From positions 5,084,001 through 5,148,000 of the forward strand of contig NZ_CP063458.1 in NCBI RefSeq assembly GCF_015169395.1: 64,000 bases of DNA, read 5' to 3'. Shown here one piece after another: positions 1-64,000 of this stretch (its first letter is position 1; each line of letters opens with the position of its first letter). The position numbers and the translations under genes are program-made. This DNA is from Humisphaera borealis. GTDB lineage: Bacteria > Planctomycetota > Phycisphaerae > Tepidisphaerales > Tepidisphaeraceae. The notes below the pieces were generated by a model. That model was not told the DNA's origin and ran no database searches. It saw nothing but the letters and a program-made list of their open reading frames with translations.

Positions 1-1
1 C

Positions 2-1261
2 GAGAAGTTCCTTCAGAAACTGCACGAGGGTCAGATGCTGTTCGCCGAGACGCTCGGCAAACTGCATGATCCCGCCGTCGCCGCCGGCCTGGCCGATCGC
101 GCGCTGGAGATGGCAATCGATCTGTCGGAGCAGCTGGCGACGTTCCATACCGACCTCCTGCTGAACCGGCGCAAGCAGACGAACGGTTTCGTGAAGCATG
201 TCTTCGGGTGCCGGATCGACCCGCAGGTGAACAATGAGCGCTATCGCGAGATGGTCGCGACGCAGTTCGACTATGCCGTCGTACCGATGAGCTGGAAGGA
301 AGTGCAGCCGCAGGAGCAGTCGTTCAACCCGGCCCCGGTCGATGAGTGGGTCGAGTTCCTGAGCAAACGCCGCGTGCCGACGATCGCCGGCCCGCTGGTA
401 CGGCTCGACTCGCAGAACGTCCCGGACTGGATGGTCATCTGGGAACACGACTTCGACATGCTCCGGGAGATGGCGTACGACTACGTGCAGAAGATGGTGA
501 CGCGCTATCGCAAGGCGGTGGCGGTCTGGAATGTGGTCGCGGGGATACAGTCGAACACGGCGTTTTCGCTGAGTTTCGAGCAGATTATCGAGCTGACTCG
601 CCTGTTGGTATCGCAGGTGAAAACGCTTCTGCCGGGTGCCCGCACCCTGGTGACGATCACCCATCCGTTCGGCGAGTACCATGCCCGCGGACGCGGCGGC
701 GCGCCCGCCGGTGTACCGCCGATGTTGTACGCCGAGATGCTCGCCAATGCCGGAATTGCCTTCGAAGCATTCGGGCTGGAAATTGAGCTGGGCGTGCCGA
801 CGACCGGGAACTTCAACCGGGATCTGTTCCAGATGAGCTGCGCGCTCGACAAGTTTGCCACCCTCGGAAAGCCCGTGTTCATCACGGCGATCGGCGTGCC
901 AGGGCGGCACAATGCCGATCCGGGCGACGTCACCGGCGGTCGGCTGAACCCCGATCAGGCCGGTCGCTGGCACCGGCCGTGGGATCCGCAGCTTCAGGCC
1001 GAATGGATGGACGCGGTGTATCAGATGGCGCTCAGCAAGCCGTTCGTCGAGGCGATCGCCTGGAACAACCTGACGGACGTCAAACCGTCCCTGCCGGGTG
1101 GCGGACTGCTCGACGACATGTTGCAGCCCAAGGCGGCGTTTACCAAGCTGCAGCAGCTGCGCGAGAAGTTTCGACCGCCGCCGGTGCAGGTTCCGACGGC
1201 GCATGGTGCCCCCGCGCAACCGGCTACGCCGCCCACACCGCCGCCCCTTCCGAGGAAATAG
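2..1261 (+). CDS. GH10-fold (xylanase-like) protein, 5'-truncated, catalytic residues apparently lost
   Basis: The frame is open from base 2, so the N-terminus lies outside the window. The visible part follows the glycoside hydrolase family 10 barrel. A WNVVAG segment (527-544) sits where xylanases have WDVVNE, a 'FGLEIEL' strand follows, then ITAIGV (881-898) where the nucleophile motif ITELDV is expected. A C-terminal 'WNNLTDVKPSLPGGGLL..QPKAAF' (split here) matches the family's final strand. By eye both catalytic glutamates are replaced (Gly and Ala), so this may be a non-catalytic carbohydrate-binding or structural homologue. The C-terminal 25 residues are Pro/Ala-rich. The ComEA-like gene starts 29 bp downstream. 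Fold assignment is fairly sure; function is not. Confidence 0.72.
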   Translation, partial: EKFLQKLHEGQMLFAETLGKLHDPAVAAGLADRALEMAIDLSEQLATFHTDLLLNRRKQTNGFVKHVFGCRIDPQVNNERYREMVATQFDYAVVPMSWKEVQPQEQSFNPAPVDEWVEFLSKRRVPTIAGPLVRLDSQNVPDWMVIWEHDFDMLREMAYDYVQKMVTRYRKAVAVWNVVAGIQSNTAFSLSFEQIIELTRLLVSQVKTLLPGARTLVTITHPFGEYHARGRGGAPAGVPPMLYAEMLANAGIAFEAFGLEIELGVPTTGNFNRDLFQMSCALDKFATLGKPVFITAIGVPGRHNADPGDVTGGRLNPDQAGRWHRPWDPQLQAEWMDAVYQMALSKPFVEAIAWNNLTDVKPSLPGGGLLDDMLQPKAAFTKLQQLREKFRPPPVQVPTAHGAPAQPATPPTPPPLPRK

Positions 1262-1290
1262 CGTAAGGAAAACAGGCGGTATCTTTCCCG

Positions 1291-1794
1291 ATGCAGTACC
1301 AGCCGGACGACCAAGCCAGCACAACCGGCGCACCTCCGTTGTCGAGCGATCCGGGCCGTCCGGACGCGTCTTCGACAGTGACGCGCCGGACCACACTCGC
1401 CGAGCGGCTGGCGTGGACGCCTCGACAGCGGCGGGGGATGGCGGTCGTGCTTGCCTTCGTACTTGGTGTTCTCACCTGGCGCGCGATCCGCAATCCGAGC
1501 CACATCACAGATCCCCAACCCGTTCGGCCTTCGAGATTCGATGAGTTGGCGGATCGGCTCAATCCCAATACCGCCACCTGGCAGGAATTGGCCGCGATTC
1601 CGTCCCTCGGCGAGAAGCGCGCCAAGGCGATCGTCGAGCACCGCCTCGACTGGATGAGCCGGCACCCGGGTCAGCTTCCCTATGGCGAGTTGCTCGACCT
1701 TGCCGCCGTCAGCGGCATCGGCGGAACCATGCTCGAGCAGATCAGGCCCCATCTGATCTTCCCCGCACCGACAACAACTCAAGCCGCCCGCTGA
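1291..1794 (+). CDS. ComEA-like helix-hairpin-helix membrane protein
   Basis: This 167-residue protein has a Pro/Thr-rich cytoplasmic N-terminus and one hydrophobic segment at about residues 50-66 (GMAVVLAFVLGVLTW). A C-terminal helix-hairpin-helix domain covers about residues 90-160: NPNTATWQELAAIPSLGEK, then a second hairpin 'AAVSGIGGTML'. This is the layout of ComEA/T2SS-associated HhH proteins, which bind DNA non-specifically outside the membrane during DNA uptake. No other competence gene is adjacent, so a role in transformation is only inferred. It could instead be one of the many uncharacterised HhH proteins. The start ATG is 29 bp after the previous stop. Confidence 0.75.
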   Translation: MQYQPDDQASTTGAPPLSSDPGRPDASSTVTRRTTLAERLAWTPRQRRGMAVVLAFVLGVLTWRAIRNPSHITDPQPVRPSRFDELADRLNPNTATWQELAAIPSLGEKRAKAIVEHRLDWMSRHPGQLPYGELLDLAAVSGIGGTMLEQIRPHLIFPAPTTTQAAR

Positions 1795-1858
1795 ATCGCA
1801 CCCGACGAGCGTATGATGAACTGCGTCGAGCCGATGCGCAGGTCAACGGAGCCTTCCC

Positions 1859-3931
<2,073 letters not shown>

Positions 3932-4016
3932 CGAGTCCTGTGGCTGCCTGGCAGACGAACCTACGGCGCGTCGCTCTCGGAACCGGGGCCTACTATGATG
4001 GGAAAAGGGCTAACGT

Positions 4017-4928
4017 ATGACTTTCCCATTCCCACCCATCGACGACCTCAAAGAACTCATCCAGCTCGCGCGCCGGGAAGACCTCGGCCCCGGCGATGGC
4101 GACGACGTCACCAGCCGTCTGACGCTTCCCGAAGACCAGATCGCCGTCGGCACACTCCTTCAGAAACAGATCGGCGTCGTCTGCGGGCTGCCGATCGTGG
4201 AGATGGTCTGCCGCGCCTACGACGAACGGCTTCGCGTCGAGATGATCCCCGGTTTTCACATGGAGATCATCGAAGGCCGCTACAGCGATCAGCGAACCAC
4301 GCCGCTGCTTCGCGTCCGCGGACCCGTGCGGTCGCTCCTCTCGGCCGAGCGCGTCATCCTGAACTTCCTCCAGCACATGTCCGGCGTCGCGACGCAGACC
4401 AACCGGTTCGTCCGTCGAGTCGCCGGCACGCAGGCGAAAATCTACGACACCCGCAAGACACGCCCCGGCTTTCGCTCGCTTGACAAATATGCCGTGCTCT
4501 CCGGCGGTGGTGAAAATCACCGGATCGGCCTGTTTCATGGCATTCTCGCCAAAGACAACCACGTCGCCGGCGTCGCCGTTCGAGACCTTCGCGACTGGGC
4601 CATCAGGCTCGTCGCCCGTAGCCGGGCCGAGTCGCCGGACCGATTCCTGGAGATCGAGGTGACCGCGCTGGACCAGCTTCAGGAGCTTCTGAAGGTCGAG
4701 GGCATCCACTGCATCCTCCTCGACAACATGGACTGCCCGACCATGGAGCAGGCGGTCCACATGCGCGATGCGGCGGGGCGGAAGGGCACCCTGGCGCTCG
4801 AAGCCTCCGGCGGCGTCACCCTCGATACCGTCCGATCGATCGCCATGACCGGTGTAGAACGGATTGCCGTCGGCGCAGTAACACACTCGGCCCCGGCGCT
4901 GGACATCTCGCTTGAAATTGAGACGTAG
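4017..4928 (+). CDS. nadC: Nicotinate-nucleotide pyrophosphorylase (carboxylating), quinolinate phosphoribosyltransferase
   Basis: The 303-residue protein makes nicotinate mononucleotide from quinolinate and PRPP in de novo NAD synthesis. It has the N-terminal open-face sandwich ('REDLGPGDGDDVTS', residues about 20-33) and the barrel with the active-site stretch DTRKTRPGFR, 'LSGGGENHRIGLFHGILAKDNH' (split here) and 'LEASGGV..GVERIAVGAVTHSAPALDISLE'. All signature Lys/Arg/His residues of the family are present. No nadA or nadB neighbours are visible, so it appears as a single gene. The convergent gene on the other strand ends 68 bp downstream, with a short repeat tract between. Confidence 0.96.
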   Translation: MTFPFPPIDDLKELIQLARREDLGPGDGDDVTSRLTLPEDQIAVGTLLQKQIGVVCGLPIVEMVCRAYDERLRVEMIPGFHMEIIEGRYSDQRTTPLLRVRGPVRSLLSAERVILNFLQHMSGVATQTNRFVRRVAGTQAKIYDTRKTRPGFRSLDKYAVLSGGGENHRIGLFHGILAKDNHVAGVAVRDLRDWAIRLVARSRAESPDRFLEIEVTALDQLQELLKVEGIHCILLDNMDCPTMEQAVHMRDAAGRKGTLALEASGGVTLDTVRSIAMTGVERIAVGAVTHSAPALDISLEIET

Positions 4929-4930
4929 TC

Positions 4931-4993
4931 TGTGGCGGGTCGATTGTCGCGGCGGGCAGCCTCCGACAATCCACGTTCCACAATCCACATTCC
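4931..4993. repeat. Heptamer-period array between convergent genes (family D)
   Basis: About 60 bp between the convergent stops of nadC and the beta-propeller lipoprotein. The right half reads as four successive 7-mers of the form ACAATCC/ACGTTCC/ACAATCC/ACATTCC (4965-4993). The left half contains GTCGATT/GTCGCGG units of the opposite orientation. The same 7-bp periodicity recurs in at least seven other spacers in the window. A folded transcript could act as a terminator for either gene; that is inference. Confidence 0.55.
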
Positions 4994-4996
4994 GCC

Positions 4997-6625
4997 CTAC
5001 GGTCCCCGCGTCGCCGCTTCCCGCGACGGAATCACCCGGTAGATCCGCCCCGTATTGCTCCGCGACTTCACCTGCCCGTCCACGACTTCCATCTCGCCGA
5101 GATCCAGGATGTAAAGCGCCCCGTCCGGCCCGAACTTGACGTCCACCGGACGCTCGAGCAACTGGTCGCCGCCGCCCTGACGGCTGGACGGGCCGTCCTG
5201 CACGTTTCGAACAAAGTCCCGAACCTGCGCCCGGTCCACGTCTACTCGCACCAGCTTGAACCCGATCGACCCCTTAAGCTTTTCGCCACTCGCCGAGAAG
5301 GGCCAACGGTCGCCGGACAAGGCCACGATTGCGCTGCCGGCGAACTGACGGAACGGGCCGTCAGGCGGCGCGAACTCCATGCCCGCCGCCCCAGACTGTG
5401 ACGGCATCACACCCAGAATCGCGTTCTTGGCAAATCGGTCGTCGGGCGCAACAAGCCCGCTCTCGGCATGATTGATCAGGAACGAAAGGTCCGGATATCC
5501 CGTCGGCAGAATGCTCTTGAGCGGCGGCTGGAACCGCGGATTGCTGATCGGCTGCAAGTCGGTGCTGAAGTCGAACGCACCGTACCAGGCCCCCGGAAAC
5601 AATCTTGCCAGCACGTCCGGGTCGTCCTTCACGGGCCTTGTGCCGCGAAGCTCCATGCCCTGGTTCGTGAAGTAGAGCGTGCCGAACTCGTTGAACGCCA
5701 GGCCCCGCGGAAGCCGAATACCGTGCGCTTCCACCCGCAGATCGCCGCCGTCAGGCATCACCGAGAAGATCGCGCTGTTGCACTTGGGGCTCTCGCGGGT
5801 CGCCCCCGAGATCAGCGTATTAGTGCTCTGCCCGAACGCCTGAAAGGGTGCGGTAACGGCGATGTCCGGCATCAGCCATAGCGCCGCCGGATTCCGCGAA
5901 TCGAACCGACGCCCCAGCAGCTTCATCGGCTTGTCGGGCGTGTAGAACACGTCGTGGAAAGCGGGGTGATGTTTCGGCCAGCCGATCTGATGGTCGTCAA
6001 TTCCGACGACGCCCGAGTTGGTCGCGCTACCCACGCCGAAGTAGAGCCGGCCGCTGCGGTTGTCGATCGCCAGGTCGGTCACACCGTTCTCGCCCTGCGC
6101 GGGCAGCCCGGAAACGATCGTCTTGATGCCGCCCTTGTAATCGAGCGCGCTGATAACGCCGAAGTCGTTCTCATCCCGGTGCGAAACGTACACGGTGCTG
6201 TTGTGCACCAGGATGCCGCCGACCGGCCCGTACAGCCGCGTGCCCTTGCGCAGGAACGGCACCAGCGGTTTTGCGAAGGGATAGATGTCAAACCGCCGCG
6301 CGTCGGGTGTGAACCCGTAGATGCGGGGTTCGCACCGGTTCATCCCGGCCTCGGCGATGATCAGGTTGCCGTCGCCGTCGAACGTCGTCGCGATCGGCTG
6401 ATCGAGCCCGACGGCAAACAGCTCCACATCAAACCCGCTCGGGCGTTCGATCAGCTTGCGGTCGATGACCTTGCGCTCTTCGCGTGGCAGGATGCGCGGT
6501 CCGCTGCCGCACCCGGTAAGACCGGCAAGAACCAGCACCGCCAGAAGCGATCGCAACAACGGAGCCACCCGCGCTGCGCAGCGGCGCGGTGAGTGGCCCG
6601 GGGTCGTGACAAACGGTTGTGCCAT
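4997..6625 (-). CDS. Sorbosone/glucose-dehydrogenase-like beta-propeller lipoprotein
   Basis: The protein resembles the PQQ-dependent sugar dehydrogenase/L-sorbosone dehydrogenase beta-propeller family common in planctomycetes. Blade motifs include 'TTFDGDGNLIIAEAGMNRC', 'TDLAIDNRSGRLYFGVGS', 'RGLAFNEFGTLYFTNQG' and 'VDVKFGPDGALYILDLGE'. I chose the ATG at 6625 (542 aa) because it puts a typical lipoprotein signal near the N-terminus: basic residues, then 'LLAVLVLAGLTGC' with the lipobox Cys. An open frame extends to 6736, so two earlier starts are possible. Whether PQQ is bound cannot be told from sequence. Predicted outside the cytoplasm, membrane-anchored. Confidence 0.8.
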   Translation of the reverse strand: MAQPFVTTPGHSPRRCAARVAPLLRSLLAVLVLAGLTGCGSGPRILPREERKVIDRKLIERPSGFDVELFAVGLDQPIATTFDGDGNLIIAEAGMNRCEPRIYGFTPDARRFDIYPFAKPLVPFLRKGTRLYGPVGGILVHNSTVYVSHRDENDFGVISALDYKGGIKTIVSGLPAQGENGVTDLAIDNRSGRLYFGVGSATNSGVVGIDDHQIGWPKHHPAFHDVFYTPDKPMKLLGRRFDSRNPAALWLMPDIAVTAPFQAFGQSTNTLISGATRESPKCNSAIFSVMPDGGDLRVEAHGIRLPRGLAFNEFGTLYFTNQGMELRGTRPVKDDPDVLARLFPGAWYGAFDFSTDLQPISNPRFQPPLKSILPTGYPDLSFLINHAESGLVAPDDRFAKNAILGVMPSQSGAAGMEFAPPDGPFRQFAGSAIVALSGDRWPFSASGEKLKGSIGFKLVRVDVDRAQVRDFVRNVQDGPSSRQGGGDQLLERPVDVKFGPDGALYILDLGEMEVVDGQVKSRSNTGRIYRVIPSREAATRGP

Positions 6626-6773
6626 AGAATCCAAAGGGAGCGGCCAGGACGTCATACCGACTGCCTTGCTCTCACCACAACGGTCCGCCGACGTCGTCAC
6701 TCGACCGATCTTCCAACACCACTCGGCCGTACACACCGGACCCAGCCTCGGGCGATGGCGTTCCGCCCGGCGT

Positions 6774-7847
<1,074 letters not shown>

Positions 7848-7959
7848 CTACCGATAGAGATTACTAGACCGGCCGAGGCCTCACAGTATGCTGCTGAGCC
7901 TGCGATTCCGGCCGATGTATTCCGGCCGATTCGCCGACCGCTCCGGAGGACGAGGGACC

Positions 7960-8871
7960 ATGCGACGACGACCGCGCCAAAAACTTTCGTTTCTTAAGCC
8001 GATCCGCCTGGCAACCGTCTTTTCCGCCGGCCTGCTGGCCCATTCCGCTCTTGCCGCGGCAAACGCCGACTCCGTGCCTAAAGACCGTCTTCCCCCGGTC
8101 ATGCAGCCAGCGACCAAGCCGACGCGGGCCGAGGTGGACACTGCGCTGCAGCAGTTGCTGAGCCGCCGACCCGACGACCGCCGCGACGCCGCCGATGCCC
8201 TGAGGCGGATGGGCGCCGACGCCGCCCCGGCCCGGGCGGCGCTGTCGAAGGCGGTCGGCGACGAATCGCCGGCGGTGCAGGTTGCCGCCGCCGAGGCCTT
8301 CGCCGCGTCCTTCGGTCGGGGGACGCAAGCCGTCGATAGCCTGCTGCTGGCGTTGAAGGACGACCGCGAGCTCATCCGCATCGCCGCTGCCGGTCGGCTG
8401 TCGGTCATCGGCCAGAAGGATGCGGGGCGGATCGTGCCCGCGCTGGTGCCGCTGCTGGGCGACAAGCAACCCGCCGTCCGCGCCAAGGCCGCCAACGCGA
8501 TCGGCCTGCTCGCCGACGCCGCCCCCGACGAGGCCGCGAAGGCCGTCGCCCCCCTGGTCAAGCTGCTGACTGATCGTCAGGACCCCGCGGCGTGGGAGCA
8601 ACGTTTCGACGCCGCCAACGCCTTGCTGCGGATCGGCCCCGGCGCGAAGACCGCCTACCCGGCCGTCGCCGACGCCCTGCGCTCGCCGGACGTGATTCCC
8701 TACTTCCGCCATCGATTGATTCCGCTATTGCCCCGGCTCGCCGACAAGACCGGGTTGAAACCACTGCTCTCCGAGCTGGCCCGCGACAAAGACCCCGAAG
8801 TCGCTCAGGCCGCCAGTGCGCTCGCCGCCGCGCCCGACAACCCCGCGACGACGCAGGCGAGTCCGCGCTGA
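7960..8871 (+). CDS. Exported HEAT-repeat protein
   Basis: About 303 residues. A signal peptide (residues 1-33, basic MRRRPRQK then a hydrophobic stretch ending 'HSALAAANA') is followed by about six HEAT-like helical repeats. Examples are 'RRDAADALRRMGADAAPAR', 'SPAVQVAAAEAFAASFG', 'ELIRIAAAGRLSVIG' and 'QPAVRAKAANAIGLLAD'. Such repeats make protein-protein scaffolds; no catalytic motif is visible. The ATG at 7960 is preferred over an upstream ATG at 7888 because it has a good GGAGG ribosome-binding site at about 7944 and begins a proper signal peptide. The gene is followed by a long repeat-filled spacer. Confidence 0.8.
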   Translation: MRRRPRQKLSFLKPIRLATVFSAGLLAHSALAAANADSVPKDRLPPVMQPATKPTRAEVDTALQQLLSRRPDDRRDAADALRRMGADAAPARAALSKAVGDESPAVQVAAAEAFAASFGRGTQAVDSLLLALKDDRELIRIAAAGRLSVIGQKDAGRIVPALVPLLGDKQPAVRAKAANAIGLLADAAPDEAAKAVAPLVKLLTDRQDPAAWEQRFDAANALLRIGPGAKTAYPAVADALRSPDVIPYFRHRLIPLLPRLADKTGLKPLLSELARDKDPEVAQAASALAAAPDNPATTQASPR

Positions 8872-8928
8872 GTCCCGCCCCGCCAAACGAACCCAGCACG
8901 GCTTCGCCGAACGAACCCGACGACGTTC

Positions 8929-9017
8929 GGTGCCACGGGTCGGCGGTACCCCGCAGACCCGTGCGTTCAGCGCGACCGACACCACGGGTCTCCGGAGTAC
9001 CGGCGACCGGTGGCACC
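8929..9017. repeat. Twin-hairpin inverted repeat, family A copy 1
   Basis: 89 bp: two 35-bp arms (8929-8963 and 8983-9017) in inverted orientation around a 19-bp loop. Each arm is also a hairpin by itself: in the left arm ACGGGTC pairs with GACCCGT and GCGG with CCGC. A near-identical second copy of exactly the same length lies at 9416-9504. The form resembles a bacterial BIME (paired REP palindromes). Confidence 0.8.
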
Positions 9018-9232
9018 AGCTTAAGAATCCGCTCCGCGCCGACCGTCGCCGAACGAACCCAGCGCAACGTGGCCCAACGAACCCGAGGCGATCCTTCGAA
9101 CCGCTGTCCGTGACACGGCTTTCCGAGCCGTGCGAGCGACGTCACACACCGGAGCTCGTTCATCCTCAGCCCGACGTTGACCGCCAAAACGAACCCCGAG
9201 ACTGCCAAACGAACCCGAGACTCCGCCGCCAC

Positions 9233-9307
9233 GTGGCATGGGCAACTACTCTTGCCAGTGAGCGTCGAAGGCCGGAAGACACGGGCATGCGCACATGCCC
9301 ATGCCAC
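9233..9307. repeat. Twin-hairpin inverted repeat, family A copy 2
   Basis: 75 bp with 28-bp arms (9233-9260 and 9280-9307) carrying the family core GTGGCATGGGC and GCCCATGCCAC at its ends. The right arm is a clean hairpin (GGGCATG/CATGCCC); the left arm is more degenerate. It lies between two other copies in the same spacer. Confidence 0.7.
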
Positions 9308-9415
9308 AGTCCAATTCGCCAAACGAACCCAGCGCGAGCCCGCCGAACGAACCCAGCGTGTTCTGCCGAACGAACCCGACGAGGCTCCGCGCCCCGGATT
9401 CGGTGGCACGGATTC

Positions 9416-9504
9416 GGTGGCACCGGTCGGCGGTACCCCGCAGACCCGTGCGTTCCGCGCGACCGACACCACGGGTCTCCGGAGTACCGGCGACCCGTGG
9501 CACC
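9416..9504. repeat. Twin-hairpin inverted repeat, family A copy 3
   Basis: 89 bp with 35-bp arms (9416-9450 and 9470-9504), nearly identical to the copy at 8929-9017, including the loop. In the right arm the hairpin is ACGGGTC/GACCCGT outside and CCGG/CCGG inside. In the left arm the inner stem is GCGG/CCGC. The arms therefore differ in a way that keeps each hairpin paired. Confidence 0.8.
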
Positions 9505-9791
9505 AGAAACCGTCCACCAAAACAAACCAAACCGTCCAACCAAATCAAACCACTCGGCGCGACCGTAACCGGATCGCCCGAGACGCCGATGCCCCGCGGA
9601 GTACACGCCGGTCCGACGGACCACACCCGTCAGGCGGCGCACGGAGCGAGCGCGCCGCCGGCGTCACAAAGCGAGACGTCGGAAGACGCGCGAAAATGTA
9701 CGGTATATGTTAAGTCGATGTCGCAGAAATGCAAGCCGAAAGCGGCACCGGAAAGACAGGCGAGGGATCAAGAAGGCAGAGAAATGACGGG

Positions 9792-9980
9792 TCATTGCCC
9801 GTTGCTATACCGTCTCTGCCGTCGGCTTTTATTGCGATTCCTCAACATGCTCGGCGAGGCGTAGAACGATCGGCACCACGGCCACTTATCGCCTGCGTGG
9901 GATCGGATCACGTCTCGCTTGAAGCGACTGACCGCCCGCTCAATAGACTCGTCCTCACGGACCACAATTTTTACACCCAT
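9792..9980 (-). CDS. rpsU: 30S ribosomal protein bS21
   Basis: A 62-residue basic protein. The start MGVKIVVREDESIERAVSRF matches the bS21 N-terminus (V-R-E-x-E-x-x-x-x-A-x-R-R-F-K). The FYASPSMLRNRNKSRRQRR segment matches the 'FYEKPxxxRKRK' helix. bS21 binds 16S rRNA on the small subunit near the anti-Shine-Dalgarno region. No strong ribosome-binding site is visible upstream. It is divergent from the ecotin gene and preceded downstream by the repeat-filled spacer; no dnaG or rpoD neighbour, unlike the E. coli arrangement. Confidence 0.85.
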   Translation of the reverse strand: MGVKIVVREDESIERAVSRFKRDVIRSHAGDKWPWCRSFYASPSMLRNRNKSRRQRRYSNGQ

Positions 9981-10201
9981 CGAAGTGCGTCTTCATTCGG
10001 CTGACGCAGTGCCGGACTTAATGTTCCTGCCCGCGACGAGATGTAAGGGTCACCACGGACGGCGGGGAACTGATCGGCTTATCATGGCGGGCGACCATCC
10101 GATATTCAATCTGTTTACCGCCAATCCCGAAGCCGCGGGAGGCCGCGGGTGAACGCACGACCGACCGGTTACACTCTCTTGCCCCAACCCAAGGAGCCGC
10201 T

Positions 10202-10678
10202 ATGAACCACTGCATCGCGACCGCAGTCATCGTCCTGCTCTGTGCCGTCTCCGTCCGCGCCGACGAGGCCGAGGCCAAACGCTACCTCGAAAAGGCCTAC
10301 CCCCCGGCCGAGAAGGGCATGGTGCGCTACGTCATCATCCTGCCCGCGCAGAAGAACGAGGAGAACTTCAAGGTCGAGCTGATCGTCGGCAAAAAGGTGA
10401 TCGCCGACTCGGTCAACAACTTCGCCCTCGGCGGAAAGGTCGAGGAAGTGAACATCGAAGGGTGGGGCTTCAACCGCTACGTGGTGAAGGAGATCGGCAA
10501 CATGATGGGCACCCTCATCGGCGGCGGCGTCCCGCAGGAAAAGTGGGTGTCGATCCAGCCGAAGCTCGTCCGCTACAACAGCCGGCTGCCCATCGCGGTG
10601 TACGTGCCGGAAGGCGCCGAGGTAAAGTACCGCATCTGGTCCACCCCGCCGGAGGCGAAGGAGATGCCAAAGGGGTGA
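10202..10678 (+). CDS. eco: Ecotin-family serine protease inhibitor, exported
   Basis: 158 residues with a signal peptide (MNHCIATAVIVLLCAVSVRA, cleavage after about residue 20). The mature part follows E. coli ecotin closely: AYPPAEKGMVRYVIILPAQ, 'NFKVELIVGKKV', ALGGKVEEVNIEGWGFNRYV and LVRYNSRLPIAVYVPEGAEV. Ecotin dimers inhibit trypsin-fold proteases outside the cytoplasm. The reactive loop region reads 'GNMMGTLIGGG', about two residues shorter than in E. coli. Both cysteines that form the loop-supporting disulfide in E. coli ecotin are absent (Ser and Ile/Gly here). A ribosome-binding site AAGGAG lies just upstream. Target protease unknown. Confidence 0.93.
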   Translation: MNHCIATAVIVLLCAVSVRADEAEAKRYLEKAYPPAEKGMVRYVIILPAQKNEENFKVELIVGKKVIADSVNNFALGGKVEEVNIEGWGFNRYVVKEIGNMMGTLIGGGVPQEKWVSIQPKLVRYNSRLPIAVYVPEGAEVKYRIWSTPPEAKEMPKG

Positions 10679-10939
10679 TCGCGGAGCGGCGTAGCGGGGC
10701 GGCAGGACTGGAGAGACAGTCAGGCTTCAGCCGCACGATGGAAAGTGCGGGCATTCCGAGAGCCTGGCACCGACAGTGCAAACCGAACATTTGCCTTGCT
10801 CTGCGCAGGATTTTCCAGCGTCGATATCGTCCTGGAACCGTTGCAGGTGTTTGTAGGCATAGTAAGTTACGACCGGAAGGATCGGCCGCGTTAACCGATC
10901 CAATGCGCAGGATATTGCCAGGTATACGGCTGGAGCACC

Positions 10940-11410
10940 TTGGCGAAGTCGAAGTCTTTGAAACTCGATCCGATCTTCACCGACGAGGTCAACGAATACG
11001 GCCCGCTCGGCAATGACACCGGCGCGGACGTGCTCGGGCACTACCGGCAATGGCGCGAGTCCGGCAATCGTCCCGGTCAGTTCCTTCCGCACCTTCTGCA
11101 AGCGTGGGAGATCGGCGATTATGATTGGGACGATCAGGACGCGAACGTCATCGTCGAAGAGATGCAGCGGTCGCAGCAGGCGGTGTTCGAACGCCTCACC
11201 CGCGACGACGCGATCATCGGCTTGGCGTTCGCTCAAATCGTTGTTGACGGGGCGGCACAGCCAAAAGTGCTCGAGCGCGCTCTTAAGGCAGTTCAGCGCC
11301 AGTCAGAAGATCGCATCATCGACTTTCGCGGCTGGGATGATCCGGCGTATCGGAAAGAAGTCCTCGCAAAGGTCGCAGCGTTTCTCGCGGCCGCACGGCC
11401 AGCCGTATAA
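10940..11410 (+). CDS. Small cytoplasmic protein, DUF4259-like (candidate cassette 1)
   Basis: 156 residues starting at TTG 10940 behind GGAG at 10932-10935. The N-terminal 'YGPLGNDTGADVLGHY' and the helical 'DDAIIGLAFAQIVVDG' segment recall DUF4259-type proteins (W-G-x-x-x-N-D-x-A-x-D-F-L..), but the match is weak and by eye. No signal peptide or membrane segment. The TAA stop (11408-11410) falls inside the first attC-like palindrome, as often seen in integron gene cassettes. No attC-like site was found upstream, so it may be the first cassette or a chromosomal gene beside the cluster. Function unknown. Confidence 0.65.
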   Translation: MAKSKSLKLDPIFTDEVNEYGPLGNDTGADVLGHYRQWRESGNRPGQFLPHLLQAWEIGDYDWDDQDANVIVEEMQRSQQAVFERLTRDDAIIGLAFAQIVVDGAAQPKVLERALKAVQRQSEDRIIDFRGWDDPAYRKEVLAKVAAFLAAARPAV

Positions 11411-11506
11411 CCCGGCAATGCAACGGACCGGAGCCGCGGGTATGGTTTCTCTCATCCGAGCGGTGCCGGGGCGCGGCTCCGGCCGTTGATCGCCCTTACG
11501 TTAGCC
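11405..11506 (+). other. attC-like recombination site 1
   Basis: 102 bp imperfect palindrome with GTATAAC at the 5' end and GTTAGCC at the 3' end, resembling the RYYYAAC/GTTRRRY ends of integron attC sites. The arms pair internally (GCAACGG..CCGGAGCCGCG with CGCGGCTCCGG..CCGTTG) with single unpaired bases, as expected of a folded attC bottom strand. It overlaps the stop codon of the upstream gene and ends 3 nt before the next ATG. Confidence 0.58.
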
Positions 11507-11509
11507 GCT

Positions 11510-11845
11510 ATGAGCAACCAGCGTTACAACCGTTCCGTGAGTGATGCGGATGCTACATTCTCACGGTGGTGCGGTGACCGTGGCATTCCACTGCACGCGA
11601 TTCAACATGTAATAACATGGGAACATTGGGATGATGGCATCGGCGTCTATTTCTTCCTCCGCACGATTTCTGACGCGGATGCACTTAGCCCAAAGCAGCG
11701 CGAAGGCATGAAGAACACGTATCTCGGATTCCTCAAAGACTCTGGGTACCCATTTGAGAAGTTTCCGAACGTGGTGTTCGAAATCGACTCGGACGAGAAC
11801 GTGCGGAAAAACTACGCCGGCAGCTACTTCTACCGGCTGCGGTAA
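11510..11845 (+). CDS. Small hypothetical protein (candidate cassette 2)
   Basis: 111 residues from ATG 11510, three bases after the attC-like site, with no ribosome-binding site visible. An in-frame TTG at 11486 would start inside the palindrome and seems less likely. The protein is acidic/aromatic, with 'WEHWDDGIGVYFFLRT' and a C-terminal 'FEIDSDENVRKNYAGSYFYRLR' (split family-like motif). No domain I can name. Base composition is clearly lower in GC than the neighbours (the line 11581-11640 is 45% GC by count), consistent with separate origin. The stop is 3 nt before the next attC-like site. Confidence 0.65.
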   Translation: MSNQRYNRSVSDADATFSRWCGDRGIPLHAIQHVITWEHWDDGIGVYFFLRTISDADALSPKQREGMKNTYLGFLKDSGYPFEKFPNVVFEIDSDENVRKNYAGSYFYRLR

Positions 11846-11847
11846 AG

Positions 11848-11949
11848 CGGCTGACCAGCCATTGGAGCGGACCGGGCGGGCGTCGCGGTCCTTGTCTTTC
11901 GAGAGCGCGTCCGGTGCCCGCCCGACCGCTGAACGTCGGTCCGTTATTC
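11848..11949 (+). other. attC-like recombination site 2
   Basis: About 101 bp imperfect palindrome from GGCTGAC (11849-11855) to GTTATTC (11943-11949). The arms pair through GAGCGGACCGGGCGGGC and GCCCGCCCGACCGCTG. The outer hexamers fit the attC consensus only partly. It lies directly between a stop codon and an ATG 16 nt further on. Confidence 0.55.
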
Positions 11950-11965
11950 TGCCAAGGGGTCCGCA

Positions 11966-12955
11966 ATGCGAGAGCCGCTGTACCGCAAGATCTTTGATGC
12001 CCCGACGCTACTCCGAGAGCAACCGCCAAAGTTCCGCCATCCTCACAAGGCAGCCCTGTTCGACATCGCATATCCAGACGGGCGGTCGGCACCCTCCGAG
12101 ATCGAGGTGACGCGGTGGGCTCAACACGTCCCCGACTCCGTTCTGCTGCCGCCCGCTCTCGCGACCGACATCCGTCCGGACTTCTACGACTACCGCCCGA
12201 TGGGCGATGTCGGGACACCCGTGGAGTGGCATGTGAACTTCGCCGACCCGCGATTGTTCGCCGCGTACGGGTCGGCGCTTTTCGCTCAGGACGAGATGCA
12301 GGTCGCCGAACACCCGTTGCTCGGTAGCGTGCGAGAGGCGCTGTTGGCAGAGGGGTTGGCGGCCAAGACGAGCGACGAGACGGGCGCGACACCGATATTG
12401 GTCCGTAACGTCGAGCGGCGGATCGTGGTCGCAACGGACGCAAATGCCGCCGCGGGCCGGCCGGTGGGCCTGTACGGAAACCGATTCGCGGCGGCGCCCC
12501 TCGATGTGGTCCGACGAGCGACGCGGCGGGTCGAGCCGCCGACGTTCAGCAATATCATCGCGATGGCCGCGCCGTCCGGCGGTCGTGGCGATTACACAGA
12601 GCGTGAGATCGAGTACGTGTTTGCCACGGCGTACACGGCATTTGAAGCGGCCGTCCAAGAGTCCGCCACGACGGGCGGCCTACAGGCGATCATCCACTCC
12701 GGGTTCTGGGGTTGCGGCGCTTTCGGCGGTAACCGACGACTGATGGTGGCGCTTCAAACGTTGGCAGCGCGGGCCGCAAATGTGCGCCGTCTCGTGCTCC
12801 ATGCGGGCGATAGCGCGGGCGCGGACGAGGCCGCGCGTGGCCTGGACGTCGCGGACAGCCTGGCGCAGCGTTGCGGCTCGACGTGCACGCTGCATACGAT
12901 CGTTAGCCGTAGCGTGATGCTCGCCTACCACTGGGGCGTCAGCGACGGCAACTAG
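11966..12955 (+). CDS. PARG-like macrodomain protein (candidate cassette 3)
   Basis: 329 residues. The segment VEWHVNFADPRLFAAYGSAL, then FAQDEMQVAEHP, aligns residue for residue with the poly(ADP-ribose) glycohydrolase signature ([24 protein letters not shown].., split). The GGG loop is replaced by FAA and QEE by QDE, which keeps the second, catalytic Glu. Downstream, FWGCGAFGGNRRLMVALQTL matches the PARG 'NWGCGAFGGD..LKxLIQ' helix. A macrodomain that removes or binds ADP-ribose is therefore likely, though the altered glycine loop leaves activity open. No signal peptide. It is flanked by attC-like sites on both sides. Other members may be annotated only as hypothetical. Confidence 0.72.
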   Translation: MREPLYRKIFDAPTLLREQPPKFRHPHKAALFDIAYPDGRSAPSEIEVTRWAQHVPDSVLLPPALATDIRPDFYDYRPMGDVGTPVEWHVNFADPRLFAAYGSALFAQDEMQVAEHPLLGSVREALLAEGLAAKTSDETGATPILVRNVERRIVVATDANAAAGRPVGLYGNRFAAAPLDVVRRATRRVEPPTFSNIIAMAAPSGGRGDYTEREIEYVFATAYTAFEAAVQESATTGGLQAIIHSGFWGCGAFGGNRRLMVALQTLAARAANVRRLVLHAGDSAGADEAARGLDVADSLAQRCGSTCTLHTIVSRSVMLAYHWGVSDGN

Positions 12956-12989
12956 CGGCGTCAAACGATTGGCGGCGGGCCGGCGGGCC

Positions 12990-13090
12990 GACTAACCAGC
13001 CATCGCAGCGGACCGGGCGGGTGTCGCGGTCCTCGTGATTCGAGGGTGCGTCCGGTGCCCGCCCGGCCATTGAATGCCGGCCCGTTGATT
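12990..13090 (+). other. attC-like recombination site 3
   Basis: 101 bp imperfect palindrome from GACTAAC (12990-12996) to GTTGATT (13084-13090). It shares the inner CAGCGGACCGGGCGGG arm with site 2. It follows the PARG-like gene by 34 nt, and is followed after 6 nt by a 235-bp nested palindrome rather than a gene. Confidence 0.57.
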
Positions 13091-13096
13091 CGGTCC

Positions 13097-13331
13097 GAAG
13101 CCCCATAGGGGCGACATAGCCATAGCCCAGGGCGCTCGACGGCGCAGCCGAACGAGCCCTGGGTGTGGAACCCTCAAAACGATGAGCCCTGAAGGGGCGG
13201 AATAGCATCCGTTCGAAGACGAGCTCTGTCGCCCCTACAGGGCTCAGGAAAGATGCCGCGTCAACCCAGGGCTTGTCCCGCTGCGCCGTCCAGCGCCCTG
13301 GGCTAATGCTCTGCCGCCCCGATGGGGCTTC
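13097..13331. repeat. 235-bp nested palindromic element (family F)
   Basis: Outer arms of 68 bp (13097-13164 and 13264-13331) match each other as inverted copies apart from scattered differences. Inside them a second inverted pair is centred on GAGCCCTGAAGGGGCG and CGCCCCTACAGGGCTC. Sub-segments such as CCCCATAGGGG and GCCCAGGGC are again self-complementary. No coding capacity. It occupies the whole gap between attC-like sites 3 and 4. Confidence 0.8.
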
Positions 13332-13338
13332 GTAATCC

Positions 13339-13436
13339 ACCTCACGAATGCAATGGCCCGGGTCGGCGGTTAAACTTCTTGTGGTTCGAGACTCGGCGCG
13401 GCGCCGGGCCGGCCATTGCTCGGCATTGCGTTATAG
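13339..13436 (+). other. attC-like recombination site 4
   Basis: 98 bp imperfect palindrome from ACCTCAC (13339-13345) to GTTATAG (13430-13436). The arms are GAATGCAATGGCCCGG and CCGGGCCGGCCATTGC. It ends 11 nt before an ATG with a good ribosome-binding site. The 5' end is the least consensus-like of the four, perhaps because the neighbouring palindromic element inserted beside it. Confidence 0.5.
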
Positions 13437-13447
13437 ACCGGAGGCAG

Positions 13448-13816
13448 ATGCGGCCCGCGGACGTGCGAGCGATCATCACGTTTAACACGCGAATGGGGAT
13501 GTTCGTGTGCCCATCGAATCGCGACAACGTCGTCGCATTCCTACACGGATACGAGTACGGGGCTGCAGGCGAGTGTCGGTTCATCGAAGCACTCAGTCAG
13601 CACATCACGTCCCGCTACCACGTAAAGCCCGACTCGCTCGGCTGGCCGCATCAGATCTCGCGTTTAGCCGAGCGGCAGTCGCTTCACTGGATGGAGGTCT
13701 ACCTGCTGGTGAGTTCGGCGGTCCTCAGCACAGGGCTAACGGGGCCACCGCCGAAACCCGCGGACGAAGCTGCCGAGCGGCGTCAGCGGCCTCAATCGCG
13801 CAAACGGCGCAGCTGA
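13448..13816 (+). CDS. Small hypothetical protein (candidate cassette 4)
   Basis: 122 residues from ATG 13448 with GGAGG five bases upstream. The core 'FVCPSNRDNVVAFLHGYEYG' and LHWMEVYLLVSSAVLSTGL suggest a compact helical protein; the last 30 residues are Pro/Arg-rich and probably unstructured. No family recognised. It starts just after an attC-like site, but I could not find a convincing attC at its 3' end, so it may mark the right edge of the cluster. Confidence 0.6.
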   Translation: MRPADVRAIITFNTRMGMFVCPSNRDNVVAFLHGYEYGAAGECRFIEALSQHITSRYHVKPDSLGWPHQISRLAERQSLHWMEVYLLVSSAVLSTGLTGPPPKPADEAAERRQRPQSRKRRS

Positions 13817-13913
13817 CCGGGGCCGCTCGACATCGCGCCGTTGGAGCGCGGCCGCGGCGGCGGTATTGCGGACGGCCTCCGTGTCCCCCCAAGCGTGGAG
13901 GCGCTGTCCCAAG

Positions 13914-13952
13914 TTCGACACGGGCAACGGGGTACCGTTGCCCATGCCACCC
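13914..13952. repeat. Single-arm family A hairpin
   Basis: One arm of the twin-hairpin family: GGGCAACGG pairs with CCGTTGCCC over a 4-nt loop, flanked by the usual CCATGCCACC end. No partner arm follows, so this is a half element. Confidence 0.65.
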
Positions 13953-14030
13953 AGAAGCCAATCGGCATCCGTTTCGTCTAATGGAATGCATCAATGGTCG
14001 CGTCGCAGGAATCGACAGGAACAAAGCACC

Positions 14031-14441
14031 ATGAACAAACAGATCTTCCTCAACCTCCCGGTCGCCGACCTGTCGAAGTCGATCGCCTTTTACCAGGCGC
14101 TCGGCTACGCGCTCAATCCGCAGTTCACGGGCGACGCCACCGCGTGCGTCGTCATCAACGAGACGACCTTCGTCATGCTGCTGACGCATGCCCGGTTCCG
14201 CGACTTCACGCCCAAGGCGATCTGCGATACGACCCAGGCGGTGGAAATCCTTCTGACCCTCAGTTGCGACAGCCGGCTGGAGGTTGATGAGCTGGTCGCC
14301 AGGGCCGTCGCCGCGGGGGGGACGACCTACGACAAGGGGGAGGATTTTGGATTCATGTACACGCACAGCTTCGTCGACCCCGACGGCCATGGGTGGGGGC
14401 TTGTTCACATGAACGCCGTGCCGCCGACGGCGTCGACTTGA
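14031..14441 (+). CDS. VOC-superfamily (glyoxalase/bleomycin-resistance-like) protein
   Basis: 137 residues forming one VOC module of two beta-alpha-beta-beta-beta halves. 'IFLNLPVADLSKSIAFYQALGY' (split) opens the first half and 'FVDPDGHGWGLVHMN' closes the second. Conserved metal-ligand positions include His near the end; the substrate cannot be predicted. ATG 14031 lies after ACAGGAACAAAGCACC, a plausible ribosome-binding site. An open frame extends upstream to 13866 but runs through a repeat. It faces the next gene tail to tail with a strong hairpin between. Confidence 0.85.
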   Translation: MNKQIFLNLPVADLSKSIAFYQALGYALNPQFTGDATACVVINETTFVMLLTHARFRDFTPKAICDTTQAVEILLTLSCDSRLEVDELVARAVAAGGTTYDKGEDFGFMYTHSFVDPDGHGWGLVHMNAVPPTAST

Positions 14442-14481
14442 TTTCGGCCACTGGGTGTGGGACGGCTGGTATTAGGGGTGC

Positions 14482-14572
14482 CGGGTGGCATGGGCAACGG
14501 TACCCCGTTGCCCGTGTCGAACGGACGACGGCGTCCCCACGGGCAAGCGGGTACGCTTGCCCATGCCACCCG
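14482..14572. repeat. Twin-hairpin inverted repeat, family A copy 4
   Basis: 91 bp, two 35-bp arms (14482-14516 and 14538-14572) around a 21-bp loop. The left arm folds as GGGCAACGG/CCGTTGCCC, the right as GGGCAAGCG/CGCTTGCCC. The base differences between arms are matched by compensating changes within each arm. It lies between two convergent genes and could stop transcription from both sides. Confidence 0.85.
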
Positions 14573-14613
14573 ATCGCGCTCGCAGAGTCGGGTGGAGGCA
14601 TCCGCGAATCTGT

Positions 14614-15111
14614 TCATCCGACCGCAACGTCCCGCCGACGATAAATCGATACCCCGAATACCCCGGCCTGCTCGGGCAGTTTTTCGTAGTGGGTGATCTC
14701 GCCGAGCCATTCGCCGCTGACGGAGTCGGGACGGCGGAAGATGAAGAGGTATCTCGCCGCCGTGCGTGACAATCGCCCGGCCCAGTTGTCGCGTGAATGA
14801 TTGACCGCCAGCGAGGTCTGCCCGCGCTGGCGGCCTTTTGATTTTTGCAGGTTGGCGCTCTGCGGCGGGTTGTAGATCGCGAACAGGATGACGATGTCGT
14901 ACGTGCCCTGGTCGTCGAGGAAGTTGCGGCCGCGCTCGCCGCGAAGGTCGAAGACGTGTCGCGTGGCGTTCGCCGATGGCCGATGTGGGTCGTGCCCGGC
15001 CGCCCAGGCCCGGGCCATCTCCAGCCACTGCTGGTCGTTGTAGCTGTTGGTAAATCCGACCAATGCGATGTTCACGGAAGACACTTTAGCCGCGGCGGCC
15101 GCCGAGGCCAT
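14614..15111 (-). CDS. Hypothetical protein
   Basis: 165 residues in the longest reading. The core begins VNIALVGFTNSYNDQQWLEM and contains YDIVILFAIYNPP and a C-terminal 'YLFIFRRPDSVSGEWLGEI'. No recognised family; the alternating strands and helices suggest an alpha/beta domain, possibly related to the methyltransferase or nucleotide-binding folds, but no motif proves it. The start is uncertain: ATG 15111 gives an Ala-rich leader, while GTG 15075 would start at the conserved-looking core. No signal peptide or membrane helix. Confidence 0.5.
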   Translation of the reverse strand: MASAAAAAKVSSVNIALVGFTNSYNDQQWLEMARAWAAGHDPHRPSANATRHVFDLRGERGRNFLDDQGTYDIVILFAIYNPPQSANLQKSKGRQRGQTSLAVNHSRDNWAGRLSRTAARYLFIFRRPDSVSGEWLGEITHYEKLPEQAGVFGVSIYRRRDVAVG

Positions 15112-15153
15112 GAGGTCGGGTGCGACTCATGTTTTCGACAACAACGAGGGAGC

Positions 15154-15306
15154 GATGGGCCGGCGTACTCGCCTGGTGGGTGGCGGTGTTGCGGCAGTCA
15201 CGCGTAGCCACGGGCAGCGGAGTACCGCAGCCCATGGCACCCGCCGGGCCGCGCGACGTGCCGCGCAGGTCTCGGAGTACCGCGACCTGTGGCACCGGAA
15301 GACCTG
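15154..15306. repeat. Family A hairpin cluster upstream of the M16 peptidase gene
   Basis: A degenerate left arm (15154-15184) faces a clean right arm (15204-15242) that contains CGGGCAGCGGAGTACCGCAG. A further self-paired arm follows (CAGGTCTCGG..CCGCGACCTG, 15266-15289) with TGGCACC ends. It appears to be a partly decayed copy plus a half copy. Confidence 0.6.
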
Positions 15307-15411
15307 TGGCACCAGAAATCCCGAGCGTCACCCTGCCAACTTGATTCCCCCGTGGCGGCGGGCGGTGGGGGAGGGTAAAACGGCGGCAACCTTCACCCGC
15401 GGAGCCGCCTG

Positions 15412-18249
15412 ATGAAACTGACATCGTTGCCTGCCGCCTGCCTGGCGATCCTTGCCGTCGCGTCTCTTTCTGCCGTGTCTCGTCCCGCGGGTGCCGCCGA
15501 GGTGCCGGCGGCCAAGCCGGTGAGCTTCACGCAGGAGACGCTGCCCAACGGGCTTCGCGTGATCTACGCGCCGCTCACCAACGCGCCGGTCACCCACGTG
15601 CGGGTGTTCTATCACGTCGGCTCGCGCGACGAACGCCCCGACCGCCAGGGCTTCGCGCACATGTTCGAGCACATGATGTTCCGCGGATCGGCCCATGTCG
15701 GGAACCAGCAGCACATGAAGCTGGTGAACGGCGTCGGCGGCATGTCGAATGCTTTCACGAGCTTCGACCAGACCGTCTACCTGCAGACCGTTCCCTCGCA
15801 GCACCTGGACATGGTGCTCTACATGGAGGCCGACCGGATGGCCTCGTTCAAGGTCAAGCAGGACATCTTTGACACCGAGCGGCAGGTGGTCGGCGAGGAA
15901 TGGCGGCTGCGGCAGAATCGGCCGTACGGCACGCTGTACGAAGATCTGCTGGGCAAGGTGTTCACGCAGCACTCGTACAAGTGGACGCCCATCGGCAACA
16001 TGCAGCACCTGGCTGCGGCCAGCACGCAGGACCTGCAGGACTTCTTCAACACCTACTACCTGCCGAATAACGCGGTCCTCGTCGTCGCCGGCGACTTTGA
16101 CCTGGCCAAGACCAAGGAACTGGTCAACAAGTACTACGCCTGGATTCCCAAGGGCCCAGAGGTCAAACGGCTGACGGCGGTCGAACCGCCCCAGACCGAA
16201 ACCCGCCGGGTGGAGGTTAGCTATCGCGTGCCGCTGGCGATGTCGGCGATCGCGTTCCATACGCCGGCGTATTCGTCCGACGACCACCACGCCCTGGACC
16301 TGCTCGGGTCGATCCTGGGCGGCGGCCGCTCCAGCCGGCTGGATCGGTTGCTGGTCAACAGCGAGAACCCGCAGGCGGCCGACACGTCGGCCTCCAACAT
16401 GCAGTTGCAGGATGCCGGGCTGTTTATCGTCAGCGGCACCGTTCTGCAGGGAAAGAGCGTGGACGCCGTCGAGAAGGGCCTGCTCGATTCGATTGCCGAG
16501 GTCATCGCCAAGGGCGTGACGCCGGAGGAACTTGAGAAGGTCAAGACGCAGGCGCGGATCAGCCTGATTCGCGGTCGGCAGACGGCGGAAAATGTCGCGT
16601 CGGCGTTGGGGAACGAAGCCCTGTTCGCCGGCGACCCGACGCGGGTGAATACCGCGCTGGCCAAGCTCGAAGCCGTCACCCCGGCCGACATCCAGGCCGC
16701 GGCCAAGAAGTACCTGGCGGTCGAGAAGGCGACGATTCTAAAGGTCAAGCCCGATCCGCTGGCCAAGCCGGCGGCCCTGCCGGCCGCGGCCGCGAAGGAA
16801 GCCGTCGCCGCCGCCCCCGTGGCCCGCGAGGTGACCTTCCCCGCCGATTGGCCGAAGGGCCCGCCGATCAACGATCAGGTCGTCCGCGCCAAGTTCGAAA
16901 AGGGCACCGAAACCGCGATCGATGGCGTGAAGGTCATCATCATGCCCGACGACCGGCTGCCGCTGGTGAACTGGAGCCTGACCGTCCGCGCCGGTTCGCA
17001 CCTGGACCCCAAGGGCAAGGAGGGCCTGGCCGACATCGTCACCGATATGGTCCGCCGCGGCTCGACCGGGCTGACCTACGACCAACTCAACGAAGAGCTC
17101 GAATCCAAGGGCGCGACGATCAGCGTTTCGGCCGGCGGCGACTACACCCGGCTGAGCGGGTCATCGCTGTCGAAAGACCTGGACTACGCGATCGGTCGAT
17201 CGCGCCAGGTGCTGCTGGAGCCGACGTTCCCGGCGGCAGAGTTTGAAAAGCTCAAGGCGCAACTCCTGTCGAGCCTGTCGCTCCAGCAGGCGACGCCCGG
17301 CAGCGTGGCCGATGACGACCTGGAATCGGCGGTGTACGGCACATCGGCCCTGGGCCGCAGCGCCAAGCCGGCGAGCGTCGCGGCGATCACGCTGGACGAC
17401 GTCAAGGCCTGGTACAAGGCCAACATCACCCCGAAAGATGCCATCCTGCTGATCGCCGGCGATGTGACGGTGGAATCGGGCAAGGCGATGGCGAAGAAGC
17501 TGATCGACGGCTGGAAGGCCGACGCCACCACGCGCGACACCGCCGGGCTGTACGACTTCCCGCCGGCCCCGCAGAAGCGGCAGATCGTGCTGATCGACAA
17601 CCCTGACGCCAGGGGTTCGACCATCCGCATGGCGATCCGCGCGTACGACATCAAATCCGACGACAAGTACGCCGGCACGATCGCCGGGCAGATCCTGACC
17701 AGCGGTATCGATTCGCGGCTGAACAAGTATGTCCGGGCCGAGAAGGGGCTGAGCTACGGCGTTCATGGCGTGTTCCAGCCGGGGCGGCAGGCGGGCGTGT
17801 TTACCGCCGGCACCGACGGCCGGATCGACAAGGCCGCCGAGTCGATCGAAGCGATCTTCCACGTGCTGGACGGCATGAGGTCGGCGAACGTGACCGACGC
17901 CGAGCTGAAGGAAGCCCAGACGCGGACCATCGGCCTGATGCTGATGGGTATGCAGACGATCCAGCAGCAGGCGCAGTATCGCGTGGACGGCCTGCTGAAC
18001 GGCTACCCGATCGACTACTACGACGTGTACCCCGAGAAGATCTCCGCCGTCACGGCCGATAAGGTCAAGGCGGTCATGACGCAGTACGTCGCGCCGGACC
18101 GCTTCACGATCGTGGTCGTCGCGCCGGCGGCGCAGGTGAAGGAAGCACTGGAGAAGATCGGCGAAGTGAAGGTGCTGCCGATGCCCGCCAAGCGCGAAGG
18201 CGGCATGGAGCAGCCGGAACTGCTGCAGCCGAAACCGGAGAAGAAGTAG
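15412..18249 (+). CDS. Exported M16 zinc peptidase, two fused M16 halves
   Basis: 945 residues with a signal peptide (residues 1-29, ending 'PAGAA'). The N-terminal half carries the inverted zinc motif HMFEH (His83, Glu86, His87), with the third ligand in 'GEEW' (about Glu163), so it should be the active half. The second half (from about residue 500) repeats the fold ('GVKVIIMPDDRLPLVNWSL') but lacks HxxEH, as in processing-peptidase pairs and pitrilysin-type fused proteins. An Ala/Pro linker separates the halves. Predicted periplasmic peptidase degrading or processing peptides. The start follows 'CGGAGCCGCCTG'. A twin-hairpin lies just downstream of the stop. Confidence 0.92.
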   Translation: MKLTSLPAACLAILAVASLSAVSRPAGAAEVPAAKPVSFTQETLPNGLRVIYAPLTNAPVTHVRVFYHVGSRDERPDRQGFAHMFEHMMFRGSAHVGNQQHMKLVNGVGGMSNAFTSFDQTVYLQTVPSQHLDMVLYMEADRMASFKVKQDIFDTERQVVGEEWRLRQNRPYGTLYEDLLGKVFTQHSYKWTPIGNMQHLAAASTQDLQDFFNTYYLPNNAVLVVAGDFDLAKTKELVNKYYAWIPKGPEVKRLTAVEPPQTETRRVEVSYRVPLAMSAIAFHTPAYSSDDHHALDLLGSILGGGRSSRLDRLLVNSENPQAADTSASNMQLQDAGLFIVSGTVLQGKSVDAVEKGLLDSIAEVIAKGVTPEELEKVKTQARISLIRGRQTAENVASALGNEALFAGDPTRVNTALAKLEAVTPADIQAAAKKYLAVEKATILKVKPDPLAKPAALPAAAAKEAVAAAPVAREVTFPADWPKGPPINDQVVRAKFEKGTETAIDGVKVIIMPDDRLPLVNWSLTVRAGSHLDPKGKEGLADIVTDMVRRGSTGLTYDQLNEELESKGATISVSAGGDYTRLSGSSLSKDLDYAIGRSRQVLLEPTFPAAEFEKLKAQLLSSLSLQQATPGSVADDDLESAVYGTSALGRSAKPASVAAITLDDVKAWYKANITPKDAILLIAGDVTVESGKAMAKKLIDGWKADATTRDTAGLYDFPPAPQKRQIVLIDNPDARGSTIRMAIRAYDIKSDDKYAGTIAGQILTSGIDSRLNKYVRAEKGLSYGVHGVFQPGRQAGVFTAGTDGRIDKAAESIEAIFHVLDGMRSANVTDAELKEAQTRTIGLMLMGMQTIQQQAQYRVDGLLNGYPIDYYDVYPEKISAVTADKVKAVMTQYVAPDRFTIVVVAPAAQVKEALEKIGEVKVLPMPAKREGGMEQPELLQPKPEKK

Positions 18250-18281
18250 GTCTGAGTACGCCCGGCATCCCAATGTCATGT

Positions 18282-18375
18282 GGGTGCCATGGGCTGGCGT
18301 ACTCGCCTGCCCGTGGCTGCGACATAGCCGTCACGCGTAACCACGGGCAGCGGAGTACCGCAGCCCATGGCACCC
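18282..18375. repeat. Twin-hairpin inverted repeat, family A copy 5
   Basis: 94 bp with 35-bp arms (18282-18316 and 18341-18375), 31 of 35 positions matching. The four differences swap GC for CG in pairs (GGCG/CGCC in one arm, GCGG/CCGC in the other), so each arm stays a hairpin. It lies between the M16 peptidase stop and the cupredoxin start. Confidence 0.85.
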
Positions 18376-18406
18376 GGGTCACTGGGCTAGAACCCAGGAG
18401 CGAGCT

Positions 18407-19048
18407 GTGCACAAAACGCTGACAATTTTGCTCGCCGCGCTGGTTGTCGGATGGACGGTATCCGCACAAGCGCAGCCTGCCAGCAGGCCCGCCGCGACCG
18501 CGGGTGTCGTCGCCGGCAGGATTTCCGCCGAGCAGGGGAAGACGCTGCCGGAGATGATCGTCTACCTCGAATCGACCGACCCGGCGGCGAAGTTCGCGCC
18601 GCCGAAAGAACCCATCCACGTCTCGCAGCGCGACGCCAAGTTCACGCCGTCGTTGATCGTGGTGTGTGTTGGCCAGTCGGTCGATTTCAGCAACGACGAG
18701 CCGCGGCCGTTGGAGCACAACGTCTTCTCTCGCTCGCCGGCCAAGCCGTTCGACCTGGGCCTCTACCCGCCGGGCACGGGGCCCAAGATCGTCAAGTTCG
18801 ACGCCCCGGGCATGGTCCGCCTGTTCTGCTCGATCCACCGCTACATGGACGGCGTCATCTTCGTAACACCCACGCCGTTCCACGCCAAAGTCGCCGAGGA
18901 CGGCACGTACCGCATCGAAGACGTTCCGGCGGGGGAATGGAAGGTAAAGACCTGGCAGCGTAACGCGCGGTTCAACGAACGCGAGTTTATGGTCAAGGTC
19001 GCGGCGGGGCAGACGGTCGTGCAGAACGCGGAGATGTCGCGGAAGTGA
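18407..19048 (+). CDS. Exported cupredoxin-like protein
   Basis: 213 residues from GTG 18407, preceded by AGGAG. A signal peptide (to about residue 23, 'VSAQA') is followed by a plastocyanin-like beta-sandwich. The candidate type 1 copper ligands are the His in 'PLEHNVFS' and the Cys, His and Met in 'RLFCSIHRYMDGVIFV'. The last 50 residues form a short carboxypeptidase-regulatory-like strand set ('GTYRIEDVPAGEWKVKTW'). Such proteins carry electrons or copper outside the cytoplasm. No obvious redox partner is adjacent; the upstream gene is the M16 peptidase. Confidence 0.83.
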   Translation: MHKTLTILLAALVVGWTVSAQAQPASRPAATAGVVAGRISAEQGKTLPEMIVYLESTDPAAKFAPPKEPIHVSQRDAKFTPSLIVVCVGQSVDFSNDEPRPLEHNVFSRSPAKPFDLGLYPPGTGPKIVKFDAPGMVRLFCSIHRYMDGVIFVTPTPFHAKVAEDGTYRIEDVPAGEWKVKTWQRNARFNEREFMVKVAAGQTVVQNAEMSRK

Positions 19049-19072
19049 CCTGGGACGCAGACGGAGGGCAAA

Positions 19073-20132
19073 ATGCGCGAAGCCGCACCACTACCTGTGC
19101 CGCGATCTCGTGTGCGCGCCGGATTCACGCTCAAGGATCTTTGTGTCGTATTGATCATTCTCTCGCTGCTCGTATTCGCTGTGCTGCCGGCAGTAATGAC
19201 TCGTGCTTCCGGCGGCAGCGGTCGGATCAGGTGTGCCTCCAACCTCCGACAGATTGCGCTGGCGGCGATCATGTACGCGAGCGATCCTGCGCGCTCAGGC
19301 TGGACTGTTTCCGCGGACTACCTACGATCCCTTGTCCGCCGATCGCCCGCAGTTTTACACCGGAATCAGCAGCGTTGAGCCATTTGCGAATCCCGGATTG
19401 CCTGGCGGCGGGCCGGCGGCCAATGATGTGACGGCCGCGTTCTATCTGATCCTGCGGACGACCGACCTCACGCCGGACGTATTCATCTGTCCCCAGGGAA
19501 TTGCACGATACGAGGCATTCGACGTTCAGAAGTTCTCCAACTTTCCAGCCCCCCATCGCAATTCGTACAGCTACGCGAACCCCTATCCGTCAGCCGCTGC
19601 CGTTGCGGGCAAATGGAAGTTCGATACCTCGCTCACGCCGGATGATCCGTTCGCCGCGGACATGAATTACGGCGACAATCCGCAGGGCGGACCCACGAAG
19701 GTCAGCTACACCAGCAATCGCCTGGAGATGCGAACTGCGAACAGTGCCAACCACTGGTTTGACGGTCAACAGGTGGTGTATGCAGACGGCCACGTTGAAT
19801 GGCAAACCACCCCGTTCTGTGGCGCGGTCATCAAGAACCGGCTATTCCGCGACAACATCTACGCCAATGTCGCAGCCGTCGATCCCGTCACCGGTCGCGG
19901 CGGCACGGTTCACGGCGCTCCGCAAAATGCTGGAGATGCGGTGCTATTGCCCACCGCGTTCGACGGGCCGACAGGCGCGGTCCTTACAGTTGAACGGCTG
20001 CCCAGCATGACGCCGCCCGAGACGACAAACTCGCCTAGCCAACTGTTGATCGTTGGTCTGGTTGTCGCGTCTATTCTGGGCGTCTGGGCGATTGTGAGGC
20101 TTCGTAAACCCAGCCAGGCCAACGCTGCTTAG
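19073..20132 (+). pseudogene. DUF1559-like prepilin protein, disrupted by a frameshift
   Basis: The N-terminal part starts at ATG 19073 behind GGAGG and has a type IV pilin/T2SS-like leader. After the Gly of 'RAGF' comes 'TLKDLCVVLIILSLLVFAVL' (the Glu5 position is Asp), then the DUF1559-like CASNLRQIALAAIMYA. That frame then degenerates (from about 19310) and stops at 19378. The natural continuation FPRTTYDPLSADRPQFYTGI appears in the next frame and runs to 20132, with 'VYADGHVEW', another DUF1559/H-X9-DG-type signature, and a C-terminal hydrophobic helix (residues SQLLIVGLVVASILGVWAIV). One indel near 19300-19320 explains it. Either a pseudogene or a sequencing error. Confidence 0.75.
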
Positions 20133-20153
20133 GTGCGGCTCGCGGTCACGCGG

Positions 20154-21131
20154 TCACTTCCCCGCCGTCTCCGCTCCCAACGGCGTCTTGATCGCCGGGT
20201 CCATCGGGTCCTGTCCTTTGGAGTGATCGCGCCAGATCCAGCGCAGCATCTCCGGCATGATCGATCCGCCGTGCTTGCCGCTGTGCGAGCCGACGCCGAA
20301 GACGTACGTCATGTCGTACTTCTTTTCCGTCAGCGCCTCGACCATCTTCACGTTCTGTGCGAACCAGTCCCACTTGGCGTCATAGGCGCCGCCCTTGCGC
20401 GTGCCGCGGTTGTCGTTCCGGCCGTCCTGGATGAACACGCGGATGGGCTTGGCTTCGCCCTGGCGGATCATGTCGGGCCAGACGTGGCCGCCCATGATGT
20501 TGGTGTAGCTGCCGATCACGCTGATGACCTTGCGAAACTGGTCGGGCCGGTGCCAGGCGACCGTCCAGGCGCAGATCGCACCGGAGCTGGCTCCGCCAAT
20601 GCCCCGGTGCTCCGGGTTGTCGGAGATGTTGTACGACTTCTTCAATTCCGGCAGCAGTTCGTCCACGATCAGCTTCGAATACTTGTCGTCCAGCGCGTTG
20701 TACTCCACCCGGCGGTTGGTGGTGCCGTCACCCCAGTCTTTGTCGGTCGCCTCGGGCTGATCGGGGCCGTGGCCGGGGTTGATGAAGACGGCGATCGTCA
20801 CCGGCATCTCCCGGCGGTGGATCAGGTTGTCGAACACGTACGGAATGCGGTACTCGCCTTTGAGACCGAGGAACGCATGGCCGTCCTGGAAGATCATCAG
20901 GCAGGCGGGTTTGGTCTTGTCGTACTGGGCGGGGGTGTAGACCCAGTAGTTGCGCGTGCTATTGGGATAGACCTTGCTCGCGAGCACGATCGGCTCCGAC
21001 AGCTTGCCCCTGGGCACGCCCGGCTGTTCCTGCGAGTCGGGGCCGAGCTTGTAAAGCTCGTCGGTAGGGCCGGCCAGGGCGGAGGCGGAAGTCAGGAGAA
21101 TGACGGCGATGGCAAGGAGTGGATTGTTCAT
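20154..21131 (-). CDS. Exported enterochelin-esterase-like alpha/beta hydrolase
   Basis: 325 residues from the chosen ATG 21131, which begins a signal peptide (MNNPLLAIAVILLTSASALA). The body is the esterase D/Fes type alpha/beta hydrolase: 'LMIFQDGHAFLG', then the nucleophile elbow GIGGASSGAICAW (G-x-S-x-G, second Ser). 'FIQDGRNDNRG' holds a likely acid and 'GVGSHSGKHGG' the catalytic His. Planctomycete genomes carry many such exported esterases, often acting on polysaccharide esters; the substrate here is unknown. An upstream frame to 21221 has no export signal and is less likely. Followed on the same strand, upstream, by a phosphatase gene. Confidence 0.82.
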   Translation of the reverse strand: MNNPLLAIAVILLTSASALAGPTDELYKLGPDSQEQPGVPRGKLSEPIVLASKVYPNSTRNYWVYTPAQYDKTKPACLMIFQDGHAFLGLKGEYRIPYVFDNLIHRREMPVTIAVFINPGHGPDQPEATDKDWGDGTTNRRVEYNALDDKYSKLIVDELLPELKKSYNISDNPEHRGIGGASSGAICAWTVAWHRPDQFRKVISVIGSYTNIMGGHVWPDMIRQGEAKPIRVFIQDGRNDNRGTRKGGAYDAKWDWFAQNVKMVEALTEKKYDMTYVFGVGSHSGKHGGSIMPEMLRWIWRDHSKGQDPMDPAIKTPLGAETAGK

Positions 21132-21233
21132 GGGGTTCAGTTCGTGCTTCACGTTGGATAGCCAAAACACTTGGATCCCGTTGCGGCGGGTTCCGTGGGG
21201 CAGGGATGACCGGCAGCGCACTTTCGTCGGGCA

Positions 21234-22682
21234 CTAAACCGCTCGTTCGAACTTCACTTCGTTCACGATTCTCCCGTCCACGTCCCGGTGCTCGAAGCGG
21301 ATTTCACTGCGGCCGCCGTCACGTTTCAACGATACCGCCAAAAATCCGCCCTTCACCCGATGATACTGGTGGTAGGTCTTGTCGAATCCTGGCGAGCCGC
21401 TGGCGTGCTCGTTGCTGGCGGGACCGACGCTGAACTCTCTCACCTTCGTCTCGGGGTGGATCGAGTAGTACTGCCAGTGCCGGTCGCCGCAGAGCACGAA
21501 GAAGTTCTCGGGTACATTCGCCTGCATCCACTTACGCAACTCGTCCCCCTCGGTCTGAAAGCCTTCGTTGGCATGGTTGTCGTTCTTCCCCTTTCGATCG
21601 GGGCCGACGATCGGCGTGGGGCTCAGCAGAAGTTTCCAGGTCGCGTCGCTTTCTTTGACGGTCTTCTTGAACCAGGCTTTCTGCTCGCGGCCCCAGATGC
21701 TCTTGTCCGGGCCGTCAGGCATTTTGTTCGGCGAGCGAAAGTCTCGCCCGTCGGTGAGCCAGATCTGAAGGTCCTTGCCCCAGCGGAACGTCCGGAAGCA
21801 GGGGCCGCCGAGGGGCACCTGCTGGCGATAGATGTCCTGGCCTTTGGCAAACGTCAGCGAGCCTTCTTTGGCGCCGGGCCAGGTATCGTTGGCCAGTGTG
21901 TCGTGGTCGTCTTTTGTGAAGTAACACCCTGCCGCCAGCAGCATGTCGCGGATGCGCGGCAGGCTGAACATACGCTGCCAGTGGTACCGTGCCAGTTCGA
22001 CCGAGTCCGCCGACGGCGGGTCATTGTCGTAGTAGACGTTGTCGCCGGCGTAGACGACGAACTTCGGCTTGATCGCCAGCATTGACGGGTAGATCGGGTG
22101 GCCGTCGGGATGCCCGCGATCGGGATAGCCCTGGCAGGTCATCATGCAGAACGTCAGATCGCGCGTGGCGTCGGGCGATGGGGCGGTTTCAAAGTAGCCG
22201 GCCAGCGGCGCGTGAAAGGCCCCTTCGACCAGCGTTTGCGTCCAGACCAGATACTTGTACCGCGTCGCCGGACGCAATCCCTTCAGGGCGAACTGGTGCG
22301 AGAAGTCGGAGCCGGCGTTGACCTCCACCCAGTCGGTGGCGATGGCATCCGAAAAGTCGGCGTTCGGCGAGTACGACACCCGGATGCGACCAGCCATCCC
22401 GGGACAGGCTCCGTCGCATTCATCAATCGGCGGGTGCTCGATCGCTTCCTTCGGCTTACCGCGCTTCTCGGGAAAGACAAAGCCTTTGCGGCGTTCGGGC
22501 GATACCGTCAGGCGTGCCCAGATGATCGCGGTGGTATCGGTGATCTCGCCCGCCTTGGCGCCCATCGCCTGGTGGGGCGGCACGCCCGGAAATGTCGTGG
22601 CGTTCGCGCCGGGCGTCAGGGGCAGCACGACGGCGGCGGCGGAAGCCTGCATCAGGCGACGCCGGGAAAAGGGCTGGTTCAT
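21234..22682 (-). CDS. phoD: PhoD-type alkaline phosphatase/phosphodiesterase, Tat-exported
   Basis: 482 residues from ATG 22682, chosen because GGAG lies eight bases upstream and a Tat signal starts there (SRRRLMQASAAAVVLPLTPG). The N-terminal domain ('TDTTAIIWARLT', 'ATRYKYLVW') is the PhoD beta-sandwich. The metallophosphatase domain has 'VYAGDNVYYDNDPP', 'FTKDDHDTLANDTWPGAKEG' and 'VLCGDRHWQYYSIHP', which supply Fe/Ca ligands. PhoD releases phosphate from phosphodiesters outside the cytoplasm. The esterase gene follows on the same strand after about 100 bp and may be cotranscribed. A Pho-box was not identified. Confidence 0.9.
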   Translation of the reverse strand: MNQPFSRRRLMQASAAAVVLPLTPGANATTFPGVPPHQAMGAKAGEITDTTAIIWARLTVSPERRKGFVFPEKRGKPKEAIEHPPIDECDGACPGMAGRIRVSYSPNADFSDAIATDWVEVNAGSDFSHQFALKGLRPATRYKYLVWTQTLVEGAFHAPLAGYFETAPSPDATRDLTFCMMTCQGYPDRGHPDGHPIYPSMLAIKPKFVVYAGDNVYYDNDPPSADSVELARYHWQRMFSLPRIRDMLLAAGCYFTKDDHDTLANDTWPGAKEGSLTFAKGQDIYRQQVPLGGPCFRTFRWGKDLQIWLTDGRDFRSPNKMPDGPDKSIWGREQKAWFKKTVKESDATWKLLLSPTPIVGPDRKGKNDNHANEGFQTEGDELRKWMQANVPENFFVLCGDRHWQYYSIHPETKVREFSVGPASNEHASGSPGFDKTYHQYHRVKGGFLAVSLKRDGGRSEIRFEHRDVDGRIVNEVKFERAV

Positions 22683-22816
22683 CCTCATCTCCATGCGGGT
22701 CTCGGTTTGGTCTACCCGATACGGACGGCTCGTGCGGATATTGCAGCAGGCATTGCCGATCGGAGGCCGGCGCAAGGGGGCTCCCAGACGGCTACCCTGT
22801 GCCGAACGACGTAGCG

Positions 22817-24790
22817 TCAGCCCGGCAGCGGCGTGATGGCATAAACCAGGTGCCTTGTCTCTCCCTGACGCCCGCGGACGAGCGACAGGCTGAAGACGGC
22901 CCGGATGCCGACGCCTTCCTGTCCGCGTAACGTACGGACCGTCGCCGTTACCCGAAGCGCACCCGAGAGCAATTGCCGTACGGCGTCGGCGTCCTGTTCT
23001 CGCTCGGCGTCGTCGGCAAGCCATTCGCGAAGGCGACGACCGACCACTTCCTGCGGGGTCAGACCGAGCATCGCGGCCAGGGGTTCGTTCACGCGAAGGA
23101 CGACGCCGTCGAGCGAGGTGTGCGCCGCTCCGATGGGTGCCTGATGAAAGCTGGCCCGGAAGCGCTCTTCGCTCTCGGCGAGCGCTTCTTCGGTCAGCGT
23201 CTGCTCTGTCGTGTCGATCGAAACCCCGACCGCACCCACAATCTCACCGCGATGGCTTCGCAGCGGGCGGACGATGGTTTCGAAGGTGCGTTCGCTCAGC
23301 TCACTGGAGAACCGGCGGGGCTCCCCAGAGAGCGCCAGTTTCAAGTTGTCCACGATCCCGGGATGACTGCCGTACAGATCGAACGCGCTCTTACCAACCA
23401 CCTCGCCCGGGCGGAGGCCGATGCCCGATAGCGCCTGACCTTCCGACAAGGTGAAGACGCCGGCCCGATCGAGCGAAAACAGCACCAGCGGCGCGCCATT
23501 GACGACCGTGCGGAGTCGTTCCTCGGTCCGGCGCAGCGAATCCTCCATCTTCTTGCGAGGCGTGGCGTCGCGGACGACCGCCAGCAGGTGCCGCTGTCCC
23601 TTGAACGCGAAGGGGACGGCGGTGACCTCGGCCGGGAACGAACTACCGTCACGCCGGGTGCAGACGATCTCGGCGTGGTATTCGCGCCCCTGGCGGACTT
23701 CGTCGAGCAGCCGGCGGACCACGCCGTGATAGTCTGGGCGGACCAGGTCCATCGCCTGCTTGCCCAGCAGGGCGTCGTACTCGCTGCCCTGCATGCGCGA
23801 CGCGGCGGGGTTCACTTCCACGATCGTTCCCTGCATGTCGGCGACGATCAGGGCGTCCTGAACCGTTTCGACGATTGACCGGTACTCCTGCTCCTTCTCG
23901 CGCAAGTCGGCGTCTTTCCACTGGGTGTCCAGCGCGATGCCGGCGAGGTTCGCTGCCGTTTGCAGCAGGCGGAACTGGTCGCTGGTCGGCCGGCCGGGCT
24001 CCCGGCGATAGACCGCCAGCGCGCCCAGGCGTGCGCCCGAGGTCGAGACGATGGGCGTCGCCCAGCACGAACGCAGACCGTGTTTGACCGCCGATTCCCG
24101 GAACTTCGGCTCGCAGGGTTCGACCAGCAGGTCCGAAAGGATGACCGATTTAAGCGTGAACACCGACTGGCCGACCGGCGAGCCGTCCGGGCGAACCTCA
24201 AGCCGGTCGACCGACAGCAGGTAATCGGGCGGAAGGCCCGGCCCGACTGCCGCGCGCAACACGTCGCTGGTGCCCGGCACGTTACGGGTGCTCGGCACGT
24301 TCCGGTCGGCGGCAAAGACCGCCGCCACCAGGCCGTTGCCGTGTCGCTCGACCAGGCCGGTGATCGCCTCCAGAACGCCCTTCGTCGGGCGGCCGCGGGC
24401 GATCTGCTCCAGCACGCGGGCGTGATCCTCGACCAGGTCGGCGTCGCGGCGGCGGTCGGCGGTGTCGTGAAGCAGGACCGTCGCTCCACCGGCGTTCGGG
24501 TAAATGTGAACCTCGAGCCAGGTGTTCAGCGGCAGGTACTGCTCTTCGAACCGAACTTCCAGCCCGAACCGAATCGCGCGGATCGCGTCCCGATTGAACG
24601 TCGCACCGAACGCGTCCGGAAAAATGTGCTGGGAACTTGCTCCGATCACCGGGTCGGTATGACGCGAAAGCATCGCGACGGCGGCGGGATTGGCGTGGGT
24701 GACGATGCCGTTTTCATCGATATGAAAGACCGGATCCGATATCGCGGCCAGCAGTGTCGATGGATTGGGCTTGGTAAGGTCCAGCGTCAT
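22817..24790 (-). CDS. Soluble PAS-GAF-PAS-PAS-PAS sensor protein without output domain
   Basis: 657 residues, no membrane segment. Order by eye: PAS (about 10-110, 'VFHIDENGIVTHANPAAVAM'), GAF (130-300, 'LGALAVYRREPGRPTSDQF'), PAS (320-440, 'ALIVADMQGTIVEVNPAASRM' split, with the PAC tail 'VVRDATPRKKMEDSLRR'), PAS (445-545) and PAS (555-655, 'GAAHTSLDGVVLRVNEPLAA'). The protein ends in the last PAC region with no histidine kinase, GGDEF or sigma-interaction domain. It may act by binding a partner kinase, or the gene may be cut down. The start ATG has no strong ribosome-binding site. Confidence 0.82.
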   Translation of the reverse strand: MTLDLTKPNPSTLLAAISDPVFHIDENGIVTHANPAAVAMLSRHTDPVIGASSQHIFPDAFGATFNRDAIRAIRFGLEVRFEEQYLPLNTWLEVHIYPNAGGATVLLHDTADRRRDADLVEDHARVLEQIARGRPTKGVLEAITGLVERHGNGLVAAVFAADRNVPSTRNVPGTSDVLRAAVGPGLPPDYLLSVDRLEVRPDGSPVGQSVFTLKSVILSDLLVEPCEPKFRESAVKHGLRSCWATPIVSTSGARLGALAVYRREPGRPTSDQFRLLQTAANLAGIALDTQWKDADLREKEQEYRSIVETVQDALIVADMQGTIVEVNPAASRMQGSEYDALLGKQAMDLVRPDYHGVVRRLLDEVRQGREYHAEIVCTRRDGSSFPAEVTAVPFAFKGQRHLLAVVRDATPRKKMEDSLRRTEERLRTVVNGAPLVLFSLDRAGVFTLSEGQALSGIGLRPGEVVGKSAFDLYGSHPGIVDNLKLALSGEPRRFSSELSERTFETIVRPLRSHRGEIVGAVGVSIDTTEQTLTEEALAESEERFRASFHQAPIGAAHTSLDGVVLRVNEPLAAMLGLTPQEVVGRRLREWLADDAEREQDADAVRQLLSGALRVTATVRTLRGQEGVGIRAVFSLSLVRGRQGETRHLVYAITPLPG

Positions 24791-25042
24791 GGTCGCGATT
24801 CGGTTACAGGACGGCTCGATCGCGACGGGTCCAAAAGTGGCATTTTGCTTCCTTCGCCTCCGCCGTCGCCGCGTTCATCCTACCAGAAAACAGAGTTGCG
24901 TTCGTTGGTAGATTGGGCAACGATGCGATGGCTTGGACGTAACAAATCGTAGCCCGTCAGGGTTTGGACACGTTCCGGGCCTTGTCGGGGGCGCGCCATG
25001 GGTGCCCGAACCTCTGTCGGCGATTCAGGTGGAGTTCTCAGC

Positions 25043-28024
25043 ATGACGTTTTGCCGAACGATTCTGGGTTGCTTGCCTCCGCGGTTTTTGGCGGGCGACC
25101 GCTCGGTGTGGGCGTTCGTCGTCGCCGCCGCCGCGATGACGGCATCGGCCGCGCCTGCCGCCACCCCCGCGAACACGCCCCCGGCTGCTTCGGAATCCAC
25201 CGCCGCCCAGATCGAATTTTTCGAAGCCAAGGTCCGTCCGGTGCTGGTCGAGCATTGCTACCAGTGCCATTCGGTTAAAAGTCAGAAACTCAAAGGCAGT
25301 CTTTACGTCGACGGACGAGACGGCCTGCTGCACGGCGGCGACAGCGGACCGGCGATCGTGCCCGGCGACGCCGACAAGAGCGTGCTCATCGAGGCGATCC
25401 GCTACAAGAACGAAGACACGGCGATGCCGCCGAAGCAGAAGCTTCCGGCCCCGGTGATCGCCGATCTTGAGGCCTGGGTGAAGATGGGCGCGCCCTGGCC
25501 CAACGAGGCAAAGCTTTCGGTTGCCAAGGCCGGCCCGGACTACGCCAAGCTCAAGGCCGAGCACTGGGCTTACCAGCCGATCCGAAAGCCGGCGGTTCCC
25601 GCGGTGAAAGATGCCGCCTGGACCCGTGGCGATCTCGATCGCTTCACCCTGTCGTCGATGGAAGCCAAGGGCATCCGCCCGGTCGCCGACGCCGACCGGC
25701 TGACGCTCGTCCGTCGGGTCTACTTCGATCTCCTGGGATTGCCGCCCACGCCGGAACAGATCGACCGATTCCTGTCAGACCAGTCGCCGAACGCGTTTGA
25801 GAAGCTGGTGGACGAATTGCTGGCCAGCCCGCATTTCGGCGAACGCTGGGGTCGCAACTGGCTGGATGTCGCTCGCTTCGCAGAGTCGCTGACGCTCCGG
25901 GGCTTCGTGCTCAAGGACGCCTGGAAGTATCGCGACTATGTCATCGAGCAGTTCAATTCCGACCGGCCGTTCGATCAGTTCATGCAGGAGCAGATCGCCG
26001 GCGATCTGATCGCCAACGACCCCAAATCCACCGCCGACCTGGCCACCCGCCGTCGGCAGATGAACGGCACGACGTTTTTGGCGCTGGGCAACAACAACCT
26101 CGAAGAGCAGGACAAGGCCGGCCTGCGGATGGACGTGGTGGACGAGCAGCTCGACACCTTCGGTAAGGCGTTCCTGGGCCAGACGATCGGCTGTGCCCGC
26201 TGCCATGACCACAAGTTCGATCCCGTTCCGACCAAAGACTACTACGCCCTGGCCGGCATTTTCCGCAACGCCAAGACGCTGGAGCATTCCAACGTCAGCA
26301 AGTGGCTCGAAGTGCCGCTGCCCGGCGACGAGGCCGCCGCAAAGCTGGTGAAGGAGCACGAGGCGGCCGTCGCCGCGCTGCAGGACCGAATCAAGATCAC
26401 GAAGTCGGCGGTCGCCAAGGCCGCGAGGGGCATCGACCCCGACAAGCTGCCCGCCGGCGGCAAGGCGAAGGTCATCGCCGTTGCCGATTTGCCCGGCCTG
26501 GTGATCGACGACGAGCAGGCACGCAAGGTGGGCGAGTGGAAGGTCACCACCCACACGGGGTCGTACATCGGAGAAGGCTACCGGCAGGATTTGAACGGAG
26601 ATAAGGGACAGAAGACCCTCACCTTCCAGCCCGAGGCGCTCAACGCCGGCAAGTACGAGGTCCGGCTCGCTTACACGCCGGGACCCAACCGGGCGACGAA
26701 CGTTCCGGTGACGATTTTCAGCGCCGATGGAGATAAGACGATCCACATCAACCAGCAGGAAGTGCCGCCGATCGACGGGCGTTTCATCTCGCTGGGGCAG
26801 TACAACTTCGAGAAGAACGGCGCGGGGTTCGTGCTGGTGTCCAATGAGGGCACCAGGGGTTTCGTGATCGCCGACGCGGCGCAGTTCATCCCGGTTGCGG
26901 AGCTGGCGGCGATCGAGTCGGCGGTGAAGCCGGCCAGCCCGCATGCCGACCCATCCGCTGAGGATGGCCCGGCCGTGGAGCTTAAGAAGCTCGAGGCCGA
27001 GTTGAAGGCATTGCAGGCCAAGGCACCGAAGTCGGAGACGATCGTTTCGATCGTCGAAGAGTCGAAGATCGAAGACACGCGGGTGCATGTGCGGGGCAAT
27101 GTGCACAACCTCGGCGCGGAAGTGCCGCGGGGCTACCTGTCGGCGGTGGAGGTGAAAGGTGTGCCAACACCGCCGGCCGATCAGAGCGGCCGGCGCGAAC
27201 TGGCACTCTGGCTGGCGGCCAGGGACAACCCGCTGCCCGCCCGCGTGACGGCCAACCGCATCTGGCACTGGCTGATGGGGCAGGGCATCGTCCGAACCGT
27301 CGACAACTTCGGCACCACCGGCGAAATGCCGTCGGACCTCCGCCTGCTCGATTACCTGTCAACGCAGTTCGTGGAGCAGGGTTGGTCGGTGAAGAAACTG
27401 GTGCGGCAGATCGTCCTGTCGCGGACTTACCAGCTCGACTTCCGCCATGACGCCAACGCGGCCGCTGTTGACCCGGAGAACCGCCTGAACTGGCGGAGCA
27501 ATCGCCAGCGGCTGGACGGCGAATCGCTGCGCGATGCCATGCTGACCGTCAGCGGTCAGCTCGACAAGACGATGGGCGGCCCGACCTACAAAGCGGGTAC
27601 CAATGCCGACTACAACTACAAGTACACCGACGCCCGCCGCAGCATTTACATCCCGCAGTTCCGCAACTCGATGCCGGAGATGATCGAGGCGTTCGATGCC
27701 GCCGACCCGAGCATGGTCAGTGGCCGCCGGAACATCAGCACGGTCGCGCCGCAGGCGCTGTTCATGCTGAACCACCCGTTCGTGCTCAGCCAGTCCGAAG
27801 CGGCCGCCGACCGACTGCTGAAGGAAGGCCCAACCGACGCCGCCGCCCGGGCCGACCTGGCGTACCGTTGGGTGCTCGGCCGGTTGCCGACGGACAAAGA
27901 GCGTGCCGTGGTTCTGCAGTACGTCCAGGGATTTCACGGAGCGGCAAAGACCGCGGAACGGGACTCCTGGACGCCGATTTTCCACGGATTGTTCGCGTCT
28001 TTGGATTTCAGGTACGTGAATTGA
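25043..28024 (+). CDS. Planctomycete cytochrome protein PSCyt1-DUF1549-DUF1553
   Basis: 993 residues from ATG 25043 (GGAG at 25031-25034), with a signal peptide ending 'TASAAPAA'. PSCyt1 has one haem-binding motif, CYQCH ('EHCYQCHSVKSQKLKG'), and 'DTAMPPKQKLP' with a Met ligand candidate. DUF1549 follows ('RVYFDLLGLPPTPEQI') and includes a second CxxCH, 'IGCARCHDHKFDP'. A middle insert resembles a carbohydrate-binding jelly roll ('KTLTFQPEALNAGKYEVRLA', 'GFVLVSNEGTRGFVIADAAQF'). DUF1553 ends the protein. These proteins are encoded beside DUF1501 proteins, as here, and are believed to act in polysaccharide degradation outside the cytoplasm; exact chemistry unknown. Confidence 0.93.
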   Translation: MTFCRTILGCLPPRFLAGDRSVWAFVVAAAAMTASAAPAATPANTPPAASESTAAQIEFFEAKVRPVLVEHCYQCHSVKSQKLKGSLYVDGRDGLLHGGDSGPAIVPGDADKSVLIEAIRYKNEDTAMPPKQKLPAPVIADLEAWVKMGAPWPNEAKLSVAKAGPDYAKLKAEHWAYQPIRKPAVPAVKDAAWTRGDLDRFTLSSMEAKGIRPVADADRLTLVRRVYFDLLGLPPTPEQIDRFLSDQSPNAFEKLVDELLASPHFGERWGRNWLDVARFAESLTLRGFVLKDAWKYRDYVIEQFNSDRPFDQFMQEQIAGDLIANDPKSTADLATRRRQMNGTTFLALGNNNLEEQDKAGLRMDVVDEQLDTFGKAFLGQTIGCARCHDHKFDPVPTKDYYALAGIFRNAKTLEHSNVSKWLEVPLPGDEAAAKLVKEHEAAVAALQDRIKITKSAVAKAARGIDPDKLPAGGKAKVIAVADLPGLVIDDEQARKVGEWKVTTHTGSYIGEGYRQDLNGDKGQKTLTFQPEALNAGKYEVRLAYTPGPNRATNVPVTIFSADGDKTIHINQQEVPPIDGRFISLGQYNFEKNGAGFVLVSNEGTRGFVIADAAQFIPVAELAAIESAVKPASPHADPSAEDGPAVELKKLEAELKALQAKAPKSETIVSIVEESKIEDTRVHVRGNVHNLGAEVPRGYLSAVEVKGVPTPPADQSGRRELALWLAARDNPLPARVTANRIWHWLMGQGIVRTVDNFGTTGEMPSDLRLLDYLSTQFVEQGWSVKKLVRQIVLSRTYQLDFRHDANAAAVDPENRLNWRSNRQRLDGESLRDAMLTVSGQLDKTMGGPTYKAGTNADYNYKYTDARRSIYIPQFRNSMPEMIEAFDAADPSMVSGRRNISTVAPQALFMLNHPFVLSQSEAAADRLLKEGPTDAAARADLAYRWVLGRLPTDKERAVVLQYVQGFHGAAKTAERDSWTPIFHGLFASLDFRYVN

Positions 28025-28029
28025 TTTTT

Positions 28030-28198
28030 CGGTGGGGCAGACATTCTTGTCTGCCGCGGTTCCGCGATGCCGGCATTCCTGCCGGCTGAAGCGGAGACGC
28101 AGACCACCGTCGCAGTGCAGTCGAATCGCATGTCCTCGACCGGGCAAGAATGCCCGGCACTCGGGCATGTGAGGCAGACAAGAATGTCTGCCCCACCG
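28030..28198. repeat. 169-bp nested palindrome (family G)
   Basis: Perfect 26-bp outer inverted repeat (28030-28055 and 28173-28198). Each arm is itself a hairpin (CAGACATTCTTGTCTG). Between them lie two more self-paired units, GCCGGCATTCCTGCCGGC and CCGGGCAAGAATGCCCGG. It fills the gap between the DUF1549/1553 and DUF1501 genes. Confidence 0.85.
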
Positions 28199-28216
28199 TC
28201 AATGCAAGGACAAGGT

Positions 28217-29686
28217 ATGTCGATCACCCGCCGTAACGCCCTCAAGTCCGCAGCATGTGGCTTTGGCTACATGGCGTTGCAGAACCTGATCGCCCGCAAC
28301 GCCTCGGCGGCGAACGCCGTGGCCGGGCTTGGCGGCACCATGTCAGCGGCCGGGTCCGTAGCCGGTGCCGCGAACCCGCTCGCCGCTCGCATGCCGCACC
28401 TGCCGGCACGTGCCAAGCGCGTCATCTTCCTGTTCATGCAGGGCGGCGTCAGCCATGTCGATTCGTTCGACTACAAGCCGGCGCTCTTCAAGCGCAACGG
28501 CGAATCGATGCCGTTCAACGACGCCCGCACCATTGCCAAGACCGGCAACCGCAACACTAACGAACGCGTCATGCAGCCGCTCTGGAAGTTCAACCAGTAC
28601 GGCCAGACCGGCCGCTGGGCGAGCGAGCTCTTCCCGCACATCAATCAGCACATCGACGACCTTACCTTCTGCCACTCGCTCCACACCGACGGTGTCGCTC
28701 ACGGGCCGGCAACATTGTTCCTGCACTGCGGATCGACTCAGTTCATCCGTCCGTCGATGGGCTCGTGGATCCTCTACGGCTTGGGGACCGAGAACGAGAA
28801 CCTGCCCGGCTTCGTCAGCATCGCTCCGAGCCCCGGCAACGGCGGCCCGCGCAATTACGGCAACGCGTTCCTGCCGCCGGTCTACCAGGGCACCGCCGTC
28901 GGCAAGGCCGGCGCGGCGGCGAGCGAACTGACCATCCGCAACCTGACCGGCAAGCTCACCAGCGCCGACCAGCAGACCCGGTTCGACCTCATCCGCGAGC
29001 TCAACGCGCAGCAGATTTCCCGCACGCCCGGCGACGCCGAGCTGGAAGCGGTCATCAACAGCTACGAACTGGCGTGGAAGATGCAGATGAACGCACCCGA
29101 CGTGCTCGATCTGTCGCGCGAAAGCCAAGCGACCCAGGACCTCTACGGCATCGGCACCAAGCCGACCGACACCTACGGCCGTCAATGCCTGATGGCCCGC
29201 CGGCTCGTCGAGTCGGGCGTGCGGTATGTGCAGGTGACGTACGGCGACGCCTCGGCCAACCCGGCGTGGGACCAGCACAGCAACCTCCCGAAGCACGGCG
29301 AGCACGCCCGCGCGGTAGACAAGCCGATCGCCGGCCTGCTTGCGGACCTCAAGAGCCGCGGGTTGCTCGAAGATACGCTCGTCTGGTGGGGCGGCGAGTT
29401 CGGCCGAACCCCCTACGCCGAGAAAAACGGCACCGGCCGCGACCACAACCCCAACGGCTTCACCCAGTGGATGTGCGGTGCAGGCGTCAAGCCCGGCTTC
29501 AGCTACGGCGCGACCGACGAGTTCGGCCACTACGCCGTCGAGAACAAAGTCCACATGCACGACCTGCACGCGACGATCCTGCACGCGCTGGGCCTGGACC
29601 ACGAGAAGCTCACGTACAAATACGCCGGCCGTGATTTCCGCCTGACGGACGTCTACGGGCACGTGGTGAAGGATTTGCTCTCGTGA
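28217..29686 (+). CDS. DUF1501 protein, Tat-exported
   Basis: 489 residues from ATG 28217 with AAGGA seven bases upstream. The N-terminus is a twin-arginine type signal (ITRRNALKSAACGFG), then an Ala-rich leader. The body is the DUF1501 fold, related to alkaline phosphatase/sulfatase-like proteins: FLFMQGGVSHVDSFDYKPAL, 'GVRYVQVTYGD', LEDTLVWWGGEFGRTPYAEK, 'GRDHNPNGFTQWMCGAGVK' and 'VHMHDLHATILHALGLDHEKLT' (split). It forms the standard pair with the upstream PSCyt1/DUF1549/DUF1553 protein. Joint export and joint action on a polysaccharide or ester substrate is inferred from the recurring pairing. Confidence 0.93.
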   Translation: MSITRRNALKSAACGFGYMALQNLIARNASAANAVAGLGGTMSAAGSVAGAANPLAARMPHLPARAKRVIFLFMQGGVSHVDSFDYKPALFKRNGESMPFNDARTIAKTGNRNTNERVMQPLWKFNQYGQTGRWASELFPHINQHIDDLTFCHSLHTDGVAHGPATLFLHCGSTQFIRPSMGSWILYGLGTENENLPGFVSIAPSPGNGGPRNYGNAFLPPVYQGTAVGKAGAAASELTIRNLTGKLTSADQQTRFDLIRELNAQQISRTPGDAELEAVINSYELAWKMQMNAPDVLDLSRESQATQDLYGIGTKPTDTYGRQCLMARRLVESGVRYVQVTYGDASANPAWDQHSNLPKHGEHARAVDKPIAGLLADLKSRGLLEDTLVWWGGEFGRTPYAEKNGTGRDHNPNGFTQWMCGAGVKPGFSYGATDEFGHYAVENKVHMHDLHATILHALGLDHEKLTYKYAGRDFRLTDVYGHVVKDLLS

Positions 29687-29706
29687 TGACTGGTCCCCGA
29701 TGCCCG

Positions 29707-29892
29707 CGCTCCGCTCCGTGTCGCGGCTAACCGCGACGGTTGGTTCTGTAGGGTCCGCCTTGGCGGACGCGACGGCTCGCATATTCGGCGGCGTGTCGGC
29801 TGGGAAGAAGTGTCGCCTACGAAGGTTCCGCGTCCGCCAAGGCGGACCCTACAAGCGGACCGCGCCGGTTAGCCGCGACGCGGAGCGGAGCG
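29707..29892. repeat. 186-bp doubly nested inverted repeat (family B copy 1)
   Basis: Outer imperfect arms (29707-29740 and 29859-29892) surround a perfect 25-bp inverted repeat (29747-29771 and 29829-29853). That repeat's arm contains the hairpin GTCCGCCTTGGCGGAC. The outer arm contains a second hairpin, CGCGGCTAACCGCG. It lies between the DUF1501 stop and the sigma factor gene. Confidence 0.85.
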
Positions 29893-29995
29893 TGGGTCGC
29901 GCGACACAACTCCCTTTGGAATAAGCATTGGTCGCACATTCCCGCTGCCGCTGTAATGGAAGCAAACGTCGCGCATCTCCCCACAGAGGACTTGG

Positions 29996-30637
29996 TTGCT
30001 GAACGAAGCCCAACGACAGCAGATCGAATCCCTCTACCGCCGCTACGGAAAAGGCGTCGGCAGTTATGTGCTGACGCGCACCGGCGACCGGCACCTGGCC
30101 GAATCGATTACCGCCCGGGCGTTTCTGATCGTCGTCCGGCGGTTTGAGCAGTGCACGGGCAACCTGGTCGCCTGGCTCTGGTCGATCGTGCGGTCGGAAC
30201 TGGCGCGTCACTTTCGCGATCGCAAGGTGCATGAGCCGCTCGCCGGGCTGTCGTCGCGAGGAACGACGAAGGGTCGCAACGGGCAGGACGGTCCAGTTGA
30301 CCCGTCCGACGTCGATGCCGATCCGGCCCGCCGGGCAGAGCAGGCCGACATGGCCGAGCGGACGCGATGGGCATTGGAACAGCTCGACGAGCCGGCCCAT
30401 TCGCTGGTGTATATGAAGTTTTTCCTCGAAATGTCGAGCACCGACATCGCCGAGGCGATGGGAATGACGCCCGGGAACGTGGGCGTGAGTTGCCACCGGG
30501 CGCTCAAGAAGTTGAAGGAGCTGATGGAGCCGACGGTAGCTGTGCAGGTATTCGCGACGGCTCGTCCGTCCGTCCGCGAAACGCCAGGAGAGCCCAGCGG
30601 CTCCGCCGCGGGACCGTCGCTCGCGACGGCAGTGTGA
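29996..30637 (+). CDS. ECF-type RNA polymerase sigma factor
   Basis: 213 residues from TTG 29996, with AGAGGA at a proper distance upstream; no ATG gives a complete region 2. Region 2 spans about residues 8-75 ('QQIESLYRRYGKGVGSYVL', 'NLVAWLWSIVRSELARHFRD'). A variable linker follows, then region 4 with its helix-turn-helix at about 125-185 ('MSSTDIAEAMGMTPGNVGVS', 'CHRALKKLKELM'). An extra 30-residue Ser/Ala-rich tail follows. The next gene encodes a single-pass membrane protein that may be its anti-sigma partner. The signal it answers to is unknown. Confidence 0.87.
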   Translation: MLNEAQRQQIESLYRRYGKGVGSYVLTRTGDRHLAESITARAFLIVVRRFEQCTGNLVAWLWSIVRSELARHFRDRKVHEPLAGLSSRGTTKGRNGQDGPVDPSDVDADPARRAEQADMAERTRWALEQLDEPAHSLVYMKFFLEMSSTDIAEAMGMTPGNVGVSCHRALKKLKELMEPTVAVQVFATARPSVRETPGEPSGSAAGPSLATAV

Positions 30638-30680
30638 GCGTTTGGTGTTCGATGTTCGGTGTCCGATGTTCGCGTTTGGT
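30638..30680. repeat. One-sided heptamer array (family D)
   Basis: About 40 bp of 7-bp units of the type GTTCGAT/GTTCGGT/GTCCGAT/GTTCGCG directly after the sigma factor stop and before the next gene. No facing array is seen, unlike other copies. Confidence 0.5.
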
Positions 30681-30688
30681 TGATTGCA

Positions 30689-31132
30689 ATGCCCTCCACC
30701 AAGACCATCTCCGCCCTCACCGAAGCCTGGCCGCAAGACCCGGCCAACTTCGAGTTGCAGTCGTTCGCGGCAACGCTGATCGACGAGCGGCCGGCGCTGG
30801 GCGCGCCGGCGCTGGACCGCATCGGGGCGCAGCTTTCGGAGGAACTCGACCGCCAGACGCGGCCGACGAATGTCATTCCTTCTCGCCCGATGCGCATCGC
30901 CGGGCGTATCTCCGGCGGAATGGCACCGGTCGGGCGGATGCTTGCGCCCTACGCTGCCGCGGCGTGCGTGCTCGTTGCGGCCGGTATTTGGTACGCCAAC
31001 CGATCGACAATCCCCACGTCCGTCCCGGCGAATCCGAACGGATCGCTCATCACGAACCAACCAAAGAATTGGCAGCCCGCCGAGCCTGAAGACGTGCCCG
31101 TTCAGCCTAAGCCGGCGCCCAAGGGTGGGTAA
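30689..31132 (+). CDS. Single-pass membrane protein, putative anti-sigma partner
   Basis: 147 residues from ATG 30689. The first 80 residues are soluble and helical (LTEAWPQDPANFELQSFAAT, 'ELDRQTRP'). One hydrophobic helix (about 92-108, 'APYAAAACVLVAAGIWYA') and a short Pro-rich outer tail follow. Its place 50 bp after an ECF sigma factor and its layout (cytoplasmic helix bundle, one helix, small outer part) fit an anti-sigma factor, but no ZAS motif (HxxxCxxC) is present, so this is inferred only. A GTG at 30659 is an alternative start. Confidence 0.6.
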   Translation: MPSTKTISALTEAWPQDPANFELQSFAATLIDERPALGAPALDRIGAQLSEELDRQTRPTNVIPSRPMRIAGRISGGMAPVGRMLAPYAAAACVLVAAGIWYANRSTIPTSVPANPNGSLITNQPKNWQPAEPEDVPVQPKPAPKGG

Positions 31133-31502
31133 GCAGGTTACTCAGCTGACGTCATCGCGGTGTCCCACGCCGGTATCTGAGGTACTCCCAAGACCCGTAT
31201 TCGTCGGGCAAGCGCGTTAGAATCCAAGCCTTCGCGAGTACGCTCAGACACCGGCGTTGATGTGTGTACTGCCGAATCGCGCTCTGTACCGCGAAGCCCC
31301 TGTTCGTGCATTCCTCACCAGATTCTCATCAACTTGACTTCACCCCGCACGTAAGTAGAAGCAGCGTACCGGATGTTCGAAACGAGCCCTCCGCGCGGTG
31401 ATTTTCGGCCGAGCGGTTAGAGTCGTTGCGGTCAGACGTCCGACACTCATTCGACAACCGACCCAAGGCCGCAACATGCTTACGGCCACCAGGAGACGTG
31501 CT
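31133..31502. other. Spacer before the Tol-like gene set, possible promoter
   Basis: 370 bp without a credible gene. It contains a possible sigma-70-type pair, TTGACT (31334-31339) and TAGAAG (31356-31361) with 16-bp spacing, about 140 bp before the TPR gene. The match is moderate and planctomycete promoters are poorly known. Otherwise nothing recognisable. Confidence 0.3.
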
Positions 31503-34500
31503 ATGTGCAGGCTGACGGAGCGGCTTCGCGGGGCGTGGGCTAAGCGGGCCATCACGCACGCTGCAGTATCGGCGTTGTCTGTCGGCGCGGTAGTGTCGGC
31601 GATGCACGTTGTGCCCGTCGCCGCGTTCGCCCAGCAGCCTGCCGGCGCGGCGGAAGTCAATCCGGCCCAGAAGCTGCTTTTGCAGGCCGCCGGTCGATTC
31701 GGCCGGGGGTTGTTTCGTCCCGCCGCCGGCGATTACGAATCGTTCCTCAAGCAGTTCCCCCAGCACGCCGAAGCCACCAATGCCCGCTACGCCCTGGCGA
31801 TCTGTCACTACCGATTAAACGAGTTCGACAAGGCCGTCCCGCTGCTGGAACAGGTGCTCGCCGATGCCAAGTTCGCCCAGCGCGATGAAGCGACGGCGGT
31901 GCTCGGGCATGCCAACCTTTCGTCGCAGAAGTATGACGCCGCGATCGCCGCTTTCGACAAGCTGCTGACGAACTTCCCACAGAGCAAGCACGCCGAGGGT
32001 GCTTCGCTGAACAAGGCGCAGACCCTCTACCTGGCGACCAAATACGACGCAGCGGCCAAGGCCGCCGACGCCTTTCTGAAGGCGTATCCCGCCTCGGCAG
32101 ATCGGCCGACGGCGCTGTATTTCAAGGGCCTCAGCGAGAAGGCGCTCGACCAGAACGCCGCCGCGGCAACGACCCTGTCGGGCCTGCTCAAGGAACAACC
32201 CGAAACCCGGTTCAAGCTCGATGCGCTGCTGGTGCTCGGCCAGGCCTTGGAAGGGGACAACAAGCTGCCGGAGGCGGCGGCGACGTTCAAGCAGATGCTC
32301 GACGCCGCGCCCGCCATCCGCCAGCCCGATGCCCACTACAGCCTGGGCGCGGTGCTCTACCGGCTCGGCAAATACGAAGACGCGTCGAAGGAGTTCTCGG
32401 CGGTCCTGTCCAAGAGCCCCGAAGGCCCGTACGCCAAGGCCGCCAAGCTGCAGCTCGGCCTGTCGCAACTGGCAGGCGGCAAGACGGCCGATGCGAAAAA
32501 GACACTCTCCGCCGTCGCCAAAGAAGACGCCCCCAACGCGCCCGCCGCCCGGTACGGCCTGGCGCAGTGCGACATTGCCGACAAGAAGTTCGACGTGGCG
32601 CTAGCGACCCTGACGGAACTCGCCGCCGTCCAACCGCCGCCGGCCAATCTCGCGCAGATCGCCCTCGATCGCGGCATCTGCCTGGCCGAACTGGGCAAGC
32701 ATCAGGAGGCGGCCGATGTGTTCGGAAAACTCGCCGCCGACGCCAAGTCGCCGCGCCTTGCCGAGGCGCAATACCGTCAGGCGTTCAGCCTGCACAAGCT
32801 TAGCCAGTTCGAGCCGAGCCACGCGGTCTGCATGAAGCTGATCGCCGCCGGCGACGCCGTTCCGGCCGAGTTCCGCGGCGCGATCGCCGATCTGGATGCC
32901 GAGAACCTCTTCCTGCTCGCCAGGTACGATGACGCGGCCAAGGCGTACACGGCGCTCGACGCTGCCAGCAAAGACGACGACGCCAGGACGCGTTACGCCT
33001 TCCGGCTGGGCCAGTGCGCCTACTCGACGGGTGACTACGTCAAGGCCGTCACACTGCTGACGCCACTGGCCGAGAAGCCGGAGGTGAAGGGGGATGAGAC
33101 GCTCGGCCGGGCGGTGTTCCTGCTCGGCGATGCGTTGTTGCAGCAGGCGAAGTTTGCCGAGGCGGCCGACGCGTTCGGCAAGTTCCTCGCCACCACCAAA
33201 ACCGCCGAGAAATCCGACAAGCAGGAAGCCCAGTACAAGCAGGCCGTCGCGCTGCTGCGCGGAGCGAGCCAGGGGCAGCCGGCCCCGGCAACCGTCAAGC
33301 CGCTGCTGGCCACCGTAGCCGCCGGCCCCGAGACGTCGCAGTGGACGGCGCGGGCGAACTTCGAGCTCGGTCAGCTCGCGTATCAATCGAAGCCGCCGGC
33401 ACTGGACGTCGCCGCGAGTCATCTGAAGAAGGTGATGGCGTTCGACGCCGGCAAGCCACCCGAAGATCTGGCCGGCCCGGCGTTGTATCTGCTCGGCTGG
33501 TGCGATTACGACGGCAAGAAGTTCGCCGAAGCCGCCGCCAAGTGGGGCGATCTGCTCGCCAAGTACCCCAAGGCGACCGTCGCCCCCGATGCGGCGTTTC
33601 ATCGCGGCGTCGCGCTGCGAGATGCCGGCGAAAATGAAAAGGCCCTCGAAGCGCTGACCGCGTACGCCAAGGGCTATCCCCAGGGTCAGTACGCGTTCAA
33701 GTGCAAGCAGCTCGCGGCAGCGTGCCTGACGTCGCTCAAGCGCGAGCCCGAAGCCAAGGCGATGCTCGCCACCCTCGCCGACGACAAGGCCGGCGTGACC
33801 GACGCCGTGCTGTACGACCTGGCGTGGGCGCAGAAGGGGACGAAAGATGACGCCGGCGCGGCCAAGAGCTACCGCCGTCTGATCGCCGACTTCCCGCAGA
33901 GTAAGCTCGCCCCGGCCGCCAAAGCGGAGCTGGCCGAGTTCCTGTTCAACGACAAGAAGTACGCGGAGGCGGCTGAACTACTGGAGCCGGTCGTCGCGGC
34001 GAAAGACGTCGATGCCAAGGTTCGCTCGTCGGCGGCGTACCGACTGGCGCTCTGCTACGAAAAGCTCGAGAAGGCCGACAAGGCCGCCGCCACGTTCGCG
34101 ATGTACGCGGCCGAGTTCGGCGGCAGCGACGAGCTGGGCGGCACGGCGCTGCTGCAGGCCGGCAGCAATCACGCCTCGCTCGGCCGGTACGAAGAGGCGA
34201 TCAAGTCGCTCGCCGAGATGCTCAAGAAGTTCCCGGCGCACCCGCAGGCGAACATCGCCCAGTTGAAGCTCGCCGAGGCCTACGCCGACGCCGGCCGGTT
34301 CCCCGAGGCGCTGGCAGCGCACCAGGCGTTTTTGCAGAAGTACCCGAAGGACCCGTTCGCGTTCCGCTCGCAGTTCGGCGTCGGCTGGGCGCTGCAGAAC
34401 CAGAAGCAGTACGAAGAAGCCCGCAAGGCGTACACCAAGGTGACCGCAAGCAACAACGGCGAAACCGCCGCCCGGGCCCAGTTCCAGATCGGCGACAGCC

Positions 34501-34736
34501 TGCTGACCGAAGGCAAGTTCGAGGAAGCGGCGCTGGCGTTCCTGGTCGTCGAAGACGTCTACGCCTACCCCGTCTGGTCGGCCCGCGCACTGTACGGCGC
34601 GGGCTTGGCGTTCGAGCAGCTCAAACAACCCGACATGGCCCGGCAGCAGTTCGAGACGATCCTCAAGAAGTACAAAGACCAGGCCGACGAGGCCAAGCTG
34701 GCGCAGACGAAGCTGAACGAGTTAAAGAAAGGCTGA
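31503..34736 (+). CDS. Large exported TPR-repeat protein
   Basis: 1077 residues from ATG 31503, preferred over upstream ATGs because AGGAG precedes it at seven bases. A signal peptide ends near 'PVAAFAQQ'. The rest is an array of about 20-25 tetratricopeptide-like helices of the YbgF/BamD kind, for example 'AEATNARYALAICHYRLNEF', 'DAHYSLGAVLYRLGKYEDAS' and 'ARAQFQIGDSLLTEGKFEEA'. Such periplasmic solenoids bind partners of Tol-Pal or Bam-type complexes. It is followed by exbB-, exbD-like and PD40 genes on the same strand, so a role in a Tol-like envelope machine is likely. Very Ala/Lys-rich. Confidence 0.88.
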   Translation: MCRLTERLRGAWAKRAITHAAVSALSVGAVVSAMHVVPVAAFAQQPAGAAEVNPAQKLLLQAAGRFGRGLFRPAAGDYESFLKQFPQHAEATNARYALAICHYRLNEFDKAVPLLEQVLADAKFAQRDEATAVLGHANLSSQKYDAAIAAFDKLLTNFPQSKHAEGASLNKAQTLYLATKYDAAAKAADAFLKAYPASADRPTALYFKGLSEKALDQNAAAATTLSGLLKEQPETRFKLDALLVLGQALEGDNKLPEAAATFKQMLDAAPAIRQPDAHYSLGAVLYRLGKYEDASKEFSAVLSKSPEGPYAKAAKLQLGLSQLAGGKTADAKKTLSAVAKEDAPNAPAARYGLAQCDIADKKFDVALATLTELAAVQPPPANLAQIALDRGICLAELGKHQEAADVFGKLAADAKSPRLAEAQYRQAFSLHKLSQFEPSHAVCMKLIAAGDAVPAEFRGAIADLDAENLFLLARYDDAAKAYTALDAASKDDDARTRYAFRLGQCAYSTGDYVKAVTLLTPLAEKPEVKGDETLGRAVFLLGDALLQQAKFAEAADAFGKFLATTKTAEKSDKQEAQYKQAVALLRGASQGQPAPATVKPLLATVAAGPETSQWTARANFELGQLAYQSKPPALDVAASHLKKVMAFDAGKPPEDLAGPALYLLGWCDYDGKKFAEAAAKWGDLLAKYPKATVAPDAAFHRGVALRDAGENEKALEALTAYAKGYPQGQYAFKCKQLAAACLTSLKREPEAKAMLATLADDKAGVTDAVLYDLAWAQKGTKDDAGAAKSYRRLIADFPQSKLAPAAKAELAEFLFNDKKYAEAAELLEPVVAAKDVDAKVRSSAAYRLALCYEKLEKADKAAATFAMYAAEFGGSDELGGTALLQAGSNHASLGRYEEAIKSLAEMLKKFPAHPQANIAQLKLAEAYADAGRFPEALAAHQAFLQKYPKDPFAFRSQFGVGWALQNQKQYEEARKAYTKVTASNNGETAARAQFQIGDSLLTEGKFEEAALAFLVVEDVYAYPVWSARALYGAGLAFEQLKQPDMARQQFETILKKYKDQADEAKLAQTKLNELKKG

Positions 34737-34745
34737 AGAAGAAGG

Positions 34746-34986
34746 GATCACCACGGAGGCACGGAGACACGGAGGGCAACTTGAAGCACGTTGCCATGAG
34801 CTTAGGCAAGACTGCTCTGAAGATAGGATGAGATGAACGCCAAGCCGCCAGGCGTTCGAGAACAGATGAAGAGGTCGGCATTGGATTTCTTGGCGATTTG
34901 GCGTCTTGGCGTTCGTCTGAAAACCGTTTGGATCAGCGCATCGAACGTCGAGTTTACCTCCGTGTCTCCGTGCCTCCGTGGTGATC
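34746..34986. repeat. 241-bp inverted repeat with CACGGAG units (family E)
   Basis: Perfect 30-bp outer inverted repeat (34746-34775 and 34957-34986) composed of three CACGGAG-type units at an 8-bp period. A second inverted pair with GCCAAG/CTTGGC units lies inside (about 34832-34919). It fills the gap between the TPR gene and exbB. Similar CACGGAG repeats are known from several unrelated bacterial genomes. Confidence 0.85.
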
Positions 34987-35029
34987 TTCGTTTTCGACTT
35001 CGCCCGGGTTTCACAACGAGAGTGACCGC

Positions 35030-35893
35030 ATGTTTGTAGGTTCCCGAACGAAAAAATCCCGAAGACGCCTTCGCCTCCCGCCGGCGGCGATGGGTGTGTT
35101 TGCCGTGCTGGCGATCGGCATCGCGGCGATGGCGCAGGTGAAGGACGCCGCGCCCGCCGCTGGCACGCAGCCCGCCGCCGCTGCGCCCGCGGCACCCGCC
35201 GTCAAAGCGGCCGACCAGCCGGACCCTTCCTTGTGGGAACTGCACAACAAGGGCGGCAAGGTCATGTGGGCCCTGGACCTGTGCAGCATCCTGGCACTGG
35301 CGATCATCTTCGAGCGGTTCTTTTCGCTCCGCCGCAGCCGGGTGCTGCCGACGGGTTTCATGGCGGGTTTGAAGGCCGTCTACCGCGACCCCGTGGAAGA
35401 TCGCGAAAAGGCGATCAACTACTGCAAGGCCAACGAGTCGGCGATGTCGCGGATGGTGGTGGCATTTATCCGCCGACTGCCGCGCGGGTTTGCCTCCGCC
35501 GAGAAGGCGCTCGAAGACGCCGGCGGCAACGAGGCGTTGCGGCTGCGGGCGAACCTCCGCGTCTTCTACGCGATCGGATCGGTCGCAACACTGCTGGGTC
35601 TGATCGGCACGATCGCCGGCATGATCAAGGCGTTCATGCAGACCGCCAAGGCCGGCGACGCCGAGAACAAGGTGCAGCTTCTGTCCGAAGGCATCTACGA
35701 GGCCATGGTCTGCACCTTCGGCGGGCTCGCCGTAGCGATCCTGGTGACGTCGTTCTACTACTACTTCATCGGCCGGATCGAATCGCTCATCACCCAGATC
35801 AACGACGAGCTGACGAGCTTCGCCGAAGAGTATGGCCTGGCCCCAGAAACCGAAGACGAACTGGCGACGACTGGCTCGCTGCCGCGACTGTGA
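35030..35893 (+). CDS. exbB: MotA/TolQ/ExbB-type proton channel protein
   Basis: 287 residues with an N-terminal hydrophobic segment (about 20-35), a Pro/Ala-rich periplasmic stretch and the ExbB/TolQ core. The core has one helix at 'VMWALDLCSILALAIIFERF', a cytoplasmic region, and two helices at 'RVFYAIGSVATLLGLIGTIAGMI' and 'GIYEAMVCTFGGLAVAILVTSF' (each split). The conserved GTIxGMI and AMxxTxxGL patterns are present. It forms the inner-membrane proton channel with the ExbD/TolR protein encoded next. The symbol denotes family; the role may be Tol-like because of the TPR and PD40 neighbours. Confidence 0.88.
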   Translation: MFVGSRTKKSRRRLRLPPAAMGVFAVLAIGIAAMAQVKDAAPAAGTQPAAAAPAAPAVKAADQPDPSLWELHNKGGKVMWALDLCSILALAIIFERFFSLRRSRVLPTGFMAGLKAVYRDPVEDREKAINYCKANESAMSRMVVAFIRRLPRGFASAEKALEDAGGNEALRLRANLRVFYAIGSVATLLGLIGTIAGMIKAFMQTAKAGDAENKVQLLSEGIYEAMVCTFGGLAVAILVTSFYYYFIGRIESLITQINDELTSFAEEYGLAPETEDELATTGSLPRL

Positions 35894-35900
35894 GTCGCCT

Positions 35901-36008
35901 GTCACTTGTCACTTGTCACTTGTCACTTGTCACTTGTCACTTGTCACTTGCGACAGACCAATGACGAGTGACAAGTAACAAGTAACCAGTGACCAGTGAC
36001 AAATGACA
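35901..36008. repeat. Facing heptamer arrays between exbB and exbD (family D)
   Basis: Seven exact GTCACTT units (35901-35949), a short loop, then about six units of the complementary type (GTGACAA, GTAACAA, GTGACCA; 35962-36008). The RNA would fold into a long imperfect hairpin. It occupies nearly the whole exbB-exbD gap. Confidence 0.85.
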
Positions 36009-36015
36009 CTACCTT

Positions 36016-36444
36016 ATGCGTATCCACGACCCCATCTCCGAAGCCGATGAGCCGTTCAACCTGATTCCGTTGACGGACATGGTCTTCAACCTGCTCATCT
36101 TCTTCATGGCCGCGACGACGTTCGCGCAGGTGGAGCGGGAGATGGGCGTGAAGCTGCCGCGGGCGACGAGCTTCGCCAGCATGTCGGCGGCGCCGCAGCA
36201 GCTCGTCATCAATATCACCGACGCCGGCGAGCCGATCGTCGCCAAGAAGAAGTACGACCTTGTCGGCCTGGCGCAGTTGCTCAAATCGGTTGTCGAGAAG
36301 AACCCGAATGCCAGTGTCATCATCCGGGCTGATGAACGCGGACTGGTGAAGGGTTTTGCCCAGGTGCTGGACGTCTGCAAGCGGTCCGGCGTGAACGAGG
36401 CGAAGATCGGCTATATGTCGGGCGCGGGGAGTGCTGGGAACTGA
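36016..36444 (+). CDS. exbD: ExbD/TolR-type membrane protein
   Basis: 142 residues. A short cytoplasmic N-terminus and one transmembrane helix with the proton-carrying Asp ('NLIPLTDMVFNLLIFFMAAT', Asp in PLTD) are followed by the periplasmic domain ('LVINITDAGEPIVAKKKYDL', 'NASVIIRADERGLVKGFAQV', 'KIGYMSGAG'). It should couple the ExbB-type channel to an envelope partner. The start ATG lies directly after the heptamer array, with no strong ribosome-binding site visible, so translation may depend on the upstream gene. Confidence 0.9.
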   Translation: MRIHDPISEADEPFNLIPLTDMVFNLLIFFMAATTFAQVEREMGVKLPRATSFASMSAAPQQLVINITDAGEPIVAKKKYDLVGLAQLLKSVVEKNPNASVIIRADERGLVKGFAQVLDVCKRSGVNEAKIGYMSGAGSAGN

Positions 36445-36452
36445 ACGATTCC

Positions 36453-36532
36453 TGTGGCATGGGCATGTATTCATGCCCGTGTCTTTTTCGCGCGACCGGC
36501 CAACACGGGCATGAGTACATGCCCATGCCACA
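36453..36532. repeat. Twin-hairpin inverted repeat, family A copy 6
   Basis: 80 bp with 30-bp arms (36453-36482 and 36503-36532), 29 of 30 positions matching. Each arm folds as GGGCATG/CATGCCC. It lies between exbD and the giant PD40 gene. Confidence 0.85.
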
Positions 36533-36556
36533 AAGTCGAATAACCCGAGGTGCAAC

Positions 36557-39500
36557 ATGGACGCACCAAAACCCAACTCCCTCCGCTTTCGCCGGTTCGT
36601 CCGGGTTGGCTTGGCCGTCGTCGCGATCGCGATGATCGCCGTCGCCGGTTGGTGGATGGCGGGGCGGAAGGTCTGGACCGACGGGCAAACCGGGGCTGAC
36701 CCCATCCGCGTCTTCACCGCCGACGAAGACCCACGGCAGGTGCTCTGGACGCCGTCCCGGCCGGTTCTTCCGGCGGGCTTTACGGCAACCTCGACGGCGG
36801 GCGCCGATGCTCACCTCTACGAGCCGGCGATCTCGCCTGATGGCACCGAGCTGTTCTTCGTCCGCGGCAAAGCCGGCCTGCCCGTCGGCGAAGTGAAGGA
36901 CGGGCAGCCCGTTACCACCGGGGCCGACGTCTACGTCAGCCGGCGCAAGAACACCCGCTGGCTCGACCCCGTCCGGCTCGATGCCGTCAGCAGTCGCTAC
37001 GACGACCTCGGCCCGCGCATGACCGCCGACGGGCGGTTCCTGTTGTTCTATTCCAACCGTCCCGGCGGGCAGGGGGGCTACGACCTTTGGGCCGCTGCCC
37101 GTAGCGACGAAGGCGACTTCGGTCCGCCGTTCAACCTCGGCTCCGGCGTTAACAGCGAGTTCGACGAGTACGGCCCCGCCCCGACCGCCGACGGCAAACG
37201 GCTCTACTTCTCCACGAACCGCACCGCCGCCGGCAAAGAGCAGTACACCGCGTGGCGCGCCACGATCCGCGCGGCGACGACGAGCGATTTCGACCTTTGG
37301 TTGGCGGATCTGGAGGAGCTAACGGCGGCGGCCGCCCTTCCCCTTCCTCCGGTACTCCGGGTAGGGGTTCCGGCGGAGGACGATCCCTTCGCGTCGCCGA
37401 AGGCGCCGACGACAAGGCCTGAGGCGATCGCGTCGAATCTTGTTGACGATGGAACGCGTCCGCCAAGGCGGACCCTACGGGGTGCCTCGGCTCGCGAGGT
37501 CGGTGGGATCAACACGCCATTCCATGAAGGCGCGCCCTGCATCTCGCCCGCCGGCGACTTCCTCTACTTCGCGTCGAACCGGCCCGGCGGCCACGGCAAG
37601 TTCGATCTCTACCGGTCGAGGCTTCGCGAGGGATCACCGACTGAGGTTGAGAACCTCGGACCATCAGTCAACTCCGCCGAGAACGAGACCGATCCGCAGC
37701 TCGCCCATGGCGGGTTCAAGCTGTACTACAGCTCGGATCGCCTTGCGGCAGCGGCACACGGCCGTGTGCCTGCCGGCGTTGAAACGGCTGCGGCACGCGA
37801 GACTCCCGCCGAGGCCCCGGGCATTCAGCCGAATGCCCCTACTTCCCCGGCGGCCGGGTTACCGGACGCTCCCGCCACGCGCATTGAAGTGGCCGATAGT
37901 CATGGTCGGGGGTACGACTTGTACGAGGCCGACTCGCGCGAGGTCTATCCCGAGCGCCAGGGCCGCGCGCTGCCGGTGATCGGCTGGAAGCTGCTGGCGA
38001 TGATCGCCGGTGCATTGCTGCTGCTGCCGCTGCTGCTGTTTCTTGTGAAACACGTCAACCGCCGAAACCTCACGCTGCTTCAGCGGTGCTTCCTCGCCGC
38101 GCTGTGCGTCTATGCGCTGTTCCTGTTCTGGACGACGTCCAAGCACGTGGTGATGGAGGCCTACCCGCAGCTCGCCAAGGACCTGGGGTTCATCGAGGTG
38201 CGGATCAATCTCGATCCGAAGATCGAAGAATCCAACGTCGCGATGGCGATCCGGCAGCAGTCCTCGAACGATCTGCCGATTGCCGCCGCGCCGGCGGGGC
38301 AGCTCGCGCAGCAGGTGATCGGCGGCGAAGTGATCGCCGCAGCGCCTGATGTGGCCGTGAACGTGCCGCAGGCGGCGGTGGGGGCAGAGGCGATGACGGT
38401 TGTTGTCGCGCCGCCGAAGATCGATGTGCCCAAGGCCGCCGCACCGGCGGTGTCGATGGTGTCGCCGGTCGTCGCGCCCACGCCACAAGCGGTGGATATC
38501 AACATCGATGTCGGCCCACGCCTTCAGCAAGCCGAAGCCGCGCCGATGATTCAGGCCCCGCAAGCGCCGGCGGCCGCGCAGAGCGCCGTCGCACCGCAGC
38601 CGATCCGCCCCGCGGCGGTCGCGATGCCCGACCTGCCCGCCGCTCAACCGCAGATTTCAGTGGGATCTCTTGCCCAGGACATCGGCCCGGTCGCCCCCAG
38701 TGTGCCGCAGGTCGATCCGGGGAAAGTCGCCGTCGCGACGGCTGCGCCGACGCAGGGTGCCACGCCAACGATCGATGTGCCTGCTCCCGCCAGCGCACGA
38801 GCAACCGCGATCGAGCCGGCCGCGGCGAAGATCGATGCATCGCTCGCGCCGGCGGTTCGCGTCGCCCCGGCCCTCCCGGCTCCGACCCCCGCAGCGGCGG
38901 CGATGCAGCCGGCGCTACCCAGGGCGGCGTCGAGTGCCGATGCGGTATCGCTGACAGATGCCGCCGCACCTTCGGCGACGCCGCTGCCGATCCCGTCGCC
39001 CGCCAGCGGGACGGTGCAGATCAAGCCGTCGCAATCGCCGATGGCGAGCAGTTCCGCCGGTGTCGCCACGAATGTTCCGACGCCGACCGCTGCGAAAATG
39101 ACCGGCGCCGATCCGTCATTGCCCTCCGCCGGGGGGACGGCAGCCGCTGCCGTCGAGCGGTTGATCGGGCCGGGCTCGACCGATGCCGCGGCCGCCGCCA
39201 ACGTAAAGACCAACGTGCCCGCCGCGGGTGCCAACACCGGCGGAGCGGCTGAATCACTGGCAGCCGCACCGGGCGTGGGCGCGAAGATCGCGGCAGACGC
39301 CACCAAGGGACTGGTCGGCGTCGCGCCGAACCTGCCGGCGGGTGATCTGGTTCGCAATCCCGAAGTCGCCGGCCCGAAGATGGACACCACGCCGGTCGCC
39401 GGCGGCGATCCTAAAGCGCCGGTCGCCGGCGCGGCGCAGGCTGTGGGCCTCAGCCGGCAGGACACACCCACCGGCGACTTGGCCGGCGGGGCGGGGATCA

Positions 39501-41791
39501 AAGAGTCACAACTGCCCAGGCTGCCCAAGGCCGGTGGTGGAACGCCGTCGCTGGCCGGGTCGATGGCTCCCGCGGCCGCCGCCAATGCGCTGGCGGGCAT
39601 GAGCGGCCCGAAAGCCCCCGTCGCCCCCGACCCGGCGTCGGCATCAGTCGCGACGTCTGCCGGCGTGGGTGGCGTCACGGTTCGAGCACCGACGACACGG
39701 CCCGCCGCGGTCGAGCCCTCCCTCGCCGATGCCGTCGGCGGTTCGTCCGCCGGCCTGAAGCCCACCACCCGTCCGACGATCCCCCCCGTGGCTGATGCCG
39801 GCTCGAAGGCCGCGCCCGCCGCGTCGATTGCCCCGGGTGCCGCCCCGACCGCCGACATCGGCCGATCGACGCTGGCTTCGGCCCCGACCGCGCTGCCGGC
39901 CGGTGCCGCGGTCGCGACGGCCGACGTACGCGTCACCGGGCCCACCGTCGGCAATCCGGCGGGGGCGGCGGCGATGGTCGCTTCCAACATTCAACTTGCC
40001 ACGCCGCGGCCGGCGTTCTCACCGATCGCCGCGGTTGCGCCGGATGTGATTGCTGCCCCGACAGCCGCGCCGACCGCACTTCGTGTCGAACCTTCGCTAA
40101 CACAGACCCTCCCCAGCGGGGCGGGCGTCGCGGGACTTGCGACTGCCGCGCCTGCGACGCCGGACGTGAAGGGGAAGACCGGCGGATCGATTGCGTCGGC
40201 GACGGTGGTTGCGCCGCGGGCGCTGGTTGCCACGCCGGCGTTGCCGGCACCGTCGGTCGCCGGCAGCGGGATCGGGCAGGCGATCGCCGGTATCGAAGGC
40301 CCGCAGATGGACTTACCACGGATCAACGCCATGCCCGCCGCCGGCAGTGGCCTGGGAACACCGGGCGGCGTGGGTGCCGTTGCCGGCGGGGGACCGGACG
40401 GCGGAAAGATCGCCGCCACCCGCGCCCAGGGCAGCGGCCCGGCCGTCGATCGGCCGATCCTGCTCGCCTCGGCAGGTGTGCCGGGTGTCGGGCCACGGAT
40501 CGGCCAGGGTGGTGTCGGCGGCCCGGCGGCGGTTGTCGGCCCGCGGCCGGGTATTGGACTGTCGCCGGGACTGGACATCTCGCCGAACATCTCCGTCGCC
40601 GCTCCGAAACTGGGCGCGCCCGAGGCGCTTTTCCAGCGGTCGGCCGAGCAGCGCCGCCCGATGATCGAAAAACTGGGCGGCACGAAGGAATCCGAGAACG
40701 CCGTCGAACGCGGCTTGGCCTGGCTGGCCCGCATGCAGGACCCCGACGGCCGATGGACCTACGTCGGCGAAGGAAGCAAAAAGTCCCGAAACAAAGCCAA
40801 CAGTCAGCACGACATGGCACTGACCGGCTTGTCGGTGCTGGCGTTCCTCGCCGCCGACCACTCGCCGGCGAAGGAAGGGCCTTACCAGCGCGTCGTTGCG
40901 AGCGGCGTGGACTGGCTCGTCAGCCAGCAAACCGACGACGGCGACCTCCGCGGCGCTAAAGAGCTTCGCGGCGCCGGTTCCGGTAAGGCCAATATGTACG
41001 ACCATGGTATCGCCACCATGGCCGTCGCCGAGGCGGCGCTGATGACCGGCGATCGGCGGTACATGGATGCCGCCTTCAAAGCCGCCCAGTTCATCTGCGA
41101 TACCCAGAACAAGAAGACCGGCGGCTGGCGGTATGTGCCCGGCGAGTCGGGCGATACGAGTGTCTTCGGGTGGCAGATCCTGGCATTGCACAACGCCGAG
41201 TTGCTCGGCTTCCAGACGCCACCGGACGTGCGCGACAAGGCGATCCGGTTCCTGTCGCTGGTCAGTTCGGGCAAATCGCGGATTCTCGCGGCGTACACCC
41301 CCGGCGAAGGGCCGACGCCGGCGATGACGGCCGAGGCGCTGTTCTGCCGAATCCTGCTGGGTCAGCCGATTACGGATGAGCAGGCGAGGGATGTGGTCGA
41401 GTTCCTCGGCCGAGACATGCCCAAGGCGGGGAATCGCGACCTTTACTACTGGTACTACATGTCGCTGTCGATGTCGCAGTTGCAGGCCAACCCGCAGGTC
41501 CGTGACGCCTGGGACCGCTGGAACGTTCGCTGCCGCGATACGCTGATCGCCACCCAGGCGCGAGGCGTCGCCGACGTGGACGGCTCCTGGACTGACAGCC
41601 GCTGGGGCCAGCACGGCGGCAAGGTGTTCAGCACCGCACTAGCGACGCTGACCCTGGAAGTCTATTACCGATACCTGCCCCTTGAGCCCGGCGACCCCAA
41701 CGCCGCCAAGGAAGCCTGGAAGGCCGCCGAGCCCGAGAAGAAGACGGTCAAGCCGAAGGGGCCGGTGGGGCCGAAGTTTGAGGCGAATTGA
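36557..41791 (+). CDS. Giant PD40/low-complexity/terpenoid-cyclase-fold membrane protein
   Basis: 1744 residues. An N-terminal membrane helix (about 15-37) is followed by four or so PD40 (TolB/WD40-like) blades to about residue 460 ('YEPAISPDGTELFFVRG', 'DLGPRMTADGRFLLFYSNRP', 'YGPAPTADGKRLYFSTNRT', 'APCISPAGDFLYFASNRP'). Two close membrane helices lie at about 475-525. An Ala/Pro/Val-rich region of about 800 residues runs to residue 1355. The C-terminal alpha-alpha toroid (1370-1715) has repeated 'DGRW', 'GGWRY' and 'GSWT' and resembles squalene-cyclase/prenyltransferase folds without the catalytic DxDD. Position after the TPR, exbB and exbD genes suggests a TolB-like partner. The N-domain's exact side of the membrane is uncertain. 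Confidence 0.8.
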   Translation: MDAPKPNSLRFRRFVRVGLAVVAIAMIAVAGWWMAGRKVWTDGQTGADPIRVFTADEDPRQVLWTPSRPVLPAGFTATSTAGADAHLYEPAISPDGTELFFVRGKAGLPVGEVKDGQPVTTGADVYVSRRKNTRWLDPVRLDAVSSRYDDLGPRMTADGRFLLFYSNRPGGQGGYDLWAAARSDEGDFGPPFNLGSGVNSEFDEYGPAPTADGKRLYFSTNRTAAGKEQYTAWRATIRAATTSDFDLWLADLEELTAAAALPLPPVLRVGVPAEDDPFASPKAPTTRPEAIASNLVDDGTRPPRRTLRGASAREVGGINTPFHEGAPCISPAGDFLYFASNRPGGHGKFDLYRSRLREGSPTEVENLGPSVNSAENETDPQLAHGGFKLYYSSDRLAAAAHGRVPAGVETAAARETPAEAPGIQPNAPTSPAAGLPDAPATRIEVADSHGRGYDLYEADSREVYPERQGRALPVIGWKLLAMIAGALLLLPLLLFLVKHVNRRNLTLLQRCFLAALCVYALFLFWTTSKHVVMEAYPQLAKDLGFIEVRINLDPKIEESNVAMAIRQQSSNDLPIAAAPAGQLAQQVIGGEVIAAAPDVAVNVPQAAVGAEAMTVVVAPPKIDVPKAAAPAVSMVSPVVAPTPQAVDINIDVGPRLQQAEAAPMIQAPQAPAAAQSAVAPQPIRPAAVAMPDLPAAQPQISVGSLAQDIGPVAPSVPQVDPGKVAVATAAPTQGATPTIDVPAPASARATAIEPAAAKIDASLAPAVRVAPALPAPTPAAAAMQPALPRAASSADAVSLTDAAAPSATPLPIPSPASGTVQIKPSQSPMASSSAGVATNVPTPTAAKMTGADPSLPSAGGTAAAAVERLIGPGSTDAAAAANVKTNVPAAGANTGGAAESLAAAPGVGAKIAADATKGLVGVAPNLPAGDLVRNPEVAGPKMDTTPVAGGDPKAPVAGAAQAVGLSRQDTPTGDLAGGAGIKESQLPRLPKAGGGTPSLAGSMAPAAAANALAGMSGPKAPVAPDPASASVATSAGVGGVTVRAPTTRPAAVEPSLADAVGGSSAGLKPTTRPTIPPVADAGSKAAPAASIAPGAAPTADIGRSTLASAPTALPAGAAVATADVRVTGPTVGNPAGAAAMVASNIQLATPRPAFSPIAAVAPDVIAAPTAAPTALRVEPSLTQTLPSGAGVAGLATAAPATPDVKGKTGGSIASATVVAPRALVATPALPAPSVAGSGIGQAIAGIEGPQMDLPRINAMPAAGSGLGTPGGVGAVAGGGPDGGKIAATRAQGSGPAVDRPILLASAGVPGVGPRIGQGGVGGPAAVVGPRPGIGLSPGLDISPNISVAAPKLGAPEALFQRSAEQRRPMIEKLGGTKESENAVERGLAWLARMQDPDGRWTYVGEGSKKSRNKANSQHDMALTGLSVLAFLAADHSPAKEGPYQRVVASGVDWLVSQQTDDGDLRGAKELRGAGSGKANMYDHGIATMAVAEAALMTGDRRYMDAAFKAAQFICDTQNKKTGGWRYVPGESGDTSVFGWQILALHNAELLGFQTPPDVRDKAIRFLSLVSSGKSRILAAYTPGEGPTPAMTAEALFCRILLGQPITDEQARDVVEFLGRDMPKAGNRDLYYWYYMSLSMSQLQANPQVRDAWDRWNVRCRDTLIATQARGVADVDGSWTDSRWGQHGGKVFSTALATLTLEVYYRYLPLEPGDPNAAKEAWKAAEPEKKTVKPKGPVGPKFEAN
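37455..37478. repeat. Half of a family B repeat inside a coding region
   Basis: 24 bp identical to the right arm of the repeat at 29829-29852, containing the GTCCGCCAAGGCGGAC hairpin, in frame within the giant PD40 gene. It encodes residues reading RPPRRTLR between two PD40 blades. Confidence 0.85.
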
Positions 41792-41793
41792 GA

Positions 41794-41880
41794 GTGGATC
41801 GTCGGATGTGGATTGTCGATTGTCGGAAGGCGGTCCTGACGTCTTTCGACTATCCACAATCGACGCTCTACAATCGCCGC
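41794..41880. repeat. Facing heptamer arrays after the giant gene (family D)
   Basis: Units GTGGATC/GTCGGAT/GTGGATT/GTCGATT/GTCGGAA (left, to about 41829) face units ACTATCC/ACAATCG/ACGCTCT/ACAATCG (right, about 41850-41878). The unit length is again 7 bp with GT-type starts. Confidence 0.75.
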
Positions 41881-41894
41881 GCAACCGTCATCCC

Positions 41895-41923
41895 TTGACA
41901 GATTGACCCCCCTCTCATAACGT
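41895..41923 (+). promoter_or_regulatory. Candidate sigma-70-type promoter for the rpmF-fab cluster
   Basis: A perfect -35 TTGACA (41895-41900), 17-bp spacing, then TAACGT (41918-41923) as -10. It lies about 130 bp before rpmF and only 16 bp before a terminator-like hairpin. Assigned by consensus alone. Confidence 0.45.
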
Positions 41924-41938
41924 ACCGCTCCCTTGTAG

Positions 41939-41969
41939 GCGGCGGGTTTTAGCCCGCCGCTGCTTTTTT
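41939..41969 (+). terminator. Intrinsic-terminator-like hairpin before rpmF
   Basis: An 8-bp all-GC stem (GCGGCGGG/CCCGCCGC) over a 6-nt loop, followed three bases later by six T. It could end transcription of the giant gene or act on the transcript from the promoter just upstream. The stem sequence also resembles half of a family C repeat, so the terminator role is not certain. Confidence 0.6.
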
Positions 41970-42051
41970 CGCCTGTATCCATTGATCTGGTCGCAGGTTG
42001 TGACTCGGCCGCACGTCGGTTTGGTCACATTCGTTGCGGCAGGAGTACGTC

Positions 42052-42240
42052 ATGCTTCCGGTCCAGAAAACGAGCAAAGCGCGCACCCGTAAGCGTCGCT
42101 CGCACCACGCGCTTAAGCCCATCCATTACACCTCGTGCCCCCAGTGCGGCAATGCCCGGCTCCCTCACTGTGCCTGCGATAACTGCGGGTACGTGAACCC
42201 GTCGCTCGCCCTGGCCGTGAAGCAGGACGAGAAGGCCTGA
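42052..42240 (+). CDS. rpmF: 50S ribosomal protein bL32
   Basis: 62 residues from ATG 42052, with AGGAG eight bases upstream. The N-terminus (LPVQKTSKARTRKRRSHHAL) is the usual basic bL32 start, and 'CPQCGNARLPHCACDNCGYV' holds a four-Cys zinc ribbon (C-x2-C..C-x2-C, with an extra Cys between). It is the first gene of the classic rpmF-plsX-fab arrangement, in which ribosome and fatty-acid synthesis genes are cotranscribed. Confidence 0.93.
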   Translation: MLPVQKTSKARTRKRRSHHALKPIHYTSCPQCGNARLPHCACDNCGYVNPSLALAVKQDEKA

Positions 42241-42335
42241 GGCTGGTAAGTGCCGATTGGTGGGCGCGTAAGCAAGCGATTGCGTTATTGCGCATCAGGC
42301 ACCAGGCATTATTCCTTACCCGTTGGAGGTAGGCC

Positions 42336-43352
42336 GTGCGTGTAGCGGTGGACGTGATGGGCGGCGACCGCGCGCCGGCCGCCATCCTTCAAGGTTGCTG
42401 GGATGCCGCTGCGCTCCTGACGCCCGACGACCGCGTTCTGCTGGTCGGCGATGAGCTGGTCATTCGCGCCGGCCTGGCCGCCAGCGAGCTGTCCGCCGAG
42501 AAGCTGACGCAGTACCAGGTCATCCCCACGACGCAAGTCATCGGCATGGATGACTCGCCCGTCGAAGCCGTCCGCAACAAACCCAAGGCATCGATTAACG
42601 TCATGTGCGACCTCGTCAAGAAAGGCGAGGCCGATGTCGCGATTTCCGCCGGGAACACCGGTGCGTGTGTCGCGGCGGCGCAGCTCAAGATGCGGACGTT
42701 GCCGGGTGTCAGCCGTCCGGGTATCGCGGTAGTTCTCCCCACGTTCTACGGCCCGGTCGTGATCTGCGATGTCGGTGCCAACATCACGCCGCAGCCCCGG
42801 CATCTGCAACAATACGCGATCATGGCCGGCGCCTATGGCGCCGCGGTCGCCGGGATTGAGAATCCCCGCGTCGGCATCCTCAGCATCGGCGAGGAAGACG
42901 CCAAGGGCACGGAGATGGTCAAGGAGGCCCGCGCCCTGATGCGCGACGAGCCCCTGATCAACTTCATCGGCAACATCGAAGGCCGCGATATCTTTAAGGG
43001 CGTTGTGGATGTCGTCGTTTGCGACGGCTTCGTCGGCAACATCATCCTGAAGTTCACCGAAGGCATCACCGAAGGGCTGTTCCAGACGATTCTGGCCGAG
43101 CTTCAGGAGTTCGGCAGCGGGGCGGTCGACCAGTTCAAGCCAGTGATGAAGAAGATCTACGCCAAGCACGACTGGCAGGAATACGGCGGCGCGCCGCTGC
43201 TGGGCGTGGGCGGCTACTGCCTGATCTGTCACGGCCGCAGCGAGGCCCGCGCGATTAAGAACGCGATTCGTGTCGGCCAGCAGTTGTGCCGCAGCGGGGT
43301 AAACCAGAAAATCGTCGAGCGAATTGCCCGGTCGATTCCGGGCAGAGAGTGA
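42336..43352 (+). CDS. plsX: Phosphate acyltransferase PlsX
   Basis: 338 residues. PlsX makes acyl-phosphate from acyl-ACP, the first step feeding PlsY in phospholipid synthesis; peripheral membrane enzyme. Typical sequences: 'VAVDVMGGDRAPAAIL' at the N-terminus, 'AISAGNTGACVAAAQLKMRT', 'GVSRPGIAVVLPT', 'CDVGANITPQPRHLQQYAIM' and the end 'HGRSEARAIKNAIRVGQQL'. The 'ADVAISAGNTGA' motif is fully conserved. The start (GTG at 42336) follows TTGGAGGTAGGCC, a strong ribosome-binding site. It is 95 bp after rpmF. Confidence 0.96.
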   Translation: MRVAVDVMGGDRAPAAILQGCWDAAALLTPDDRVLLVGDELVIRAGLAASELSAEKLTQYQVIPTTQVIGMDDSPVEAVRNKPKASINVMCDLVKKGEADVAISAGNTGACVAAAQLKMRTLPGVSRPGIAVVLPTFYGPVVICDVGANITPQPRHLQQYAIMAGAYGAAVAGIENPRVGILSIGEEDAKGTEMVKEARALMRDEPLINFIGNIEGRDIFKGVVDVVVCDGFVGNIILKFTEGITEGLFQTILAELQEFGSGAVDQFKPVMKKIYAKHDWQEYGGAPLLGVGGYCLICHGRSEARAIKNAIRVGQQLCRSGVNQKIVERIARSIPGRE

Positions 43353-43356
43353 AGCG

Positions 43357-43452
43357 GTTGTCGATGACCGGTTGCCGGGTGTAGCGTGGCAACGTGGTAG
43401 CGAAGGCGACGGTTCGCCATCCCATCGGCAAGTGGCAAACGGCAATTGGCAA
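43357..43452. repeat. Heptamer arrays between plsX and fabH (family D, diverged)
   Basis: The right side has four clear 7-bp units ending in GGCAA (TCGGCAA, GTGGCAA, ACGGCAA, TTGGCAA; 43425-43452). The left side (43357-43385) has degenerate complementary units such as GTTGTCG, ATGACCG and GTTGCCG. It ends 8 bp before the fabH start. Confidence 0.6.
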
Positions 43453-43459
43453 TCCCAGA

Positions 43460-44446
43460 ATGTCTCAGTTTGGCGCAACCATCACCGGCACCGGCAGCAG
43501 TGTTCCCGAGCATCGCCTGACGAACGACGATCTCGCTCGGATGGTCGATACCAACGACGAGTGGATCACCCAGCGGACCGGGATCAAGGAACGTCGCATC
43601 GCCAAAGACGGCGAAACCACCGCCAGTCTCGGTACCGCCGCCGCCCGCAAGGCAATCGAAGCGGCCGGCCTGACTCCCAAAGATATCGAACTGATCGTCG
43701 TCGCGACCATCACGCCCGAAATGGTGTTCCCGAGCACCGGGTGCTACATCGGTGCGGCATTGGGCATTCCCGGCGTTCCCGCGTTTGACATGTCGGCCGC
43801 GTGCTCCGGGTTCATCTATGCTCTTGCGACCGGGGCGAACTTCATCCGGGCCGGGCAGTACAAGAACATCCTGGTGATTGGTGCCGAAACCATCAGCCGG
43901 GTGACCAACTATAAAGATCGCGGTTCGTGCATCCTCTTCGGCGACGGTGCCGGCGCGGTTGTTCTCAGTCGTACGACCGAACCGAAGCGCGGGCTGCTCT
44001 ACAATTCGCTTCATGCCGACGGCAACGGCGGCGACGTGATGGTCTGCCCGCCGGGATCGCGCAAGCCCATCACCGCCGAAATGATCGCCGAAGACGGCCA
44101 GTACATGACGCTCCGCGGACGCGAGGTGTACAAGTTCGCGGTCACCAAGTTCGAGGAACTCATCCACGACGCGATGACCAAGTGCGAACTGACGGTCGAT
44201 GACGTGACGCTGATCGTTCCCCACCAGGTGAACCAGCGGATTATCGACAGCGCCATGAGCAAACTCGGCTTCGCCGCCGAAAAGGCGTACGTGAACATCG
44301 ACCGCTACGGCAACACGTCGGCCGCAAGCATTCCGCTGGCGCTGGACGAGGCCTGGCGGGCGGGAAAGATCAAGCCCGGCGATCATCTGGTCTTTGTCGC
44401 GTTCGGCGCGGGGCTGACCTGGGCGAACGCCGTGGTTCGCGTGTAG
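43460..44446 (+). CDS. fabH: 3-oxoacyl-ACP synthase III
   Basis: 328 residues from ATG 43460. FabH starts fatty-acid chains by condensing acyl-CoA with malonyl-ACP. The catalytic triad is visible: Cys115 in 'DMSAACSGFIYAL', His in 'LIVPHQVNQRI', and Asn in 'RYGNTSAASIPLAL'. 'GAGAVVLS' and the C-terminal 'FGAGLTWANAVVRV' are typical. An in-frame upstream ATG (43394) would add 22 residues encoded by the repeat and is unlikely. The stop codon TAG (44444-44446) is part of a family B repeat. Confidence 0.96.
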   Translation: MSQFGATITGTGSSVPEHRLTNDDLARMVDTNDEWITQRTGIKERRIAKDGETTASLGTAAARKAIEAAGLTPKDIELIVVATITPEMVFPSTGCYIGAALGIPGVPAFDMSAACSGFIYALATGANFIRAGQYKNILVIGAETISRVTNYKDRGSCILFGDGAGAVVLSRTTEPKRGLLYNSLHADGNGGDVMVCPPGSRKPITAEMIAEDGQYMTLRGREVYKFAVTKFEELIHDAMTKCELTVDDVTLIVPHQVNQRIIDSAMSKLGFAAEKAYVNIDRYGNTSAASIPLALDEAWRAGKIKPGDHLVFVAFGAGLTWANAVVRV

Positions 44447-44560
44447 GGTCCGCCTTGGCGGACGCGAACCGTGTTGGCGGGCGCGACGCCTGGATGCCCT
44501 GACAGTACTACGATTTCCTTAGACCCTGCCGATTCCGCCGTCCGCCAAGGCGGACCCTAC
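44443..44560. repeat. 118-bp inverted repeat spanning the fabH-fabD gap (family B copy 2)
   Basis: Perfect 22-bp arms (44443-44464 and 44539-44560), each containing the hairpin GTCCGCCTTGGCGGAC. The left arm supplies the fabH stop codon in its GTAGGG start, and the right arm ends three bases before the fabD ATG. The arms are identical to those of the copy at 29747-29853, while the inner 74 bp are unrelated. Confidence 0.9.
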
Positions 44561-44563
44561 GAA

Positions 44564-45472
44564 ATGCCTTCTGCCACCTACATCCTCTGTCCCGGCCAGG
44601 GCGCTCAAGTCGTCGGCATGGGCAAAGCGTTTTTCGACAAGTCTGCCGTCGCCAAATCGTTGTTCGAACAGGCCGACGCCATACTCGGATTCTCGCTGAG
44701 CGGGCTGTGCTTCGACGGTCCTGACGACCGTCTGAACCAGACCGATATCAGCCAGCCGGCGCTTTACGTCGCGGGCGTGGCGTCTTACCGGTCGGCGGTG
44801 GAAGACGGCGTCATCGACCCGGCGGCTGTCACGGCGTTTGCCGGGCTGAGCCTTGGCGAGTACACGGCGCTGCACCTGGCCGGCGTGTTCTCGTTCGAGG
44901 ACGGCCTGAAGCTGGTTGCCGCGCGTGGCCGGGCGATGCAGGATGCCGCCGTCGCCGTGCCCAGCGGCATGGTTGCGATCATGGGTGCCGACGAAGCCGC
45001 GATCAGCGCGCTGTGCGATGAAGCGCGTGGCGGTGAAGTCCTTGTGCCGGCAAACTACAACGCACCGGGACAGATCGTCGTCAGTGGTTCGACTGGCGCG
45101 TGTGAACGCGTTTTGAAGGCGGCAGAGGCCAAAGGCTTCAAAGCCGTCGCCCTGAAGGTGGCCGGCGCGTTCCACAGCCCGATCATGCAGCCGGGTGCGG
45201 ACAAGATGAAATCGGAGCTCGAGAAGGCCACGTTCGCGGTGCCGCAGAAGCCGGTGTTTTCGAACGTGACCGCCGCCGAACACACGGACACCGCATCGAT
45301 CAAGAACCTGCTCGTCGACCAGATCGTTTCGCCGGTCCGGTGGGAACAGACGATGGTGAAGATCGCGGCAGTGGCGGACGCGCGGTTCGTCGAACTCGCC
45401 CCCGGTCGCACGCTGGCGGGACTTGCCAAGCGAATCAATCGGCGGTTGCCGGTGGAGAGTCTGGGCGCGTAA
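44564..45472 (+). CDS. fabD: Malonyl-CoA:ACP transacylase
   Basis: 302 residues from ATG 44564. FabD loads malonyl groups on ACP. 'CPGQGAQVVGMGKAFF' opens the protein and the nucleophile Ser is in AGLSLGEYTALHLAG (most members have GHSLGE; here the His before the Ser is Leu). 'VPANYNAPGQIVVSG' and the catalytic His in 'KVAGAFHSPIMQPG' follow. The start lies four bases after a family B repeat with no normal ribosome-binding site. A frame open from 44471 would read through the repeat and is less likely. Confidence 0.95.
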   Translation: MPSATYILCPGQGAQVVGMGKAFFDKSAVAKSLFEQADAILGFSLSGLCFDGPDDRLNQTDISQPALYVAGVASYRSAVEDGVIDPAAVTAFAGLSLGEYTALHLAGVFSFEDGLKLVAARGRAMQDAAVAVPSGMVAIMGADEAAISALCDEARGGEVLVPANYNAPGQIVVSGSTGACERVLKAAEAKGFKAVALKVAGAFHSPIMQPGADKMKSELEKATFAVPQKPVFSNVTAAEHTDTASIKNLLVDQIVSPVRWEQTMVKIAAVADARFVELAPGRTLAGLAKRINRRLPVESLGA

Positions 45473-45478
45473 TGCCAG

Positions 45479-45634
45479 GTAGGGTGGGCTTCAGCCCACC
45501 ACATCGCGTTCGAAGACGAGATGTGCTCGACGTGGCGTGGACGTTTGAGGCGTGCTGCATGATCGCCGCAGGGCCTTGGCGAAGGAACACCCAGGGTCGT
45601 CGAAAGGTTTTCGGTGGGCTGAAGCCCACCCTAC
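45479..45634. repeat. 156-bp inverted repeat in the fabD-fabG gap (family C)
   Basis: Perfect 22-bp arms (45479-45500 and 45613-45634), each containing the hairpin GTGGGCTTCAGCCCAC. The 112-bp middle has no open frame with family features. It begins 6 bp after the fabD stop and ends 20 bp before fabG. Confidence 0.88.
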
Positions 45635-45654
45635 GGAAGACAGGGAAGTAGACC

Positions 45655-46392
45655 ATGACCGAGAAACGCGTAGCACTCGTCACCGGCGGATCCCGTGGCA
45701 TCGGGGCGGCAATCGTCAAGCAACTCGCCAAGGACGGCCTGCACGTCGTGGCGATGGCGCGTAACGTGGATAAGCTCGCCGAGGTCGTCGCCGCCGTGAC
45801 CGCCGACGGCGGAACCGCCGAGCCGCTCGCATGCGACATCGCCGACGGCAAGGCGCTGGCGGCGGCGATCGAAGGCATCGCCGACAAGCACGGTCGGCTG
45901 GACGTGCTGGTGAACAACGCCGGCATCACGAAGGACGGCCTGATCCTGCGGATGGATGATTCCGACTTCGACGACGTGATCAACACGAATCTCAAGAGCG
46001 CGTTCGTCGCGATTCGCACCGCCGCCCGAAGCATCATGCGCAGCAAGACAGGACGCATCGTCAATATCAGCAGCGTGAGCGGCGTGGCCGGCAACGCTGG
46101 CCAGGCGAACTACGCCGCGAGCAAAGCGGGGCTCATCGGGCTGAGCAAGTCGGTCGCGAAGGAACTGGCAGGAAAAGGCGTGACTTGTAACGTGGTCGCC
46201 CCCGGTTTCATCACAACCGATATGACGGACGTGTTGAACGACAAAATCAAGGACACCGTCAAGCAGGTGATCCCGCTCCGCCGGTTCGGCGAAGCGAAGG
46301 AGATTGCCGCCGCGGTCAGTTTCCTGGCCAGCGAAGGCGCGAGCTACATCACCGGGCAGGTGCTGGTGGTGGACGGCGGAATGGTGATGTAG
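45655..46392 (+). CDS. fabG: 3-oxoacyl-ACP reductase
   Basis: 245-residue short-chain dehydrogenase, the NADPH-dependent first reduction of the elongation cycle. The cofactor motif TGGSRGIGAAI (residues 10-20), 'DVLVNNAGITKDGL', the catalytic Ser in 'NISSVSG', YAASK with catalytic Tyr and Lys, and the C-terminal 'ITGQVLVVDGGMVM' are all present. The start follows 'GGGAAGTAGACC'. The stop TAG is joined directly to a heptamer repeat. Position after fabD and before acpP is standard. Confidence 0.96.
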   Translation: MTEKRVALVTGGSRGIGAAIVKQLAKDGLHVVAMARNVDKLAEVVAAVTADGGTAEPLACDIADGKALAAAIEGIADKHGRLDVLVNNAGITKDGLILRMDDSDFDDVINTNLKSAFVAIRTAARSIMRSKTGRIVNISSVSGVAGNAGQANYAASKAGLIGLSKSVAKELAGKGVTCNVVAPGFITTDMTDVLNDKIKDTVKQVIPLRRFGEAKEIAAAVSFLASEGASYITGQVLVVDGGMVM

Positions 46393-46486
46393 TCACTGGT
46401 CGCTGGTCAGTTGTCATTTGTCCCCGGCAGTTGCAACTGATTTGGGATAAAGAACAAATGACAAGTGACGAGTGACAAAGGACAGT
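46393..46486. repeat. Facing heptamer arrays between fabG and acpP (family D)
   Basis: The left array reads GTCACTG-like units (GTCGCTG, GTCAGTT, GTCATTT) immediately after the fabG stop. The right array (about 46453-46486) reads ACAAATG/ACAAGTG/ACGAGTG/ACAAAGG. The rest of the gap to acpP (46487-46621) contains no further clear structure except the acpP leader. Confidence 0.78.
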
Positions 46487-46621
46487 TCGGTCGATTGCAA
46501 ACAAGGCATCGACCGCTATAGTTTCCCAACCCCGGACCACGTGGTTCGAGGGACACGAAAAAAGGGCTGATCGGCAGGATTTGGCCGACGGTAATACCCG
46601 ACAGGGCAGGTAGAGATAGCC

Positions 46622-46864
46622 ATGGAAGACATCGACCAGAAGGTCATCGAAATCGTCAGCGAACAGATGGGCGTCGATAAGAGCGAGATCACGCGCGACA
46701 CCCATTTCATCAACGACCTCAACGCCGACTCGCTCGACACCGTCGAGCTGGTGATGGAGTTCGAGGACGAGTTCGAGCTGTCGATCCCCGACGAAGAGGC
46801 CGAGAAGATCCAGACCGTCGGCCAGGCGATCGACTACATCAAGGGCCACCAGAGCAAGCAGTAA
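46622..46864 (+). CDS. acpP: Acyl carrier protein
   Basis: 80-residue acidic four-helix protein that carries the growing fatty acid on a phosphopantetheine arm. Attachment site Ser37 in '[20 protein letters not shown]' (DSL motif fully conserved). Strongly negative, as in all ACPs. It lies between fabG and fabF, the usual order; about 150 bp on either side are occupied by repeats. The start ATG follows 'CAGGTAGAGATAGCC'. Confidence 0.97.
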
Positions 46865-46902
46865 TGCCCGCAGGCGGCTGAAGCGTGCCGAGCCTCGGCA
46901 TC

Positions 46903-47010
46903 GTCCTTGGTCCTTTGTCCTTTGTCCCTGGCCGGTACGGCGTCCTGCATAATCTGCCGGTCGTCGTTCGGGCTGCAACAAAGGACAAAGGACGAGTGAC
47001 AAAGGACTCC
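46903..47010. repeat. Facing heptamer arrays between acpP and fabF (family D)
   Basis: The left array GTCCTTG/GTCCTTT/GTCCTTT/GTCCCTG (46903-46930) faces the right array AAGGACA/AAGGACG/AGTGACA/AAGGACT (about 46980-47008). It ends a few bases before the fabF start; the right array's GGACTCCTCC precedes the ATG. Confidence 0.8.
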
Positions 47011-47015
47011 TCCTC

Positions 47016-48290
47016 ATGTCTAAGCGTCGCGTCGTCATTACGGGATTGGGCGTGGTCACCTCGCTCGGCGAAGTCGTCGATCAGGTGTGGGATGCGCTCT
47101 GCGCCGGCAAGAGCGGCATCGTCCCGATTCGCCGATGGGATTGCAGCACCTATCCGACTCGTTTCGGCGGAGAGTGCTACGATTTCGATCTGACGAAGTA
47201 CAAGGATGCCTACGCCCGGCATCGCCGCAGCGATGAAGACGAGATCCCCCGCAACGGTCGGCTCGACCGATTCGCCCAGTTCGGCATCGCCGCGTCCATC
47301 TCGGCCGCGAACGACGCCAACATCGACTTCAAGACCGAAGACACGACGCGATGCGGCGTGATTATCGGCACGGGCATCGGCGGCATCGAAACCATCGAAG
47401 AGCAGAACAAGATCCTGGTTTCTCGCGGCGTGAGCCGGGTCAGTCCGTTTACCGTGCCTCGCCTGATGGCCAACGCTGCCAGTGGCAACGTTTCCATCCT
47501 GTTCCGCCTGAATGGCCCCAATACCTGTGTCTCCACCGCGTGCGCCACCGGCAGTAATGCCATCGGTGATGCCGGCCGGCTGATTCAGTACGGCCTGGCC
47601 GATGTCATGATCGCCGGCGGGGCGGAAGCAGCACTCAGCTCCCTGGGTATGTCTACGTTTGTCGCGGCCAGGGCACTGTCGACCCGCAACGAAGAGCCCA
47701 CGCTTGCCAGCCGTCCCTGGGACAAGGATCGCGACGGTTTCGTGCAGGCCGAAGGCGCGGGCGTCGTCATCCTTGAAGAGTACGAACACGCCAGGGCCCG
47801 CGGTGCCCGTATCTACGCCGAACTCGTCGGCTACGGCATGAGCGGCGACGGCTACCACATCACCGCCCCCGACAGCGAAGGTCGCGGCGCGGCCGCCGCC
47901 ATGAAGCTGGCATTGAAAGATGCCGGCGTCTCTGGCGAAGTCGTCGATTACATCAACGCCCACGGCACCAGCACCGAACTGGGCGATCTGGCAGAAACCA
48001 AGGCGGTCAAGACCACCTTCGGCGAACACGCCTACAAGATGGCGCTGAGCTCTACCAAGAGCCAGCTCGGCCATTCGCTCGGTGCGAGTGGCGGCATGGA
48101 AGCGGTGTTCTCTTCGCTGTCCGTCAGCCGCAACCTGATTCCGCCGACGATCAATCTCGAAAACCCCAGCCCCGATTGCGACCTCGACTACACCCCGCTC
48201 AAGGCAAGGGATCGCAAGATCACCTATGCCATGAGCAACAGCTTCGGGTTCGGCGGGCACAATGCGTCGCTGCTGTTCAAGAAGATCTAG
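47016..48290 (+). CDS. fabF: 3-oxoacyl-ACP synthase II
   Basis: 424-residue condensing enzyme that elongates acyl-ACP. Catalytic Cys176 in 'CVSTACATGSNAIGDAG', the two His in 'YINAHGTSTELGD' and 'KSQLGHSLGASGG', and the end 'SNSFGFGGHNASLLFKKI' are conserved. The N-terminal part has a longer loop (about residues 60-82, KYKDAYARHRRSDEDEIPRN) than E. coli FabF. It closes the fab cluster; a strong terminator follows 35 bp after the stop. Confidence 0.96.
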   Translation: MSKRRVVITGLGVVTSLGEVVDQVWDALCAGKSGIVPIRRWDCSTYPTRFGGECYDFDLTKYKDAYARHRRSDEDEIPRNGRLDRFAQFGIAASISAANDANIDFKTEDTTRCGVIIGTGIGGIETIEEQNKILVSRGVSRVSPFTVPRLMANAASGNVSILFRLNGPNTCVSTACATGSNAIGDAGRLIQYGLADVMIAGGAEAALSSLGMSTFVAARALSTRNEEPTLASRPWDKDRDGFVQAEGAGVVILEEYEHARARGARIYAELVGYGMSGDGYHITAPDSEGRGAAAAMKLALKDAGVSGEVVDYINAHGTSTELGDLAETKAVKTTFGEHAYKMALSSTKSQLGHSLGASGGMEAVFSSLSVSRNLIPPTINLENPSPDCDLDYTPLKARDRKITYAMSNSFGFGGHNASLLFKKI

Positions 48291-48325
48291 TACTTGCCGA
48301 CGTTGCACACCGCTTAAACCAAACG

Positions 48326-48352
48326 CCCACGGACAGCCGTCCGTGGGTTTTT
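48326..48352 (+). terminator. Intrinsic terminator after fabF
   Basis: A perfect 9-bp stem (CCCACGGAC/GTCCGTGGG) with a 4-nt loop AGCC, followed at once by five T. This is a textbook Rho-independent terminator for the fatty-acid cluster. Confidence 0.88.
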
Positions 48353-48474
48353 CGTAAACCGCTGCTATTAAATTAGTTCCCGGCGCTGTGCCGCTTAGTG
48401 GGTTATGCCTTGCGATCGCCCGAAGGTCTCTCCGAAGCTCCCAATTTGCCCAATCGTCCGATCAATCGCATGTC

Positions 48475-49620
48475 ATGGGCATGAGTGCCACACCCGAAGC
48501 GACGCCCACGATGCTCGAACGTGCCGCGCCGCAGTCCGCTTCCGGCCCGGCTCACAGCGCTGGCTCGCAGCCCCAGCCGCTACGGCTGACATTGCAGCCA
48601 GGTGCGGCCGCGAAGCAGATCGTCCCGTGGCTCTCGCGTGGGATCGCGATCCGCAAGCATCGCCTGCGCGACCTGACAGACCTCGACAAGGCACGATCAG
48701 AGAAGAAGGCCTGGGTGGCCGCCTATACCGATCTGTTATCGAAGCTCTTTGACGGGCCTGCCGTCGCCGAGGCGTGCAACGATTGGATCGGTCGGTTGCT
48801 CCCCGAGTATGCACCGCTTGGCCTTGTCATCGAGCAGTTCTATGAAGAGATGGACCATCGCCTGCGGCGGTTGCAGGCCGTGGTGGATCACCTGGAGGAC
48901 ATGGCCGAGGAATCGCCGCCCGTGGAGCCCGCCAGCGGAACAGCGCAGCCGTCCGCCGGACAGGCTGCGGCAAAGAAGGACGAACCCAAGGGCAAATCGC
49001 TCAACTGGGCCCGGCTGTTCCCGACGGCCGAAGAGCTGACCGGTCAAGCGTTGCCCCTGTCGGAACAAGCTGTGCCAAAGTCCGCACACACCGACGGCCC
49101 GAACGGAAGGGCCGCAGAAGTGACTTCATCCGCGAGCGGCTCCGGCGGTGCGGCTCACGCCAAATCACCCGAACACAAGGCCCATGCCGCACCGGGAACG
49201 CTTCCCCCGGTCGTCAAACCGGTCGGCCTCCTGCTCGTGCAGTCGGCGGACGATGCAAAACCGATTTGTGAGTTTCTGACCGACCTTGCGGTAACGCCGC
49301 GCGTGGTCCTGATGGCCGACGCTAAACCAAACGACCCCGAATTGCTGATGAGCGGGACGACAGCGCCGGCGTTCGCGCTGATCTGGCCGTGCGAGGGAGA
49401 CGCCGTGACTGCAAACGCATCGCGCTTCCAATTCCAGCTCGGATTCCTCGTCGGCCGGCTTGGGCTGTCGCGCGTCTGCCTGATGCAGACGGTCGGCAAA
49501 CCCGCCGAGTCGTCGCCGGTGCCGGCGATCACGCTAGATGCCCACGGCGGCTGGCAACTGCCCCTGGCCCGGACCCTCAAGCGGGCGGGTGTTGCGGTGG
49601 ATTTGAACCGGCTGTGCTAA
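48475..49620 (+). CDS. Protein with C-terminal TIR-like nucleotide-binding domain, expected catalytic Glu absent
   Basis: About 381 residues from ATG 48475 (48481 also possible). The N-terminal half is helical ('WLSRGIAIRKHRLRDLTDLD', 'EEMDHRLRRLQAVVDHLEDM'), followed by a Ser/Ala/Pro-rich linker. The C-terminal 115 residues match the predicted nucleotide-binding TIR-like family (PF10137 type): 'VGLLLVQSADDAKPICEFLT', 'AFALIWPCEGD', 'FQFQLGFLVGRLGLSRVCLM' and 'GGWQLPLARTLKRAGVAVDL'. In that family the third motif normally reads FELG, whose Glu is the likely NADase residue; here it is FQLG. So it may bind but not cleave nucleotides. No known defence partner is adjacent. Confidence 0.65.
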   Translation: MGMSATPEATPTMLERAAPQSASGPAHSAGSQPQPLRLTLQPGAAAKQIVPWLSRGIAIRKHRLRDLTDLDKARSEKKAWVAAYTDLLSKLFDGPAVAEACNDWIGRLLPEYAPLGLVIEQFYEEMDHRLRRLQAVVDHLEDMAEESPPVEPASGTAQPSAGQAAAKKDEPKGKSLNWARLFPTAEELTGQALPLSEQAVPKSAHTDGPNGRAAEVTSSASGSGGAAHAKSPEHKAHAAPGTLPPVVKPVGLLLVQSADDAKPICEFLTDLAVTPRVVLMADAKPNDPELLMSGTTAPAFALIWPCEGDAVTANASRFQFQLGFLVGRLGLSRVCLMQTVGKPAESSPVPAITLDAHGGWQLPLARTLKRAGVAVDLNRLC

Positions 49621-49694
49621 TCGAAGCGTATCCGGTCTGCAGCACGCCCGTAGCGTTGCGGCCGGTCTCACGGCAGCGCGGTGGGCGTGTTGGG

Positions 49695-50087
49695 TCACGA
49701 TGGGTCGTTGTCGGCCCGCTCACCTGACAGCAAACTGGGCAGCAGTTCAACAAAGCGGCTCCTGGCCATGATCTTGTCGATACCGGCTTCTCGAGCGGCT
49801 CTGGCAGTGTCGGCGTCGACGTGAGAGACGAAACCGATCGCGAATCGATCGGGTACGTCCGATTTCCAGCGTCCGGCGGCGGGAATCGCGCCTTCCTGGT
49901 TCAGGTCCACAATCAACCGCCGTCCGGCCACAACTGCGAGCCGCGCCGGATCGCGGATATGCACAAGGGCCACGCCGGCGTTCTTCGCCGCTGCGACGAC
50001 GCGCGACCCGAGAATCAGATCCCGAATCAGGATGACGAGGTCTGACTTCGGGGCCGGTGTTGGTTCGCTGGTTTGCACGGCCGGCAT
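49695..50087 (-). CDS. Degenerate response-regulator receiver-like protein
   Basis: 130 residues with the alternating strand/helix plan of a receiver domain: 'LVILIRDLILGSRVVAAAKN', then 'GRRLIVDLNQEGAIPAA' with an Asp at the phospho-acceptor position, 'RFAIGFVSHVDADTARAARE' and 'AGIDKIMARSRFVELLPSLL'. The usual acidic pair is reduced to one Asp and the conserved Lys before Pro is missing, so phosphorylation is doubtful. Standalone, no kinase adjacent. Convergent with the TIR-like gene, divergent from motA. Confidence 0.6.
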   Translation of the reverse strand: MPAVQTSEPTPAPKSDLVILIRDLILGSRVVAAAKNAGVALVHIRDPARLAVVAGRRLIVDLNQEGAIPAAGRWKSDVPDRFAIGFVSHVDADTARAAREAGIDKIMARSRFVELLPSLLSGERADNDPS

Positions 50088-50267
50088 TCTACGTCAAGGT
50101 GAAGTTAACCGCCGCCAGGCCAGAGCCGGGCGATGCTCCGATAATCTTTCACTTTCAGCCCAGTTGCTGGCCGATGAAGAGGCCTAAGGGACATCAGCGC
50201 GGTTCGCGCCCATCCCTCGTTCAGTGGCCATGGAATGGCCCTGCCATCGTTCACGGATGACAACTCC

Positions 50268-51047
50268 ATGGATCTGTCCACCGTCATCGGTTTCGTCCTC
50301 ACCTGGGGCATCATCATCTTCTCGATGCACCACGCATCGCACGGTGCGCTGGGTGCCTACATCAAGCCGACGGAAATGCTGCTGGTCTTCGGCGGGTCGC
50401 TCGGCGCGGCACTGCTGTCGATGCCGCTGCACAACATCACCGGTTTCGTCGGCAACCTCAAAAAGTGGATCTTCAACAAGGACGCCCACGTCGAGCACAC
50501 CATCAAGGAAATGGTGAACTTCGCCGAGGTTGCCCGTCGCGATGGCGTACTGGCGCTGGAAACGGTCGCCCGCGAAAACCCCGACCCGTTCCTCCGCCGC
50601 GGCTTGCAGCTCACGATCGACGGCACCGATCCCGAGATGATCGAACGCATCATGCGGATCGAGATCGAGGCGATGCAGGAACGCCACAAGCACGGCAAAC
50701 ACTTATTCCACACGCTGGCGAAGTTCGGCCCCGGTTTCGGCCTGATGGCGACGCTCATCGCCCAGGTGGCGATGTTCAAGAGTCTCGGCGGCGACGCGAG
50801 CGTGATCGGTAACGCGCTAGCGATCGCACTGACCGGAACGCTCTACGGCTGCATGCTCCAGAACCTGATCGCCGGACCGATCGCCGAGAAGCTCGCACTC
50901 CGCAGCCAGGAAGAAACGTTCGCGAAGGAAATCGTTCTGCAGGGCGTCCTCAGTATTCAGGCCGGAAACAATCCGCGCGTCGTTGAAATGCAGTTGCTGA
51001 GCTTCCTGAGCAGCAAACAACAGGCGGCGATGCCGAAAGCCGCATAA
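50268..51047 (+). CDS. motA: MotA-type flagellar motor stator protein
   Basis: 259 residues from ATG 50268. Four membrane helices: 'VIGFVLTWGIIIFSM', 'MLLVFGGSLGAALLSM', 'FGPGFGLMATLIAQVAMF' and 'IALTGTLYGCMLQNLIAGPI'. The cytoplasmic loop 'FLRRGLQLTIDGTDPEMI' and the C-terminal 'ILQGVLSIQAGNNPRVVEMQ' type end follow MotA. It makes the proton channel of the flagellar stator with MotB, encoded next. An upstream ATG (50235) adds 11 residues with no benefit. No other flagellar gene is in the window. The gap to motB holds a heptamer repeat. Confidence 0.9.
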   Translation: MDLSTVIGFVLTWGIIIFSMHHASHGALGAYIKPTEMLLVFGGSLGAALLSMPLHNITGFVGNLKKWIFNKDAHVEHTIKEMVNFAEVARRDGVLALETVARENPDPFLRRGLQLTIDGTDPEMIERIMRIEIEAMQERHKHGKHLFHTLAKFGPGFGLMATLIAQVAMFKSLGGDASVIGNALAIALTGTLYGCMLQNLIAGPIAEKLALRSQEETFAKEIVLQGVLSIQAGNNPRVVEMQLLSFLSSKQQAAMPKAA

Positions 51048-51049
51048 GG

Positions 51050-51126
51050 AGTAGGCAGTAGGCAGTAAGCGGTACGCAGAAAAGACATGCTCTTTACTGC
51101 GTGCTGCTTACTGCCTACTGCCTACT
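51050..51126. repeat. Facing heptamer arrays between motA and motB (family D)
   Basis: The left array GTAGGCA/GTAGGCA/GTAAGCG/GTACGCA (51051-51078) faces the right array ACTGCGT/GCTGCTT and two exact GCCTACT-type units (51094-51126). It fills nearly the entire gap. Confidence 0.82.
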
Positions 51127-51134
51127 GACCTCTC

Positions 51135-51956
51135 ATGGCCAAGAAAAAGTGTCCCGAACCCGAAGAATGCCCCGAGTGGATCTTCACCTTCGCCGACCTC
51201 GTCATGCTCATGATGGGGTTCTTCGTGATTCTATGGGTGCTTAAGCCCAATCCCGGCAAGAGCGGCGAAGGGGAGATGGACCCCAAGTGGATGGAGGTCG
51301 TCGCCAAGATCCGTGAGGCGTTCAAGCATGTGCCTGATCCGGACAGTAAGGATCCGATCGACATGTACATGCTGATGAAGAAAATCGAACAGATCGAGCC
51401 GCCGTTGAAAGGGCCCGGCGCAGGCGCAGAGACGAAGGACCGCCCGCAAGGCGCCAACGGCTTTGAACCGCTTGTGATGAACGTCCGGCCGGGCGCTCAC
51501 GTCGCCGTCGGTGGCCGCCTCGGCTTCGAAAAGGGTGACGCGAGCATGACGGCCGATACCACCCGCGTCGCCGACGAGATCATCAAGCGTATTCGCGGGC
51601 ATCGAAACATCCTCCAGGTCAAAGGGCATGTGTCGCTGGACGACTTTGCCGATTCGGCCGAGCCGCAGAAGTTCATGGACCTGTCGCTACGCCGGGCACA
51701 GGTGATCGCCGACTACTTTGTCGCCAAGGGGATCTCGCCCGACGTGGTTCGCGTACAGGGTTGCAGCACGTTCGAGCCGGTGGTGCAGCGGGCGTACGGC
51801 GAAGACGCGTTGTCGCTGAACCGCCGGGTGGAGGTCGAGGTAAGCAACACGCCGGTCCCCGACCGCCAGGGTTCGGGAGCGGCGGGCGTCGTCAAGCCGC
51901 TGTCGGTGACGAGTGAGCCGGCGCTCAGCAATGCACCGGTGGGCCCGGCACACTAG
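51135..51956 (+). CDS. motB: MotB-type stator protein with OmpA-like peptidoglycan-binding domain
   Basis: 273 residues. A short N-terminus and one membrane helix with the proton-accepting Asp ('FTFADLVMLMMGFFVILWVL', Asp in FADL) are followed by a periplasmic plug/linker (about 45-130). The OmpA-like domain comes next ('ADEIIKRIRGHRNILQVKGH', 'LSLRRAQVIADYFVAKGISP', 'LSLNRRVEVEV'), with its NRRVE motif. It anchors the stator to peptidoglycan. Gene order motA-motB is standard. The tail is Pro/Ser-rich. Confidence 0.9.
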   Translation: MAKKKCPEPEECPEWIFTFADLVMLMMGFFVILWVLKPNPGKSGEGEMDPKWMEVVAKIREAFKHVPDPDSKDPIDMYMLMKKIEQIEPPLKGPGAGAETKDRPQGANGFEPLVMNVRPGAHVAVGGRLGFEKGDASMTADTTRVADEIIKRIRGHRNILQVKGHVSLDDFADSAEPQKFMDLSLRRAQVIADYFVAKGISPDVVRVQGCSTFEPVVQRAYGEDALSLNRRVEVEVSNTPVPDRQGSGAAGVVKPLSVTSEPALSNAPVGPAH

Positions 51957-52325
51957 TGGTGCATTCCTGATTGTCTGCGCCACACGTTCGAAAACCACGG
52001 GCAAGCGTACTTGCCCATTCCACAAAGGCACGGCACGCTCTTATCAACGTTTTACCTTGAACCGATGGACATTCGGCCACGTACCGATATACTGCTCTAC
52101 GACAACTGCACGCCTTCGATCGTCTAGACCCCGCGTTCCGCGGCATTCCTGACCTCACTCGAGCCCAGTTGTAGCGCACTTACCGGCCTTTTCGGCGCTT
52201 GCCGTGGTCTCTTGGTTTTGGTGCGCATCGTCCGTTCCCTCGCCGTTTCTCCGTATCAGTCGGCCTTTGGCCTGCTGAACTATCGGACCTCGGCCTGGCC
52301 GGACTCACCAAGAACAAGGTGACCG
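51957..52325. other. Long leader region of the DEAD-box helicase gene
   Basis: 369 bp without a gene. It has one half copy of a family A hairpin (51994-52025, GGGCAAG/CTTGCCC). The rest, just before the helicase start, is unusually pyrimidine-rich with several short stems ('GGCCTTTGGCC'). A long structured 5' leader is typical of cold-regulated DEAD-box genes; that role here is inference. Confidence 0.4.
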
Positions 52326-54014
52326 ATGCTGTTTGCTGATTTGAAGTTGTCTCCGCTTATCCTGCGCGCTCTCGAAATCGAGGGCTACGAAGTTGCCACG
52401 CCGATTCAGGCACAGGCAATTCCCCACGTTCTGGCCGGCAAGGATGTCCTGGGCTCTGCCCAGACCGGCACCGGCAAGACCGCGGCCTTTGCCCTGCCGA
52501 TTCTGAACAAGATTGCCGAGAAAGCGGCCTCTCCCACCGACGGCCGTCGCCGACCGTCGGCGCTGATCCTCTGTCCCACCCGCGAACTGGCCGCCCAGAT
52601 CGGCGCAGGCTTCAAGGCTTACGGCCGAGAAGTGAAGGCCCGCTACAGCGTGATCTTCGGCGGTGTCAGCCAGGGCATTCAGATCGATTCGCTCCGCTCG
52701 GGTGTCGATGTCATCATCGCCACGCCCGGCCGGCTGCTCGACCTGATGAACCAGGGGCAGGTTGACCTGTCATATATCCAGACGCTCGTCCTCGACGAAG
52801 CCGACCGGATGCTCGACATGGGCTTCATCCACGACATCAAGCGAATCATCGCCAAGCTGCCGACCAAGAAGCAGACGTTGATGTTCTCGGCCACGATGCC
52901 GAACGAAATCAAGCGTCTCGCCGACAACCTGCTGAAGCACCCCGTCACGGTGTCGGTGGCGCCGGTGTCGCAGGTCGCCGACCGCATTGACGAGCGTGTC
53001 TACTTCGTCGCCAAGGCGACCAAGCCGCAGCTGCTGGCCCACCTCGTGAAAGACCTGCCGATGCACCGGGCGATCGTCTTCACCCGCACCAAGCACGGCG
53101 CAGACCGCGTCGTCCGCAAGCTGTTGGCCCACGGTATCGAGTCGGCCGCGATCCACGGCAACAAGAGCCAGAACAACCGCAGCCGCGCCCTCAGCCAGTT
53201 CAAGAACGACAAGATCGGCGTGCTGGTGGCGACGGACATTGCCGCCCGCGGCATCGATATCGACGGCGTCACCCACGTGGTCAACTACGACCTGACGCAC
53301 GAACCCGAAACCTACGTGCATCGCATTGGCCGAACGGCCCGCGCCGGTGCCAGTGGGGCGGCTGTCAGCTTCTGCGACCACGACGAACGCCAGAACCTGA
53401 CGGCGATCGAACGGCTGGTCAAGCGGAAGATCGCAGTGGCCCCGACGCCGACCGACGACCTTCCGGCGGCTGTAGCGGACCCGCGCGACGACCGCCGTAA
53501 CCGCGACGACGACCGTCCGTCGCGTCACTCTGCCGGACGCGGCGTCCGTTCGAACGAATCGGGCGGCGAGCGTCATTCCTCCGGCGGCGAGCGCCGGGCG
53601 TTTGAGCCGCGTCGTCATGAATCCCGTCCGCCGACCGGCGAACGCCGTTCTGGACCTTCAGGATCGTCGCATCGTTCCAGCGGGGCCCAGCCGCGCGAGT
53701 TTTCTCCAGCCGGCAAGCCGGCACTGCGGACTTCGCACGGTCCGTCGGGTCACGGCGGTGGCGGGCACGGCAAGCCATCGCATCCGCGGGCACCCCACGC
53801 TGCGGGAAGCTCCAAGCCGCACATGCGTAACAGCGCCGGTGCTCATCCGCGTGAGTTCCCGTCGAGCGGCCCGGCCCGCCATCCCCTTCACGCCGTCGCC
53901 GGCAACTCCAGCGGCGGTTACCGATCGGGCGGCCCCGCAAAGAAGTCCTACCGTAAAGGTCCAGGGCGACCGACGGGCCGAGCACCGGTTTCCGGCGGTC
54001 GATCGGGACGGTAA
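52326..54014 (+). CDS. DEAD-box ATP-dependent RNA helicase
   Basis: 562 residues. The helicase core covers about residues 1-375, with Q motif 'PTPIQAQAIPHVLAGKDVLG'-like 'TPIQAQAIP', motif I AQTGTGKT, Ia 'PTRELAAQI', II DEAD ('VLDEADRMLDMGF'), III SAT, and V-VI 'ATDIAARGIDIDG' and 'HRIGRTARAG'. The C-terminal 180 residues are Arg/Gly/Ser/His-rich (repeated 'SGGERHSSGGER'), typical of RNA-binding tails of RhlE-like proteins. Likely role: unwinding of structured RNA in ribosome assembly or cold adaptation. A clear terminator follows. Confidence 0.93.
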   Translation: MLFADLKLSPLILRALEIEGYEVATPIQAQAIPHVLAGKDVLGSAQTGTGKTAAFALPILNKIAEKAASPTDGRRRPSALILCPTRELAAQIGAGFKAYGREVKARYSVIFGGVSQGIQIDSLRSGVDVIIATPGRLLDLMNQGQVDLSYIQTLVLDEADRMLDMGFIHDIKRIIAKLPTKKQTLMFSATMPNEIKRLADNLLKHPVTVSVAPVSQVADRIDERVYFVAKATKPQLLAHLVKDLPMHRAIVFTRTKHGADRVVRKLLAHGIESAAIHGNKSQNNRSRALSQFKNDKIGVLVATDIAARGIDIDGVTHVVNYDLTHEPETYVHRIGRTARAGASGAAVSFCDHDERQNLTAIERLVKRKIAVAPTPTDDLPAAVADPRDDRRNRDDDRPSRHSAGRGVRSNESGGERHSSGGERRAFEPRRHESRPPTGERRSGPSGSSHRSSGAQPREFSPAGKPALRTSHGPSGHGGGGHGKPSHPRAPHAAGSSKPHMRNSAGAHPREFPSSGPARHPLHAVAGNSSGGYRSGGPAKKSYRKGPGRPTGRAPVSGGRSGR

Positions 54015-54040
54015 GACTCAGACCAGATATTGAAATGAAA

Positions 54041-54077
54041 AGCGGGCGGTCGCATGTGCGATCGCCCGCTTTGTTTT
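54041..54077 (+). terminator. Intrinsic terminator after the helicase gene
   Basis: An interrupted stem (AGCGGGCG..TCGCA pairing TGCGA..CGCCCGCT) with a short loop, then TTGTTTT. It lies 27 bp after the stop. Confidence 0.8.
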
Positions 54078-54187
54078 GGCCTGTCTACTGCCTGTGGGAA
54101 ACGGAGAACACGACGGCACGACGTCACGAAGGAAGCAAGTAGCAAAACCCTGGCTTGCCGGCGTTCCGACGTGGCACCAGCCCGCAC

Positions 54188-55855
54188 CTATTGCTGCTTT
54201 CGCATCACCGTGATCTCAGCGACCGCCTGGTGTGGCTGCGGCACGCTCGCGACGGCGGAGACTTGATTCCCGAGCAGCTTCCGAAGGGTTTCGATCGGAA
54301 TCACGGGCAGATTCGCCGCAGGGTCGTCTCGGCCGGCCGATACGATCCCGACGACCAAGCCTTCGTCGTTCAGGACCGGCGCGCCGACCGACCGCGGGTG
54401 GCTCGGCAGTCGCAGCGATGCCTTGCCGCCGCCGACGGTCAATTCGCCACGTAGCAGATCCAGCTCCGGCCCGAAGATTCCGGCTTTGGCGAAGCACGCG
54501 ACCGTCGCATGGCCCGTCTTTGAACCCTCTGCCAGCGGGATCGGCGAAAGCCTTGCGGACGTCCGCACCAGTGCCAGGCCCGACGCCTCATCGACAGACA
54601 CGATTTCGCCGTCCACCGGGTCGGCATCGGTCATGGTGATGCGGATGGTCGTCGCACCCTGCACGATTCGGGCCGAGGTGGCGAGGATTCCCGGGGCAAC
54701 GCAGAACGCCGCGCCACGCACGGTCACGGCCGCCTCGATCATCGGTTTGGCCTCGGCGGCGGCAGGTGCCGCTGCCACGGCGGGGGTGGCCGACGGCGCC
54801 GGACCGGTGGTCCCTGGTTCGACGGTTCCCGGCTGCGGGGCGTCCTGACCGTTGGACAGTGTTGGCTTCTCGATACGCCCGGTCGGCTTGCCCCCGTTCG
54901 GCAGCCCGATCGCGCCGGGGTTGTCGGCCGTCGCAACCGCCGGCAGCGGTTCGGGCATGGCGATGCCCGCGCTGGCCAGCGATTCTTTGGCCAGGCCCGC
55001 GGCAATCTCCGGCAAATTGGTGTTGATCGCATCGCCGCCGGACTTCTTGCCCTTCAGCACAGTCATGTCGGGCAGGACGAACGGCAATTCCTTCGAGTAG
55101 ATGTCCGTCTTGCCGGCTTGGCGGGCCTTAGATGCTGTATCAGCCGGAAGCCACGCCACACCGAATCGCTCCTGATTCGCATAAAGCACCGCGACAAGCT
55201 GCTTGTCCTGCTCGGCGATCAGCTTCTGAATCTGCGGCAGCAGGCCAATGCCCTTGCGCATGTTCTCGTCCATCTGGCCGAGGACGAGCGACCGCTGCGC
55301 ATTCAGGACCATTTCATCAGGGATCTTGGATTTGGACGCCAGGTAGGTGTTAAGCGTCACGGCGGCGCGGGGCTTCTGATTGAGTCGGGTAAACAACACC
55401 GCCAGGTTGTAAGCGGCCAGCCGCCTGTCTTTCTCCCCTTTGAACGCCAGTTCGAGCTGCTTTTGCGCCAGGGTGTACTGGCCGTCGGACGCCCGGGTGA
55501 GGCCGAGGCCCAGAAAGGCTTCCGTTTCGTCGGCCTTGAGCTCCAGGACATCGTAGAAGACCTCGACCGCTGCGGCGGTATCGCCGGCCTTGAGGTTGCT
55601 CCATCCTTCAGACAACAGGGCGGCGACGCGTTCCTTCAGCTTCTTCTCGGCCTCGGCCTTGTTGCGCTTGGCTTCCTCTTCTTTGCGTTGCTGGCGGTAC
55701 TTTTCCCACATACCGCCCCAGTCGCCGCCGCGGCCGAATCCACCCATCCCACCGCCGAATCCGCCCGGGCCTTTGCCCCGTTGGGCGAGCGCGGCGCTGC
55801 CGTTGAAACACGAGGCAACGACAACGGCGACCAAAATGACGCAAGCTCGGCGCAT
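54188..55855 (-). CDS. Exported TPR protein with degenerate trypsin-like domain
   Basis: 555 residues from ATG 55855, with GGGAGG seven bases upstream. A signal peptide ends 'SAALAQ'. A Gly-rich stretch, a charged helix (EKYRQQRKEEEAKRNKAEAE) and TPR units (about 80-175, 'AFLGLGLTRASDGQYTLAQK') follow. A Pro/Ala linker precedes a C-terminal trypsin-like beta-barrel (about 375-540). The protease motifs are degraded: 'ATSARIV' stands where the His motif (TAAHV) belongs, and 'PRSVGAPVLNDEGLVVGIVS' (split) where GNSGGP is expected. So the catalytic His and Ser appear lost. Likely a binding module, not a protease. Confidence 0.75.
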   Translation of the reverse strand: MRRACVILVAVVVASCFNGSAALAQRGKGPGGFGGGMGGFGRGGDWGGMWEKYRQQRKEEEAKRNKAEAEKKLKERVAALLSEGWSNLKAGDTAAAVEVFYDVLELKADETEAFLGLGLTRASDGQYTLAQKQLELAFKGEKDRRLAAYNLAVLFTRLNQKPRAAVTLNTYLASKSKIPDEMVLNAQRSLVLGQMDENMRKGIGLLPQIQKLIAEQDKQLVAVLYANQERFGVAWLPADTASKARQAGKTDIYSKELPFVLPDMTVLKGKKSGGDAINTNLPEIAAGLAKESLASAGIAMPEPLPAVATADNPGAIGLPNGGKPTGRIEKPTLSNGQDAPQPGTVEPGTTGPAPSATPAVAAAPAAAEAKPMIEAAVTVRGAAFCVAPGILATSARIVQGATTIRITMTDADPVDGEIVSVDEASGLALVRTSARLSPIPLAEGSKTGHATVACFAKAGIFGPELDLLRGELTVGGGKASLRLPSHPRSVGAPVLNDEGLVVGIVSAGRDDPAANLPVIPIETLRKLLGNQVSAVASVPQPHQAVAEITVMRKQQ

Positions 55856-55988
55856 GAGACCTCCCTGATGGCTCGATGGATCGTTGCGCCGACCCGGCCG
55901 ATCCTTCCGCGGTATCTCGACAAAACCGCTCGAGCCTGCTTTCTATACCGGCCTCGGCCGGTCAAACCGGCAAGCGCCGTCAGGTCAC

Positions 55989-57425
55989 TCAGGTAAACTC
56001 TGTCGCGCCCAGGTCGACGCGCAACCCAACAATACGTGCGGTGCCGGCAAGATCGCGCTCGTCAACGCCGACTACGAATGCAGGGTTGCCCGCATCGATC
56101 GCCGGCGATCCGGCCGTAAGCCGGTAGTCTGCCCGACTCGGTCCAGCCAGCAGCGGGTCAGCGAATAGGCTTACGGCATCGCGGTTACTGGCGGCAGCAT
56201 AGTCGGCCAGGGTGGCGTAGGAGTTGCCGCCGAAATTGAACACCGGTTTGGCCTTGCGAACGTCGGAGAAGTACAGGTTGAAATCCACCGTGTTCGCGGG
56301 CGAAGCGGCCGGGTCGTTCTCGTCGTTGAGCAGTAAAGGCTTGCGGCCGCCGCCGACAACCAGGTTGTTCTCGATGGTGTTCCCCGACCCCAGTTGTATC
56401 CAGATCTCGCCGCCCGCCCCCCGCGCCTTGCGGCCGTTGTGATAAAGCGTGTTGTTCAGAACGAAGCTGTTGGCGACTCGACCCACCTCCGGGGCATACC
56501 CGCCTACGCCGATGCCTGCTTTGCTGTTGTCGGTCAACAGGTTGTTGCGTACGACAATGTTCTCGGCGGTCAGGCCGGCGTGTTCGCTGCCGACCTCAAT
56601 TCCGACGTCCGACTGAGTGACCACGTTGCGTTCAATGACGATGTCGCGTCCGCCATCAACGTAGATGCCTGCGGCGTAGCCACCTCCGTAGTTGGAGCGG
56701 GCCCGTTCGACGCGATTGCCGCTGCAGACGCCATTTCGGGCACGGTCGGTCGCCGGGTCGAAGCTGATGCCTTCCCCGCCGATGAAATCGATGCCGATGT
56801 TGTTGACGTCGTGAATGAAGTTGTTGGTGACGGCAAAGTCGTGGACGTTGCCGTTGAGCGTAAGGGCCTCGCTGGGGGCAGGCTGACACTTGAAGATTTC
56901 GTTGCCGTCGATCGTCAGATCGCGAATGCCGTTCACGGCATCGGTACCGTAAACTGTGATGCCCATCGCGTTCTGGCCGCGCATCTTCTGAATGCGGTTA
57001 TTGAGCAGATCGATGCCTTCGCAGGCGCCTTCGATTCGAATTGCCGAGCCGTCGAGAACGCCGGTGTTGTCGCGAAGTTCAAATCCTTCGACGCTGACGA
57101 AGCTTTGATTGATGATGTGAATGAGGTTCGGCCCTTTCACACGCTTGCCGCTGATGACAACGTCGCCGAGAGCGCCGTCGGCGATGAATCGGATCGGGCC
57201 ATCGATCGCATTGCCCGAGACACGCAGTTCGAGTTTCTCCCGATAGACGCCGGGCTGGACAAGGACAGTAGCGCCGGGCGTCGCCGCATCGAACGCCCTT
57301 TGAACGGTGCGCCACGCGGCCGTCGGTGCGTCGCCGGTATTGGTATCGTTGCCGTCGGGCGCGACATAGAAGGTCGCGGCGAAGAGCTGTCGGCGTTCGA
57401 GTGGTTCAAAGCGTGTGTTCAACAT
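55989..57425 (-). CDS. Right-handed beta-helix surface protein with LERRQLF N-terminus
   Basis: 478 residues. The N-terminal 'RFEPLERRQLFAATFYV' is the planctomycete LEPR/LExRxLL-type N-terminal signal seen on many exported proteins. The body is a parallel beta-helix of the pectate-lyase/polysaccharide-processing type. It has a DUF1565-like opening ('YVAPDGNDTNTGDAPTAAWR', 'VQPGVYREKLEL') and repeated N-x-(I/V) turns such as 'IENNLVVGG', 'VVRNNLLTDNSKAGIGVGG' and 'VLNNTLYHNGRKA'. Catalytic residues cannot be assigned; binding or cutting of polysaccharide is likely. Divergent from ung. Confidence 0.82.
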   Translation of the reverse strand: MLNTRFEPLERRQLFAATFYVAPDGNDTNTGDAPTAAWRTVQRAFDAATPGATVLVQPGVYREKLELRVSGNAIDGPIRFIADGALGDVVISGKRVKGPNLIHIINQSFVSVEGFELRDNTGVLDGSAIRIEGACEGIDLLNNRIQKMRGQNAMGITVYGTDAVNGIRDLTIDGNEIFKCQPAPSEALTLNGNVHDFAVTNNFIHDVNNIGIDFIGGEGISFDPATDRARNGVCSGNRVERARSNYGGGYAAGIYVDGGRDIVIERNVVTQSDVGIEVGSEHAGLTAENIVVRNNLLTDNSKAGIGVGGYAPEVGRVANSFVLNNTLYHNGRKARGAGGEIWIQLGSGNTIENNLVVGGGRKPLLLNDENDPAASPANTVDFNLYFSDVRKAKPVFNFGGNSYATLADYAAASNRDAVSLFADPLLAGPSRADYRLTAGSPAIDAGNPAFVVGVDERDLAGTARIVGLRVDLGATEFT

Positions 57426-57501
57426 AGAGTGGGGCGGGCGTTTGGCCCGTGATCTATTTCTACAGGCTCAAGTCTTGCGGGCGACACGCCCTCGATACAG
57501 C

Positions 57502-58173
57502 ATGTTTCCAAGCCTTCCTGAATCCTGGCATCGTATCGTCGGCGAGGACTGGCGGTCGACGTCGTTCGACCCGCTTCGAACTTTTATTGCTGAAGAATAC
57601 TCGAGCCAAACCGTGTATCCGCCCACCGCGCAGATCTTTTCCGCGCTGGAACTGACGCCGCCGGAGGCCGTGAAGGCTGTCATTCTGGGCCAGGATCCGT
57701 ATCACGGCGAGGGGCAGGCCCACGGACTGGCGTTCTCGGTGCTGCCCGGCGTTCGGCCACCGGCGTCGCTGGGGAATATCTTCAAGGAACTCAAGACGGA
57801 TGTGGGCGTTGCCGCGCCGCCGGGCGTCGGCGACCTGACGCCCTGGGCGAAACAAGGCGTTCTACTGCTAAACACGATTCTGACCGTCCGCCAGGCGACG
57901 CCGCTGTCGCACAAGGGGCGCGGGTGGGAAGGGTTCACCGATGCCGTCCTGCGGGCCGTCAGCGGTGGCGAACAGCGCGGCGTGTTCGTGTTGTGGGGGG
58001 CGACGGCGCAGAAGAAACGGGATCTGATCGACCGGTCACGCCACGTGATCATCGAATCTGCCCACCCGTCGCCGTTGTCGGCGCGGACGGGGTTCTTCAG
58101 CTCGAAGCCGTTCAGTCGGATCAACGAGGCACTGGTAGGGTTTGGGCGGGAGGCGATTGATTGGCGGTTGTGA
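57502..58173 (+). CDS. ung: Uracil-DNA glycosylase, family 1
   Basis: 223 residues from ATG 57502. It removes uracil from DNA in base-excision repair. Catalytic water-activating motif 'VILGQDPYHGEGQAHGLAFS', 'GVLLLNTILTVRQATPLSHK', 'FVLWGATAQKK' and the minor-groove loop 'ESAHPSPLSARTGFFSSKPF' are all conserved. Slightly shorter than E. coli Ung. An upstream in-frame ATG (57415) overlaps the divergent gene and gives no family sequence. It faces the hybrid kinase gene tail to tail. Confidence 0.95.
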   Translation: MFPSLPESWHRIVGEDWRSTSFDPLRTFIAEEYSSQTVYPPTAQIFSALELTPPEAVKAVILGQDPYHGEGQAHGLAFSVLPGVRPPASLGNIFKELKTDVGVAAPPGVGDLTPWAKQGVLLLNTILTVRQATPLSHKGRGWEGFTDAVLRAVSGGEQRGVFVLWGATAQKKRDLIDRSRHVIIESAHPSPLSARTGFFSSKPFSRINEALVGFGREAIDWRL

Positions 58174-58199
58174 GCCCAGGGCTCCGCGCTCCCGGCGTA

Positions 58200-60527
<2,328 letters not shown>

Positions 60528-60722
60528 CCGCGTTCGGCTCCGGAACAGCGCTGCGACACAACAAAGGACGCAAGACACGCCCGGACTTTGGGCGCGCGGC
60601 GACCTATACGGGCTTATCGGTTGGGGAGGTGGGGGGATTAAGCGGGTGGCCCGAAACGCCGACTGCGTTGCGGTGGGACCCACGGCAGCGCCGTGGGCGT
60701 CAAGTCGCGAGAAAACGTCGAA

Positions 60723-61175
60723 TCAGCGGTCCCCTCCGACATCGATCCCCCCCAGTCGACCGTCGAGAAACGCCTGCAGAAAGCTCGCCGCGGCGATTGC
60801 GTCGAGGCGTTCCTTCTTCATCTGACGCGTCATCCGTTCGCCGCCGCGCTTACGATCGTTCAGATGCTGCTCGGCTTCAAAGCTGCTCAGCCGCTCGTCG
60901 ATGAAGACGACCGGTAACCCAGCCCGGCGGCTCAGGTCCTTTGCCCAGGCGATCGTCTGCTTCGCAGCGGGGCCGACGGAATCGTCCATGTTCAGGGGAA
61001 GGCCGACGACCAAACGCGTGGGGCTTTCGCGATTGATAATCGCCAACACCTCGTCAGCGGCCTGAGAAGGGGTGGTGATGGTAAGTACGTCCAGTGCCGT
61101 CGCGAATCGGCCACCCTCATCGCTGAGGGCAATGCCGACGCGGCGAGTGCCGAGATCGATCGCGAGGGTTCGCAT
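60723..61175 (-). CDS. ruvX: Putative pre-16S rRNA nuclease/Holliday-junction-resolvase-like RuvX (YqgF)
   Basis: 150 residues from ATG 61175. The RNase H-like fold starts 'MRTLAIDLGTRRVGIALSDE' with the first catalytic Asp (residue 6). 'LVVGLPLNMDDSVGPAAKQT', 'VVFIDERLSSFEAEQHLND' and 'DAIAAASFLQAFLDG' supply the remaining acidic residues. The family processes the 5' end of 16S rRNA. About 200 bp separate it from the divergently oriented hybrid kinase region. A frame extending to 61217 would add 14 residues not conserved in the family. Confidence 0.92.
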   Translation of the reverse strand: MRTLAIDLGTRRVGIALSDEGGRFATALDVLTITTPSQAADEVLAIINRESPTRLVVGLPLNMDDSVGPAAKQTIAWAKDLSRRAGLPVVFIDERLSSFEAEQHLNDRKRGGERMTRQMKKERLDAIAAASFLQAFLDGRLGGIDVGGDR

Positions 61176-61334
61176 GTGGCGAAGATGATAACCGCAAGTG
61201 AAAGCGCCGACCGACACTCGGCGCCGATTGCATCGACGGGTCGGAGACGGGGCAGTTCCTAGTGGCTTCTAGCGTGTACAAGATCGACATGAATTTTCGG
61301 GAAGTTCGGGCCTCGGTGCTACATACTCCCGTTG

Positions 61335-61892
61335 ATGGCGACCGATTTACCGCAATCCGACCCGCCGCCGCTGTCGGCCGAGCGGCAGCAAGAATTTGTG
61401 CTGCTGCTGAATGCTGCTCACGGGCTGCTGTTGCGATACCTGATGTCGCTGGTGGCCAACCGGCACGACGCCGAGGACGTGCTGCAGCGTGCCAGCCTGG
61501 TGATGTGGCGGCGGTTTGGAACGTTCGAGCCGGGAACGGACTTCGACGCCTGGGCGACGACCGTGGCGTTCTACGAAGCCCGGAACTTCCAGCGTTTGAC
61601 CGGCTGCTCGCGCGTGGAGTTCGACGACGAACTGATGCAGACGCTCGCTGCCGAGCGGCTGGAGCATGTCCGCCACTGGCCTTTGCGCATCGATGCGTTG
61701 GAGCGTTGTGTCCAGAAGCTTGATGCAGCAAGCAGGGCGCTGGTCTCGGCCATCTACACCGATGGTGCATCTGCCGTCGAAGTCGCCCGCGAGCAGGGCT
61801 GCGCGCCCAAAACCATTTACAACAAATTGACCCTGATCCGTCGTGTGCTCGCCGAGTGCGTACAGCGCCGGATGGTGGGGGCCGTACCATGA
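61335..61892 (+). CDS. ECF sigma factor, Rhodopirellula/Verrucomicrobium family
   Basis: 185 residues from ATG 61335. Region 2: 'LLRYLMSLVANRHDAEDVLQ', 'ASLVMWRRFGTFEPGTDFDA'. Region 4: about 125-175, 'AVEVAREQGCAPKTIYNKLT' as the helix-turn-helix. The FDAWATTVAFYEARNFQR segment is typical of the planctomycete/verrucomicrobial sigma-70 subfamily that sits upstream of membrane and cytochrome genes. Its stop codon overlaps the next gene's start (ATGA), so translation is coupled. The regulated promoter is unknown. Confidence 0.9.
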   Translation: MATDLPQSDPPPLSAERQQEFVLLLNAAHGLLLRYLMSLVANRHDAEDVLQRASLVMWRRFGTFEPGTDFDAWATTVAFYEARNFQRLTGCSRVEFDDELMQTLAAERLEHVRHWPLRIDALERCVQKLDAASRALVSAIYTDGASAVEVAREQGCAPKTIYNKLTLIRRVLAECVQRRMVGAVP

Positions 61893-62833
61893 ATCCAGAC
61901 GATTCCCGGGAATGGCATCGGCTGTTCAGCGATGCGCTGAGTGACCAGCTCAGCGACGCGGACAGGTCTCGGCTTGCCGCGGTCCTGAAATCCAGTGCCG
62001 AGGCGCGGCAGCTCTGGTTTCTTTACAACGACAACGAGTGCTCGCTGGCCGAGCTCAAACGCCCGCACGTTTTGGAAGTCCGAAAACCCGGGCGGTCGTG
62101 GTTTTCGCTGCATCCGCTGGCCACCGCCGCCGCCGGGCTGATTCTGGGGGTTTTCTGCACTTCGGTCGTGCTCGCCTATGTTCTGCCGGCTGCCCAGCAG
62201 ACGGTGCGGATTCTTGATGCTGGCTTTGAGGACATCCCCTCGCCGCAGGCCCTGGGGGTTCCCAGAAGCTGCGGCCAGTGGAGTGGCGATTCGGCAGAAA
62301 TCGTTGGGGCACACCATGGCGTGACACCACACGGTGGGACAAAAATGTGGCGGTTTCTTCGCGCGGACAACACCCTGCCACCGGAGGCGCAAGCGAGCTA
62401 CGTTGGCGAAGCGATCCATGTGATCGATCTGAAGCCGCTGCGGCGCGCGGACGTGAAGGCGGGAAGCCAGATCGAGATCAGCGCATGGTTCGCGGCGGGG
62501 CCTACTGCATCCGACCACCGGTACCACTGGAACATCAAGGCAGCAGCGTTTGAGGGGAATGCTTCGGAGGCTCCGGAGCTTTGGGGGAAGTGGAATGAGA
62601 CCAGTACCAGTCTCGCACAGCGCGAAGTGCCGGCAGAAAAGCCGGGGCAATGGCAGCAGCTGCGCGTAACGATGCTTCTGCCGCCGAATGCTGATTTCCT
62701 TGTTTTTGAGTGCGCCGTGGTACAGCGGCTACCGCAGATCAATCTTGGCGTCGCGGAGTTTCCTGCACACTACGTCGATGACGTACGCGTGCGCGTTCTC
62801 CCACCCACTCACAACACGCAGGCCGCCGAATGA
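61889..62833 (+). CDS. Membrane protein downstream of ECF sigma factor, putative anti-sigma/regulatory partner
   Basis: 314 residues from ATG 61889, whose first bases overlap the sigma factor stop. A cytoplasmic helical N-terminus (about 1-70, 'WHRLFSDALSDQLSDADRSR', 'LAAVLKSSAEARQLWFLYND') resembles the anti-sigma domain of FecR-type planctomycete proteins. One membrane helix (about 80-100, 'LATAAAGLILGVFCTSVVLA') is followed by an outer jelly-roll-like domain ('GGTKMWRFLRADNTLPPEA', 'SQIEISAWFAAGPTASDHRY') of the carbohydrate-binding/LamG sort. It probably senses a ligand outside and holds the sigma factor. The ATG of the next gene overlaps its TGA stop. Confidence 0.78.
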   Translation: MNPDDSREWHRLFSDALSDQLSDADRSRLAAVLKSSAEARQLWFLYNDNECSLAELKRPHVLEVRKPGRSWFSLHPLATAAAGLILGVFCTSVVLAYVLPAAQQTVRILDAGFEDIPSPQALGVPRSCGQWSGDSAEIVGAHHGVTPHGGTKMWRFLRADNTLPPEAQASYVGEAIHVIDLKPLRRADVKAGSQIEISAWFAAGPTASDHRYHWNIKAAAFEGNASEAPELWGKWNETSTSLAQREVPAEKPGQWQQLRVTMLLPPNADFLVFECAVVQRLPQINLGVAEFPAHYVDDVRVRVLPPTHNTQAAE

Positions 62834-64000
62834 TTGCAACGCCGTCCACAATCCGTCGCCTCTTCGCCGCAGCTCTTTGCATCGGGATATCTTCCGCGGC
62901 AACCGACGGTGTGCGCGAGTTTGCCGAAACGCATTGTTTCGATTGCCACGACAGCACCTCGCGCAAGGCGGGATTGGACCTCGAGAAGGTCGATCTCTCG
63001 CTGTCGGACAAGAAGAGTGCAATGCTGTGGGAGTCGGTGTTTCATCGCGTGGCCAGCGGAGAAATGCCGCCGAAGAACAAATCGCAGCCTGCGCCTGAGG
63101 CGCGTGCGGCGTTCCTGGCGGAGTTGGGGAAGGATCTGCGCAAGGCGTCGCTGGCAAGGCAGGAAAAGGAAGGGCGTGGGCCGGTGCGGCGGCTGACCCG
63201 TACCGAATACGAAACGACCGTGAATGATCTGCTCCATATCAGGACGGACCTGCGCTCGAGCTTCCCCGACGACGCGGTGACCGCCGGCTTCGATAAGGTC
63301 GGCGAAGGACTCACACTTTCGGCAGCGCACTTCGCGGCGTATCAGGAGGCGGCCGAGAAGGCGCTCAACCAGGCGATCATGCGCGGGGCGGTTCTCAACA
63401 CCGACAGTGACGGCGCCAAGGTCTTTGCTGCCCGGCCTAAAGAGTTCACCACGTTCGGCGGCTGGCTCGAAGGCAACACGATGGCGCTGGCATCGCGGTT
63501 CTTCTACCCCTACACGACCGTCCTGGGGGCCGAAGCACCGCGCAACGGACGCTATCGAATCACGTTTACCGCGCAGGCTCGCGGCAACGGCGGTCGGCCT
63601 ATGCCGGTGGCGATCGGGATTCTCGATAGCCAGACGGTCAGGCCCGACGCCCCGGAAACCAGCCTCTGGTTCGACGTCCCCGAGGATCGGCCCCGCACGG
63701 TCGCCGCGGAACTCGATCTGGAGTTCCGGCAGCACTTCCACCTCTTCGGACCTTCTTTGGTCCACAGAGACGTGTTCATGCCTCGCATGAAGAAGGAAGG
63801 GCGTTGGGACGGTCCCGTCCTGCTTCTGAGCCGCCTGAAGATTGAAGGGCCGCTGAAAGCCGACGGCACCATCGATCACTGGCCCGGAACGGGCTATCGC
63901 GAACTGTTCGACAACATCCCTGCCAAGCCGCTCTCGCAGATTACCGGCGTGCAACCGGAGAAGGGTAAGCCCGAACCGTGGTTCCCGGCCTCGGCGGCTC
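62830..64000 (+). CDS. PSCyt1-DUF1587-type planctomycete cytochrome protein, 3' end outside window
   Basis: 390 codons are visible, open to the last base. A signal peptide (residues 1-23, 'LFAAALCIGISSAA') is followed by PSCyt1 with CFDCH ('ETHCFDCHDSTSRKAGL') and the ligand-region 'SGEMPPKNKSQP'. The DUF1587 start comes next ('VRRLTRTEYETTVNDLLHI'), then a beta-rich region ('GRYRITFTAQARGNGGRPMP'). Members of this family continue with DUF1592, DUF1588 and DUF1585; these would lie beyond the window. The start overlaps the previous stop (ATGA), so sigma factor, membrane partner and cytochrome protein form one translationally coupled unit. Confidence 0.9.
   Translation, partial: MIATPSTIRRLFAAALCIGISSAATDGVREFAETHCFDCHDSTSRKAGLDLEKVDLSLSDKKSAMLWESVFHRVASGEMPPKNKSQPAPEARAAFLAELGKDLRKASLARQEKEGRGPVRRLTRTEYETTVNDLLHIRTDLRSSFPDDAVTAGFDKVGEGLTLSAAHFAAYQEAAEKALNQAIMRGAVLNTDSDGAKVFAARPKEFTTFGGWLEGNTMALASRFFYPYTTVLGAEAPRNGRYRITFTAQARGNGGRPMPVAIGILDSQTVRPDAPETSLWFDVPEDRPRTVAAELDLEFRQHFHLFGPSLVHRDVFMPRMKKEGRWDGPVLLLSRLKIEGPLKADGTIDHWPGTGYRELFDNIPAKPLSQITGVQPEKGKPEPWFPASAA

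Follow-up and report, generated by a model that had tools for sequence, protein, structure and literature searches.

A TIR-like protein with a degenerate NAD pocket and a retained two-domain architecture in the planctomycete Humisphaera borealis

The window, a stretch of 64,000 nucleotides from the Humisphaera borealis contig NZ_CP063458.1 (positions 5,084,001 to 5,148,000), carries a gene for a TIR-like protein (hereafter the window protein) whose neighbors are fab and mot genes, with no defense or phage region (Table 1). The gene is present in one copy in the complete 7.19-Mb genome, and its GC content at codon positions 1, 2, and 3 (0.69, 0.52, and 0.75) is typical of coding sequences. Translation could start at either ATG 48475 or ATG 48481, the latter being favored by the homologs, whose N-termini read “MS...”. 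Membership in the fab operon was rejected as unlikely, because a terminator intervenes and the homologs are found near truA instead: the two full-length homologs from the genomes G011 and G023 have a truA neighborhood in common, whereas the window gene is flanked by fabF and motA/motB. Terminator-like sites in the region are not clearly more frequent than expected from shuffled sequences; the stem of this one is near-perfect. On the other side, an open reading frame of 130 aa (49695-50087, minus strand) is convergent with the gene; it has no family match at E <0.01 and reads like a degenerate receiver-type domain.

Table 1. Features of the window gene and its surroundings
Feature	Coordinates	Strand	Details and evidence
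fabF (beta-ketoacyl-ACP synthase II), upstream neighbor	47016..48290	+	
Intrinsic terminator in the gap between fabF and the window gene	48325..48348	+	10-bp stem, 4-nt loop, T run
Putative pseudo-TIR protein gene	48475..49620	+	381 aa by translation; alternative start ATG 48481
N-terminal four-helix domain	48580..48924	+	residues 36-150; model helices, profile matches to intact PF10137 proteins
Linker, low complexity	48925..49215	+	residues 151-247; model mostly disordered here, pLDDT <50 over 188-247
Degenerate PF10137-type TIR domain and C-terminal helix	49216..49617	+	residues 248-381; model, structure matches, PDC-S35
Former R-x-N-xxx-E-x-G active-site segment (A315 S316 R317 F318 Q319 F320 Q321 L322 G323)	49417..49443	+	alignment, SfSTING mapping
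C-terminal tail, DAHGGWQLPLARTLKRAGVAVDLNRL	49537..49614	+	residues 355-380; most conserved part of the family
motA-like and motB-like genes, downstream neighbors	50235..51956	+	

The motifs singled out in the original prediction are present in the translation, FQLGFLVGRLG as residues 320-330 and GGWQLPLARTLKRAG as residues 358-372, and so is the Gln that replaces the Glu of FELG (Q321, codon CAG). A sequencing error at this codon was ruled out, as many further pocket columns are changed and homologs also lack the Glu. In the structural model of the protein, whose pTM is low (0.44), the two domains are separated by a long disordered linker; its ∼97 aa make it much longer than in the homologs and intact relatives. 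For the TIR-like domain (residues 248-381), the model shows, at moderate to high confidence, alternating strands and helices of a TIR-type alpha/beta fold, and TIR chains head its structure matches with Z scores of 10.5-11.8. The best solved match is the SPARTA TIR (Z 11.8, rmsd 3.2, 120 aligned residues), and the TIR-STING structures 9lmq (Z 10.9, rmsd 3.3, 125 aligned) and 7un8 (Z 10.5) score similarly. One receiver domain reaches 11.5, so that the fold alone cannot decide the TIR identity; by sequence, response-regulator receiver families gave no match to the window protein, although receiver folds score similarly to TIR. In addition, the alignment used for the model contained TIR sequences, and the predicted fold is therefore not fully independent evidence. 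Foldseek searches gave no usable match in BFVD and no match at E ≤0.001 in the PDB. The model of an intact relative, L086, matched SfSTING with a Z score of 16.1 (rmsd 2.7, 128 aligned), far above the rest, followed by TIRs and nucleoside hydrolases.

With respect to sequence families, the window protein itself had no match in NCBIfam and none of note in Pfam, where it falls below the curated cut-off of PF10137 (CAP12/Pycsar TIR; CAP12-PCTIR_TIR). The PADLOC model PDC-S35 matches its residues 320-380 (model positions 215-277) at an E value of 7.7e-10, and its matches to the homologs cover more of the model. PF10137 matches the homolog from G023 at 1.9e-7 (31.5 bits versus the cut-off of 24.7), the one from G011 at 1.3e-4, and a TIR-only homolog from G003 at 0.004, so the window protein is homologous to PF10137 although it lies below the family threshold. 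As the window protein has no Pfam match of its own, this assignment rests on the intermediate homologs, the PADLOC match, and the predicted fold; judging from these matches, the resemblance to a PF10137-type TIR is not due to chance.

The N-terminal half, which the original prediction described as a helical domain but left unnamed, is indeed helical in the model (helices 42-60, 67-91, 96-102, and 115-146, with pLDDT mostly 83-97 over this block) and corresponds to the N-domain that precedes the TIR in intact two-domain PF10137 proteins. Run against a small set, the family N-domain profile matches the intact PF10137 proteins L052 (1.6e-13), L086 (2.3e-8), L054 (9.5e-4), and L087 (0.0015), and a genome-wide search with it retrieved the N-terminus of a G708 protein (E 1.3e-9) that has this N-domain in the same frame as a TIR domain (1.8e-22). 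Helices 20-38, 45-69, 74-80, and 93-116 of the L086 model agree with those of the window model in pattern and spacing. Given this shared N-domain and the matching helices, the window protein descends at full length from the intact two-domain proteins or is their sister, and does not represent a novel domain fusion. The PDC-S35 models gave no hit over the N-terminal domain of the window protein; the PDC-S35 architecture, a helical domain preceding the TIR, is nonetheless recognizable from the homology of the N-domain to that of the intact relatives.

In SfSTING, the PF10137 pocket is formed by R78, N80, E84, hydrophobic residues, and S10, with D110 provided by the other subunit (PMC9402430). 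In the register fixed by alignment to 7un8, R78, N80, E84, and D110 correspond to A315, R317, Q321, and E345 of the window protein, in which nearly all NAD-pocket residues are lost. The HG of canonical relatives is changed to Q256/S257 (H256Q/G257S), the T-x-x-E-K and R-x-R-Q-N motifs of the PDC-S35 type are lost, and the CC-loop hairpin, represented by strands 206-208 and 218-220 in the L086 model, is absent from the window model. Among the PF10137 proteins surveyed in the phylum, the Asn and Glu of the N-xxx-E-x-G motif are both invariant (41 of 41), and the weaker matches with an alignable second half keep them as well (L157 is doubtful). Two frames, L150 (G600) and L151 (G667), end before the Asn/Glu motif and hence fall outside that reading; they contain only the first half of the PF10137 domain, stop before the Glu helix, and are possibly broken genes. 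The Gln is thus not a general feature of such proteins, nor even of the window protein's own family, in which the Glu column holds Q, K, E, or A and the Asn column four residues earlier holds R, N, a gap, or Y.

With conservation defined as agreement in at least 85% of the intact relatives, 2 of 18 conserved polar columns are kept in the window protein, versus 15 of 18 conserved nonpolar columns when hydrophobic swaps are allowed (Fisher p 3e-5); the G011 and G023 homologs behave similarly (p 0.002). The G023 homolog retains the Glu (FELG) but lacks the R-x-N segment, so that activity can hardly be judged from the Glu by itself. The earlier view that the protein is not an effector enzyme finds stronger support than the single Gln offered, as the entire NAD pocket is degenerate and not the Glu position alone. 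Reverting the Gln alone to Glu should not restore activity, and NAD cleavage has very probably been lost from the window protein. In alphaC of SfSTING, on the other hand, the dimer residues F83, F85, L87, and L89 correspond to F320, L322, F324, and V326, all hydrophobic, although these may have been retained merely for folding. The CC-loop hairpin contributes to the SfSTING dimer too, and the ancestral dimer may therefore be weakened in the window protein.

The family is small: three full-length members, one TIR-only member, and one fragment at a contig end, all but the window's own coming from draft genomes. The full-length homologs belong to the same order and are ∼32% identical (G011, 315 aa, with FKLG; G023, 299 aa); a whole-genome search found full-length members in 3 of the 26 genomes of the order, a patchy distribution. 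The TIR-only member (L006 1495-2211, minus strand, in G003) reads FALG instead of FELG and has no recognizable N-domain, and a search beside it for the lost N-domain found nothing. Searches across the class (397 genomes) and the phylum (392 genomes) yielded no additional full-length member. When the window protein alone was used to scan the genomes of GTDB 220, no relative emerged, and a scan with the family alignment returned only the two homolog genomes already known; viral contigs yielded no copy of the family. The four family members form one clade in the tree (support 96/88) with long branches, and the family is lineage-specific, kept in a single planctomycete lineage. Canonical PF10137 proteins are absent from the complete H. 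borealis genome, and no other PF10137 protein scores above the cut-off in the two homolog-bearing drafts. The H. borealis genome yielded a single TIR_2-type protein (L166 499-1929, minus strand; G000:C1, ∼2944435), which belongs to a different family and has a TIR/SEFIR-like domain at its N-terminus, followed by a helical region. Another genome of the same bacterial family, G024, carries a canonical PF10137 protein (L007 1492-2127, minus strand) whose match begins at profile position 35, its first strand and BB-loop region seemingly missing or replaced.

Conservation within the family is concentrated outside the TIR core. In the last 37 residues, 16 are identical in all three full-length members, as compared with 10 of 79 aligned residues of the TIR core, where Arg333 is the only invariant polar residue. 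Identity between members at codon position 2 is 0.63-0.86 in the N-domain and tail (0.70-0.86 in the tail; chance ∼0.25) and weaker, 0.43-0.57, in the TIR core, while that at position 3 in the N-domain and tail is 0.43-0.52 versus 0.30-0.38 by chance. These values and the invariant tail residues point to a maintained protein with a more freely evolving TIR core, and speak for maintenance by selection.

Taken together, the gene probably encodes a TIR pseudoenzyme that derives from a two-domain PDC-S35/PF10137 immune effector and acts noncatalytically through assembly or partner binding. The ancestor would have been a bacterial immune effector combining an N-terminal four-helix sensor or regulatory domain with a C-terminal TIR NADase. 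With the loss of nearly all NAD pocket residues and of the CC-loop hairpin, NAD cleavage would have ceased; the hydrophobic framework, the hydrophobic alphaC face, the C-terminal helix, and the two-domain architecture are retained. The N-domain may still recognize something, and the TIR-like domain could relay this recognition by self-pairing or partner binding, with alphaC and the conserved basic tail as contact sites; action of this kind, with the N-domain as the recognizing part, seems reasonably likely. Such a scaffold role, in which the protein would work as noncatalytic TIR adaptors do, is the most likely mechanism; no conserved operon points to a partner.

The original prediction favored either a nucleotide sensor or a decoy. 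If the catalytic acid alone were lost, the TIR-like pocket would be expected to go on binding NAD or a cyclic ADP-ribose product while leaving it uncleaved, and the TIR fold is indeed retained; however, the residues that hold the nucleotide are lost too, namely the equivalents of SfSTING R78, N80, and the S10 region (A315, R317, and H256Q/G257S) and the T-E-K region, and no polar core residue apart from Arg333 is family-invariant, making this reading improbable. A protein acting as a decoy or dominant-negative antagonist, by entering active TIR filaments and blocking them, would be expected to keep the alphaC interface positions and lose the catalytic residues, as observed in the mapping to SfSTING (PMC9402430). 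Such a role is nevertheless quite unlikely, given the absence of a canonical PF10137 protein to block in its own complete genome or of another one above the cut-off in the two homolog drafts, the fab and mot surroundings, and the lack of viral-contig copies; if an antagonist at all, the protein may act against incoming elements rather than a co-resident effector.

The long branches, the weakly conserved TIR core, and the patchy distribution would all suit a functionless, decaying remnant of a defense gene. This is unlikely in view of the intact open frames in separate genera at ∼32% identity, the invariant tail residues, and the codon position 2 identities far above chance, with position 3 much nearer to it. 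Finally, the protein could have remained an enzyme by relying on a different acidic residue, such as E345, which occupies the SfSTING D110 position, or E307; TIR groups with a rare Glu exist, and the presence of the Glu does not always track activity (PMC7075850). Yet in SfSTING, D110 reaches into the pocket of the partner subunit to complete it alongside E84, without taking the place of E84; E307 is not conserved in the homologs, and the Arg and Asn partners are lost. When the three full-length members are compared over the TIR core (residues 248-344), not a single Asp, Glu, His, or Asn proves invariant. The suggestion of another Glu filling the site thus found no support, and continued catalysis is highly improbable.

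TIR domains play two roles, that of enzyme and that of assembly platform, and how the one converts into the other is debated; the noncatalytic TIR adaptors (MyD88, TLRs, and plant RRS1) are thought to act by TIR-TIR assembly. If the window protein is a noncatalytic TIR pseudoenzyme, one tentative possibility is that this planctomycete lineage co-opted a phage-defense TIR effector for a cellular role, with selection on the sensor domain and assembly surface while the NAD pocket was dismantled. Such co-option would provide a bacterial counterpart of the animal and plant noncatalytic TIR adaptors, and a PF10137 lineage with the pocket gone but the partner domain and tail kept would let assembly in the absence of catalysis be examined in a natural system. 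Among open-license papers, none was found to describe a dismantled pocket in a bacterial PF10137 lineage, and none to mention PDC-S35. According to a recent preprint (PMC13142454), amoebae acquired CAP12-type TIRs from bacteria, and one of these, TirD, was toxic in yeast independently of its putative catalytic Glu. For annotation, the PDC-S35 model would label the window gene a defense system, although the effector chemistry is very likely absent.

Among known systems, the window protein resembles PDC-S35, a single-gene phage-defense candidate in PADLOC, in its C-terminal match and in the N-domain of the intact two-domain relatives, but it lacks the NAD pocket, the T-x-x-E-K and R-x-R-Q-N motifs, the catalytic Glu, and a defense neighborhood; its genomic surroundings lend no weight to an anti-phage activity. 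With the Cap12/TIR-STING proteins of CBASS (SfSTING 7un8 and 9lmq), it has the TIR fold and the alphaC hydrophobic positions in common; it has no STING domain, however, carries Q, R, and A in place of E84, N80, and R78, and has the CC-loop hairpin deleted. The Pycsar effector PycTIR has a PF10137-type TIR, as does this family, and is matched by the G023 homolog at 2e-5, whereas the match of the window protein is weak (0.06) and no Pycsar cyclase neighbor was seen. In its presumed way of working it resembles MyD88, TLRs, and plant RRS1, which have a TIR fold without NADase chemistry, although by sequence the window protein belongs to a different TIR family.
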